A DNA stretch of 64,000 nt, from NCBI GenBank assembly GCA_001414345.1, contig LLCB01000146.1:1-64000 (forward strand), written 5' to 3'. The position numbers were made by a program, and so were the translations under genes. This document shows positions 1 through 64,000 of the stretch, piece by piece. Origin of the DNA: Hymenoscyphus infarciens. Its lineage: Eukaryota; Ascomycota; Leotiomycetes; Helotiales; Helotiaceae. Each line of letters opens with the position of its first letter. Positions within the stretch are counted from its first letter, which is position 1. The notes under the pieces were generated by a model, which saw only the letters and a list, made by a program, of their open reading frames with translations, searched no databases and was not told where the DNA came from.

Positions 1-760
1 AAATTTAATATACTAATCTATTATATTATAACTTTTAATCTAATATTATTATTATTAAATTAGTACTTAGTATTAATAGAAATATATCTAGAAATCTATC
101 TTATATAGGCTATATTTATTACTTTATATTACTTAGGTTAGTTTAAGAGCTATTTATATAATTCTTTTTTTAAAATACTCTATTTAAATAGATCTATAAT
201 TCTAGCTATTTAGTACTATATTTTCTATACTATATATTATATTATATAGTTTTAAAAGATAAGGCTAAAAAGAAGTAGAGTTAAAATCCAGAGTAAAAAG
301 CTTAAATAATCAGACTTAGTAATACTATAATATTATTATAATATTAATTAAAATACTAATAATATAAAAGATAATATTATTATATAGTATTTAAATAGTA
401 TAAATAGTATATATTAAAGTAGGTTTCTAATAATATATCATAGTAGTATAATATTATAAATACTATCGACTACACTGGTTTAAATATTATATAGTATTAA
501 TTAAATTATAAATATATTAAAATATTAGTTAATAAACTCTTTAATATCTTTTAATAAACTTTCTTCTATTTTAATCTATTCTTTTTTTAATAACTAACTT
601 TTTATATTATAAGAATTTAGATACGATTCTATAACTCTTTATAGACTTGAATTCTTACGTTAGTTATTAGCTCTTATCTAGGATTATTTTCTTAATAGCT
701 GACTTTATATTCTATAAGAATTTAGACGAGATCCTACTACCCTTAGTAGGGCCGAATTCT
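1..760. repeat. AT-rich, RIP-degraded repeat block (left edge)
   Basis: The stretch is almost only A and T, with TA-rich runs and no open frame longer than background. This is the usual look of transposon DNA eroded by repeat-induced point mutation in Pezizomycotina. The block ends abruptly near 760, where base composition becomes normal. Its last 200 bases contain two tandem copies of a ~100-bp unit (see the entry at 586-788). No transposase or polymerase frame can be recognised. Confidence 0.8.
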
Positions 761-788
761 TACGTTGGTTTCAGCCCTCGCACAGGCC
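586..788. repeat. Two tandem ~100-bp copies, unequally RIP-mutated
   Basis: Copy A (about 586-682) and copy B (about 687-788) align along their length. Both contain TAAGAATT and AATTCTTA arms in inverted orientation with TTACGTT after them. Most differences are C/T or G/A, with copy A the more AT-rich. For example GTTGGTTTCAGCCCTC in copy B corresponds to GTTAGTTATTAGCTCTTA in copy A. Copy B also has an inner CCTACTA/TAGTAGG stem. Copy B borders normal DNA, so mutation intensity seems to fade across the block edge. Confidence 0.6.
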
Positions 789-1713
789 GGGGTTCAGAGT
801 AATCCGCATGCCTGTGGTGAACTGAAAAGGAAGTTAAGCGAGAAATACAAGAATTCGATGCTGGAGAGTCCTCTAAGATCTATCTGCCGAAGAGACCGAG
901 AATGTATCCAAGAACTCATCTCTAAGAAGTTCATCTTTACTCAAGAGGAGGTATCACGAGACCTGATCTAGCAGCTGAAGACATAAGAACACTCCTCCAT
1001 CTTCTTCTTCCAGAGTTTCCAACCTTTCCCAACTTACAACATTCAACCTCGACACCTCAACACCTCTTTACTACTTACTTACCTATAGCGCTTCAACTAT
1101 TATTTGACACTAGGGGCATTAAAAACCTGGTGTTTTTACTTCCTCTTAACGCTATTACTCCTTTAATCTTGAACTTGAAGCTTCTAAGTTCAAGATCTTG
1201 TTTACCCAGTCATCGAATCTCCTCAACTCGCCAGCTTCAATTGCGAAGCGCCTGTTACAAGTCCTCAACTCACAGATCCAATTTCAAAGCTTCAATAAGA
1301 ATCCCCAAGCCAAGTTCTGCGGAGCTTTTCCTTGAAGCTTTTCCTTGAAGCTTTCAGGTCAATTCACTTCACTCTTATCAGAAGTGAGTGTGAAGACACA
1401 CTAGGTAAGAGTTCAAAGTTTCGAATTCACTGATCCGTTTCTTCTAGGTGAAACTTTTCAATTCACCTTGAAAGGTAAAGCAAGACTCTCACTTTTTAGG
1501 GGAGTTTCTTTTCTCCCCCAAGTGAATATACAGACTTCACCTTGACAAAGGTGAGGTCTACAAGTCTCACCATTTTTTCAAAACGACCAAGTACTTTCTC
1601 TTCGACAGCCTTTCTCCCCTGACTTACTCACTATACTCCTCTTCACTTTTTTAATCTACACTAACAAAATGAAAGGTCTAAGTGAGACTCGGGAGCCCTG
1701 ATTTTCTACAATC
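789..1713. other. Intergenic, no gene seen
   Basis: Base composition is normal. The only open frames are short (68 and 72 codons) with no recognisable product. Short direct repeats such as TTCCTTGAAGCTT (twice at about 1327-1352) and several TTCACCTTG-type motifs are present. This is presumably the promoter and leader of the gene starting at 1714. Confidence 0.5.
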
Positions 1714-3854
1714 ATGGCTTCCTATGACGGTAGGTTGTTGGGCTCCCAATGGGTGTTTACATACTAACATTTCAAGTTCCACACATCGCTGAGCATATGG
1801 GAACACCGGACACTTCACTTGAAAATGACGATAGTTTAAACGGGATTTCCGAAGACGAGGCCATGGATCTCGACGATTTATCGGGAGATGAACGCATTTC
1901 TACACCAGATGGAGACCCCAGTGAAGAATCGGACGATGGCGACTCTATATCACATTTATCCCTCGAGAATTTTCAGGAAACACAGCCAGAGTTAGTTCGT
2001 TCGTCTAAGAAAAACGAGAACCCGGGTTTCCAGGACGAAAGTAACGATGTTGATATGGATACAGAAGCAAGTGGCCATTCGGATTTCCACAGCTCAGTTT
2101 CCGAAAAATATCAAGGGTTTGACCTGGAAGGAAAGGTCCTTGCTGCCCTGATTGACGAGAATGAAACACCAGCGCAGCCTCAAAACAAAGGAAAAGAATG
2201 GGAAACCTCTGGTGATGATTCCGACAGCCCCGAAGCCGCAACTTACGCAATGCTTGGGGATTATTACGAAAACATGGAATCCGGCAATATTCTAAGCAGG
2301 GAGCGAGAATCACCAGTAAGCCCCCCGGTCAAAAACGATAAACTCGAGAAAATCGGACAGGACTCAAAGATCTCATACGACATAGCCGGTGGCGGAAACC
2401 CGGAGCAGTATTATCCCAAGTATCTCAGAACTATTTATCGCCCTACCATGATCAAGAAATTGCGAGGTTGGACTTCATATCTGCCAAAAAGGTCGCGGAA
2501 AGAGTATCACGACATTGTTTATACCTTGGACATTAAATGCGCGGAGGCTATCAAGAAAACCGACAAGCAGAGAAAGAAATCGGATCTTCAAAATGGAAAT
2601 GGTGAGAACACAGCCGAGGAACCTGAGCAGCAGATGGCTGAGAGTTCCCCGGACGAAGTCAATGAAGAACACACAATGGGAGACGACGATAGCCAAGGAC
2701 GATCATCGACCCCAGGTTCGCCATCACTTTTTGTGCCAGATAAGCCCGTTCATGCAGCAGCGTCAGAAGACACGAAGACAGCTAAGTACATCGAGGACGA
2801 TGATGTACCAACAGATAATGATGAGCCTGTTGGTGAACCTGTTTACAGATTCGGCGACAAACAAGCTTCACGAGGAATTAACATCGCGGATGAAGGAGAA
2901 ACGCCAGTTTTCCACAAAGGCCGACTCCTGCTGGGAGCCAGTTTTCCCACACTTCTCAACCATGCCAAAGAGATCGTTTTGCCTTATCTGCCCAATGCCG
3001 AAGCCCGGAAATTGTATCTTGACTCCACCTTCACCTTGCGTCAATTGCACCGCCAGAAGGGTCACCACCCACGTAAGAAGAAGAGAGATTCAACCAACAA
3101 GCACGCAAACTCAGTCGAAGAATTTCAAATAATTCTGCGCCAGAGAGTATCAGACAAGAGACTGCCACACGAGGAGCTAGAGGAAGAGGATGATCGCCCA
3201 TGGTTAGTTCCACACGACTTTGAACCGAAGGAAAACTTCCCCAAAACTCTCTTCAGAGTTTTCGATGAGAAGTCAAAGTGCAAGCTTCCTCTAGTTGGCG
3301 AGAGAGCTTTCTTGTCAGGGGCTGCAGGTATTCCTCTTCGGACTTGGATGGAACGAAGCAACGCTCTCTCCGATCATTTCAATTGGGGTCATAATAAACC
3401 CACAGCCTTTATCTCAACAAGTCGCAGCACCCGAGACATCGAGAACATATGGGCCAAAGCCATCAAGAACCGTGAGGAAAAGGATCGACCATCAACGATG
3501 GCAGTGTCGGTCATCAACCCTCTGCACAGACTTCGCAAACGCTTCCCAATCATCGCAAACTCGACGGCACTGCCCTATTACACCAATAAACTGGCCTTTT
3601 CCAACCGTGGCAATCTTCATGTGAACGAATATCTTCTCCCGTTCCGGGTTTCCCCTGATGAAATCGTCGGCACCTGGTGCTGGGTGTTCATCATGAACTA
3701 CGGTGGAATGGAGAAGTTTAGACGCGAAATTGCAATGCCTGAATTGGCGAAACACGAAGAAGCAAGCAAGAAGGGCATATTTATGGCAGGTGGAATGCGC
3801 TGCCCTTGCTGCAAGCATCTTAACCAAGAGGAGAAAAGCGAGATGGAGTTGTGA
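1714..3854 (+). CDS. Acidic conserved-type hypothetical protein, 697 aa, two exons
   Basis: I do not recognise the family. The start is placed at 1714 because a 16-nt first exon (1714-1729, MASYD plus one base) is followed by a textbook 47-nt intron (1730-1776: GTAGGT donor, TACTAAC branch, CAAG acceptor) that joins in frame to the long exon 1777-3854. The simple open frame would instead start inside this intron at 1749. Residues 1-300 are very acidic and Ser-rich (many DD, EE, SD runs), probably disordered. A Lys/Arg/His-rich patch (HRQKGHHPRKKKR) near residue 430 looks like a nuclear localisation signal. The C-terminal half (about 480-697) is more ordered, with WLVPHDF and GTWCWVF segments, and it ends in a CPCC motif. 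A nuclear role is plausible from charge and NLS only. It lies between an AT-rich block and ordinary genes, and its base use is normal. Confidence 0.75.
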
Positions 3855-5289
3855 AAACCTAATACACCAGATTTGGGCAAAAGACTTGCTGGTTCAGGTC
3901 ACTTGGGAGGTTACTTTTGCACAACGGGCTGGCTCCCAGACAGAGGTTGAAATAACATGCCAACTGGTGACGAACTCACATTCTCTGGAAGATGTGATGG
4001 AGAGGAGTCATTTGTCATTTTAACGCTAGCTGGCGAGTTTAGAAAACTAAAAAAAAAAACAATTGAAAAACATACATAGGGCAGGAGTTACTGGGGCATA
4101 TGATCAACAACACCCTCCTCCTCCTCACTGATGGACTTTTTGAGGTGGGGGAGTTCTCGTCAATAGCGTTGTCTGCTACCTCTAGTGATGAGATAGCCAA
4201 TAAAAAAAAATTATATAACACAGTGCCACAACTTTGCGGGTGATACTTTTGATGACTTGACTGTATTTAGACCAGCTAAGCGAAGACTGACGATCTTGTA
4301 CGGCCTTTGTGTGTATTGTTCAATGACTAAAGTGGCCAACACAAGCTAGTCCCAATATTCGTTAAACAAAGGTCTCTTTAGTGCTCTTTCGCTGTCAGAC
4401 TTAGTTAGTTTTAGATCAACAAAGACAAGGGGGTACGGAGTCGGCTTTGTTTCATCGAGAGTGGTTGGTTCGTCCGATGTTGAGTGAGTACCAGTAGCTA
4501 CCGGTATGTAAGACAATGCCGCAAACGCCCAAAATAGCGTGTAGCTGATGCTATTCAGTATGTATATGTATGACTGCCGGTTGGGTAACAGTAACTTGTC
4601 GAGACGTGCCACGGCCTAGTGATTCATTTGTGGAGACGGAGTGATTGAAGGATGAAGCATTCACCCAACCTCCATCAACACAGAATAATTCTAGAGAGGA
4701 GACATTACACTAAACTAAACAACGAACAGCACAGCACAGCACCAGCAAAGGATGATTCCATTCCCCTTCCAGCTTCCCCTTTAAGTCTCCACCAACTCAG
4801 CATCAGCATTAGCATCAGCATTAGCATCAGCTCCTGAACGGCGCATACAACTACAAATAGCAACACCTGCAATTGCCAACCTATCCCAGTCCGGTCACAG
4901 CACAGGCCTCGTGATTCGCTGCGACCCCTGAAATTACCCCCAAATTCCCCATCACCAACCAACCAGCCAGCCAACCAACCAACCAACCAACCCAGCTCGT
5001 CGTCAGGCTCTCCCCCGCTTCCCTACTGTAAGTACTGCACTCCCTAAATTCAATCCATCGCCCCAGGCCAGCACGTAAATCCCAGATCCTTGGGGGTACA
5101 CTGCCCTGCATTTCACTGCCCTGCATCACACTACAGGCCGTACATGCACATACCGACATAAACTCGAATTGAGGCCAGCATCAGCCTCCTGCTCTCTCTC
5201 CTCTCCTCTCCTCCTTCAACCTCACACCCGCTACCGCAACCGCAACCGCAACCGCAACCGCAACCGCCAAACTGGCGAAATTCAAAATC
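3855..5289. other. Intergenic with simple repeats, no gene seen
   Basis: This holds the 3' region of the preceding gene and the leader of the F-box gene. Visible low-complexity tracts are CAGCATTAG repeats (4798-4832), CCAACCAACC repeats (4957-4992), CTCTC/CTCCT runs (about 5193-5216) and a CGCAAC/CGCAACC array (about 5232-5267). The open frames are low-complexity shadows of these repeats. Confidence 0.5.
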
Positions 5290-7108
5290 ATGAGGTGGTT
5301 CAAGAAGAAAAAGTCCAAGTCCCTGGATCATGGAAACGGTCAAGCTCAAGCTCAAGCTCAAGCTCCCTCGCACCCATCAAACTCTCGCTTCTCGTCTCAA
5401 TATCCAGCATACGGAACCCCGCCTGTGTCAGGAAAAACATTGGCCAAACTCCCTGCATCCGTCCTCGAGAACATCTTCCGCTTCGTTTGTCCGCACGCCA
5501 GTGACGAGTCGTACCAGAGTTGCGAACAATCGGCCGCCGAGGATACGTGCATGCTATGCGACGCTCGCGATCTCTCCCATTGCGCCCAGGTCTCGCGGAA
5601 ATGGAGGGGACCTGCCACACATGTGCTGTAAGTGACGGCGCATTCCATTTACTGGATATGAACTGACAAAGAGGGTTGGCAGATACCACAGCATACGGAT
5701 TGATGCCGTTCATTACTGCCCGCTCGAAGATATCCTCGCGGAAAAGCGCAAACGACGATCCAAATTGAATCGAAATGCCGAACCCGAGGATACAGCTTCA
5801 GCGCGACTGCGTCTTCTACACCGGACTTTACATGATAACTGGGATACCTTTGCCTTGACCGTACATTACTTTAAAACTCCGTATATGACACGAGAGACCT
5901 CCAAACCCGATCTTGCCAGAACCGTGGCATTATGCCCAAACCTACGCTATCTCGACCTCCCAGAGGGATTCTTTACCGATGACCCATCCTGCCATACGTT
6001 AAAGCAGGAGGTACAAGCACGATGCCCGGATATCAGGAAAATGGCATACATGGGAGGTTCTGAACGGAGTCTGGAACTGCTCGCTGGAGGGATGTTATGG
6101 AGAAACTTGGAGGTTTTAGAACTATCACGACTGAATATGGACCCGGCAATATTACGACAAGCTCTAGGATCTCTACCACATCTACACGGACTAAAAATCA
6201 CAGATATGAAGACCTTCAATGACCGTCTACTCGAACATAACGATTACCTACCCCCTTTCCCCGCCCTCACCGAACTCATATTCCACAACGTACCCAATGT
6301 TACCGCAGACGGCTTAACATCATGGCTTTTCCGATCCGACACCCAGGACAGCCTCAAGACCTTGACATTAGAAGGCACAGGCGTCCACCCCTCCACACTA
6401 AAACCGATTCTAGATAGCGCTCCAAGATTAGAACACCTCACAATCATCGAAAGCGTATCCACCTCCTTCCCACCTGGAGTCCCAACCCTATCGTCCACCT
6501 CCCTCCAAACCTTCCACTACGAAATCACCTCCGCCGCTTCCGCGAACTCTTATACCACCACCCCAAGCTACTACGCCTACCTAACCTCCTCCCTCCTCTC
6601 CCGGGGCCTTCCTAATCTGCGAGAGCTCTATGTCAGAGATCCCGATTTCCCAGAATCTCTCATTGGTCTAGCACCCCCGGCAGCACCCTTCGTAACGGAC
6701 CCTGATAACTATGTCCCTAAACCCTTCGCGCAATCCCCTCCCAGCAATCGCTTCAGTTCCAACAATCCATTCGCGAATATGCAACAAGCTGGTCCCGTTC
6801 TAAGACAGGATTTGGAGGTATACAGCAAAGGCCTCGATGAAATGGAGTGGAATTTTTCCAAGGTCGAGCCGCCAAGGGGCCATAATAGGAGTGGGAGTGC
6901 GAGTGCGCCGAGACCGATCAGTAGTTATGGGTTGAATGATAGTATTGGCAAACCGTGGACACAAAATGCTGGAGCGAGAAGGAGTGTTATTGTTGGGAAT
7001 GGATTTGGTGGATTACTTAAAATACCTTCTGATGATGGTGTTCGACCTAGCAGTTCTGCTGGTGAGAAGGGCAGATCGAGGGGCAGCCAGTACGACATGT
7101 GGCGTTGA
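5290..7108 (+). CDS. F-box and leucine-rich-repeat type protein, 587 aa, two exons
   Basis: Probable substrate-recognition subunit of an SCF ubiquitin ligase. Exon 1 is 5290-5627 and exon 2 is 5683-7108; the 55-nt intron has GTAAGT, a CTGAC-type branch and GCAG, and joins in phase 2. Residues about 55-120 form the F-box: LPASVLENIFRFV, a Cys-rich insert (SYQSCEQ, CMLCDARDLSHCAQVSRKW), then ATHVLYHSIRID. Residues about 180-400 carry leucine-rich segments (LRYLDLPEGF, LEVLELSRL, LHGLKITDM, LKTLTLEG, LEHLTII) typical of F-box/LRR proteins. The N-terminus is basic (RWFKKKKSK), then a QAQAQAQA tract encoded by a CAAGCT repeat. The C-terminus (about 450-587) is Ser/Gly/Asn-rich and probably disordered. 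The start is the first ATG of a frame preceded by an A-rich leader. The F-box call is good; the target is unknown. Confidence 0.85.
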
Positions 7109-7705
7109 GAGAGAAAAGGGACGAGTGTGACCCGATACGGGAATTTGATATATATGAATGAGTGGATGCGACTATGGGATTGGTTGGAAGGAAGGATGAT
7201 ATTTACGATTCTCATCACTAAAACTTACCAAGTTTGTGTATTATGTAGGGAGGAAGCGAAGCTGGACCTTTTTTCTTTTGTTCTTTGATTGATTTCCTGA
7301 TTGATTTTCTGATTGATTTGAGGGAGTTTTTTATATACTCGAGTACTGGGACGTTTGTTCTTGCATATACCCTTTGATATGGAGTGGGACAGCGAAATGC
7401 AATCTTCTTTTCACCAATCGAACCATCACTTTGCTTTGCTTTTGACAATACCTAGGTATTGCTTGCGGACAAATACACACAAGGGGTCCATATCAAATGT
7501 TTGTGAAACAAGAAACCTTTAGAGGGGCAGAAATGATAAGGATCTGTGCCCCAGATTGCCCAGCTTTTTGAACCCCTAGAAAATCGGGGGCGATCCCTGA
7601 CCTCGTAACATTGGTGAGACTCATTTTATGCTTCTCAACGACATCTCGATGATCATCCCTTTTATATCAAGATAAGTAAATATATCGAGATATCAGGGTC
7701 AAGAG
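7109..7705. other. Intergenic, no gene seen
   Basis: This holds the 3' region of the F-box gene and the promoter of the next gene. A short GATTGATTT repeat lies at about 7284-7318. Nothing else can be supported. Confidence 0.5.
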
Positions 7706-10700
7706 ATGGATACTAGTAGGAATGGGAATTTGAGGATGCCCAAGGGGCCACCACCTCCTTATTATGAGGAGGGGTTTAGTGAGACGCGTCCTCGCCACCA
7801 CGATTCCAATTATTATCATGAGCAGCAACAACAACCTTTGAGAGATGGTAGAAGACAGAGGAGGGATTTCGATGGGGGAGGTGGAACTCGTCAGCCTTTT
7901 GCTCAATTGGAGAATGGGAGTCATGCGCAACGGCCAGTGGCTCACAATCAACGACCTGTTCAAACGAGGGCATTCACAGAAAGGGGTCTATATGAACACC
8001 AGTTACCGAATGAGAATCAACCTTTACCTCGACGACCGATTCAAACGAGGGGATTCATAGAAGCGCCGACTGTTCAATATCAGCCATTTTCTAAATCAGA
8101 GGACAGAAATTTTGAGCCTCCGCTACAACTACCATACCAACCCTCACACCAAGCGCCTCTTCAGTATCAACCTTTTCCCAAATCGCCAGTGAGAGATAAA
8201 TTCTCACCCTCAACTGAACATCACCAGTTCTCACGAGATCAAAGCCGCTATCAACCTTTCACAACCAGTGAAGACTACAACTCCTCAATGCGACTACCAG
8301 GTAGAGACCGCAAACCCACTCCCCAACCACCACAGGGTCAATACGAGCCTCCTCCGCCTCCCTTTCCTAACTCTCAACAACATGATTCGTCGATATCCAG
8401 CCAATTCAAAGTCCAAAGAAAGCCCTTACGGTCATACAAGAGTTCCCCAGCGGTGAATGTGTGGGCTCAGCAAGAAGATGGGATAGTGTCACACGACACC
8501 CGGGCTGACCAGCCGCGACTTTCAAGAAATAATTCTTCCAGCATACCCCCTATCCCTCAAGGCTCTTGGAACTCGCAAGAAAAAGACTCGTCCAAAAGTG
8601 ATTCTAATAATAGAACAAAGAACATGCCGTCGGTATTTGAACGACCTGATTTAGCACTGAAAAATTCTGTGCCGACACGAATGATGGATTCAAAATTATA
8701 CCTTAGTCCCTCGACTGCGGGTGGTTTGTCTGCAACTTCTAGTCGCGACAGGATGGAGTTGGAAACGAGACCTTCGACTGCTTCCTCCTCTTTAGGGAAT
8801 TTCGGAGAATCATCAACCTCTCTCGTTACAACAAATACCTCTCTCACAACCACAGCCACCACCACAACAGGAACAACAACAACCACGACAACAAAACCCC
8901 CCTCCAAAAACACCGTCCAAAACGCCTTCCGAGAAGTCCGTCACTTCGCAGGCGGCCTAATCCACCACCCCTCCACCTCAACCAAACACCACTCCATCCT
9001 CCGCCACTCCCACGGTCTAGTCTTCTACCAAGGACCCTCGACCTCCCTCTCCATCACGATCTTCGCCTCTGAATCCATGCCCCCTCAAAGAAAAATATAT
9101 CTCCAAGCGAAAGGCTGGACGGGAAAAACTGGTATGCGCGCTGCTGCTTTCTTTGGCAATACCAAGGATTGGATTGATGTCACCCCCTCTCTCGCAATTT
9201 CCGCTGAACAACTAAACCCCCGCGATGAACGGGCGTGGCAGCGCGACATAGCATCCTTCAAAAAACGGAGTTCGGCGAAAATTAGGGAAAGACATCAGTT
9301 GCGAGAAACGAACGTGATAAGGATTCCTGCCGAAGCAGGAGACGGATACTTTCAACTCGTTCTTTGTGGCGATGAGAAGAAGAAGGTGCTTTGTAGTTCT
9401 CCTACGTTTCGGTTGTTGAGTGTGAGTAGTAGTCCTAGTTCGTTGAAGGGCGCAAGTTTGGGGACGTTGCCGATGGAGTTGGGGATTATGGCGTTGGAGG
9501 TTTATGCTAAGAAGACTGCGGGGACGGTTTTGGCGCCTGCTTTGGTGGTGGGGAAGAGGTTTGTTTATTCCTTTTTTCTTTTTGATTTTCTTTTTGTTTT
9601 GACTGGGGAGGGGGGTTGAGATTTGTATTCCTCCCCCTAGACAAGAGGCAGAGTCTTGACACGCTCTGAATGATTTCTGAAAAAGGGAATGCTGACGATG
9701 AGATCTTTGTAGTAAGGTTATTAGTAAGGTTACGGAGAGTAAGGCGATGAGTAAAGTAACGCAGGCGCAGAAAAAGGTTGAGAAGGTTACGAAACATGTT
9801 CCGCCCGGTTTTATGCAGATGGCTGCGAACGCGGTGGAGGGAGCGAGTGGTGCTCATGATAAAGTATGTTCCCATCTCCTCTTCCCACCTCAAGATCCCC
9901 CCCAAGAAAGCTCAAAAAGGGAAAAGAGAAATATACTGACCCCCAAAACCAGGAAAAAGGAGAAGGTGGTTCCTACATCCTCCTAGCAGGCGAAGACCTC
10001 TCCCTCACCAATGGCCCCTCGCCACCCTACCCAATCCACTTCTCTGCAAAATCAAAATCCGAATACATCCTTTCTGATCAGCCTGAACAGCCCGACCCCC
10101 CTGAGCAACCAGACACCATCCCCCTCATCACCATATCCAACCTCCCCGATCTTATATCTCAAAAACTACACGGCCATTACTTCGGCTGGACACGCTACAA
10201 ACCGAATCCGAAATCCGAAATCGTCATCGACGACGACTGGCACAATTCCATCATCTCGGCTCTCCCTCCCACAGCTTCACAGTTGACGAGGGCGGATTTC
10301 TCCAGGGGGAATAGTAAGGTGTTTACTGTTAAATTCATCGACGAGGTTGAAACCTCTCTTCCTTCAAATGAGAACCTGGAGATCTACATCATGGGTTTCC
10401 TCGCGCCCGATGATCCTGTTCAGCGGTTGAAACTCAACGCCAATCTTCCACCCTCTCTTTCTCTTGATGATGAGCCCGGTGCAAGGCGAGAGGAAATGGA
10501 AGAAATCAATCGTCTCTGTGTGGTTCAAGCGATCCTTGCGAATCCAGCTTGGAGTCCCGAGGCTGCCAAAGATTGCGGACGAGCTGATAAAGTTGAGGGG
10601 CTGAAGAAAGTCATGACGGGGATTTCGGGCGTGAAGGGGGTTGTGCAGGGGCAGATGGGACGGGTTCCTGTTCATAGGTTGGGGGTTAGGATGGAGGGGG

Positions 10701-10753
10701 ATGGGGAGAGGGATAAAGCTGTGGTGGTTAATGGGTTCGTCGTGAGGCGGTAG
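7706..10753 (+). CDS. Long Pro/Gln/Thr-rich hypothetical protein, 934 aa, three exons
   Basis: Exons are 7706-9558, 9713-9863 and 9953-10753. Introns of 154 nt (GTTTGT, GCTGAC, GTAG) and 89 nt (GTATGT, ACTGAC, CCAG) keep the frame. Residues 1-390 are low-complexity, with repeated YQPF motifs (QYQPFSKS, QYQPFPKS, RYQPFTTS), polyproline and a Thr-rich tract at about 375-400. From about 405 onward the sequence looks folded: REVRHFAGGLIHHP, then KAKGWTGKTG-like and AAFFGNTKDWIDVTP segments, then a helical Lys-rich region (KVTQAQKKVEKVTKHVPPG) spanning exon 2. The last ~200 residues (HGHYFGWTRY ... KVFTVKFIDEVE ... LEIYIMGFL) are weakly reminiscent of the riboflavin-kinase fold. That is a hint by eye only, and I see no convincing catalytic set. 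No function is assigned. Confidence 0.75.
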
Positions 10754-12325
10754 GTGAAGGTGTGATCTATCTCGGGGTTCGGAATTTCCTTTTCCTTTAG
10801 ATATGGATGTCGGCCCTTTCATTTCTGGACGAGAGGGGGCGAGGAATTGAGATTCTCTCCCTCGCCACCTGTTTTGGAAGACGATACTGGATCGAGGTGT
10901 CCTCGATACTGGTCCTTGACACTCGACGCAAGATTTCGCCATGGCGCATCTTGAATTGGGGTCCCGACATCAAACGGAGTTCCAATAAACGACGCTCAAA
11001 GGGAGAGAGATATGATTTTGAGATGACCCCTTCCATTTTGACGACCCTCGAACAATCCTTATTCTGGCCTGGAGCCAAGCGGGACTTTTACTATTTGATA
11101 TTCAGGGACGGGGAGGTGATATGAATGGGGGCAGTCAGAACCTCAAATGTATATACGTGAACCCTTTTACGTATGGGGGAGGTTGGTGTTTAGGGGATGG
11201 GAGATAGGTTTCTGAGAAGAATTGTAAGTAACCGATAGTTTAATTTCTAATAATTAAATTGATGAAAAAACAGAAGGTCTCGAAGGGCTTTTTAAGGAAT
11301 TGAGCATACGTGAGAGAAGAGAGTATATGGTTTTGTGTTTTTTGAGAGGATATCTCCGACAAGGGAGTCAAAGACATGTAGGAAAAACAGCTCGAGATAT
11401 GGATAAGAGATAAGTATGCACCCGCAAATCCACAAAAATCAAACTCCAGGGAATTTGAAATAAGCCTTCGCGGCTGAAGATCCAGGAGACTCTTTTAAAA
11501 GAGCAAGGGAAACAGAAGGAAGGGGAGGATAAGCGGAAGAAAAGCTGGAATAACCACTTACTTACGCATCAAACAAACCCCCTCTAACTCTCTCCTCCAA
11601 AATACAGATATTCTGTTTAACGATATAACCAGAAATCTAGAACCTCTCTAATCGCCACTTCCCCATTCTCAGCCCCCTCGGCCCGCACATGAGAAAGGAA
11701 AGGAAGTGAAAAGTGAGTGAACGCCGGCAGGCACAGAGAAGAAATGCGAGCATTTGAGCACATTAACCTCTTTCTTGGCACATGTGGTTAGCCGAGGTTT
11801 TCGGTTTTCAGCCACATGTTGGCTTGGCGAGCAAGTTTCTTTTCAGTCGTGATTTCCTTAAGCTTCTAGGTAAGCTTTCTACGGAAGAACCTGTGGGGTT
11901 GATGGAATGTTCTTGTCGGACTAGATGGTTTCTATTGGGTGGTGTTGTACAAGGTAGAGGGGGAGCTTTTGGGGAGGAATTGGAGAGCCCGGGATGTTGG
12001 CTTGTTTTGTGGCTTCGAGGTTTATTGGGACCCTGACTTTCACCTGCATTTTGAGGTATGGGTAGGTACGAGCTTGGTGGGATTGGGAGTGGTGAATGGA
12101 TTGGGTGAGAAGATTATTGAGGGAGTTTGGTGGGGGACGAAGGCGATGGAGGAGGTACAAGTAGGAGCGTGCATGCTGTTTATCTCTCGTGTGTCGCTCC
12201 TTCCCTCTTGTTTGCTACCTCTGCGTTAGTTAACATCCCCCGGAATTCCTCTTCTCTTGACTTGGCAATTTCAACTACTCATTGCAAAGACTCAATCAAT
12301 CAATCAATCAAGAAAAGTCGACAAG
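10754..12325. other. Intergenic, no gene seen
   Basis: Overlapping open frames on both strands at 10797-11124 (about 100 codons each) cannot both be real and neither resembles a protein I know; the stretch is more likely 3' UTR. The region 11130-12300 is the promoter of the copper-protein gene. A short AATC repeat (12292-12311) lies just before its start codon. Confidence 0.45.
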
Positions 12326-13150
12326 ATGTTAACACAACTCCTCACTTCCGTTGTTGCGTTGGCAACTGTTGTTACTGCCCATTTCAGCATCGAGTACCCT
12401 GAGATGAGAGGAGATTCTTTCGCAACAGGAGCTTCTCAATGGATCTACCCATGTAAATTCTCCTCCCTCCCCTCCCCTCCTCGCCTTTCCCTCTCTCTCC
12501 CTCTCCCAAACTAAACTCTCCTTCAGGCGCAAACGTAAACCAAACTACCTCCACAAACCGAACTCTGTGGCCTCTAGAAGGTGGAGCAATATCTCTCGAT
12601 TTACACCACCCATGGGCATACGTCTATATCAACCTCGGTCTCGGCGCTTCATATCCAACTTTCAACATCTCACTTACACCGGATTTGTTGAACGTTACTG
12701 GAAATGGCACATATTGTATCCCAGCGATCAAACTTCCTACTGGTTTGACGATCAATGAAGGACAACAGGCTAGTGTGCAGGTTGTTACTGGAGGGCAGAG
12801 TGGTAGTGCTTTGTATAATGTAAGTTTTTTTTCCCCATCTTGCTCTGGTTTTGGTGAAGAGGCTGGAGTTCTCGGATTGAAGAAAAATACTGATTTTTGG
12901 GGGGTAGTGTGCAGATATTACCTTTACGAAAAATGCAACTGCTGTTTCGTCGGAGGTTTGCACGAATAGCACTGGTGTCTCGGGTGCTATCGTTCAGGGA
13001 GCTAAAGCGGGAACGCCAACTACGAGTGCTGGTGCTGCAGCAAGTTCGTCGAAGGCTGCGAGTGCTGCAAATACGAATTATGTGAGTGGGATGATAGGTT
13101 CTGCTTTGATTGCTAGCGTAGGAGCGCTGGCTATTAGTTGGCTGTTGTAG
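12326..13150 (+). CDS. GPI-anchored BIM1/X325-like copper-binding surface protein, 220 aa
   Basis: Small extracellular protein of the LPMO-like family that includes the fungal copper acquisition factor Bim1 and the X325 proteins. Three exons: 12326-12452, 12527-12819, 12908-13150 (introns 74 and 88 nt, frame kept). Residues 1-18 are a signal peptide, and cleavage after TA exposes His19 (HFSIEYPEMRG), the N-terminal copper ligand of the family. A second His pair lies at 69-70 (DLHHPW). Four Cys (C43 in YPCANVN, then TYC, YNCAD and EVCTN) fit two disulfides. N-glycosylation sequons are frequent. The Ser/Ala-rich tail (about 165-195) and the C-terminal hydrophobic segment (MIGSALIASVGALAISWLL) are a GPI-anchor signal. 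Family members bind copper at the cell surface and are not reported to cleave polysaccharide. The exact copper role here is inferred. Confidence 0.88.
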
Positions 13151-13480
13151 ACATGGGAGAACAGAAGGGGAAAGACCGAGTTGAGCATGATGATATAATG
13201 AGTTCTTCATCCTTTCAATGTACATACTTTTACCTTGCAGTATGGAATGATGACGTTGATTTCAGCTTGTTGCGTTGGCGACTGGTGATGTAGTGGTGAT
13301 AGAATTTCCAGGAATCTTGAAACTTGGGCAGTAAGTGGGTTAGTGATCTAAGCAAGCATTTTCACTTCCATAGACTCGCATGTTGAACATTGATTAGATA
13401 AGAAATTGTGCAAATTCAATTCGCATTTACAGTACACCAACTTTTTCTCCTCTAGACTCCTCATCTCTAACAGAAACAGA
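13151..13480. other. 3' region grading into the AT-rich block
   Basis: Composition is normal up to about 13470, then an AGAAAC triplet-type repeat (13468-13490) marks the transition to AT-rich DNA. No gene is seen. Confidence 0.5.
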
Positions 13481-14693
13481 AACAGAAACAGTTTAGAAGT
13501 TATATTTAAGAATAAGTATATATATAAGTTATTCTCTCGTTATCTTATTATTTATCTCCTCTCTTATACTCTTCTATTACATACTTAGATTAACTTTCGC
13601 TAAATCGATTAAATCTGAAATCTAACTCTATAGCGCTCAGATTAAGCCTCGACGTATAATACTAAGTACTTAAGTAAGTCTAAACGCAACCGCTACTTCT
13701 TAATCAATAGCAGAGGTTCGTAGATATTCTTACGCTCTTCTTTTTATCTCTAAAATCACTGAAATTCACTTTATTCTCGAGTCTTCTCTAAAATAAAATC
13801 CAATTATTTTTTAAAGATTATTAAAGATTTCTCTAAAGAAGGAAGAGAGCTTTAATTTATACTCTTGGCTTTTCTTCTAAGCTATACTGACTCTACTTTA
13901 TTTAGGTTCTAATAAGAGATATCTAGAAAGTTATTAAAATCTATCTGATTTTAGTATAATCCGGTGTTTTTCTAACTCTTCTACGTTTACTTTATTATAA
14001 CTTAAGATCTAGTATATATTTAGTATATTTATCTTTGAGAACTACTATCTCACTACTCTAAATAATTTCAACTCTTAATTATAGATATTATATAGATATA
14101 TAGAATTAAATATATAAAACGTCTTTCTTAAAATAGCTTTTAGTATAAAAAGAAAGCGATATAAATACTTACGAACTCTCGCTATAAAGTGTCTTTAATA
14201 GTTCTAGTCTTATAAGAGCGTTCTAGAAACGTTCTAGATATTTAAATTATCTTATAATAATCTAATACTTAGGGATTATTAAGTACTATTTATAATTTTA
14301 AGAACTATTAATTTTGATAAATTATCTTCGAATAGTTTTAGAATAGCTAGACTTTTAAAATAGTTATATAACTATCTTAAAACTCTCTCTTTTCTTTTAA
14401 AGTTAAAGAGCTACTAATACTATCTTCGTATTCTCTAGTATAAATATTTATTAAATCGTTGATAAATTATAAATTAGAGTAATATAATTAGAGTAGATTA
14501 GATTTTAATTAATTAATATTAATCTAATTAATCGCTTATAATATTATAAGTGGATTTTATTTAAGAAAAGACTTTATAAGATAGGAAAGATACTAGTATC
14601 TTATATATACTTAGTACTATTTAGAAGTATACTAAGAAATATAGATACTTTATTATCTATTATAAAAATAGAAAAGTATTATAGAACTTATTT

Positions 14694-15766
14694 TAGTTAT
14701 ATAATAATTAATATAAATACTATCTTTTTAATTATTAAAGATAGAGATACTACTTAATTGATTTATTTCTACTAGAAATACTACTCTTATACTATTTATT
14801 TATTTATTTAGTAGTGATTTTACTACTAAAATAATAAATTAGAAATAGTAGTATTTATATCTAAAATAGATAGTAGTTCTATTAGGAATATAAAAGTCGT
14901 ATCTATATTAGTATAAGATAACACTTCTATTAGTAGAAGTATTTTAATAATTTATATATTTATATATACTAATATATTAAAAAATTAATAAACTAAATAA
15001 ATCTACCTAATTTCTACTTTATAAGCTATATTCTCTAGAATCTTTAATTCTATATATACTTAGTTACTATTTCCTATTTTTAGATAGGGATTTATCTAAA
15101 AAAAAGTAAATAGTAACTAATTACTAATAGATATACTACTATTTTACTAATATAAGTACTATAATAGTACAAAATACATACTACTACTAAAGAGATATAT
15201 AGAAGTGCGTTTAGAGTAGAATAATTTATATAAATACTAGGCTCTAGTATAGAAGAAAAGGAAAAACTATCTCTCTTCTATACTGAATATAAGCATCTAT
15301 ATATAGAAGATTAGAAACTACTAAGATCTACTAATAATAATAACCGAGTCCTATCTAATATAGCTAATACTAAATAATAAGAGCTAAATTTATAACATCT
15401 AAATCTTAATCTCTTCTATATATAAATATCGGACATTTAATATCTTCGACACCTTCGGTCGTATAAGTATTAGTAATTCGTAAACTCGGCCTAGAGATAT
15501 TAGCTGTTTTACAAATACCGGCAATTCAAGATAGCTTACTATTATAAGTACTACTATTTTATTTCTAATAGAAATACTCTCTATTTTAAACATAAATACT
15601 ACTATTTTACTTATATTAAATAAATTACAAATATACTAAAAAACGTACTAGAAGTATATAAAATAAATAAATAGTATAAGAGTAGTATTTCTATTAGATA
15701 TAAATTAACTAAGTAGTATTTCTATCTTTAATAACTAAAAAAGTAGTCTTTATATTAATTACTATT
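14694..15766. mobile_element. RIP-degraded element with long terminal inverted repeats
   Basis: The left arm (about 14694-14812) is matched by the reverse complement of the right arm (about 15658-15766). Shared runs include ATTAATATAAA, ATTATTAAAGATAG versus GTTATTAAAGATAG, TAGAAATACTACTCTTATA and CTATTTATTTATTT. Homology stops sharply on the inner side of the ATTTATTT runs. The 0.85-kb interior has no open frame. This looks like a non-autonomous DNA transposon or foldback element degraded by RIP. The outer ends are approximate because both flanks are AT-rich, and I could not define a target duplication. Confidence 0.55.
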
Positions 15767-16370
15767 AGTTATATTATAGTTACGATTTAGCTATTTATTA
15801 GTTATTTAATTATATAGAGAATATTAGTAGAGAGTTAGCTAATATAAAAACATAAAATAGACTTATCTTAAAAAATTAATAATAAATTTAAAATAGTATA
15901 TAAAAGTATTTAAATAAGTTTATATAGTTAGAGAGACAGAAAAGAAATTATTTATATTATAAAAGACTAGTTATAATCTTTGAAACTTTTATCTAATATT
16001 TTTAAAAAGAGATATTAAATAAGAATTAAATAAAATCTTAACTATTTTAGCTATAGATTTGGAGTTCTATATAACTAGTTATAGAACTTAGTTAGAATAG
16101 AAGAGTTTCTTTTAAGACTAGTTACGTAACTAGCTAATACTTTACTTAATTTCTTTTTAAAAAAAGATTTAATATTTATAGAGAGACTACTTAAGTAAAG
16201 AGATAGTAGAGAGTATTAGAAGCTAGCTTAAAACTAAAACGTGATTTATATTAGCGTCTAACCTAAGACTAGACTAGACGCCTCGAGCTATACTCCTAAG
16301 CCTTAAGCTATACTTTACCTTCTTCTTTTAATAATTGAAACTTAAATTAAATAGATATTAAATTATAAGC

Positions 16371-16536
16371 TATAATAGTCAGTTCTGGTTTCAGACCTGT
16401 CACGTGACTCCTCACCGCTTAGCAGAATCCTATATATTAGTATTATTTAGAGCTGTCTTCGCTCTTTATCTTTAGTTTTTATATTAATAACTACGAATAG
16501 ACTACTTCTCTACTCTACTCCTATCTTACTATTATA
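16371..16536. repeat. Left LTR of the miniature retrotransposon
   Basis: 166 bp, same length as the right copy. It keeps CACGTGACTCCTCACCGC where the right copy is AT-shifted, but is itself AT-shifted at both ends, so each LTR was hit by RIP at different sites. Confidence 0.85.
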
Positions 16537-17289
16537 TTAAACTAAAGGTTACTCTTCTTATTCTATAAAGGATTTAAAATATATTAGGCTCTTAACCTTA
16601 GCTTTATTCTAGCCTCTCTACTGCTAACTCTATAACCAAAGTAGACCTCTTACTAGCGACTCTCGAATCGATACTAAGCTTAAGACTCTCTTCTAGTATC
16701 TTCGGATCTCTCTCTCTCTTTAAATAGCTAGTATCTAACTATAAAATTCCGATAATAGACTCTAATATTATACGCTAGATATATAACTTTAGCTCTCTTA
16801 TTAAAAAGAAATATTAATACACTTACGTAATTAACGCTTTAATAAGATAGCTTATTATTCTTATTATTAGTTTTTAAGCCTCTTACTATTAAGAAGCCCT
16901 TCTACGCTCTAATAAGAGAAGCCTTTTAAGTAGACCTTCTTACTTTTAGCTATATTGTTTTTTAATAACTCTTAAAACCTTCTCTTTCTTTTCCTTCTTC
17001 TTCTTCTAATATTACGAAAGCTCTTAAAGCCTATACTTTAGTAATTAACAAAATCGTAGAAGTATACGCTAGTTGTTTAGTAGATTATATAGATTAGTAT
17101 TAGAAAGAGAATATAGAGAGTTTTAGATAACTCGGCGTATAGCTAGTATCTTACTACTCTTATAGAGCTAGTATCTTACAACTGCCTTAGTAGAAGGAAG
17201 AGTATAGGCTAGGACTAGTAGATATGTGAATAGATAAGTATATAGGTTTCTATAAAGCTTAAGAGCGAGCTCTACTAAAGAGAGGGAAA

Positions 17290-17455
17290 TGTAATAGTTA
17301 GTTCTAGTTTTAGACCTATTATATAACTCCTCACCGCCTAGTAGAATCCTATATATTAGTATCATTTAAAGCTGTCTTCGCTCTTTACCTTTAGTTTTCG
17401 CGTTAATAACCACGAATAGACTACTTCTCTACTCTACTCCTGCCTTGCTGTTACA
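17290..17455. repeat. Right LTR of the miniature retrotransposon
   Basis: 166 bp with intact TG...CA termini (TGTAATAG / CTGTTACA). A TATATATTAG stretch in the middle could be the promoter TATA element. Confidence 0.85.
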
Positions 17456-17702
17456 CAAGCCTCTAATTTATCTTAGTTACTCTATATAGTAGCCTTTTAA
17501 GTCTTAAGAATAAGTTGCTTTTTTTACTTAAGTCTGTTTTGTGTTTTCTGTTTTGTGTTTTTGTATTAGCTAACTCTCTGCTAATGTCCTCTGTAAATTA
17601 TCGTCGTTAATTTTCATTGTTATAATTGGATTAAATTATTTTCTGATTAGTACCTAGAGTCCCTTGATTTGATTACGTGAATAGTTGTTAATTTAACCTA
17701 AT

Positions 17703-19171
17703 TTAATAATTTCTTAAACTGGTATCCTTTATTCCTTGATTAACTTTGTCTAGAAATTCCTTCGTGAGCTTCTCGGCCTCCTCTTGCTTTTCGCGTAATC
17801 TGTCTAAAAGGCCATCTTGGATCTTCTTAAGTTTATCGAAGATACCTTTCTCTTAAACCTCCTTTTCATAGTCCTTGTCGTTATCGATATCATCCTGGGG
17901 TTCTCTTTTCAGGACTTCATTCTTGTCGTCCTCGTCGTGATCAAGGAAAGACCACTCGTCTTGAAAGTCCTGCTTCATCTTCTCAACGTCTTCCCAGATA
18001 TCTCTCTTGTAGACTGACTTCTCGTCGTGGGAGTAAGGATCGTTCTCCAACTCGTACTTGTGCTTTAGTTCAGCTTTCTTCTCTTGGAATTTCTCCCAGG
18101 CCTCTTTTCGCTTGTAGTCGCTTTCATGGGGGAATTTGAATAGGATGTCTCTTTCGATATCTTCGACCATCCACTTGAGTTGTGATTCAAGACTCTTCTC
18201 TATACCCTTACCTGCTGCTTCTAACATGCGGCCATCACGTTTCTCGAAGGTACAATCTTTCTCGATAGTTTTAACCTCGGTATCATCTTTGGCGTTCATC
18301 TTCTCGGGATCCTCAGCGACTTGAGTCCAGAAGTCCTCTCGCTTCTCGATGGGAGCTGGGTCAGCGAAGCCCAAGAACGAGAATCCGCGATCCCTCTTTG
18401 CCTTTACATGGTGCAGGATCTGTTTCAAGTCCTCGAACTTGGAAAGGAGAGATCCGGTGGTATTCTTGGTCTTCAAAACAGCGTCTCCGAAGGCAACTTG
18501 GCACCAGTTGTTGCCATCGAGTTCGCCATGTGGGATGGAGATTTCCTCTTCGGATGAAGAGAACATTGGGCAACTACTGATAATATCAAGGTACTTATGT
18601 AGAACAGCGCGGTGTTCATCAGCACCATCATAGTCACGGCCAGTGATGCGAGAATTGACTCCAATAGTAGCCTTGGTGATTTCGTCACGTTGGTGGGCAT
18701 GGCTGAGTCCATTGAGCCAGTCTTCCAACGCCTCGGCTTCTTCCTTGGTGACAGTCTTGATGTACTTTGGGCTTGCGTTGCGGGGTGGATTGGTACCGAG
18801 AGTGGTGTAGTCGTGGTCCACTTTTTGTTGGAAAGCGCCCAAGGAAGCAAGCAACTTGTCCTGGAGAGCCTTGAGTATTGACTCAGTGTGCCTTGGAGTT
18901 TCCCTGATCTTTTCCTTGACGCCGTGGAAGAGCTCATATCCCTCGTTGGTGTGACTGAAGACCTCACCTTGTTTGTAGGCTTCGGGATGTGAGCGTCTGA
19001 CGAGCATTGGTGGTTGATCCTGCTTTGTGGTTAGTTCTATGGTAAATGTTTGGGATTTGGATTGCATTGTGATAAAGATAATGAGAGGGAAAATACCGGG
19101 AGAAACCCCCATGCAGTGGTCATGTATGGTGCGGCGACCAAGAGAGCGCCAGCGACATTGGAGATCTTCAT
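17703..19171 (-). CDS. Secreted Lys/Glu-rich protein of unknown function; probable premature stop
   Basis: Exon 1 is 19171-19097 and exon 2 is 19019-17853; the 77-nt intron (GTATTT, CTAAC, GCAG) is phase 0. The encoded 413-aa protein starts with a signal peptide (MKISNVAGALLVAAPYMTTAWG). The simple open frame starting inside the intron at 19112 is therefore not the likely start. The body is hydrophilic with Lys/Glu-rich helices; KR pairs recur (AKRDRG, IEKRED, FEKRDG, YKRDIW, LKREPQ), possible Kex2-type sites. I do not recognise the family. The stop TAA at 17855-17853 is followed in the same frame by 49 sense codons of the same Lys/Glu-rich character before TAA at 17705-17703. A CAA-to-TAA change, the direction of RIP, would explain this, since the 3' end touches the AT-rich block. 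The feature is drawn to the second stop. Confidence 0.65.
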
Positions 19172-20370
19172 GATATTTATTGCCCGTAGGACTTTAAACG
19201 AAAGTAAAAAAACGAGTGATAAGCCACGCTCAGATGAGCAAAAGCCAAAAGGTTTAGAACTGGGAAGAGAAGACGACTATAAGCACCTCGCACTAAAAAA
19301 GAACCAAGGAAATTATGAAATCACCGATATTGTTCTGAATTAAGCTTGATGACATACCTCTAACTATTTCGGTCCTCGTCGAAAACCATACTAAGTGAAC
19401 CGCGAAATACAATTATCATTCTTTTGGAGTAGCAATCCTTTAAGGTCCGAGCTAAGATGAAGCTTACCACCTCAGTCTGTAAAGAGAAAGAATAATGACA
19501 ACATAGACTTCTGGTTCGCTGGAATTAGCGTAAATATCCGAGTCTAGCCCTGAAGCTTTGAAAACAACGATAGGTCGATAACAAAAAATGGAAAATCCCA
19601 AAATTTACATGATTAGACCTTCTGTGGGTTCCTCGAAATTGAACCAAAAAGAACAAAATTGCGTTGGAGGTAATCATGAAATTATTACCGACAGAAGCTA
19701 TCACCTAGTAACAGCTTGAACGTTCTGACGCCCTAAATTCAACAACACGAGGTGAGACCATGAATAAAAAATTCGCGGGTCTAGAATTTTTAGCATGCGC
19801 TAACAAGTTGAATGATGAGGCATTGATCAATTCGCTCCTCTGCAACGAATTGGCCTAAATACATCCTTCCGCTTGGAGTAAAATATCGAGTTCTAGGGTG
19901 TTACCCGCCATCCAGAATTCCCAGGCCGCCACGGCATTTCCAGATGGCCCAAACATCATGCTATCACCCAGGCACGCTGGTCAATCTTAATTCATTTTCC
20001 CCAGCCGTTTTCCGAGCGAATCTCGCAGTTTTAACCTTGCAACATGACTTGTACCGCCGGGGAGCCTCAAGGGCTGGGCTGATGATCTTCAATATTCGAC
20101 TTCGACTGTGGGATCTGGCTGATTTGGGAGGGTAGTGATATCGTTTTTATGTTGCACAACCAGGATTCATTGCTGTCACTGCCCTGAAAATAGGGTTGAT
20201 CGGGCTGGATCAATGTTTCTGCGGGCCTTTCCCCGCTTCTCAGTTTGAGGTCTCGCACAACACCAAAACACCAGACATCTAAGGTACTATGCGAATGTAC
20301 AGCGATGTATATGGCTACTAGCTACACCGCTACTTGCTACATGGCTATATACCATCGAGTAGCTCACAAA
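19172..20370. other. Intergenic, no gene seen
   Basis: This lies between the promoter of the secreted-protein gene (minus) and the 3' end of the adenylation-MFS gene (minus). Only short chance open frames occur, and no repeat structure was noticed. It is the likely left boundary of the metabolite cluster. Confidence 0.5.
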
Positions 20371-23300
20371 TCACGCTCGAAGCTTCCTACTTTCAAACAA
20401 CCTCCTCCTTAATCTAGCTTGTCTGGCTGTGATGATATAAAACCCAGCTCCCACGATGCAACACGCCCCCGTCCATATTTGGCTCCCCAGAAAACCTCCA
20501 GAGGACTTATTCGCTGCCAATGCCACGGGGCCACTGATAAGAAACCCGATTCCGGCGAGGGCGTACAACATCCCAAGTCGGGTCCCCAGAACAGCCATAC
20601 TGGGGCATATGTAAGGCAAAACAATCGCAGCAAGAGTAACATTCATGCCGCTAAAGAATCCATAAAAGCAAAGCCACGCAATATAACCACCCGCACTGCG
20701 AATGGCAATCCAGCAAAATGCAAGAACTCCTGCTATGATCTGCGCCGCGAAAAGCAACATCTCAGGGCCCGGAACGAACTTTTCCCTCGACCAGTCTGAC
20801 AGTGTTGACGGAATGACTCTTCCAAAGATCTGGGCGGCATTGAGGATCGTTGCACAATAGAATGTCAGGTCTTCATCAACCGTCACTCTCCCTCCAAAGG
20901 TGGTCACCAGAATGAACGGGACCAAAACACCACAAAATACCACAAACGAGCTGCAAAGAAAGGTCACATAAGGGACATCTCGGAAGGCACTCAAATCAAA
21001 AAGCTCCCTCACCCCAGTTGATCGTGCTCCGATCGGTTTGATCAAGACGTTCGCCACGAGCATGGTTGCCAGTGCGATGAATCCGATAGCTCTATTGCCC
21101 CAACCGAAACCTGCCTCAACAAGAACTTTTCGAAAAACGATCGGATAAATGACTCCTCCCACACTTCCGCCACTCGTCGCTAGGCCCAATGCTAGCCCGC
21201 GGTGCTTCTTGAAGTAAATGGGTACGAGTGCTACAGATGGGATGTACAACAAGCCCAACGATATCCCAACGAGAAGTCCCTGGCTCAGCATTATTTGATA
21301 ATACTCCGTCGACAGACTGAGCATCATCATACCAAGAGCAACACCAAAGGTTGCAAGAATGAGCATAGGACGGAAATACCCACGATCAAAGAGTGGTCCC
21401 GAAACAACACCGACTACGAGAAGAAGTGTGCCTTGAAAGGTGCCAATCCAAGCAATGCTGGACGCTGAATAGGCGGGTAGCAAGACACTTTGATAGTGAG
21501 CTTGGTACACACCGAAGCTATTCACAAGTCCCCAGTTGTTCATGTTGATGAGGAAGCTTCCCAAAACCTGAAGCCAAGCAGTGGTTCCGCCGTCAGCTTG
21601 AAAAATCGGTGGCGGGTTATCACTTTTCAGAAAAGCTCGGCGTAGTCGACGGCTTATTGTGGGCCTCTCGTTGGATTGAGAACGCAGCGTTTGAAAGACC
21701 CTCTCCATTTCCATCCAGGTCTGCTTATCGAACTCGTCGTCAAGATCAAATTCAGAGTATCCTTTCTGTGTCTTCTCTGATTGCAAAGCAATGGCCAGTT
21801 TGGAGATTGTCGGGTTTTCATAGACAGTCATCTGGTCTAATTTGGCATGGGGAGGTCGTAACGCATTAATAGCTCGGAGGAGTGAAATGACTTGGAGTGA
21901 ATCTAGTCCGACGTCGAAGAGATCTGTCGAGTCGGTGAAATCTGAAGTCTCGAGACTCTTGGTGAAATATGACCGAAGAGAATTTTCGGTTGAGGAAATG
22001 GAACTCAGGTCGAATCGGACGTTGTTTCGACTGGCTTTCCTCTCTAAGCTCGCAAAGTTTTCGTACAACTCGTCGATCTTGTCTTTAAAGTCAAGATTGT
22101 TCCGAGCTCGCTGGATGGTGCCTTTCGGTGCCCGAGATAGAGATCTGGTCTGAGGTACGATGATAACAAGGTCCATTGAAATTCTCGCGTATTTGGGACA
22201 TGATCGGTTGGCCTGTTCAACATACGGCTGGAGAGTTTCGAGAAAAGCTTGATATGGAATCGAAAAGTTCTTTGGTTCCACCAACAACGCCGTCTGAAAT
22301 CTCGCTTGGCCAACTACTATACATCCCTCCACAGCCGGGCATGAAGCGATAGTGCCTTCCATAGCAATTGGATTTATCTTCTCCCCATTACTCAACACAA
22401 TCACATCATCCAACCGAGCTTCGTATTTCCAGAGACCCTCTTTCGTGGGATGCTTTGAGAAGCAGTCTTTGGTGTGGTATTCATCAATTTCAGGAAAAGT
22501 GACGAAGATTGCTTGCACAAGATGATTCGGATAAGCCGATTTGCGGACAAAGATCAGTTCGAATAATCCGGGTTGTCCGCTTTCTCGAAATTCAAGACCT
22601 GCCAATGCTTCGTTGAACTTGAAGTAGTTGAAGTCCGAGGCGTCCTTTCTATTATCCATTGGCACACCTCCATACTCTGTTGCGCCCATCGAAGATCCCA
22701 ACTTCACCTTACTCGAAGCCAAATCAGCAGCCTCTTTTGATAATGGACCACCCGAGAATGTTAGCCCCTTTAAGCCTCCCAAGCCATCAAGATATTTCTT
22801 GTTTCTGGTCAGGTCTGCGACAAGCGATGGTGCGAGAATGCTATGTTCAACATTTCCATGAGTATGTACGGCATGAATAAGATCAGCTGTGATCGGTACT
22901 CCTGGGGGTGGAAGTACCACGGTTCCATCAACCCAGGCAATTATTGGAAGCGAGAAGTTAATTCCAGCGATATGGAATGGTGGAAATGGGATAAAGATCC
23001 TCATGTTGCCGTAACGCTGCATCAGATTTGACTCGGGACTCAGGTGATAAGTATCAACCGCAGAGATCAAACCATGCTTGATAGGGACAATTTTTGGTTG
23101 ACCTGTTGAGCCGGAAGTATGCAACAAAATCCATGGCCGGTATCTCCATTGTTCGAAGCTTGCTGTTATAGGGATATGTGCAACAGGTGTGGCGTTCAGC
23201 AGCTCATCCAGCTCGGGTGTCATCACATGATGCATAGATTGATCTTTGATAACTTTCAAGACCGAAGAAGCTGGGCTGGCATTCGTGGTAATTTTCCTCG

Positions 23301-23698
23301 CCTTGGCTTGCTCAAACAAATATGCAAGAGTCTCAGTTGCATTTCGAGGCGATGGAAAAAACATCTGTTCTTTCTATCAGTGTGCTGAAAATGAAGTTTT
23401 AACATTCACTTACAATATATCCACTTTTAGTCGCGGCAAGAGAGAGGATATGATAACGCAGGTCGGGCGGACCCATGTAGACTATCGGCTCGATACCTTC
23501 TGGGTCCCCGAAATTTGTTTGAATCCATTTTGCGGTTCTGTTGATTGCATTTGCAAATTTGCGGTATGAGATGTCTTGAAATCCATCGGATACATCCAAC
23601 GTCCTTGGTATCGATGCATAAGGACGGTCATGGTTATTTAATGCTCGCTCTTCGATGAGGTGGGGCAGTAAACGCTGCCCATATTCTACCTTTTCCAT
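20371..23698 (-). CDS. NRPS-like adenylation-carrier protein fused to an MFS transporter, 1092 aa
   Basis: Exon 1 is 23698-23414 and exon 2 is 23364-20371; the 49-nt intron joins GYI to MFFPSPRN, as in other NRPS-like enzymes. Adenylation domain: A3 LHTSGSTGQPKIVPIKHG (about 176-193), FPPFHIAG, A5 MGATEYGG, A7-like YHTKDCF, A8 ARLDDVIVLSNGEKINP and A10 PKGTIQRARNN. The carrier domain has FDVGLDSL with Ser584 as phosphopantetheine site. A ~65-residue linker leads without stop or intron into a complete MFS domain (about 684-1092), starting DGGTTAWLQV with twelve predicted membrane segments, most like the monocarboxylate-transporter (MCT) branch. Canonical relatives end in a thioester-reductase domain; here the MFS takes that place. 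The A domain should activate a carboxylic acid, and the missing amino-acid-binding Asp pattern argues against an alpha-amino acid. The adenylation part would face the cytosol. Substrate and direction of transport are unknown. Confidence 0.88.
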
Positions 23699-24273
23699 TT
23701 CAAATTGTAAATTGACGTGCGAAGATCATTCGCACCTTGGAGTCATGGATATTTTCCCAACATCGCCATGGTTTTGCATGAAAGCTGAGAGGGGCTTACC
23801 CGAAGGCTCGACTTCTCGCGCTCGAAGTAAGTTTATGGTTTTGTGCCGATCATTGGGAGGCTAACTTTTACTAACCCCCCCCCCTAATTACATTGTACGC
23901 GCACGGTCGTTTTAGTATAGCAAATGTCTGTGCCACAATGTAATTAGGGGGGGGATAGTACCCCTCCCTCACTTTCGGACCGGAGGAAGCCTCCGTTAGG
24001 TTTAAAGTAGAAGCTAGTCAAGTCAAATCGTCATACCTAATCGTTTGGGGACCGTGAAATCAGCTCCTCAGCTATCTAGAAAACCACCATCAGAGTTCAT
24101 GCGCCATCAGCATCCAGACTACCATGTATCATAATTGCGGAGCACTTCTTCAGCAGATGTGGAGCAGAAACTTCCACTTCCACCATGACGTCTGTTTGCT
24201 TGCGTATCTTTGAGGGCGGGTTGTTATAAATAACCATTTCTTGTAGTTGATGTTCAATGTGTTCACAGCAATC
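23699..24273. promoter_or_regulatory. Divergent promoter region between adenylation-MFS and hydrolase genes
   Basis: About 575 bp separate the two start codons, so both genes probably share regulatory DNA. A poly-C-bordered inverted-repeat element (23868-23962) sits inside. No specific operator can be named. Confidence 0.5.
23868..23962. mobile_element. Poly-C-bordered miniature inverted-repeat element, copy 1
   Basis: The left arm TACTAA + C10 + TAATTACATTGT (ending 23896) is mirrored by ACAATGTAATTA + G8 + ATAGTA (23935-23960). The interior is about 38 bp. The arms resemble those of the element at 52986-53086, so this is a dispersed family and not a chance hairpin. The ends are approximate. 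Confidence 0.6.
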
Positions 24274-25609
24274 ATGTCGGAAGAAAATTTTGAGTGCATT
24301 ACACATATCATTCCAGGACAGCACATCAGGCACTATGCCAGAGGAACTTCTGAGCGCCAGGAAGACGAGTTGAGGTTAGTCGTGAAGCAGTACAAGCCTC
24401 GTTATACGAAGTCGAGAAATGTAACAGCCGTTACGATTATTGGAGGCCATGCCAGCGGATTTCCAAAAGAACTTTACGAGCCAGTATGGGACGAGTTGTT
24501 TGAACGTACAAAACCGGATGAGTCTTTCGCTATTAGAAACATATGGATTGCCGATGTTGTGAATCAAGGAGCAAGTGGTGTTCTCAACGAGAATAATCTG
24601 GGTGCGGAGCGTAAGAATTCATACACTTTGCAGTAGTTGAATTGTTCTAATTGAAACAGCATCATATTTCGATCACGCCCGCGATCTCCTTCTCATGATC
24701 AACCAGTTTCGTGCAGAAATGCCACGACCTATCGTAGGCATTGGCCATAGTTTGGGAGGTTGTGTGCTGTTGAACCTCGCTCTACTCCATCCTCGTCTTC
24801 TGACAACAGTGATCGCCATTGAACCCATTGTCAATAAGACCGGGCTTGAGATGTATTTCAAAGGCGCATACCCAATTACCTTCAAAAACGACACTTGGCC
24901 CACACGAAAAGAAGCAGAAGAATACCATCTCAAACATCCATTCTACAAGCACTGGGATCCCACAACTTTGTCCCTTTTCGTCAAATACGGACTTCGCAAT
25001 TCACCAACTACATCACTAGATTCTTCTGAGACTACCACAACCTTGACGACGACAAAACATCAGGAAGTATTTAGTTTTGGTCGAGCCGCGTATCCAAAAC
25101 CCGGTGTCCCTCTCTCCTCTTTCAAACCTACACGCGCAGGATATCCTGATCTCAATATCGAAGAATGGAAACCAGCTAGTGTATTCTACAACCCGGCACC
25201 GACACAAACTTTCTCCCAACTCCAATATCTCAAACCACCATGTCTCTATATTTACGGTTCCAAGACACATATGGCTAGTTCGAAACCACAGGGACAAACT
25301 GATAAGTTGGAGATTACTGGGACTGGCGTTGGTGGAAGTGGGGGGCATGTGGATGGAAAGGTGGATCAGGTTGTCCTCGAGGGAAGCCATTTTGTACCTT
25401 TTGAGAAGCCCCAGGAAGTAGGAAAGGTAGTGCAAGAGTGGCTGCAGAAGGAATTAACAGTATGGTCACGAGAAGAAGAGAAGGAAAGGGAAGTCATGAG
25501 CAAAATTCCTGTTAGTGAGCGTGCTATGATGGATGATGATTGGAGATGGTGGATCAAAGAGTCATTTGGTAAGAAGAAGGATGGGAAGAAAGGTGGCTCG
25601 AAATTGTAG
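24274..25609 (+). CDS. Alpha/beta-hydrolase with C-terminal SKL peroxisome signal, 428 aa
   Basis: Exon 1 is 24274-24610 and exon 2 is 24660-25609; the 49-nt intron is phase 1 and restores GAE-P-SYFDHARDLL. Features are VTIIGGHASGFPKELYEP near the N-terminus, nucleophile elbow VGIGHSLGG with Ser143, a LYIYGSKTHM strand carrying the expected acid region, and LEGSHFVPFEKP with the likely catalytic His. The protein ends GGSKL, a perfect PTS1 signal, so it should enter peroxisomes. The family is commonly annotated as toxin-biosynthesis or peroxisomal hydrolase in fungal metabolite clusters. Function here is inferred as hydrolysis or acyl transfer on a pathway intermediate. An upstream in-frame ATG at 24250 is possible; 24274 fits the usual N-terminal length better. 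The gene is divergent from the adenylation gene and convergent with the P450 gene (173 bp apart). Confidence 0.85.
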
Positions 25610-25781
25610 AAGATATTGCAATTGAAAAACGTCAGATGTAACAGGTCACACCACCGTTCAGTTTTCACTTGGACATCATCTAGTAAATTATGTTATTTTA
25701 AAGGTTATAGAACAATTCAATCAATTGTTCTAACCTTAGCGTAAAATCTGATTAATCAATTTCATAACGAGTTATGACTGG

Positions 25782-27417
25782 CTACCAACCCTCAAGTTCC
25801 TTCACTTTGAAGTACAATCTCCTTGGCTTCGCTGTTATTCCCCAAATTACGTCCTTTTCATTGCCGAAGCTTCCGTCTTTCAATTTCAAATCAAATTTCC
25901 CAATCAGTACTGAGAGGGAAGCCGCCAACTCAGCTTTCGCAAATTCTTCACCAATACAGGATCTAGGTCCTGCCATGAAAGGCACGTAGGCGAAACGTGA
26001 ACTAACAATGTCCTCAACGGCTTTCACCCTCACTTCTTTCTCGTTCCCCACCTGAGAAGATAACCATCTTTCAGGTTTGAAGTCAGCTGCGTCCAAGCCC
26101 CATTCTTCCCTGTTTCTGTTGACATGCCAAGCTGAGAGTATTACACCAGTACCCTTGGGAACTGGTTGTTCGAGGATACTAGTGTCACTACTAGCTTCCC
26201 TGCGAACTATCGGAGCTGGGGGAAGAATTCTCAATGACTCCTTGATGACTGCTCGAAGATATGGCAGCTCGTCAAGTACATTGGAATCCGTAGCTCCCGA
26301 AGAGGGCGATGGGATATTTGACCTAATCTCATTTCTGAGCTTTTTCTGAACATCTAGTCGTTTGCAAAGGAGGTAGCATGACCAGGTCACCGCCAGACTC
26401 GAAGTTTCGTGTCCAGCTGCAAGGAGATTCATCATATGCCCACTTAGTTGTTCATCGTCAAAAACATCCGCAGAAATCGCTTGGTTGAGAATATCCTTGT
26501 GTGAACGATCTTCTGTCGGAATTTCTCTTTGTGATTTAGAGGATTTCTTCCCATCAATTGCCTCCCTACACGCGGTTTGTATCGCGCGTCTTCCATTGGC
26601 CAAGTTATCGAAGAATACGCAGGGGAATACCCTTCGGAGTGTCTTCATCGGTATAGCCAGAGCTGCAGCATAGATGATATTTGCTTGCCGGTTTGCTTTC
26701 GGACTTCCACGGAAGATTTTGGTGTACTGTGTAACGAAATCCGAGTCCGGTTTCTTCAAAGCTTCAAAATCCTTCCCCCAAGCCGCCACACCAATCACAT
26801 CAAGTGCTGCAAGGGATGTGAAGTGGACAAGTTCCACTGTAGAATACCCATCGGCACTTTTGTGTTCTTTCGCGAATTTCCCCATGGTTTCTGCAAGCTC
26901 GAGGGCTTTGGCCCAGAATACGGGATGTAGTTCTTTGATCTTTCGCGGTGCAAAGGCAGGAAGAAGTTTTTTCTTTTGTGTCTGGAAATTATCAGCAATA
27001 TACGGACTACGATGCGAGAAGTTTGCATACACTATGTGCCTCTCCCTCGAGAACAAAAAGACCGTTTCCGAATAAAGTCCCAAAACGTTGACGGTTCAGT
27101 GGAGACCTCTCAAAATGACCTCCATATACCTTGTTGACGAGGACTTCTTTGACTGCGAGAGGGGCCAATGGAAGAATTCTTGGTGCACCGAGAATTCCAT
27201 AGTATCTCACGATCCCATTATGTCGTGTTCGTTCGAGCCAGCGATCGATTTGTCGCGGGTTTGGTTCCGTGTATAACCATTCGTAGGTTCGAAAGCGCCA
27301 ATCTGCTTTTAATTTGGGGACGAGACGAAGGGGACTGATAAATTCTGGGTAGATGAAGTATGACCATATAAGCTGTATGACAAATGCCAATAGGAGTGCA
27401 AATGTGATTGCATGCAT
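25782..27417 (-). CDS. Cytochrome P450 monooxygenase, 528 aa
   Basis: Exon 1 is 27417-27031 and exon 2 is 26981-25782; the 49-nt intron has GTATGC, GCTGAT and CCAG, phase 0, joining EGEAHS to TQKKKLLPAF in the C-helix. An N-terminal hydrophobic anchor (ITFALLLAFVIQLIWSYF) places it in the ER membrane. Signature motifs are complete: I-helix AAGHETSS, K-helix KESLR, FKPERW, and heme-binding FMAGPRSCIG with Cys471 as thiolate ligand. This is a full-length microsomal class II enzyme needing a reductase. The subfamily cannot be told by eye. Position inside the cluster suggests oxidation of the pathway product. Confidence 0.92.
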
Positions 27418-27880
27418 AATGCCTTGAAAGTTCCCTTCAAGAGCAAGTAAATGGAGTCGTATTGAAGAAGATGGAGGTGCGAGCGACTGTCCCGTTTCCT
27501 GACGGAAGCTTTCCAGTCCATTTTAGTTTGATTTTAGTTCCCTTTCTGGGCAGTGAGCTAACGAGATCTTGTATCCAATGGACGCGATGCTCGCAAAAGG
27601 ACTCCTCGTGATGTTATTGAAATGCAACTTGAAGCTGCTCGGGGTACTACATACTAATTACCAGCACTTAACAAAAACAAAGCAAGTTAGATGGAATGTG
27701 ATTTGTTATTAATGGAGTAGATTAAACAAGTACTTTAAACGACACAAAAAAGCCTCCCTCGTAACCATCATCTCCAGCAAGACTACAAGTGTTCCAAAAA
27801 CAAGCATTATGCGTCCCATCCTAGCCCCCCAGCCAACAAACCAGCCAACATTTGAGGTGTATGTAGTCCTTTCACTACCT
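27418..27880. other. P450 promoter and 3' region of the secreted-protein gene
   Basis: Only short chance open frames are present; nothing further is supported. Confidence 0.5.
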
Positions 27881-28606
27881 CTATTTATCATCAGATGTGC
27901 AGGTTGTGTATTGAACATCGTCGATAAGTAGGGCGAGATCAGTTTGTAGAAGTGCCGATCCACCAGGGAGAGTGTACTGAATAAGGACATATTGAACCTC
28001 CTTGAAATCAGAGTTGAAAGTTCCTGGTGTCATCTGCGCAACTCCAAGAGTCGTGGTGGGGTTGTACGAGAAAGATTGTGCAGCGACTTGCTGAGCCGAG
28101 GCCGTGTTATCACCCGCTTTGTAACCAGTGATAGCGATGTTGCAGGCAGTGGGAAGAGCAGTAGCCCCTTGCAATCCGTTGATTGCACAGCCGTAGTAAA
28201 AACTCGAAGGAGTGAAAGATTTGATAGTTGACCCAGCGTAATTTGCGGTCCACTCCGGCGACCCTCCAGTTGATGTTGTGAGAGCATTCGAGAATGCGTA
28301 TTGGACTCCGGAATGTGGTACGACTCCGGGGAGGAGTGCAGTAGGAACAATTTCGAGGAATTGGAATCCCTGGAAATCGAGACCTTTGTATGGGACTGGA
28401 ATTGGGTTGAGTTCGACAGCTGGTAAACCGGTCAAGTCATCGAAATTGGCATTTTGGGAGGCAGAATTCTTGCACGTAGGAGCAGATGTTTTGGATGGCT
28501 CTGCTGCTTTGGTTGTTTTGGTTGATTTGGATGGCCCCTCCTTTTCGTAGGCTGGATGAGCTGAGACAGCGGCAGCGAGAAGGGCGAATTTCAAGATGTT
28601 ATGCAT
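27881..28606 (-). CDS. Small secreted protein of unknown function, 241 aa
   Basis: Single exon. The N-terminal signal peptide (MHNILKFALLAAAVSA) is followed by a Lys/Ser/Thr-rich stretch (about 20-45) and then a compact domain beginning NFDDLTGLPAVELNPIP, with GLDFQGFQF, PHSGVQYAFSNAL and SFYYGCAINGLQG segments. Three cysteines follow the signal peptide near TCKNS, YGCAI and TACNI, with a fourth at TTCTS close to the end. The pattern resembles a family of fungal extracellular proteins with a beta-rich fold, but I cannot name it. It lies within the cluster and is divergent from the reductase gene; whether it belongs to the pathway is unclear. Confidence 0.8.
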   Translation of the reverse strand: MHNILKFALLAAAVSAHPAYEKEGPSKSTKTTKAAEPSKTSAPTCKNSASQNANFDDLTGLPAVELNPIPVPYKGLDFQGFQFLEIVPTALLPGVVPHSGVQYAFSNALTTSTGGSPEWTANYAGSTIKSFTPSSFYYGCAINGLQGATALPTACNIAITGYKAGDNTASAQQVAAQSFSYNPTTTLGVAQMTPGTFNSDFKEVQYVLIQYTLPGGSALLQTDLALLIDDVQYTTCTSDDK

Positions 28607-29284
28607 GTTGAGTTTTGGAATAGATGGAAATAGATGGATGTAGGTCTTGTGAATAGATGAGAATGCTGTGGTAGTTTTGTGGTTAAAATTAAAGAGTGAA
28701 AAAAGGGCACAAGAACCTCTTTATAAACTTTTGAAGATTGTTTGCTGCCATGAACTCGATGCACAGCTGTTGATCAAAAGAAACTCGGAAGATGGAAGCC
28801 GTGTGGACTTGCCTAGGACTTCATAGACTAATTTTGAGACTTTTTCGCCGCAGAAAGAGCTAACTTGACGAGCAATGCCGGTCTCTGTCATTGGCTTGCA
28901 TATTCCCCTTGGCCGTGAATTACGGTCAAGGTATTCCTTACTGTGCGAGGTAAACGTAAGCAAAATTCTAAACATTTTGCAATAGTGGTGTTGAATTCTA
29001 ACGTGCACTATCCAAATTTGATCCTGATAGTGGCTGAGAATGGCTTGAAGGCCTGGGCTGCTAGTACAGCTCGTTTATGACGTGTAACCCCCTATTTCTC
29101 CACTGAGGAGAAACTAAGCGAGTCAAGGCAATAAGCGTCCGTTGCATAACACGGAACTTTATTATTGTCCCGCGTCTGACAGCAACCATGGTTAAGCTTA
29201 AGCTTTATCGCAAGTGGCCGGACCGGAAACAATAAAGATATACCCTTGTATGTTTCTAATCTATTTCGCCAGAATTGTCCAACA
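28607..29284. promoter_or_regulatory. Divergent promoter region, secreted protein / reductase
   Basis: About 680 bp between two start codons on opposite strands. No gene, no clear repeat. Confidence 0.45.
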
Positions 29285-30603
29285 ATGTCAGCAAACATCA
29301 TTCTCACAGGCTCAACTGGAAACCTGGGATGTTATTTATTGGACGTACTTATACAGTCACCCCAAGTTCACCGAATATTTCTCCTCAACAGATCCTCAAA
29401 TTCCAACCGAACCCAACAATCCAGTTTAGAGAAACGAGGACTGACGATCCCCCAAGCCTCCAAAATCACCTACCACACATGTGATTTCTCCAAACCCGAT
29501 CTAGGGCTAAAGGAAGCCGACTACGAACATCTTGTCGCCACCACAACCCACATACTTCACTGTGCATGGCCGGTAGATTGGAACAAGAACTTTACTACTT
29601 TTGAAGCCCCAATTCGCTCAATCACATACCTCATCGAGCTTACACGCAAAGGCCTTCACAACCCACTATTGTTTTTTGTCTCGTCATCAGCCGTCGTCGG
29701 CAACTGGGGAGCCGTACCTGGTACTAAAAGTCGAGTTCCGGAGTCCGAAATTGATGATGTGAGTGCCCAGTTTGTCTGAGTAAAATGGGGGGTTGGATAA
29801 ATCCTAGAGCTGAGACACTCCTCGAAATTTCTACAATGGCCGTTGAGACACTTGCTCACTCTGCTCCTTCAAAAATCTTACAGACATATACTGACTCCGA
29901 GATTCTGTAGTGGAAAGTTGCAAGGTTTGGTTACGGACAGGCGAAATTAGTAGCGGAGCGCTTATTAGCAGACGCAACCCGACAGACTGGCATCACGGCT
30001 GCAGTCTGTCGTGTTGGCCAAGTGTGTGGTCCTGTAGATCATGGAATCAAAGGTGTATGGCCTCCGCAAGAATGGTTTCCAAGCTTAGTAGCATCATCAA
30101 AATATCTGAAGGTGTTACCTGATAGCTTGGGGCCAATGAACGACATCGACTGGGTCCCTGTGGATAGTCTCGCAAAGATCATTGTTCAGCTCTTGTTTTG
30201 CAAGCATGAACAAGGCTTCATATTACATCATCATGTTGTAAATCCGCAAACAGTGCCATGGGCGACTCTTTTGCCATCGCTGAGAAAGGCTTTAGGCGAG
30301 GATGTGAAAATAGTCCGCTTGCCAGATTGGTTCAAGGCATTGGAAACGAGCTCTGATACAACAAGTGCTGAAGTCCTGTCATCGAATCCATGTCTCAAGT
30401 TAATGTCGTTTTTTGACAATCTAAGAGAGAAGGCGGTCCATCTACCAGAATCTCGAGCACCAAGACTCGATATTAAACATACGGCGAAAAGGAGCGAAAC
30501 CTTAAGGGGTCTGCCACCAGTCAGTCCAGATAATATCCGCATGTGGTTGAGACAATGGGGTTTCAGACACGGAGAGAAAGAAGTTGAAGAAGAGCGTTTG
30601 TGA
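29285..30603 (+). CDS. Stand-alone thioester-reductase (R) domain protein, 388 aa
   Basis: NAD(P)H-dependent reductase of the NAD_binding_4/male-sterility type, the domain that normally ends NRPS-like A-T-R enzymes and releases a carrier-bound acyl group as aldehyde. Exon 1 is 29285-29758 and exon 2 is 29911-30603. The 152-nt intron has GTGAGT, ACTGAC and GTAG; phase 0 joins SEIDD to WKVARFGYGQAK. Motifs are Rossmann LTGSTGNLG (8-16), HCAWPVDWN, FVSSSAVVGNWG, catalytic YGQAK (Tyr166, Lys170), RVGQVCGP, and DWVPVDSLA in the substrate domain. The whole R domain is present with no adenylation or carrier part. The only such partner in view is the A-T-MFS protein 6 kb away, so action in trans is inferred. 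An upstream in-frame ATG at 29246 would add 13 residues of no known type. Confidence 0.88.
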
Positions 30604-30727
30604 CTTGCTGCTAGCAATGTTCCCAGTCCTAGGAACCTATGTATCAGAATATAATATTATCCATTTACATACAAAAAATCGCCGGAGTGACCTGGGAGGC
30701 CCCTTACATCTCATTTTTGAGATGAAA

Positions 30728-31831
30728 TCAACTCAAAGTTGCGCTTGGTCCTATGCTCAACCATCCCTCTTTCATTAGGTCTCCAATTTCTCTTCCCCCC
30801 TCAAATCCTGCGGAATCATCGCAAAGATCTCTAACACCGTCCGCGGTCACAGCTATCGCTCTCCCATTTATTGTCGGATCAGCGGCCAAAATTGCCACAG
30901 CGTCTGTAAGATCCCCCATCTTTCCCATCTTTATACCCGCCTTCTTCATTTGAGGAAGTAGCGGTACAGTCATAGGTGTCTCTATGAAAAAGGGCGCCAT
31001 GAGATTGAGGCGTACACCGCCATTTTCGGAAATCTTGGGTAAGGATTGGCGAAGGCATTTGAACACACCACGAATTGCAAACTTCGAGGCGGTATAGTCT
31101 GGTTTTGATGGGAGATAGCGATATCCTGCAGTGGATGAAATAAGGATAATTGATTTCGTGGTCTTCCCAGTTGAGATTGAGGAGGGTCTATCGAGACCCA
31201 TTGCATATTTGACAGCTATGTGGATGCTAAAAAGAGACCCCCTCAAAGCAACGTCTATGCATTGCGTAGAAGGCTCTGGCAGCTGTGGTGGGGTTTGCGA
31301 CCCAGTATCGATAGAAGACCTAGCAGCTCGTGTTTTCGCATACTGCAGCAAGACTTCCGCTCCATTGGGCACCGGGGTCATTGACCAGTCCTGGCTCTTT
31401 ACACCAGCAAATGTCAAGAGTATATCAACCTCATTGGATGGGAAGAACTTGAGGGCGTTTGCGAAGGCGAGAAGCTGATCTTGATACAATGATACGTCTA
31501 GTTGACAAAAGAGGATCCTATGATACTTATATCAGCGTTGGACGAATTTCTAATACAGACTTGTATCGGAGTCAAATCTTTTAGTTACTCACTTACGTCC
31601 TAGTTCCTCTTCCAGTGACTTGCCTCTCTCTTCGTCTCTATCAAAAATCACAACATATGCGGATGCTTCGGCGAACATGCGAACACATGCTTCTCCGAGT
31701 CCTGAGCAACCGCCAGTGACAATGACAGACTTATCTCTGAATATAGAAGAGCTGGGAGCAGCTAGACCATCAAAGATTATTCTCCCATCCGTGTCAAGCT
31801 CTTGTAACTTCATGTATTTTGCTGAAGCCAT
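30728..31831 (-). CDS. Short-chain dehydrogenase/reductase, 342 aa
   Basis: Classical SDR acting on an alcohol or ketone with NAD(P). Exon 1 is 31831-31593 and exon 2 is 31517-30728; the 75-nt intron uses the second donor GTGAGT, phase 2, giving GRKILFCQLDVS across the junction. Motifs are cofactor-binding VIVTGGCSGLGEA (about 36-48), QLDVS, LLTFAG in the NNAG position, catalytic Ser in ILISSTAG, and YTASK with the Tyr-x3-Lys pair. The start MASAKYMKLQ is chosen; an upstream in-frame ATG would add 19 residues. The gene is convergent with the reductase gene (124 bp apart). The sequence is nearest by eye to 15-hydroxyprostaglandin-dehydrogenase-like SDRs; the substrate is unknown. Confidence 0.87.
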
Positions 31832-32972
31832 GATGCTTATTGATATCAAATGATTTGGAGAAGACCACGGGGTTAGCCATGATAACAAAAGTTAGACCGC
31901 TTACTGAGCAGCTATCTACTCCGTAGTGTATGATAGTTCTTAGCTGAAGTTGAGTGTGGCCATACCGGAGCGGATCAATATATATCCGCTCCGCCATTCT
32001 GCAAGAAACGATGTCCTCAAACCAACTCTCCTCGAGCCTTCAACGACAGCATTATATGTGAAATGGAGTCGCCATGAGTTGCTGTATGCTAAAAGTTAAT
32101 CTTGCAGTGCGCGCAACAGGAGCCCACCCCCCGCGATACGTTTTCGACGATGAAAGTGTGTATATCCTCGAAACCCCTTTTGCTGGCCACTCCAGCTCGC
32201 TCCCCCTCGTAACGAACGACTCGATTTCCCCCTTCACCCAAACCTCACGAGTCCTTGACCTCTCGACCTCTTCGCCCCGGGACATGGAAATCAGAATGCA
32301 GGTGAACATTCATCGAGATTCGATATATATGCGCAGTTTAGTTGGGGGATATATACAACGGCATTCGCCACGGTATCATTTCTTTTTGTCCTCAGGCAAG
32401 AATTGCGCTGCAGAGATTGTGGCATCGTTGTCAAGTGATTGATGGGAGAGAATGCATGTTTCACAATCGATTGCGATTTACGATTTCAATTCCTGTTATC
32501 CCAGAGAACATAGGAGGAGCTTCTCGTTTACTTTGTCGCGATAAATTCTTCGTTTCCAACCACCTTCTTGAGGCCCGGAGATGCATTTCTATGTAAGAAA
32601 AAAAAAATGCGTTTACAGCGTATTATTTCTTGCAATATTCAGGTCTTTGGATGAACTTCGTTTTCTAAAGCTCAAGACTGTTTAATAATGTCGGGGCAAA
32701 GAAGAGTCTGGCGTGGAGATATATCAAGGTGAAGAAACCCCCATCTTTGAATCACCCAGGGTTCACAGATGGTGTCACCACTGGCCTCTTACTCCTCTTC
32801 GATCAGACCAGATGCATGCAAGACGCAATTATCTAGTAACTGTCGCAATTTCAATCTTACCAATCAACACAATCAAAAAATTGCATAAAGGCCAACTTTT
32901 GACATCTCTTCTTATTGTCACATTACCAAGTCTATCTTATCTGTACAATATTGAACTCGGAAATCCTTCAAA
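31832..32972. promoter_or_regulatory. Divergent promoter region, SDR / flavin monooxygenase
   Basis: About 1.1 kb between divergent start codons. Open frames on both strands around 32052-32442 (85 and 122 codons) overlap each other and resemble nothing. A CCGGAGCGGATC / GATATATCCGCTCCG inverted motif lies at about 31963-31995. Confidence 0.4.
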
Positions 32973-34355
32973 ATGCCAGTCGAGTTCATTAGCGCAACAT
33001 TTCCCAATCGGTCAACTGAGTTGTCGCCAATTCCAAATGCCCCTATTGACCCAGACTACCTCATTCGTTATGCTCGCTCCCTCGACGACTATGAGTTCAA
33101 CTACACACTTGTGCCCTACGACTCCTCTTACTTTGATCCTTGGACTGTCGCCTCGACTATCGCAGCGGTGACAAAGAACCTCAAAGTCATTATAGCTGTC
33201 AGACCCAACACCCTCTATCCAACCCTGGCTGCCAAAGCCCTCTCTACTCTTGATCAAATCAGCAAAGGGCGTGTTGTCGTGCATTTCATCGCGGGCGGGA
33301 GTGACGTTGAACAAGCTAGAGAGGGAGATTTCCTGACCAAGGAACAACGTTATGAGAGGCTCGAGGAGTATATTCGAATTGTCAAAAGAGCTTGGGAATC
33401 AAAGGAACCATTTGATTGGGAGGGAAAACATTACCAGTTCAAGGGATTCAGAAACCTGGTTCCTCCACACAACGGCAAATCTATACCAGTTTCAGTGGGA
33501 GGATCATCAGACGAGGCTTACCGCGTTGGTGGCAGTTTGGGAGATATCTTTGGGCTTTGGGGAGAACCATTAAAGGAGACTCAAGATCAGATTGATCGTA
33601 TTTACGCCGAAGCAGAGAAAGCTGGCCGAACTGACCGCCCAAGAATTTGGGTCACGTTCAGACCAATTGTGGCCGAGACGGATGACCTAGCTTGGGCGAA
33701 AGCTCATCGTACTCTCGACGCTCTCACGGCCAATCGAGAAGCTGGAAAGAGCAGAATTCCTGCAAATGCTCCACCCCCACAAAATGTTGGCTCCCAACGA
33801 CTCCTTGAAATCGCTAAGCGCGGAGAAGTTCAAGATCGAGCCCTCTGGTACCCCACAGTCACTGCAACGGGTGCACGTGGAGCATCTACTGCTCTGGTCG
33901 GCTCTTATCAAACCATTGTCGATTCGATTCTGGATTATGTTGACCTCGGTTGTGAATTGATCTCTATTCGGGGATATGACAACCTGAACGATGCCATCGA
34001 CTATGGTCGATATGTGCTGCCAAAGGTACGAGAGGGTATCAAAGAACGGGCAGAGAAGGGGACCAAGAGTGTTGTTGGAGAAGCAGCAACCACTATCGCG
34101 GACAAATTGCCAGAATCCGTCACAAGCAAAGTAACCGAAGCCGTGAAAGAACCAATCGACTCTACCACCAACCCTACCAGCGAAGCTCCCGTTGCAAATG
34201 ATACACCAGAGATTGTGAAGGAGTCGATTGAGGAGTCGGGCAAGAGTCCTGAGGCTGCCAGTAATGAAGAGGCTGTGTTAGAAAAGAAGTCTGTTGAGAA
34301 GGAGTTGTTAGCAAAGACAGTGGATAAGTCTGCAAGTGAAGAACAAGCGAAATAA
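32973..34355 (+). CDS. Luciferase-like / alkanesulfonate-type flavin monooxygenase, 460 aa
   Basis: Single exon. Residues 1-350 are the TIM-barrel of the bacterial luciferase-like monooxygenase family, nearest to SsuD-type FMNH2-dependent enzymes: EFISATFPNRS, FNYTLVPYDSSYFDPWTVAS, VIIAVRPNTLYPTLAAK, GRVVVHFIAGGSD, RYERLEEYIRIVKRAW, IPVSVGGSSDEAYR, and GCELISIRGYDNLNDAIDYG. Such enzymes need a separate flavin reductase. Residues about 351-460 are an Ala/Lys/Glu-rich tail not found in the core family. The TAA stop (34353-34355) is followed in frame by 19 more sense codons to TAG (34413-34415), and these repeat the tail motif PEIVKES, so the stop may be recent. The gene is divergent from the SDR, which suggests co-regulation. 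Its role in the pathway is inferred. Confidence 0.87.
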   Translation: MPVEFISATFPNRSTELSPIPNAPIDPDYLIRYARSLDDYEFNYTLVPYDSSYFDPWTVASTIAAVTKNLKVIIAVRPNTLYPTLAAKALSTLDQISKGRVVVHFIAGGSDVEQAREGDFLTKEQRYERLEEYIRIVKRAWESKEPFDWEGKHYQFKGFRNLVPPHNGKSIPVSVGGSSDEAYRVGGSLGDIFGLWGEPLKETQDQIDRIYAEAEKAGRTDRPRIWVTFRPIVAETDDLAWAKAHRTLDALTANREAGKSRIPANAPPPQNVGSQRLLEIAKRGEVQDRALWYPTVTATGARGASTALVGSYQTIVDSILDYVDLGCELISIRGYDNLNDAIDYGRYVLPKVREGIKERAEKGTKSVVGEAATTIADKLPESVTSKVTEAVKEPIDSTTNPTSEAPVANDTPEIVKESIEESGKSPEAASNEEAVLEKKSVEKELLAKTVDKSASEEQAK

Positions 34356-34415
34356 GTACCGGAAATTGTGAAGGAGTCGAGTACTGAGGAAGCGAAAGCC
34401 CCCAACGGTGCTTAG

Positions 34416-35112
34416 TTATTTTTTTGAATTCAGGTCTTCTTTCGGTGCTTTATACCATTAGGATGAATTTAGTTCCAATCACTCTCTTGTACCATTTTCC
34501 CTCTGTTGCTCAACATCTTTTGCCATGAGTTTTTGTCCCTGGTGTACCTGGTGGTTTCTCGGGAGCCGAATTTTCTACCAATTTGTCTGCAACCAACCTC
34601 CTGTTTTCGATTCCCACCCACGGAGTGGATTTCTCCTTACTTTTGGATACGGAATAGATCAAGGCACCAAATCCAGCCTGTGTTCTTCGGGCAAGTATAT
34701 TCAACGATTGTATTTTGCTAGAGTGGGATAATTGAGTCCAGCCTAGTTGGTATTCAGGCAATCTACACCCATGAAGCAAGTGCCGAGGTGAGGTAGCATT
34801 TGTCAACAGTCACATGGATTAAACCCCTGATTTTACCGGATAACACTTCAATTATCCTTGAAAAACACAGATTGCTACCTTCCAAATATCCTGAGGAACT
34901 TGATATGAAAAATAATGAGGCATCGAGACTGGTGGAAAAAGTACTAGGTTGCGATTTCGGGTAAAGAGACTCTCGAAAGCAATGAGGTCTCGCTATCTAG
35001 CTTCACGGTATATAGCTCGATGCTCTGTACTTCCGAATCGAATTTCCTCCCTATATGTGTTCATCATTCCTATATTTGTATGCAATTTTGTGGAATATAA
35101 ATCGCCAGCATC
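34416..35112. other. Intergenic, no gene seen
   Basis: This holds the 3' region of the flavin monooxygenase and the promoter of the next secreted-protein gene. Open frames are short and overlapping. Confidence 0.5.
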
Positions 35113-35992
35113 ATGCATATCGTTCATTTTAGCTGCGCCCTTTCGGCTTTTAGTCTGCATTTTGTCAATGCTCAGTCATGGTAAATAAACTCTTCTTTTG
35201 ATGCGCTTCCTGCTTGGAAATCAGGTATTTTAACAGTACTCAGGAACTTCCTCAGATACTATACGCCTTCCAATTCCGTTGGATTCACATCGGTATATCC
35301 CCAACAAGGAATTAGATTTCCAAACTAAGAACCCCCTAGCTGTCTGGCGACTTGAGAGTGCCTGCGACCCCAAATCCCAATCAAGGAACACCATACCTAT
35401 GGCCAGGACTACAAGACATCAAAACAACAGGAGTCTTCCAATCCGTCCTAGACGGCCGAAACACCAATCCAAACTACATCGCCGGCCAGTGGTACATGGC
35501 AAACGGATGGTGCTGCGCCAATCCCAATCTCCCATGGGGACCAGGCGGATTTCATGCTGTAAAGGGAGATACCATACACTTCACCTACAATCGTTCTTCA
35601 ACAACCCCCAATTGGGACACCACCTTGGTACTCAACAACCAGCCCTCCACAAAAGTCCTCGACTCGTTCCCTCTCGCCTATAAATCTTTCAATCAGGTTT
35701 TATTCGCCATTGAACTCTACGATCAAGCATGGAATTTCGGGAGCGTGATTTTCAAAAACATTGTGATTACGACGAACGGCACAGACACTGCTTGGTGTAC
35801 AAAGTGAGTAGTTCGAGTATATTTCTATTTGGGCTCTTATGTTCGGTGAACTCTAATTCGTTCGTCAGCGCTCCGGAAAATTATAATTCAGCAACGAACT
35901 ATACCATTGGACGTGTGACGGCACAGGTGAATCAGAAGGACAAGACAATGGCCTGTTTTATTGATTCGGTGAATCTTTGGGGGCCAAAGTGA
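35113..35992 (+). CDS. Secreted protein of unknown function, 234 aa, four exons
   Basis: Exons are 35113-35180, 35244-35292, 35340-35803 and 35869-35992, with introns of 63, 47 and 65 nt, all GT-AG and frame-consistent. The first exon encodes a signal peptide (MHIVHFSCALSAFSLHFVNAQ). The mature protein begins SWNFLRYYTPSNSVGFTS and has LWPGLQDIKTTGVFQSVLDG, WYMANGWCCANPNLPWGPGGF, GDTIHFTY and WDTTLVLNN segments. This pattern recurs in fungal extracellular proteins and suggests a beta-sandwich fold, but I cannot name a domain. Sequons (NRSS, NGTD, NYTI) suggest N-glycosylation. Long open frames in other phases here are shadows. It lies just outside the presumed cluster. Confidence 0.8.
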
Positions 35993-37082
35993 AAGGGGAC
36001 GAGTTGGAGATAGCCTTGTTTATTTGATTTTGAGCCTCACTTCTGGCAAAATAAGCCGGGCTAGGCTAGTTTCATGCTGGGTTAAGGTACATTATAATTC
36101 AATTCAAGAACTGCCTAGAACACACCGTTGCTCCGGTGCTCCCTGTCCTTTACTTGTGAGATTCCATCCTTGCTCGCCAGTTTATAAGCGAGTTGTGTTT
36201 TAACACCTTTTTCAGTACTACACCGCAAGCGAGAGGCGACCAAGAAAGTGGGTGAGGATTTCAATATTTGTCTACTCTTTGCAAAATATCAGACGGGCCT
36301 TGATTCACTACTTCTATTCTTTGATTTGTAGAAGACCTAGTCCTTGTTCGTGTTTATGCGAGCAGAACTGGGGCGATTGACTCAATTGTTCTCCGTGTTA
36401 CTGAGAAACCCCCGTAAAAACAAGAACTCCGGGGAATAACTCGCTTTTCCTAAAGAATATAGTAAAATGTTGGTTTGTGTATATTTTCCAGGTATACCCT
36501 GGACGACAATATGATCTCTTACTTGTGGAAGATACTAGCGAAGTGCGGTCTAGCGGCTTTTTAGAAACCTTTTACCGGATCTATCCCATAGCATTGGAGT
36601 TTTGCGGAAGATACGTGCGTTCTACTTGAATGGTACTAGTAGAGCATCATGCTTTTGCTTCTTATAGTAGACAAGATGATAGCATGAAGTAAGATTTCCC
36701 GCAAAATTTTCCGTCAAACCATAGTAGTGGAATTGTAATCAGTAAAAGAAGTCGGTATTACTCTGCAAATACCCCATTTGAGATGGGCCATTTCAACTTA
36801 CCCGAGTCTTTCTTATTCTCCTAGAGCAAGTAAAAGTTGGTGTCGGCACAAAAAATGTCCAATTTTCAAACAACTATGTGTTGTGGGCAAAAACACCTTT
36901 CCTGGGTCCCAAGTGATATATCCCATGTCCAGAGATTTCAACGCGCGATCAAGTTCGTAGAAATCTCACCAGAATAGGAATAGCTTGGTCTAGATGTTAT
37001 AGACATGAGTTTGTTTCTCGATCTTCTGACTTTACAGCTGAAAGAGCAACGATAAAAAGCGGGATGGGGATATAGAGTTCCT
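35993..37082. other. Intergenic, no gene seen
   Basis: Composition is normal and open frames are very short. It may contain further decayed parts of the HET-type relic that follows, but none could be recognised. Confidence 0.4.
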
Positions 37083-37430
37083 TCGGACCTTTTTGATAGC
37101 ATGCATGAGTTAATTTACAAGAAGTCGATCGACCCAAGGGACAAAATATTTACTCTAATAGGCCTGGCCGATGAGCATTCAAGAAATTTTAAAATTCCCC
37201 GATTACACGAGAAAGGCGGAAGAGTCTTTTCAGTCTTTGAAGAAACACTTACGCCAATCTGATCCTGATGGATATTCAAGAGCCCAGGAAAATGCTGTAC
37301 GGCCTTATTCTCGACTTACAAGAAATGCACAGCCTTATGTAGAATTGTTCTCTTATTCCGAAGCTAGTACGTATAAAGGTTGTGCTATAATCTTACATAT
37401 GTCGGAGCCACTGTTTTTTCAAGATGAGTG
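37083..37430 (+). pseudogene. Relic of a HET (heterokaryon incompatibility) domain gene
   Basis: One frame reads ELIYKKSIDPRDKIFTLIGL then ADEHSRNFK (about 37107-37190). This is close to the HET signature in which DPRDKVFALLGLA precedes PDY. The expected continuation PDYTRKAEESFQSL is present immediately after, but in another frame (+1) from about 37199, running to a stop at 37429-37431. A one-base insertion (or equivalent) near 37190-37199 therefore breaks the gene. The N-terminal HET motifs (such as the WIDALCINQ block) are not visible upstream, so only a fragment survives. Confidence 0.55.
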
Positions 37431-40400
37431 ATCGGCTTGAGTTTGCACTGATTGCTGGTTCTTGCAGCTCGTACACAATCGATTGGAGAAAATCGAAACT
37501 TTTGACTATGAACTTATGAAGCGTTTTTGGGTTCAAACTTCCAGCTATTTTTCAACTTAACAGTAGAGTCACTGGTAGTTGTAGTTGTAGTTGTAGTTGT
37601 ACGTGGTGGTTATTTGCTTTTTTTACTTCCGAGACCAACTCGCACAATATAAGGTGATTCTTCGAGACTATCTAACATAATATTTCCACTAACCACTACG
37701 AATGGCTACTGGTGGGTCTTTGATCTGACTCAAACCATAATCCAGCACATGCTGTATTTTTGCTCCACTCCAAAATCGGCAGGTCTTAACCAGAGTGGCA
37801 AAGCTATCTGATAACCGTCTTACACTCGCGATTTGCCACTTCTCCCTTGGTAGCCACTACTAACACAATCGAAGAAAATAGGCGAAAATAAGAAATAGAC
37901 GAGCTCCCGCTGAAAACAAAATATCCTCTTTTCTCACCCTGTGCCCCTTCTCCCCTATTCAATTAGAACATATCTCCTTCACTGATGATTTTCCATACAA
38001 CTTAAACGAGAACGAACACCACCCCTCAGATGTTCAGCCTCAACGTCGCCCACCAACTCCTCCCAACGGCCAAGCTCGAAAAAAAGCAGACACTTCGAAT
38101 CAGGGTGGCGAAACATTTTACTTCTTGCCCGCTCCCGCCCGCCCGCGTGCCCGTACCATGGAACTCGCTATCTCGTTCTCTGCGACCACACACATCCAAC
38201 CATTCCCATTACCATACCATAGGACGCACGGCATAATCTCGCATTCGTTCGTCTCCAAATGCACGTCGTCCGTCCTAACTTCTGGTTGGGAGGGAGGGTA
38301 CTGTGCCTTCCCAGGTCAGCGGCTAGGCTTGTAAATAATGCAGCTTCTATACCCCCCTTCTTCTCTATGGGTGTGTGGAGACCATCTGTCGTTGGAAGAT
38401 CTAAAGTGGAAACGATGGAGAGTAAAAAAATTGCCATTTACCCCCGCTCCGGTACGGAGGAGAGATAAATGAAATAACAATCTGTATGTACAAGTCAAAA
38501 ACTCCTTTGGCTCTTCGCATCATGCACTGCATGCCCCTGTTGATATACAATGCCCGCCTATCTGAGCAAAATGTGCCACGCCCAAAACCGCTCCCAGCCA
38601 CATACATGACCCTAAGGCATGAACGGGCATGTATGTATATGTACATAAGAAATCCCACATCATCGCTCCCAGCTGGCGGGCGAAGGATGTATCATATCGG
38701 TGCATGTCCACCGCCTAACCAACCATTTGCAAAAGGAGGACCAACATGCCGCGAATAGCCTCTTCCTCGTGCAATGCGCCGCGTGTTTACATGAAAACAA
38801 CACACATACACACACACAAAATGTTTGAAGGAAAACGATCCTATGACCAACCCCACAAATTTGGGAAACGCCGGGCTTGCTTCCCAATGGAACTCATGGA
38901 AGGTTATTCCTGCTCGTGGAGGCCATGTGCTTAAGGATTACAATGCTTCTCCATGTGTCAAGTCAAGGAAGACGCTCCCTCAACAACGTTTCCGATGAAA
39001 GCGAGTTGAATCCTCTTCGCGCGTTTAGCATCCGCAGTACAATACCACCTCCCAACACGTTGTATCCCAGCCCTAATAATCACTTTGACTTGGGATGTGG
39101 AAGTGGAAGGACGCATCATGATTCATCACGTCCCTCTCCGTACATACATGCCAGCTTTCTTTCTTATAGCCTGTCCAGACCATGTGGTGTAGTGTTGTAG
39201 CTCTCGACCCGATTAGAAGAGACGAAGGGAATACGAAGTACGAAGCAAAATAGGCACACGCCGCCGAATTTATCCACCACTTAGAGTGCGTCCCACACTT
39301 GAACCTCATCGCCTTGCGTCATCCTGAAGCTACTCTAGGTAAGGAAAGATGGACAGGGGTTATATAAAACACCAAACTAAGTCAAGAAACAAACGTGAAA
39401 AGCTCACGTGTAACATAATCTTACATTCCATCTCTACGTTCTTGTCTTCAGAACCATGCCCCATCACTCGACTCAAAGTTAATCCTCATCCCGGCCTAGA
39501 CCAGCCGAGCCAGCCTAAATTAACAACACACCGCAACTGTGCCGTAGACTCGCATAGTTGGATTCCTGTACGCTTGCTTGTCGCGTGGCAGTGGGATGCA
39601 CATGTAACATGTAACCAAACCACATTTAACCCATGCATGCTGATGGAAAAATGGAAAAAATATTCAGCAGCAGAATATCAATTCTCCATACCCCTCCCCT
39701 GTACTTCCCAATGTAGGATTACCAACCCTCCCCTCCACTCGGTAGAGGTCCCATGCTCTCTAAACAGCCACCTCACCAAGCGGTACAGTACGGAAAAGTA
39801 CTGAAAGCCTGAGATTCCAGATCGTGACACCAGGAAAAAAGCGCCTTAGCGTTTTGGCCATGCGCTGTCAAGGATTCATTAAGTACCACCCACCCAATTA
39901 TGCATGATATTCGGATCTGGAAGCCGGCAATTCAAAGTTGTCCCGTAAAAGATCCTTCTGTGAGAAACCCATATGGTCCAGCTACTTCTAGAAAAAGGAG
40001 GTGGGGTGCCACGATCCTAGAGGAAGTCATTTCGATACCGAGTCACCAAACGGGTATAAGATCCGAATCCTGTATGAGAAGGAAAGCTGGGTCGCAGATC
40101 TATCCGTAAAGATGCCGATGTACAAGGAGACGTATATCTTCGGAATCATATTTAAGAGAGAGGGTTCGGCAGTGTCCTTCCACGAGAAACGCCACGGTGT
40201 ACAGGTGTTTTCATGAATGTTACCCTCCCCCGACCACCTAAAACTCAGCTCAAAGTAATTTTGTTGGTTTTTGGCAAAGATTGGTGAAATGTGCGTATAG
40301 AATGTATCGTTCTGCAACCCTTCGGCATTTAGCCACGTGCTTTCCAGGGTTCAGATTCCCGCCAACGATGCGCGTGGAAGGGTGGCCGGCGATCTCAAAG

Positions 40401-42353
40401 GTAAAGATACTACTTATGATTGCAACCTCGCCATCCGACCGAGCAATTCTTCCACCATCCAAAATATTATGATTGGAGGTAACCCTTCGGATGACGGAGG
40501 TGTGTCAAGGGAGCGACGGGAGGATCATATTTATCCAGGCGCGCCTTTCGTTTCAGCAGCTTATAGCCGGTAAGAACTGGACATCCATTGCAGCCAAACC
40601 CATTTTCAAAACCCAAAGAACTCCCCTTGTTGGTTTTAAATTATTTTTGCCCATCTGTAAGTGTCCATTTGCAGAAGGTTGGTCCCGCATAAGAACCTTC
40701 CTCTCGTTAAGAAGAGCCAAAGGCGGCAGTGTAATTTTTGTCCAGGAATAGCTTCATCCTCGATGAGCAACCATGTGGCGCACATGTACAACAATGAGCC
40801 GCCCATTATCAAACAGAACTGGAGTGAGAGAGCATGCTTAATCAAGCCCTTGTCAGCGCTGAGAGAAAATCGTCGGTTGCAACATCAGAGTAGCATCGAT
40901 CTGCAGAAAATGTGTCTGTTCAGCTTGTCCTCGAGCGTTGATTATGAATTATGACAATGTGATCTGCAGCAAACGAATCAGCGACTCTGAAATAATGTTC
41001 AAGGGTGCCTCCGAAGAATTATGGGAAAGCTGCATTTCAACGATGGAAAAGTTCATTCACCAACCTCGAACCTGCTCTATCATTCGTCCTCTCCACAGCG
41101 ACAGTTGTACGTACCACCCATTTGCTTTCATAAATGCTCAAGTTATAACTACCGGGTATTCTCTTCCCGTGGTTGCAGCCGGAGGCTTGCTTAAGGGAAA
41201 TTTCGCCATCGTGAGGTGAAGCGCTGGGATCTACTCTCCGAATCGACGAATGATGCCGCGATAATAAATATCAAACAACTTCCAATCATGCTCACCGCGG
41301 AAAGGAGAAGGGGCTGAAGCAGGGTATACTCGTGGGAAGAATAGCTTCCTTCCCTCAAACAGATATTTCCATGTTACGCACCTGGTGCAAGTTGTAAGCT
41401 GCAAGCTGTGAGCTCCCCCAACCTCCAGCCTTTACGATCCTCCCGCAGCCCTACTATCATCGCGGGGTCGAATAAGTGAACGAGGCCCCCCACCCAGTAA
41501 ATGCAAGATTGTTGACGTCTTCGGGTGAAGCGCTAAGGTGTGTTATTCTCCGAATCCCACCAAACACCAATGGAGACATCAGCTCGCCACAAAACTCAGC
41601 TTATACTGAAACTAGGGAAAGAGCCTCACAATAGGTAAGGACTTCCGAATCATGAGAAATCAAAATTCTCTCCAGCAAATGGATGACTGCCTAGTTCTAA
41701 CCCTTTTTTTCAGGGCTGACCTGCCTCGGCATGCCCGGGAAATACTCGTGGTGCAGTTCCAAGACGTTGTGATATTAGAATATGATCGAGGTTAGGAAAA
41801 CAGAGTGAACAACACATGGCACAGTGAAATTATACGACCCGTGTGGACTTCCATCGCAGTGTCTCCAAATGCTCAACTTCCGAGCCGCAAAACAGGCAGT
41901 TTTAGCACTTCTAAGCCGAAGCCTTGCTGCTGGTGACAACTCATAACAATGCCCCACATTGTGAGCAGTATCGGTGGCCATTTTTGAGCTCCGTCCGTTG
42001 GTCGGCCAAATCTGTGCCAGAAATAGTACCGTCCTGTCCATTCGAGGAGAAGAATAATCGGCATTCAATTCCGAACTTGCTTGCTTGGAGCTTCTCGGAA
42101 GTTCGTCGAGTCAAGAGGTGTAAGTGTAGGGGTTATGCGACATTGCTAGATGGATTTTTCAGCTGTCCCTCCACACCATTTCCTGAATGATAATCCTCTC
42201 CGCACACCGCTTCAGAATTTCAAAATACCTTCCACACCAAAAAAATCCGGCTTCTGTCTTCGGCGTGTCGATCCAAAAATAGTGATGGAACGAATAGGCG
42301 AGCATAGACCCATTGTTAAACCAACAAATCCTTCTCGTGATTATCCAAATCCT
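37431..42353. other. Long gene-poor stretch, nothing convincing seen
   Basis: About 4.9 kb of normal composition. The largest open frame (39349-39804, 151 codons) has the character of random sequence. Simple repeats occur: GTAGTT (37574-37600) and a CA-rich run (38801-38820). No tRNA, rRNA or transposon ends were recognised. The 3' UTR of the WD40 gene lies at the right end. Confidence 0.4.
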
Positions 42354-43456
42354 TCATCCAGGCCCAAATACAGTAACCACTCCATCGGTGCCACCACAAC
42401 ACCACTGATCTCCTCGACTTTCCTCTTTCCAAGCAACACAACTAACAACATTTTGCCTCTCCTTGACTTTTCCATCTCTTCCAATCTTCTTTTTGGCCTC
42501 AACCTTACTCCCCTCGATTTTGATCCTCTCAATCACCTCTCCACTCAGAGTATCCCAAACAACCACTTCCCCATCCTCCCCCTGAACATTTTCATTCCCG
42601 CATAACACCCACCTCTCATTTCCCCCAAACGCGCTCCGCATTCGAAATTCTCCGTTCTTGAACCTTTCATCCCTATAACCCTTCAATAATGCCCCAGAAT
42701 CTCGATCCATGAGACGTATACAGTCGTCCAGACCTCCAACAAGAAGTCCCTTGCCATCTCTCGTCCTTGCAAGACTCGTAACACTTGTTCCCACGACATC
42801 AGTTTCCACCTTCCCCATCCTGACATCATAAACCCTCACTCTCCCATCAACGCACCCCGTACAAATCTCCCACTCCTTTTGGCCATTTCCCCCAGCCAAA
42901 ACACAAGAAACACTATCCCCGGCATCTTCTAGAACCATGATAGGTTTAGTACTGTTACCTTTGAGATCCCAAATCCTCACGGAAGTGTCAAACCCCCCAG
43001 AAACCAATAGCGAGTCGCCAACTCCGGCATATGTCACACAATTGATCCGCGCCGTGTGTCCATGATACCCACCTAGTCTGCGTATCGTTTTGGCCGTCGT
43101 TACATCCCAAAGAAAGACATTTCGATCCCCTCCTACACTGGCAAAAGATGCATTGTCCTTCGCGACACTGATATCGAGGACTTCGTAACCATGAGCCGAA
43201 TATGTTTGGATGAGCTGTGTGGCTTTGGGAGGTACGAGAGGATCGGGATTTGGAGGGGCTGCTGGCCGAGAAGGGTTGTAGAGTCTGACTGTTTTGTCCG
43301 CAGAGCCGGTGAGGATGTATGTTGATGGTGAGCTGGAATATGATATGGCATGGACAGGACCTAAGGTACTTGTTAATATATACTTGGAGAGCCGCAGGCA
43401 AAGGACGTACCAATTGATCCGTAGAGTTGGGCAACGACCTTTTTAGGAAACTCCAT
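42354..43456 (-). CDS. WD40-repeat protein, WDR83/MORG1-like, 350 aa
   Basis: Exon 1 is 43456-43411 and exon 2 is 43360-42354; the 50-nt intron has GTACGT, ATTAAC and TTAG, and phase 1 gives GSIGPVHAIS across the junction. A beta-propeller of WD repeats is evident: ILTGSADKTVRLYNP, SFASVGGDRNVFLWDV, LLVSGGFDTSVRIWDL, CTGCVDGRVRVYDV, LLVGGLDDCIRLMD and EDGEVVVWDT. The length and the order of repeats (with AHGYEVLDISV and GHTARINCVTYAG) match the WDR83/MORG1 family, a scaffold linked to MAPK signalling and to the spliceosome in animals. A Pro-rich insert (RPAAPPNPDPLVPP) interrupts the first two repeats. The role in fungi is inferred from the family. Confidence 0.85.
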
Positions 43457-45302
43457 CTTTGTTCTATCTTTGTATCATCTCTGACGAGGATTCATCTGGT
43501 TGACCGCGTTAAAGTCCTTTTCGGTGTTCAAAGCTGTTCCTGTCGTCTAGAAATTATTTGTCGTCTGAAGCTCTGCCCCACCGATTCTCATATTATCAGC
43601 CTCGTGTGGCGGTGCATGTTAGAAGTTGCGGCCTTAAAAGGAAGGCACAAAGTAGCAACCAATCATAAATTGGCTGTCCCCCTTTGACTCGCTTCCTAAC
43701 GAGACTCCTTGAAATTCCATCATCAATCATGGGCATATCCAGTCCTGAATTGAAAGTTGAGAATTAGACCCGGAGTCATGTGTCCAGTCTCTCCCTGCAA
43801 AACAAAGCCCCTCACTCGATTCTTTAAACCCTAGATCCCACCACGATCCTCATCCCTACAAGCCCCATTGCCGGGAACTTCAAAGTTCGAGAAAATTCCC
43901 TTGCTGCAACTAAAAAAAAGCAAATCTGGAACTCAATCAAAGCTCAAACCCAAAATCCAGAAGCACTTTCGGCATATCCTGACAAGCCACAAAGAACCCA
44001 AACGTATCGCCACGCTCTAAGGCAACCTTGGAAATCTCCGAATTGTCCACACCGCATCGCCTCGCATCGCATCACATCACGTCTCAACTCTTGGATGACG
44101 CCGCGCTAACACAAATCAACCTTCAACTGTAATGAACCAAGATCTCGGTACTTTATTCCCTTCAAAGGATGGTTTTGGTACTTAAGAAGACCAAAACCAT
44201 CCCTACTCAAGACTTGAAGTACGAGCCCGCCACCCCACTATCGTCATTACCAGCGCTACCTCTCAATACCGAAAACTAACCACTCACTCCCATACCAACC
44301 AACCATCAATCAATACCGCACTCACTCTGCCGCAAGCGAAAGCAAAAAACCACCCTAAAACAGCTCTCCACTCCGCGGCATCTAAAAGTCCCGCACACTT
44401 ACGTCCGTAGCCTGAAAGGAAATTCTCAGCTACCTAGCTACAGTACCTAGCACAACAACACTTACGTAGTCCCGTCCCCTCTTCCCATAAAAAAACACAC
44501 CACTACTGCAAGCTTGCAACCCAACAGCCACCACTACTGCACAACCAAATTAGCAACCTGCATCCCCAAACCTTCCCAAAGACTAAGCAAAGAAGAAGAA
44601 AAAAGCCCACTCCACAAAAACCAACAGCCGTGTTTTACCAATGATTTACGGACTACACACTATCCCATCTTCCTTAGTGCCCCTCCCCTCCCCTCCCCTC
44701 CCCGAACCCGTCCCTAATCCCACTCTAAGATCTCACACCCGCTTTTTGAAACCCAAACCCAAACCCAAAAACATTAACTCCGTGGCTTCCAGCCTTCTCA
44801 TCCACCGAGCCTCCCACACCATCTTGACGACGGGCGTCTAGATCTCCCCCCTAAGCCTGCCCCCAAGGCTCCCCCTTCTGACACCCATGGATGGTGCTTC
44901 TGACTCGCACTCCACACCCCAATCGCCTATCATGAATCACAGCCGACCACGCCGCTTGCCAACACCCGAAGACGCACATCACAATATTGGAAGGCACAAG
45001 ATGAGAGGCACAAGGCAAAGCAACTCGAATGTTTCTTTTCTTTCTCTTTTCCCCTTATGTAAGTGGTGAGTATATATAAATATGTAATGTCAAGATATTG
45101 TATACAACAAAAGAAGTAAGATAATATACAGTTCAAAAATCCCAAGTGTAGTGTCAAAAAACAAAGACGACCTTGCGTCCCAAGATAAATGTTCCCCCAA
45201 CGCCCACGCTATAAAAAAACAAAAAGACTCCCCCATGAGGAGTGAAAGCGCTCATAATCATTAAAAAAAAAAGCAAAAGAGGTGTCTCCAATCCCACTCC
45301 CC
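43457..45302. other. Intergenic, no gene seen; one perfect hairpin
   Basis: This holds the promoter of the WD40 gene and the 3' region of the transcription-factor gene. It contains a 13-bp perfect inverted repeat (44167-44202), a CCCCT repeat (about 44680-44702) and CCCAAA repeats (about 44750-44770). No coding frame of substance. Confidence 0.5.
44167..44202. repeat. 13-bp perfect inverted repeat (hairpin)
   Basis: GGATGGTTTTGGT (44167-44179) is matched by ACCAAAACCATCC (44190-44202) with a 10-nt loop. The flanks continue with weak complementarity (CTCGGTACTT against AAGTACGAG). Confidence 0.6.
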
Positions 45303-48228
45303 TCAACCATAAATACAATCAAAATCCCTTCCAAACATCTTCTCCAACCCCTCCCTCATCTCGAAAACTGCCTCTCCCCTCTCCATCTTCCTCATCGTCC
45401 CAAATCGGAAGCTAGACGCCGTCCCTTGCGTATTCAACTCCTCCATATCCCGCACCCGCTCCAACACCGCAGCCTGCTGATTCTTCGCGCCCTGCCACAA
45501 CATGGCCAATTCCGCGAGCACACTCTGCGCTCCACTAAATCTCGCCAATCGCCCCGAAACTTCCGATAGTGCGAACCTCGCAGAGAGGATATCGATAGCA
45601 GAGACGATTGCATAACCGACCAAAGGCGATGAAAGTTGACCATGGGTGTGGTGGTTGTAAGAGACTGGGCTGGAAGGCACCGATGAGCGGGAAGCAACAA
45701 GGGTATCAGCCATGCTCAAAAGTGCCCGGGCGTGATGCTCGGCGGCTGCGACGTGGTGGTGGTGCTGCGCGGCGTTGAGGTTGGAAATCTGAACATAGCG
45801 ATTCAGCTTCATGGCGATTATGTGGTATAGAGTGTGCATGGTAAAGAAAATGTGATTCTCCGTCATCTTTCGGGCATTTTCGGCGGAGAATGCAAATGAC
45901 GCTGGCAATGAGGCGTTCCATGCAAGTAAACGTCTGGAAGTCGCTTCGTAAAATGCACCGAACGAGGCGCTCGTCGCAGGAGCCCGTCGTTGGGAACTGC
46001 GGTTGATGTTGGCCATGACATCCCCCCAAATCGTAGCAATATTAATAAGATAGCCCATCGGTCCAATTGTCCATTTCGAGCTTGGAACTGTTGGAGTGGA
46101 GACATCGTAAAACGGATTTTGAGCGTCGATTTGTCTCTCGAAGCTATTATCATCACAAGGGAGCCGGAGGAAGATGTCTTCGCCGTTGAGCATGTTGGGT
46201 TGGCCGGAGCAGAATCCCGTGAACCTATCCATCAACCAACAAGACCAAAATGTTCTTCGCCTGCACTCCGCAAATCCATGGCGACTGAGGGCGTATGGGA
46301 ATGTCTGTAAATAAGCATCATTGATATTCTCCATCTCCACATTTAACTTCAACCCACTTGCAGCTCTCAGAGCCGAACCGCAGAAGTCCCAAGCATCATT
46401 CGAATTGCTGATAGCAAAGTAATACAAGGATAACAAGAGTCGTGCTTGAACAAGCTGGAAGGTGAATGGCCGGTTTTCACAGGCGTACCGAGAGATGGAC
46501 ATATATTGAGTATGGAGTGCCTTGTGGTCCGGTCTTTTTGAGAAGAGAGCACTAATTGCAAGAACACTGTACACGAGCATCAAATCGTCCAACGACTTCT
46601 CGCTTCCGGAAAGCATCCAGGAGCGGAAAGCACCATGTGGGAACATTGACGAAACTGTTTCTGGAACATGTCTGAAAAAGATACCCACCAAATCGCTGAC
46701 CATAGATGGGTGGGTATTGGCAGGGTTTACTTGCCATTGCCGAAATAGGTCATGGTTTAATTGGGGTGGGCTGGCTGGTTCATGGTAATTTGCTGTTGGT
46801 GATGGCGCCTCGCGAACTGAAGGCCGAGGAGATCCTTCGGATGGAACGGGAGTAAAGTGGTTATAAGCTGTTCGTTGTCGTTTCGATGGGTGAGCTTCTG
46901 GTTCGGGTGATTGGTGTAACATATGTCGAGGAGAAATAGGTTCACTCTCACGGCCACCATTGAACGAATCTCCATCAGCCCTTGAAGAGGAAGGTCTTGA
47001 TATGAGATCTTCAGGATCAGCAGGTGGTGTATCTGGGGATCCTTGGCCGCCTCGAGGCCTAGAAATCATTGTTAGTTGAAGTGTCTTCCCAGAAAATTTT
47101 TAAGACACTGGCTACGTACGCATTCTTGAACTTGCAAACTCTCCCAAACTTTTCGCATTGAACACAGCGAGGATAGTCTGGGTCACACTTGATCTTCTTC
47201 TCTCTGCAAGTTATACATGCAATTGCGAGCCTTTTTCTTGGCTTCCCAGCTTTCGTTACACCCCAGTGAGCGTTGACGGCTTCACCGTCAATCATTATCT
47301 TGCAATGCGTGCCATCATCATAAAAGTAGCACATCCCTTCACCAGCAACCTCGGCTTGTCGCACAAAACGAGGTAAGAACTGGGTTCCAGTCCAAATCTT
47401 TGGCCCTAAACCATCTTTCGAGGTTGCTACTTCACCGATAACTGTGCTCGCTGGTGTTGATGGGAAACTCGGAGTAGCTGGGACACTGTGTGGTGCATCT
47501 CTGTACGTGGTCCTTATTTCGTCAGACCTATGTGGAGTCCTGTCTGCATGGTTTCTAAAGGATGAAGAAGTGTCTCTGGAGAAATACTCTGGTCGATTAG
47601 GTTGGTTACGAGGAGACCAGGCGGAGACCGGAGGTCCTTGTGGCCTTGAGGCATCTGTAGGAAAACGGTCAAAAAGGGGAGATTCTGGTTTTATAACTGT
47701 TTGGCTTGGTGGTGGAGGTGGTGGAATCGCGGTCCTTTCCACCCGCGGCTCTGGTCTTGACTGAAATGTATGCTGTTGGGCTGGTCGTTGAAAGTACAAT
47801 GATCCATCTGGAAAGGGTCGTTCTGGGTGAACTGGTGTCGCTGGATGTCTAGCAACAAGAGGAGAGGCAGAAGGAAATACTGGGCTTTGACGATCTGAAT
47901 ATGGAGATTGGGCAGGTCTAGCTGGAGGTCCAGATTGATGTGGCGTGGAGCCAAAGAGGCTGCTCAACGAAGGGAGTTGCTCTCGACTGGCTTTTTGAGG
48001 AATTTCTGGACGAGTGGAATACATCTCTGTGGTCCGAGATCCTCTGCTCACGTCCGACACAGGCGAATGTGAGGGGCTCCAACTTATCTCCCCCTTTCTC
48101 TCAGATTGGGATAAGTTTGCGTCTGGTTTGTTTGACTCTCGTGGATAATACCGTGGTTGCTGCCTCTCGTAGGATGCTGGGCGCTCATGTAGAGAGGCAA
48201 TGAATGGTTGTGTGTAAATTTGGGTCAT
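45303..48228 (-). CDS. Zn2Cys6 transcription factor with fungal-specific middle domain, 954 aa
   Basis: Exon 1 is 48228-47120 and exon 2 is 47058-45303; the 61-nt intron (GTACGT, CTAAC, CTAG; phase 2) joins KFKNA to PRGGQG right after the zinc cluster. Residues 1-260 are Pro/Ser-rich with a PPPPPP run. A conserved-looking block (GTQFLPRFVRQAEVAGEGM) precedes the binuclear cluster at about 338-365: CITCREKKIKC DPDYPRCVQC EKFGRVC, with the six Cys in CX2CX6CX6CX2CX6C spacing. The fungal-specific TF domain lies at about 480-800 (SDLVGIFFRHV, RRRTFWSCWLMDRF, GEDIFLRLPCDD). The cluster sits mid-protein, not at the N-terminus. The start at 48228 (MTQIYTQPF) is chosen; the in-frame ATG at 48345 is also possible. 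The target genes are unknown, and it is 11 kb from the metabolite cluster, so no link is claimed. Confidence 0.88.
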
Positions 48229-51200
48229 GTTCGAGTTTGGTGGATGATATCCAAACGTTTGAACTATCTCTAGATCCGGAAAGAGAACATACAGTCGGGT
48301 GTTGCAAGTAACTATGTAGGACCCGGAGAAGGTCGCTGGATTCAAGAGGCGGACGCACTCAGCTGACTGTCAACCCAAGGCCTGGTTAACCTTGTAGTAT
48401 AATGTGGCGTTTGGGGCGATTCGCGTGGCGGGGTTCAGTGTGGTCAAAGTAAGTCCTTAGAGGCTCTCGTGGTAATCAACTAGAAGGCGTGATGGGAAGT
48501 ATGCACAAGAGATGTGACGGTTTTGGGTGCGGTGATGAATGTGGTTGTTGGTGGAGGGGAATGAATATCACTGGACTGACGAACACTGATGCTGATGGCG
48601 GGATGATGAGAGGAAGACATGCTGCTGTGTATCTACCTAGCTTCTCCATAAAAGCTGTAGTCCGGTCAAGGGTCTCTCGGTCGGTGGTCCTGAGGGAGAG
48701 CAAATACAAGGGTGGCATTTCGGTAGTGGGAGGAGACGGGAAAAGTGGCTCATGCATCGGTGATGTCTGAGGGCCAGAGCGTGTTCATGACGCTAACGAT
48801 ACTGGGAGCAAGCTAGCCTTGACGGGGTAATAAGTATCCGCAGTCCAATGAGCTGGAAACCGAAGCTGGATGGCACGCAGTAGCATTTACCGCGTGCTTT
48901 TTATCTTTTATCTTACCAGCCGCTGATAAGTACAGGTACATGGCAGCCATGCGTGAAAGGAAAGAGAAAGAGAAAGAAACTCGGGAGGAAGGGACAGTGT
49001 GTGACAGATTGTGTGTGGATGGGATGGCTGGCGACTGTGTGGCAGAAAAGAGCAGATGAGCAAGGGCAAGCGAACAGGGGTAAGGAGGAAAGGGGGCCCT
49101 GGTGTGTGCAGGACGTGGTGGACTGGCTGAAGGACCACAGTAGTTGATGGGACCGGGGGCTGTTTGGGAGTTGGTAATCGAAGCTCGTAGGCGAAGGCGC
49201 CACTGACATCGTACTGGTATCGGTAGTATAAGAGGCTAACGGGTACGGTGCACATGGGAAAGTAATCAAAATATACTGTAGGAAATCCATTCCAAAAATT
49301 CCCTTCAGAACGAATCACGAAAGTTTTACCTTTTCTTGAGCCTTCGGCTACTTCCACGGGACTCGGGACGATCAATGGCTCTCACTTTTGTCCACCGTGG
49401 ATTCTGGAGATCTCTGCCATCGTCTCGACGTTCGCAAGTTTGCCATTTTCGAGGTTATGCCCGATGAGAAGCCATCACAAAGCAGCCATGATCCCTCGAT
49501 TCCCATCAATCACTACGCCTAATGTGGTAATTTGACGACATTATCCGTACCGAGTACGCTTGAAGGACAATGATTCGAGCTCTCCCGTGTCTGGTACCCT
49601 GTAAAGTGTGGCCGCTGGGTCCTTGTCTGCAACGTGTGGAACCTGTGGGGTAAGATTGAGGAGGCGCGTGGAGTTCGATCTGACACCTTCACCACAAGCA
49701 GTAGACAACACAAGTAGTTCGGACTCGGACAGCTAGTAAAGAACTGTTCGTTACTCGAGCAGTTGTAGGTTTAGCGCACCGCTCAAACCTCTCCATATGG
49801 AACCAAACATGGAAACACTTCAGAAAGTGGCAGACTCTCGTACAGCATATATCCCTCGAGCCATCGAAGCCGCCGGACAAAGCCATGGAGAAGGAGGACT
49901 GGATAACCATTGAGATTGCGGCTCGGCGAGAAAACAACGTAATTCCGCAGAGGCGCGATTGAATAAATATTTGGACTTGGAATAGTCTCTAGTAATCGGC
50001 GATTACTGCATTTCGCTCTTCAGCGACCGAGTTCGTCATGGGATAATGGCCTTGGTTTCGAATTGAATCTGATTTTATCATTCAACTCCAAATCAAAGCA
50101 TTCCCAGAAACCCGGCGCAAGACCCTGACAATAACAACAATGTTAACTAATAACCACCCCCTGCGCGAGACAGAGGGTTGACGGGAAACGTGTGAGCTTC
50201 CCACCTTTTCCCAATTTTATCCACCCTAACAAGCCTGTCAAGCCTCTCCGAGATCAACCGACAAAAATAGGCCTTGGGCGTACTCGTAAGCCCTTGAAAG
50301 GGCCCCATCGTGCCCCATGCTCGTGGTCACCAAGCACCGGGATCATGGATTCAACGATCTCTTGGGCATGGGTCGAGCCCTTCTGTGGTCGAGATGCCCA
50401 ACTCCCTGTTGGATGTTGGATGGAGCAAAAGTTAGTCCCATCTGAGCATCTCCAATCGCCCCATCGTGAATAGCGGGAGTCTGTGAACCTCCTCCGTGCA
50501 ATGCTGACGGGACAAGTGCCGCGCTAGTCTACTCGAGCACTTGCGATGAGCAACTTGTCTCAGCCAACACTAAATCTCGCAACATGCCAATCTCGGAAGG
50601 TCTGGTCGCCTAGAAGAAACTCTGTTCCACGGTCCGTGAGTTCCACGTCCACACGAAGCTTTTCCTTTTGGGGTGATCAGTGATGACCATCCTCAAAGTG
50701 CCCGAGGTGAAAGACTAAAAGGTGGTGATAACGGGCCGTGGTGGACGATGCCGTCCGTTACTATGTGGACCTTACTGTTGAACCGGGCGATCGATTAGGA
50801 GTAAATGTCGGTTCTAGGAAAACTTGCGAGTTTGGGGAAAGCATACTAGTAGACTTAATCCACTATCACTATAAGTTTCAACTCAGGAGTCAAGTCCTCG
50901 AGATCTCATAATGATCTTGACACCGTCTGCTGTGAGTGATTCCGACGACGCAACGTAGGATGCGATTTGCAAATCGACACGAGTCGGAAACTTGAGTGCT
51001 GCGAGTGCAGTCCCGCCAGACTGGATCTGGGTCGATGAAGCAGAGGGAAACTGGTGGCAGACTAAAATCATAGACGGGCTGGTGTACTACCTAGCTAGCT
51101 ACCGCGAGCTTCCAATTGCCGTCCTGGCTAATGATTCCGCCGATGCCTCGATAAATATTCGCAGAAATGCCTCCGTGATGTTCCGGTTTGGGTAAGGGGT

Positions 51201-52985
51201 TTTGGTTGTTTTTTGGGGGGGCTGCAGACAACAATTCTTCCGCGAAAGAGCGTCCGCCATTCCAACGTAACCACTGTGTCGGGTTCTGGAACTTGTGCGT
51301 ATATAGAAGTACCACCAATGCCGACTGGAATAATACTCCGCCTGGGTTGGACTTGCTCTCAACTTGGCCTTGGATTCGGGTTGGGGACGCCTCAAGGGGA
51401 CCACCGAGGTAATGCTGGTAATGCTGGGTATTATTGAATCCGCTTTTGCATCGCGAGTCTCAACTTGGATGAGGATGTCTAGAGTGGTGGACCGTCACAC
51501 CGCAGCATACAACTCACCAAGCTTGGGGTGGCGTTGCTGGAGAGTACCTCAAAATGAGGTCGTAGCTGGATCTTATCGCAGATGTGGCGATGGCATCCCA
51601 AGAAGTCTTGACACTGCCAGCGAAGAACCTCTCAGGACGCTCAATCGGGTTAACTCTGCGGGACTTGACACCAGATGGGGTCTCCAGAGTTATCCCGTAG
51701 CATGAAATGAAGCCGTATCTGCTTACAGCTTAGATCGGGCACAATTCGGTGTGGTGGATCTCCTCTGGGGGATGGTGGTGGTGGTGATGGTGGTGGTGGT
51801 GGTGGTGTTGACTGTGAGATTTCGACCCCTCTTGAGAAAGTTCTCCACGGAGGGCCACGCGGTCGTGCCTCATCTCCGTTACAGCCTCAGGCAGCAACTC
51901 TCCAGTCCTCCTTCGGTACGCGTACTAGTACTGGTCAACCATATCCCTTCCATTCTCTGATCTCACGACCATCATTATCCTAGGAGGATTCGCGTCTTCA
52001 TCGCATCGGTCACACCAGTCATGCCTCCGTAAACAAAACCCCGCAGACGGGCCGTTGATAGAGGGTTGTTTGAGAATCGAAATCGAAATCGAACAGGCGA
52101 AGGCGCCGCGGCCGGACTCTCAGTATGTCACGGCACAACACCATCGCCAGCCGCAGACGGCCAACGATGGAATGCCCTGCCCGTCTCTGCAGTTGCAGTC
52201 GTCCATCCTCCTGGACCGAGCCCGTGGACTAATCCAGCATCGTCCAAAGGAATCGAGTTATCAAAGCCAGACTCCTCAAACTCAACTCCAGTCAACCATG
52301 TTACCCCAGCTTGAAAAGCCGCTCGATTATCGATAAGATCGCCTTTTCCGCCGTTTCGTAATCCGCTCCGATCCAGATGCCGTTAATTAGGAAAATATAC
52401 CGAACCAGGTATGGTACTTATGGCATCCAGGGGAATTCAGGATCCGTGCAGAAGAAGACTCCTCGGCGGCCTCTGGAACCGTGCCTCTTCTCTGCAGGAA
52501 CAAGCGCCAAAAACATATGGCACCCTGCCATGCCGCGTGCCGAATCTACTATTAGTGGTCATCAACCAGACTTGAACCGGTTTAAGTCTGGTAAATATGC
52601 TTTCGGGTGCTAAGAGGAAAAAAAGGTTGTTTTCCAGAATGCCCCAAGACTTGGTGCCGTCGGAGCTACTTGCCGAGCAAACCGCCACGAGGACGAGTAA
52701 CTACCGCTCCTTGCGCTCATTGCCCGTATTTACTAGTACCCTCAACGCTCTGCTGGGAATCCCGACATGAGGGACGTGGAGGAAATAATAGATTTCCAGA
52801 ATCACAAAAGGAATCCTCCCGCGTACTTGCTTCAAAGGTTCAACATGGAAAGATGATGCTTGATCACAAAAAATCCTCTTGACGAGAAGGATAAGCCCAC
52901 AAGACCGATAGCCTATAGGAGATTCGGGTGTTAGAGTCTGCGGCGGGAATATGATATATCATACTTATCATCTTGTCATTTTCGC
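48229..52985. other. Long upstream region of the transcription factor, no gene seen
   Basis: About 4.8 kb of normal composition without a credible protein. Open frames up to 155 codons at 48908-49375 are low-complexity and overlap on the same strand. A GGT/GGTGAT repeat lies at about 51771-51815. It could contain a long 5' leader or non-coding transcripts of the regulator, but the sequence alone does not show it. Confidence 0.4.
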
Positions 52986-53086
52986 ACTACTATCCCCCCC
53001 CCTTTAACTGTCTGTAGACGCACAGACATTCTCACAATCAAGCTACCCTTGCACATGACAGACAGTTAAGGGGGGGAGTAGTACCG
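52986..53086. mobile_element. Poly-C-bordered miniature inverted-repeat element, copy 2
   Basis: The left arm ACTACTAT + C9 + TTTAACTGTCTGT (ending about 53015) is mirrored by ACAGACAGTTAA + G7 + AGTAGTAC (about 53059-53085). The arrangement (TACTA, C-run, T/A-rich block, TGT) matches the element at 23868-23962. Confidence 0.6.
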
Positions 53087-53577
53087 GACATCAACCTCAA
53101 ACCATCATCCTCTCGCTTATTTTATCGCCGCGGTTTTTATTGTTTTTCCCATTTCTTTTCATGCCAACCAACGAATGCTCCCCACGGTCGAGCAATTTGA
53201 TGCACCGGCAGATACATCTACAGGGGCCGCTCAACGTTCGCAACATCAAAATATTGGCTCCGGGCGAAGCGGCTCTTTACACTTTTCGAATTGAAACTAA
53301 TAGACTCAAAACTCCAGATATCCATATTGTGCATGCGACAACGATCCCCTATCGCAGTTAGCAATGACCCTTCAATGTGTTGCAGCTAGTTTTACAACTC
53401 ATAGTCATTTATTTTAATGTTTTGAATCTGTTAGCATGATTCCGATTCTTCAGCTATTCTATCCTCTGTATGTTGGTGGATCCGACGATTATCAACAATA
53501 TTCAAACCAAATATTTATGTTTTCATCAGCCGCGCCATCTCTTCCGATTTCCTCATATTGGTATATGAGCCTATATA
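53087..53577. other. Intergenic, nothing seen
   Basis: No open frame of interest, no repeat noticed. Confidence 0.45.
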
Positions 53578-53737
53578 AAGGGGGTGGAAGCTTCGTCCCC
53601 TAATGTTTTAGGGCCATATGATCGCTGGCCCACCAAAAATAGGGCCATTTGACGAATTAAAGCATCGGAACCACTCGCTAGTGGCCTATTGTAGGCCATG
53701 CCATAAAACGATTAGGGGCGATTGCTTCCACCCCCTT
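53578..53737. mobile_element. 160-bp MITE with TA target duplication
   Basis: Termini are AAGGGGGTGGAAGC at the left and GCTTCCACCCCCTT at the right, flanked by TA on both sides (53576-53577 and 53738-53739). Complementarity continues inward (CCCCTAAT, GTTTTA, GGCC blocks) for about 55 bp per arm. The TA duplication and GGGGG-type ends suggest a Tc1/mariner-like non-autonomous element. No coding capacity. Confidence 0.65.
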
Positions 53738-53739
53738 TA

Positions 53740-56700
53740 CCAAGGCGTCAAACTGGTTTTGCTGCAGAAGCAATCCAAACCATGTTCCAGTGGCTGCCTC
53801 CTATTGGCTCATTTACGAAGCACGCCTACGCCTGCCGATTTCCCGCCGCATGCAAGGAATCCTAAGAATAGACCGTATATCAAGGACGAAATATGATTTT
53901 CGCACACAAAACGTATTCCCGGATAATGGGTAAATCTGAGTGTCGAAGCAAATTCGCAACCGCCATTTCCATACACCCTACACCACTACAAATGCAGGCG
54001 GAATCTGGCGAGCGGCATCTGTATTTTTCCCAATCGAATCGGATAATCCCCTTTAAATTATGCTGCTAAGTTAATGTTACTCTTCTTCAATTCATAACAA
54101 TTAAAGTATTTAAAGTTCTGACCATTGTTGAGCAGGGTACCAAGCAGAGAAGCTTCCAACGAAGGGGTCTTGAACTTTCTCGTCTATTATTCCCCCAAGA
54201 AGAAGCTGTTGATGATCCACCGGCTGCTACTGTAGCGGCAAAGTCTCCGAGTTGTGACCCATGTGTAACGCCTGGGGTATCGTGAGCACTACCGAGGAGA
54301 AAGTGAGTGAGAGGACCCAGGAATTGCCGTGATTCGTTCATTTGACTCTGTCGCCAACGTCGCAATCGAAATCCCGATGCGCGGGGAATCAGAGGGGGAA
54401 CGGATATCGAAAGTCTTGGTTTTTTTTTCTACGTCTCATTATTGACAACACCACCTGCCTCGGGTGAACAGTGGACTGAAAATTTTCGGTCCTTGTCGGT
54501 CGCTTTGGTGTTGGTTGGTGTTGGTATTGGTGTCGATGTTTCGTTAGGCAGAAGATAACTCCACAGAAGGCCGATGAGGAGGATGGTTACTTCGATGACT
54601 GCATGCATACACGAACTTTACTCAACTCGACGGCACATGGCTCCGTACTGACACTGTCTTTTGAGAATTCGATACTGTACTAGACTTTGATCGGAGTTTA
54701 TCCGTCCACACAAGCTCTTTCGTTTATGTTCCGTCGCGACTCGCGAGCCGCTGGAGAAGGTCGCATCTCATCCGATCGCTAGTTGGAATGACAAACGTGG
54801 ATAGCTAGAAGTTCGGAAGTTCGTTGTTGCGTAAGAACCTAGTCAGCCACCTCCTGAGAATACTCTCCCTTCACTCCTTCAGTGGCTTTTCCCACGTTAC
54901 TTAACACCCCAGGAGGCGGCAGGGACAGGGCTCCGTTGGGGAGGTCACGGCTCGTCCGCCATGTCGTGGACAATTGAATCACGGGAAAGAATGCCGAGTG
55001 CAACTTCTTTGGGATCCCCCGGCACGTTCTTGGGTCAACAGTTTGCCCGGGCCGCTGCGATGCCACGTTGTGGATCGAGGATCTGTCGCGGCAAAGCACT
55101 GTAATCCTCAATGCCCACGGTGGCACAGTTCCTTTTGTACCCCCGTACCAACTCCACAAAGGGTTCCACAGGACCACAAGGGAAAAGGGAACATGGGCGA
55201 GGAAGATCACACCACAGGGGGAACTCTCTCTTTTATGACCGCCCCGTTGAGGAGCCGAAGTTTTCCTTCTTCTTTTCCTTCTTGAACAAAAGCTTTCGCA
55301 AGCTCTCCCCTTTGGAGATGGTTGTATCAATATAATATCAATATAAAATCGGGAGCGAGGGGCTGGGGTAGGGTAAGTAAGGTTTTTTGGTGTTTTCGGT
55401 TGGGCAAGTGGCTGACACTGGCAGTAGGCAGGGGTAAGATGGGAATGATGATGCGCACGTTGAATAGATTACTTCCAAATCTATCGAACCCCTCGTCTCA
55501 TAACTCTACATGAATGGCACCGGGCCAGCAATGTTTTTTAATGTAAATAATGCTCACCCGGTCTCTTCATAGTTTATTTCTTTTGGCAATAGCCGCGCAA
55601 GGCGGCAGACAAGGCCCCATTGTCTTTTTTGGCCGGGGTCATGGGAAATCCAGCATGATACGGAAGATGACGACGAAACGGGGGTAATTTTTATTTTTCT
55701 GGCTGTTCTGTTTTCCCGCATTGAGCATTGATCCTTTTGGGGGTTTGAGAGATGTACGAGATGGGTACGGAGCACGGAGTGTACAGTACGGAGGTATGTA
55801 CGGATTGAATGATCATGATCTGATAATGAGTTTTTTGATGGTCGACTGCATGCATTGCCTAAATCTGTTCATGGTTCGTCTGATGTCTTGCTTGACGATT
55901 TGGTTGGTTTTCCCACGTACAATTCTTTCTGCAGCAGTTGCTCGCATTCTTCTTTTCCCAATGGGGTAAGATACGATTGCGCAATATGGTTTCGCCGGTT
56001 TCGGCTGTTTGGGAATTTCGATAGGGCATCAGAAATGGTTAACGGTTGGTCTTGTCGGTGGCGTTCGCTGACGAAATGGGATAAGCATGCATGGGAGTTG
56101 TTTGATGTAACTGCCTTCATTTACGTACTTTTTTTTGACTTGGGAGGTTCAAGATGGTACTTTGATGATTTTTGGTGGCAAACGCGGATGAGGTTTGGCT
56201 TGGGAGATATGGGTTCTCTCGTATTTTCCGAGGTGTGCTTGTGTGTATATATGGGTTTCTATATGGTGGAAAATCAATTGGGGGTTTTTGAAGGGGATCT
56301 CTTGGAATTTGTGGTTTTGCTGTTGCCTGGTGGTGAGTACCTTCGTCAGGTGAAATGAGTATGGTTGATGATGATGACAAGAAGTATTGGTAATATTAGA
56401 TGGTATGATTTCTCTTTTTGTTTGGTCTTTTTGGTCTTGTTTTCCTCGGGTATCATGTCTTTCCTCTTTCGAAAATTTCCACGATCATGCGTCAAGTGAT
56501 GCTGGACTTCCGGGAGTTGCGACGTCTTCCAAAGAAGATTGGCCTTACAAAAAGCCAGATTACATTCAAGTTCAATTAGCCCGGCACTCAAGGGCGAGAT
56601 GTCTCCCAAGCCCAGACTATGGCCGCTATATTGGATTTGAAGGTTTCGGATAAAGATAAGCTGCGGAAGATTCATTGCAATTAGACAACGTCCAAAGGCT

Positions 56701-56984
56701 TAGGAGTGCATAGGATGTTGGACATTTCGAAAGCGCTAGTGAGGAAATTCCATGGCGGACAACGCGTAGGCCAAAAGATTGCTGTGTTTTTCATTACTTA
56801 CATTCAATAAAAGCTAGTTGTTTTCATTGAAATGCCTTCTGTAACGCTGTGCAGAGATTCATATCCTTTTACTTTTCCATGCTGGTCCTTCTTCTCAACT
56901 TTGTAAAGCATTCCTAGCTCTACGACACAGAGCATTATCCATTTCACCCATCTAGAAACCCGATACCCATTCCAATCCACAAAA
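53740..56984. other. Intergenic, nothing convincing seen
   Basis: About 3.2 kb. Open frames at 54839-55330 (minus, 163 codons) and 55855-56358 (plus, 167 codons) overlap others and look non-coding. Repeated TACGGAG motifs occur at about 55767-55801. Confidence 0.4.
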
Positions 56985-57925
56985 CTAAGAAACGCTCAAC
57001 GCTTGCTCGATGATGTTAATGCATGCTTTTATATGTTCCATCCAGTTGTGATCTCCACTAACCATTTGGTCAGCGTGGATTGCGAACACCTGTTCATTCA
57101 AAAGCTTCAGTGACGTTACATCAAGGCAAATCCCAATTAACGTCATGATGTCTTGTAGAGACGCATGAGTTGTAACTCCCCCATGCGGTTCCCTCGGTGC
57201 TTTTCCCTGTCTCTCCAGATATTATACAATTTCTAGAAGAGCATCGCGCAGTCCCGAAAGAAGGGGCGTGAATTCCACCGGACCATCTTGTAATTTGGAC
57301 GTCGCCCGTTGGCTTGTAAGTTCGGTGTTCTCGTTGGAGATTTCGATGTCCCGAAGGATTTTTGGAACGACCTTGTCCATTTCTTCCTCATTCATTTCAG
57401 CACTAGCTCTGTCGTGGGTCCAGGGCAAAAATGCCCCGAAGCTTCCATAAGGATGTTTACCCCCCAAATCCAATTTTTCGAGGGAATTCCGCAATTTCGA
57501 GCTCTGGCATGTTGGGATATATGATCTATTCTCAATTAGAAAGGCTGATAGGCACAACATGTTTAAGAATATGTACCTTGATTGTCTCCTTTAAACTTGA
57601 TTGCATCGTCCTTGGTAAATCCCTCATTTCATAAAACGCCGCAATTGCCTCGTCACCAGGTTTGTTTGCTAGATCTGGGATCATGCGTTCTAGTGTTTTC
57701 TGTAGAGCTTCCATGGCAGCCCCCTTCCTGGGCACTTGGAAGAGTGAAAACTGCATCAACAACAGGTTCGCCTCATTGGTCGTAGGAGAAACTTCTAGAG
57801 AATTAGGCGTCTTTGAAATTGAGATTATCGCTCTTTGAGGGTGTTGCTTGTGCGTTGCAGCCATCGTCTTGCACACAACATATCCAAGCAGCGAAGCTGA
57901 GCCATAAGAAGTAGAATTTCTCCAT
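56985..57925 (-). pseudogene. Broken gene for a secreted protein (frameshift and nonsense mutation)
   Basis: A signal-peptide-like start (MEKFYFLWLSFAAWICCVQ, from 57925) runs to NAQATPSKSDNLNFKDA and stops. A protein-like frame continues in another phase from about 57870 (SLEVSPTTNEANLLLMQFSL ... DEAIAAFYEMRDLPRTMQ ... KETIK). A likely 46-nt intron (GTACAT to TTGAG, about 57577-57532) joins in frame to NRSYIPTCQSSKLRNSLEKL, which runs to TAA at 57224-57222. After that stop the same frame stays open for 78 codons (YLERQGKAPREPHGG ... LLNEQVFAIHADQM ... INIIEQALSVS) to TAG at 56987-56985. Two breaks, one consistent with CAA-to-TAA, argue for a pseudogene. The helical pattern is like fungal cell-surface or secreted proteins, but I cannot name a family. 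A missed intron could explain the first break. Confidence 0.55.
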
Positions 57926-60325
57926 GATCTGAGATGGGACTCTCCGCCTTGCGTTGCCGTGTTTTGGTTTTCTCTTGGGGATGAATGAAGACAATACCAT
58001 CTGATAAGTTATAACCGAGATTTCCTTGAACATGATTCCAACTTGATTAAGCGTAAATACAGACTAAAACATAACTGCACTGGAGCTTCGTTTGAACTAT
58101 CACGGATATCCTCAAAAGTCATGGTATAGTGTCTTATCTTTGATACATTAGGAGCCCTCGTCTTGCTTTCTCTTTGTATCACCCCTCTTTGACACTTAGA
58201 ATTCACTCAAGTAAAAAGGCAAAGGGAAGTAGACTCTGAGAAGTTGCCAAGGCTCAAACAAGCATAAAAAAGTACTTAATGAATTTGAATATCAATAGGT
58301 AAAATAATCGGGTTCTCCATTATTACTATTTGTACATCGGAGGACAGATAAAGAAGGGATTATAAGTTAAGTGTGATATAGACAAGATAAACCTTTTTCA
58401 CACCACTTCGCATCGCCTTAAATTGAACAGAGTTGTATTTAGTGATCCAGAAAAGAACAAAAGCTCGCAAAAGGGCGGAATCCGTTCCTTAACCGAATCC
58501 AGATTGTTTACAACTACAACTCCAGGAAGATGGGAAAATCAAATATGGAAATAAGAGGGTGTCTCAGTTGCCATAGAAGGATCGCAAGAAGAGTTATCTA
58601 GATATTCTAGAATCTCCGACAGTAACCGACAGTAAGCAAACTAGATACTCAGGAACTAAGTTTCAAGTGTCTCTCAGTAAAAACTTACGTCATGATTAAA
58701 GTATATCCTAGCAAAGATTTGTGATATACTTCGAGTACTACTGAAGCTCGACAACCAAGACAAGCGGAGACCAAATAGATTGGGTTATTGGCATTGTAGA
58801 GCCTGGCAGTAGAGGAGGTGTTCTGGGAACTATGGATAGGTATAAGAGATATTAGTAGGAAACAGAGATGTTTATAGAGATCAGAGATGTGGAAAGGGGA
58901 TAGGAGTTTGGTAGTAGACAAACTTCGAAGGTGTTCCAGTAGAACATTCCGTATGCCGTTTCGTACAAGCGACAGAGTAATGCTTGCTTCCCCTGATGCG
59001 TAAAAATGTTCGAACCCGGCGAGAGGAAATATCAAAGAGAACTCGCCCGAAGCTTCTTTGGAATTGTACCAATCTACTAGCCCTCGCTATGCAAAGCAAG
59101 TATCATGGCCTTTATAAGCTTTTACGATTTAACTCCAGATAACACGCCAGCTTAAAAGGGGGGTCAAGATCAACTTTGCTGGAATGAGGGATAACTCTTG
59201 ACCTACATGAGAGCTTCTAGTGTGTCGCTACCAGTTATTTCCCAGAGCTGTGAAGTCCCCTTCATGTTTTCGTATTTTGTGAACTTAGGTTTCGAATAAT
59301 TCGTCACATATATCTGAAATCCAACCCTATATTCAAAAAAAATAAAAATAAAAATCAACGAACAATACAAGTAACAGCGGCATGCAAAGAAAACAATAAC
59401 TCCATCTCCGACCTTTCCATTCGATTAAGCATCGCAAACAAAACATTACGAGAGGTTTGTGGGGGTGGGGGGATTGCGTACCAAAAAAACTCCCGCACTA
59501 TTTACCCCACCAAAGGCCGCGAAGTTCACCATAAAGTTTCCATCCCACGGATCTGGGGAGATACGAGTACAGTGTGGGGCCTTCACTCCCCTCTTTGTAC
59601 TTTGTATTTTACCGGTTGAGTAATAAGATAAACTTCCCATTACCGGTAGAATGCTTCGATTGCCCCACCAAAAGGAACGGCAGTAGACTTTCAAAACTGT
59701 TGAAAATGAGAACACATCCCAGGTCATAAACCAAAAAAGGAGACGGGGAGGAAATAACGACACGAGCAAGGAGAGACGGTGCATGAAAATAACCTGAGTT
59801 CCTTGGACCAACGAAGGGGAAGTCTACCTTGCAACGACATATCTCCACGCGTCCTCATCTACAGGATTGAAGGGAAGGTTCAAAAGAGAACACGGCATCT
59901 CGAGTGCCACAGTCTCTGAAAATCACAATACAATTTACCGTTTCCATACGATAGTACCAGATACCTGCCTCCCTCGGATAAACATTTACACCCCATCATC
60001 AATAACTATTCATCACCACGTGAGCGGATACGGAGTTGAAGAACAACATTTTGATTTGTCCACACGACGATCCGATACAACTGCCGATAAACAACCCGAG
60101 TTGAAAATATTTGAGTTTATTGACTTGAACGAGACAATATTCTTTGGGTGGACATGCGAGGAGGAAGGAAAACATAATATAAAAGAAGTGAACTTCCCCA
60201 ACCCCCACTCATGACCCTTCTCCTAACTAACTGCGGGGTCGTTTTGTTGTTAGTAGAAGAGAAAGTTCATCTGAAAACAACTCACAAAATACCACACCCA
60301 AAACCACGAACAAAAGTTACTCAAG
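57926..60325. other. Intergenic, no gene seen
   Basis: About 2.4 kb. Open frames (58685-59099 minus, 59446-59848 minus, 59867-60214 plus) are 60-121 codons, overlapping, and without protein-like features. The last ~250 bp is the promoter of the FAD monooxygenase. Confidence 0.45.
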
Positions 60326-61881
60326 ATGGAGAAGAATGTAAAAATTGCTGTAATAGGCGCTGGTACGGTTCCCTTTCCTTCCTAGACTCAAAAACTTACG
60401 AAAAACATAGGAATGGGTGGTCTAGCAACAGCACTCGCCTTGGCCAAAAAAGGGTTCACATCAATAGATGTCTACGAAACCGCGTCCAATCTTGGATTCG
60501 TAGGCGCAGGAATCCAACTAGCGCCCAACATGGCCCGGATCTTAGATCGACTGGGGGTGTGGGCGGATATTGAGAGAGAGGCTGTGGAGGTGATGGCGAC
60601 AAATATAAGACGTAAGACAGCTTTCAGTTTCTCAGTTCCTCATATCTGAAGATATGTTCTGTAAAGACCTATTATTCAAGGCTCAAATTTCTCAAGATTT
60701 GAGATGGGAGATAAGCGATTTGGAGTGATTTTGAGAGGAGATGAGTTAGGACTAAGCAAAAACGATCACTGACAACAGCAACAGAAGGAGATCAAGACAA
60801 ACAACTCCAACACATCGATCTCCGCTATATTCGCTCCACCTACGGCCACCCTCACATGGTAGCTCACCGTTCCTCCCTAGCCGGTTCCCTCTACGCAGGC
60901 TGCCAACGAGAATCAAACATCAAATTCCACTTCTCCACAAGCATCGAAAGCATCACCTCATTCACACCAAAACCCACTTTAGTCATCAAACCCCGCAACG
61001 GAGAGCCCCAAACAATAACCTGTGACATCCTCCTCGGAGCCGACGGTGTGAAAAGTAATACCCGTTCCGCACTCCTCAAGGAAATCAAAGCAGATGCCCA
61101 AATCGTAGATACAGAACAAGCAGCGTATCGCATTATGCTCAAACGATCAGAGATGGAACATGATCCCGAGCTCTTGGCACTGATTGAGAACGATACTGTG
61201 ACGAGGTGGATTGGGGAGAGAAGACATATCATCGCTTACCCCGTGTCCAACAAGACGATTTACAACATCTCAACGGCTCAACCGGATAAGAACTTTGCTG
61301 CTGCACCCAGTGCTACTTATACGACGAAGGGGAGCAAGAAAGCTATGATGAACACCTTTGCGGATTTCTGTCCCAAGGTTCAGAGGATGCTGGATTTGGT
61401 TCCGGATGGAGAGGTGTGTGAGTGGAAACTTAGGGTCCACGCGCCTCTTCCAACATGGGTATTGGGATCGGTGGCTTTGGTAGGCGATGCTTGCCATCCC
61501 ACACTTCCTCATCTCGGGCAAGGAGCAGCTCAAGCAATTGAGGACGCGGCAGTACTTGGTGAGGTTCTCGCGTTGTGTCCTAGCTCAAAGGCCGAGGATA
61601 TCAACAAGGCGCTTCAAGTTTATGAAAAGGTTAGGAAGGAAAGGGCCGAGACACTTGTCGAGATGGCAGCTGCTAGCGGAAGGGAGTTGCATCTTGGTGC
61701 TGGAGCAGCAAAGGAGGAACGAGACAAGAAGTTTGCCGCACTCGCGGCCGCGAGTGGCCAGGCGAAAGGCGAGACATCACCGGATAAATGGGCGGACGCT
61801 GATGTGCAGAAAATAATTTATGGGCATGATTGCATGGAAATTGCTGCAGCGGAGTTCCGAACGCTGTTCGCAAAGTTGTGA
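60326..61881 (+). CDS. FAD-dependent monooxygenase, salicylate-hydroxylase-like, 444 aa
   Basis: Flavoprotein hydroxylase of the PHBH/FAD_binding_3 family. Exons are 60326-60362, 60411-60611 and 60785-61881; introns are 48 and 173 nt. Intron 1 splits the dinucleotide-binding motif (KIAVIGAG / GMGGLATALALAKKG). The FAD motifs are GXGXXG as above, then ILLGADGVKSNTR (DG motif), and VALVGDACHPTLPHLGQGAAQAIEDA (GD motif). VYETASNLGFVGAGIQLAPNM and HPHMVAHRSSLAG are typical of salicylate-hydroxylase-like enzymes. Substrates are usually aromatic acids, with NAD(P)H as reductant; the exact one is unknown. For intron 2 two acceptors six bases apart (60778 and 60784) are both in frame. The later one is preferred because it gives R-Q-G-D, matching the usual R-x-G spacing. 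Confidence 0.88.
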
Positions 61882-61981
61882 GAATAGAAGATTAGACGAG
61901 CGTTGGTGTATGTAGAGTTTTGTTGGGAATTGATAAAGTGTTCATAATCAGTTTCGTCATTCGTTTATTTTCATATAGTAT

Positions 61982-64000
61982 TCAGTAGGCCCTGGCCATC
62001 CCGCCATTATTCCCAAATCCCAACTCAAGCGTTTCTCCCAAGAGATCCCAACTTCTAGCCTCTTCTCCTCCACCAGCTCTAGCAACACCCCTCAACCCAC
62101 TAGCTACAAACCTTACAGACCTTTCAAACTCCGACTTCATGTCCCGGAGCGACTCGGAAAATGCCATATCTCTGTCATTTTCAAGCATTGACATAGAAAA
62201 GATACTCAAATCGACATCAACTTCTTTGTCTTCATCCTCACTTGAACTCTCATCTTTGAATCTCGGAGTTCTAGACCATTTCATGCTAGGTCTCGAATGG
62301 CGAGGTTTCTGTGGTGTATGTAAGCCCAGGCTGGCCATCGACCTGTCCATCATATCCTGTTGTTGATCATGTGCCTCTTTACTTGCCAATGCATTAGCAG
62401 CCTGTGCGTCCTCGAGCTTGATTGCTAGATCGAGTGTCTTGAGAATAGTTTTATGAATAAGCGCCAGTTTGCTGCCAAGTAAAGCTTGTCCAACTGTGGT
62501 CTTGATGTATGTGGAGTGAACCTCGATCATGGTATCAATATCAACAGCTTCTTTCAAAGCATGTTGCATTTTGAGTGATCCTGGCTCCAAGACAAGGCAA
62601 GTGATGTAATAGTAAAGTGTCTGAACAAACCATTGAAGTCCATTTCGTAGTGAATAGTACAAAGCACGTTCATCAGAGCTACTGGTGGTTGTGAGTAAAT
62701 CCGTAATGAGCCGTTGCCGTGAAAGAATATGAGAGCTTCGGCGAAGTTGAAAGAGGAAAGTAAATACCCGTTGGTACAAAGCTATCGCCGTAGAATTGAT
62801 AATTATCTGTATGGGCCAGGGGAGTCGGTATTTTAGTTCTATGATCGCCAAAACCTTGACAGTTTTCCGACATTTGCCAATATCCCGATTCTTTTGGGAC
62901 AATGGTAGCACATTTGTTCGAAGACGATCAATATTGACTGATGGCAATGCCCCGAGAGAACTTGAAAAAAGCTCAGTGAGAGTGTACCGGTCACTCCAGG
63001 ATGTGTCGAGGGTGTCCAACTTATCGAAGAGGGGGTATGTATATGCAGAGCTACAAGCACCATCAGCCATGAAATAAATCTGCGAAAGGGCTTCAAGGGA
63101 GGTGTGTAGTCCACAAGAATCAAACAATATTTTCCGAAGTTTTGTCGAAGCGTGTTGGTGTTTGCTTTGAATCCAAGCGGCAATAGCCTCGTCGAATAAT
63201 TCGTTGAAAGGGGCCAACTGAAGGGAAGCAGAACCGCAGACAGTTTTGAAGTCCAACCTTGGCTCCATTTGCTTCTCCAGGTCACTCATGGGAGAGAACT
63301 GGTTGAGTTGTTTGAGAACCACGACACTCTTTCCAGTTGTGAATATCTTGCTTGCGGCAGCCCGAAGGAATTTAGGAGCATGTAGAACACCATCTTGAGT
63401 CTGACGGAGCTTAAAACGAGATTGCCAAATCGAGGCCAAGTCGATTTCTCCCGTAGCACCTGAAATAAAGAATACCTTATCACCTTTGCTCAATTCTCCT
63501 TCTTCCATCCAGACTCGGATAGGGCGCAGGTACACTTGGAAACACTCAAAGAATACTACCCCGAGGTATTCATACATTTCCATCTCGCCAACCATTTGCG
63601 AGACGCACGTCTCGTCGAAAAGTATCTCCAAGTATCGAAACGCATGTGCATATGGCTCTGCTTCTACTTTTCTGACAATGGTAGAAAGCTTGACGAGGAA
63701 GTTCGCACGAGTTGCAATGTCCACCTGAACTCGGACCAGGCTGACCACCAAATCAGTTTTCAGTTCGACAAATCTCGTTTGCATCTGATTCAGGCGATGG
63801 TCGAAGTCGGCAAGTCTTCTCAAGATAGATCCCTGAAACACTTGGAGTAAAGGTAAGCTCAGAGACTTATTTGCCCAAGATCTCAAGTATTTCAAAATTG
63901 TGCCTGTTTCTGCAAATGATTGGATAAGGTTGTAAAATGCGTTGTGAGAACAATGTTTCAGAGAATAGTTCTTGGATGGATTGATAACATTCGGAAATGG
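61982..64000 (-). CDS. Gamma-tubulin complex component (GCP5-like), partial at right edge
   Basis: The frame is open from the window edge (64000) to the stop at 61982, giving 672 codons of the C-terminal part; the start lies outside. The segments SLPLLQVFQGSILRRLADFD, LSTIVRKVEAEPYAHAFRYLEILFDETC, EYLGVVFFECFQVYLRPIRVWMEEGEL, KGDKVFFISG and LKYRLPWPIQIIINSTAIALYQRVFTFLFQLRR, followed by MQHALKEAVDIDTMIEVHSTYI, are the signature of Spc97/Spc98/GCP proteins. The long distance between the two halves and low similarity suggest GCP5 or GCP6; GCP5 is preferred by eye. The protein nucleates microtubules in the gamma-tubulin ring complex at spindle pole bodies. An acidic Ser-rich insert (SSSEDEDKEVDVD) lies near the C-terminus. 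Convergent with the FAD monooxygenase (100 bp apart). Confidence 0.82.
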   Translation of the reverse strand, partial: PFPNVINPSKNYSLKHCSHNAFYNLIQSFAETGTILKYLRSWANKSLSLPLLQVFQGSILRRLADFDHRLNQMQTRFVELKTDLVVSLVRVQVDIATRANFLVKLSTIVRKVEAEPYAHAFRYLEILFDETCVSQMVGEMEMYEYLGVVFFECFQVYLRPIRVWMEEGELSKGDKVFFISGATGEIDLASIWQSRFKLRQTQDGVLHAPKFLRAAASKIFTTGKSVVVLKQLNQFSPMSDLEKQMEPRLDFKTVCGSASLQLAPFNELFDEAIAAWIQSKHQHASTKLRKILFDSCGLHTSLEALSQIYFMADGACSSAYTYPLFDKLDTLDTSWSDRYTLTELFSSSLGALPSVNIDRLRTNVLPLSQKNRDIGKCRKTVKVLAIIELKYRLPWPIQIIINSTAIALYQRVFTFLFQLRRSSHILSRQRLITDLLTTTSSSDERALYYSLRNGLQWFVQTLYYYITCLVLEPGSLKMQHALKEAVDIDTMIEVHSTYIKTTVGQALLGSKLALIHKTILKTLDLAIKLEDAQAANALASKEAHDQQQDMMDRSMASLGLHTPQKPRHSRPSMKWSRTPRFKDESSSEDEDKEVDVDLSIFSMSMLENDRDMAFSESLRDMKSEFERSVRFVASGLRGVARAGGGEEARSWDLLGETLELGFGNNGGMARAY

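Follow-up and report, generated by a model that had tools for sequence, protein, structure and literature searches.

An adenylation (A) domain, a carrier (T) domain, and a complete 12-helix MFS transporter are joined in a single polypeptide in Hymenoscyphus infarciens, encoded within the window analyzed here, the first 64,000 nucleotides of contig LLCB01000146.1. This fusion is real, more than chance or artifact; it recurs in other ascomycetes and, for part of the family, is paired with a separate reductase (R) gene. We consider it reasonably likely that the two genes encode a split, membrane-anchored carboxylate reductase whose acid-activating half has been joined to a carboxylate-type transporter. 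The acid would probably be moved, loaded onto the carrier, and then reduced by R in trans, so that the transport of an acid and its reduction may be linked physically.

The fusion gene lies on the minus strand, where the frame at 20371-23373 runs for 1000 codons without a stop. Its spliced product, which starts at an ATG at 23698, has 1,092 amino acids after removal of a predicted 49-nt, phase 0 intron (23365..23413; GTAAGT...CAG, with the GT donor at 23413). Exon 1 (23414..23698; 95 codons) encodes the start of the A domain and joins in frame to MFFPSPRN, and exon 2 (20371..23364), defined by the open frame and the Pfam matches, encodes the remaining A domain, T, a linker, the MFS domain, and the stop. 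Counted along exon 2, the A domain occupies residues 1-437 (22054..23364; PF00501 and PF23562; motifs TSGSTGQPK, WKYEARLDD, and PKGTIQR), the T domain residues 472-525 (21790..21951; PF00550; GLDSL, with the phosphopantetheine serine at 21900-21898), and the linker residues 526-590 (21595..21789; an acidic stretch with conserved W550..M553), ahead of the 12-helix, SLC16/MCT-like MFS domain (20374..21594; PF07690). The four Pfam domains of exon 2 all exceed their curated cut-offs (AMP-binding_C_3, E 2.5e-34; AMP-binding, 3.2e-17; PP-binding, 8.3e-8; MFS_1, 5.2e-16), among them the AMP-binding, PP-binding, and MFS_1 domains that an earlier sequence-only reading of this DNA had proposed searching for. 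That reading had described an A domain, a carrier with GLDSL, a linker, and an MFS domain in one frame and exon, as the open frame and Pfam confirm; its linker of about 65 residues fits a PP-binding match that stops at 525 and a DGG that starts at 591, and its assignment of the A domain to the fungal NRPS-like type agrees with Pfam. The core motifs of the A domain are intact and the carrier serine is present in GLDSL, as judged from Pfam and from motif comparison over 33 members. NRPS-like A-T enzymes of this type normally carry a terminal R domain, and the Pfam search found NAD_binding_4, the R domain, absent from the A-T-MFS chain.

The same architecture recurs in the orthologue search that the sequence-only reading had suggested. 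Using query residues 600-1092 against targets of 0.55-1.75 times the full length, with scoring confined to the 7,996 candidates richest in shared words, 64 matches were obtained, of which 58 carry MFS plus A and/or T and 44 carry all four domains according to precomputed Pfam annotations. The remaining six comprise four MFS proteins without A or T (P0049, P0061, P0064, and P0065) and two A-T proteins without an MFS call (P0062 and P0063). Members were found in four ascomycete classes, represented by Lachnellula suecica (Leotiomycetes), Lecanicillium (Sordariomycetes), Coniocarpon cinnabarinum (Arthoniomycetes), and Dothidotthia (Dothideomycetes), with further members in Zasmidium, Elsinoe, Trypethelium, and Bathelium, and with P0003, whose source name begins with 'Septori'. 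An alignment (A1) of the window's exon 2 with 32 of the 64 matches, picked for near-full length, shows A and MFS Pfam domains in 33/33 members and the carrier in 30/33. Leaving Elsinoe aside, the 30 other members share on average 56.7% pairwise identity in MFS, 48.3% in A, 39.2% in T, and 26.0% in the linker. In the linker, Trp550 is conserved in 30/33 and Met553 in 33/33 members. Scans of GTDB contigs and of viral contigs with alignment A1 gave 21 and 14 pattern matches, respectively, none of either confirmed by tblastn; this absence is weak evidence, since each scan used two short patterns. As a separate observation, P0064 (Fusarium sp. LHS14.1) combines MFS with a Mur-ligase domain, either as a transporter-enzyme fusion or as a merged gene model.

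The only Trp550 exceptions among the 33 are three Elsinoe proteins (P0048, P0050, and P0051), in which the A3 string and the A10 lysine are likewise lost while the MFS domain is conserved; the carrier stretch is missing in 2/3 of them. Because a degenerate A domain accompanies a retained MFS domain, the sequence pattern suggests that the MFS part is functional as a transporter on its own and that W550 has its role on the enzyme side, where, as a guess, it might be used for R docking. The trio can be viewed as a natural uncoupling of the fusion.

The MFS part is SLC16/MCT-like by sequence and by predicted fold, in line with the monocarboxylate-transporter type proposed by the sequence-only reading. 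Among solved-structure sequences, 12 of the 14 matches at E<=1 are MCT1/2/8/10, with MCT2, MCT1, MCT8, and MCT10 as the nearest sequences, and 12 of the 17 matches in a family-profile search are MCT, the other five hitting the A domain. OxlT and MCT1 are the nearest folds among 1000 chains compared, in a list that also includes drug antiporters; the VIA-align rows covered the MFS part. The resemblance to SLC16/OxlT-type carriers thus lies in the 12-helix fold, the nearest solved sequences and folds, and the retained TM8 arginine, whose role we take to suit an acid substrate; the difference is the fusion behind an A-T enzyme. Proton coupling in MCT1 involves a TM1 lysine and a TM8 aspartate. 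The protein falls far under the cut-offs of the NCBIfam MCT models (75.5 bits against 586.1 for TIGR00892), and these TM1 and TM8 residues are not seen in its motif blocks, no MCT1 alignment having spanned TM8. The C-terminal MFS half alone gave one chance-level match.

An AlphaFold2 model built with 33 family rows has a mean pLDDT of 82.2 and a pTM of 0.51; this low pTM means that the position of A-T relative to the membrane part is not fixed by the model. From residue 591 onward, 34 of 41 ten-residue blocks have a pLDDT of at least 84, and the remaining 7 lie at 64-83. Twelve long helices were counted between residues 594 and 996 of the model. Family-averaged hydropathy from residue 575 onward shows 13 peaks, but one pair is 15 residues apart and was taken as a single helix, which again gives 12; the membrane prediction that the sequence-only reading had called for accordingly matches its 12-helix transporter. 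In the linker, helices at 544-564 and 570-579 are predicted at low to middling confidence. On the enzyme side, Foldseek retrieved A-PCP structures, including one carboxylate reductase A-PCP, at rmsd 7-20. Among solved structures, the A domain comes closest to 4-chlorobenzoate CoA ligase (E 5e-6), too weak a match to name the acid.

What the sequence-only reading missed is the R half, which is encoded by a neighboring gene; its architecture, MCT type, and NRPS-like A domain stood. A standalone R gene (29285-30603, plus strand; 388 aa, NAD_binding_4) lies 5.6 kb from the A-T-MFS gene. Exon 1 (29285..29758) carries NAD_binding_4 and LTGSTGNLG, and exon 2 (29911..30603), whose splice was predicted by eye, carries the YGQAK and Ser motifs and has linked relatives. 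The Ser and YGQxK motifs are present in 15/15 R proteins and the nucleotide-fold LTGS in 14/15, P0085 having LIGSTSNVG instead.

An R search returned 72 matches. When longest-contig values were compared, 13 of the 58 A-T-MFS matches paired with a standalone R of identical contig size and source, from which contig identity was judged. The 13 linked R proteins rank between 2 and 35 in this list of 72, and the 37 ranked lower include no pair. In a chance control with jittered sizes, coincidences averaged 0.06 and never exceeded 2 over 2000 trials. The shortest contig common to both halves is 6,668 bases, so the two genes must be near neighbors there. The comparison covered 63 of the 64 matches, P0065 being left out for want of a contig size, and 50 of the 63, including 45 of the 58 A-T-MFS matches, had no size-matched R, many of their contigs being short. 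Long contigs of Zasmidium and Bathelium also yielded no size-matched R, and a 4.17 Mb contig of Cercospora beticola carries a standalone R with no A-T-MFS among the matches listed there. For the 14 pairs (the 13 and that of the window), the A and R tree distances correlate (Mantel r 0.868) and 8/11 splits agree; 0/20000 permutations reached this value, the best being 0.538. Common descent of the species would yield part of this match, which therefore shows joint inheritance rather than contact. These sequence comparisons support the A-T-MFS/R pairing for part of the family.

The trees, from which low-coverage rows were dropped, comprised 64 A rows (at least 260 residues), 78 R rows (at least 230), and 61 MFS rows (at least 270). 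In the A tree, the family falls into a single clade (55 rows, support 0.87) that joins loci L027, L031, and L033 of this genome at 0.965; paralogues from this genome are the tree's only A-T-R yardsticks. Standalone R proteins form a clade of 41 rows, including all 13 linked ones, with a support of 0.94; this clade joins the group holding the R domains of L027, L028, and L031 at just 0.655, which is weak. R lies behind A in L027, L028, and L031 and was not seen there in L033. Monophyly of the MFS domains is weakly supported (0.568). Within stretches of 6-8 kb around 11 other AMP-binding_C_3 loci of the genome, R was found behind A in 7 and MFS in 0. A and R thus both have A-T-R enzymes of one kind as neighbors in the trees; this would fit an A-T-R gene that was broken once and gained an MFS domain, but the deep support is modest.

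Several further genes surround the two halves. Between them lie an alpha/beta hydrolase gene (24247..25609, plus strand; PF12697 on 24641-25606, with 24247-24636 as the first exon by eye), a cytochrome P450 gene of at least 2 exons (25782..27522, minus strand; PF00067, E 2.8e-61, on 25785-27095, with 27007-27522 as the first exon by eye), and, between the P450 and R genes, a DUF7371 protein (27881-28720). An SDR gene on the minus strand (exon 1, predicted, 31593..31831; exon 2, 30728..31517, adh_short) matches the C-terminal SDR of P0003 at 36% over 221 aa and adjoins a luciferase-like (PF00296) monooxygenase gene (32955-34355). The P450, hydrolase, and SDR are candidate members of the system only. 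A search of the genome for ketosynthases listed 41 matches, none of them on this contig. P0003 carries its extra SDR after the MFS domain, at about residues 1098-1357, as a true triple fusion or as merged neighboring genes. With that SDR part as query against this genome, C54 scored 139.9 bits, about as much as the window SDR with 122.6 + 33.6 bits over its two exons. The SDR was considered as a regular third member and rejected, its support being limited to the window and to P0003, itself possibly a merged gene model; at a cut-off of E 1e-20, 0/5 SDR matches lay on contigs of the A-T-MFS list.

Because the protein looks like half of a split A-T-R enzyme with R as a neighbor, reduction is the likely fate of the acid. 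In the proposed scheme, an ancestral A-T-R enzyme would have been broken, with R continuing as a gene of its own and a transporter of the SLC16 type filling the vacated C-terminal position behind A-T. Anchored at the membrane by its MFS domain, the enzyme would use that domain to move a carboxylic acid, in all likelihood into the cytosol. This acid would be adenylated with ATP by the A domain, loaded onto T beside the transporter mouth, and so trapped as a thioester. The R protein encoded nearby would then release the aldehyde with NAD(P)H, and the SDR may adjust the oxidation state. We infer that R acts on this T domain in trans, and likewise that the MFS domain carries the acid rather than a product, in the stated direction and with kinetic coupling; through the fusion, the acid would be captured vectorially. 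Counting against the scheme are the 45 A-T-MFS matches with no size-matched R, the NCBIfam score far under its cut-off, the proton-coupling residues not seen in the motif blocks, and an SDR linkage that was found no further than P0003. A more specific version, which we regard as tentative, has the MFS domain passing the acid directly to the tethered A-T while R docks on the linker helix at W550/M553, giving vectorial reduction at the membrane. If true, this would amount to group translocation of a sort, carried out by the fold of a secondary transporter and drawing on external or compartment-stored acids, and would be useful for scavenging or disarming weak acids.

Alternatively, the MFS domain could export a product of the pathway (an alcohol, an aldehyde derivative, or an acid) that is synthesized beside the exit, a reading that we judge unlikely but worth serious consideration. 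MFS transporters of fungal metabolite clusters are commonly exporters, the nearby P450, hydrolase, SDR, and flavin monooxygenase genes suggest a longer pathway with a possibly exported product, and the three Elsinoe members retain MFS despite their lost A motifs. It is weakened by the carboxylate carriers that head the nearest sequences and folds, although the list also holds the thyroid-hormone carriers MCT8 and MCT10 and drug antiporters, and by the TM8 arginine, which presumably suits an acid, whereas product aldehydes are without charge. Rather improbable is a fusion for co-expression, in which A-T and R would give the aldehyde and the MFS domain would serve the same pathway with no direct hand-over. 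Gene fusions can reflect co-regulation alone, and across the 33 members anywhere from 58 to 144 residues separate a T-domain motif from TM1; yet a single architecture persists across four classes with conserved linker positions. That the MFS domain is only a membrane anchor, as in poly-lysine synthetases, seems highly improbable: A-T enzymes with membrane C-termini are known (PMC10522769 and PMC7179176), but here the MFS domain is the most conserved part of the protein and keeps its transporter motifs, and the Elsinoe trio keeps it beside a degenerate A domain. An assembly or gene-model artifact, to which we give next to no credence, is rejected, since A and MFS share one intron-less open frame and the joined domains in 58 of 64 matches come from several data sources, which also makes the missed stop between T and MFS that the sequence-only reading had raised as a possible flaw very unlikely.

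To our knowledge, carboxylate reductases have been described as soluble one-chain enzymes, and they are sought as aldehyde biocatalysts. In our literature search for such a fusion or split reductase, no description of an A-T-MFS protein was found, as the sequence-only reading had supposed, most subscription journals and preprints lying outside its scope. The split reductase favored here resembles the fungal carboxylate or adenylate-forming reductases (A-T-R), of which PMC9605436 gives an 84-member set, in its NRPS-like A and T domains, in the R encoded nearby, and in its tree position near the A-T-R loci of this genome; it differs in that a 12-helix MFS domain replaces the in-chain R. Epsilon-poly-lysine and delta-poly-ornithine synthetases (PMC7179176 and PMC10522769) are likewise single chains in which A-T is followed by a membrane domain; theirs has six helices and three soluble segments serving polymerization, whereas a 12-helix transporter fold with short loops and no soluble segments is found here. 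In bacterial LplT-Aas, an MFS carrier is coupled to an acyl-activating enzyme, the two genes reportedly forming a single ORF in some bacteria, and the substrate is first carried across and then acylated on the cytoplasmic side (PMC11416262); the likeness is one of description, and LplT-Aas differs in its lysophospholipid substrate and acyltransferase chemistry. A Pfam search at E<=0.01 found no PlsC-type acyltransferase domain in the A-T-MFS protein. Such a domain belongs to LplT-Aas. Among fungal proteins, ChNPS12 joins an A domain to a membrane domain that is a ferric reductase rather than a transporter (PMC2823734), and ANN3 of Verticillium dahliae combines AMP-binding, a carrier, and predicted transmembrane segments in one protein. 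ANN3, compared by description rather than sequence, differs in having five predicted transmembrane domains, and 'MFS' appears nowhere in the main text of PMC13065033.

This lineage would represent a naturally occurring union of transport and activation in one polypeptide, in which R was lost from the chain, a carboxylate-type transporter took its place, and R is found on the same contig in part of the family. It would make testable whether an activating enzyme can pull its substrate through its own carrier, and the split R would offer a natural trans-acting partner for engineering.

Upstream of the A-T-MFS start, at a distance of about 180-260 bases, a MITE-like element with perfect 20-nt inverted arms and 38 nt between them was observed at 23877-23954; it may affect the promoter. 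Its strand folds well below shuffles (z -4.24), and copies occur at no fewer than 39 other places in the genome, with 87-92% identity over roughly 80-100 bases.
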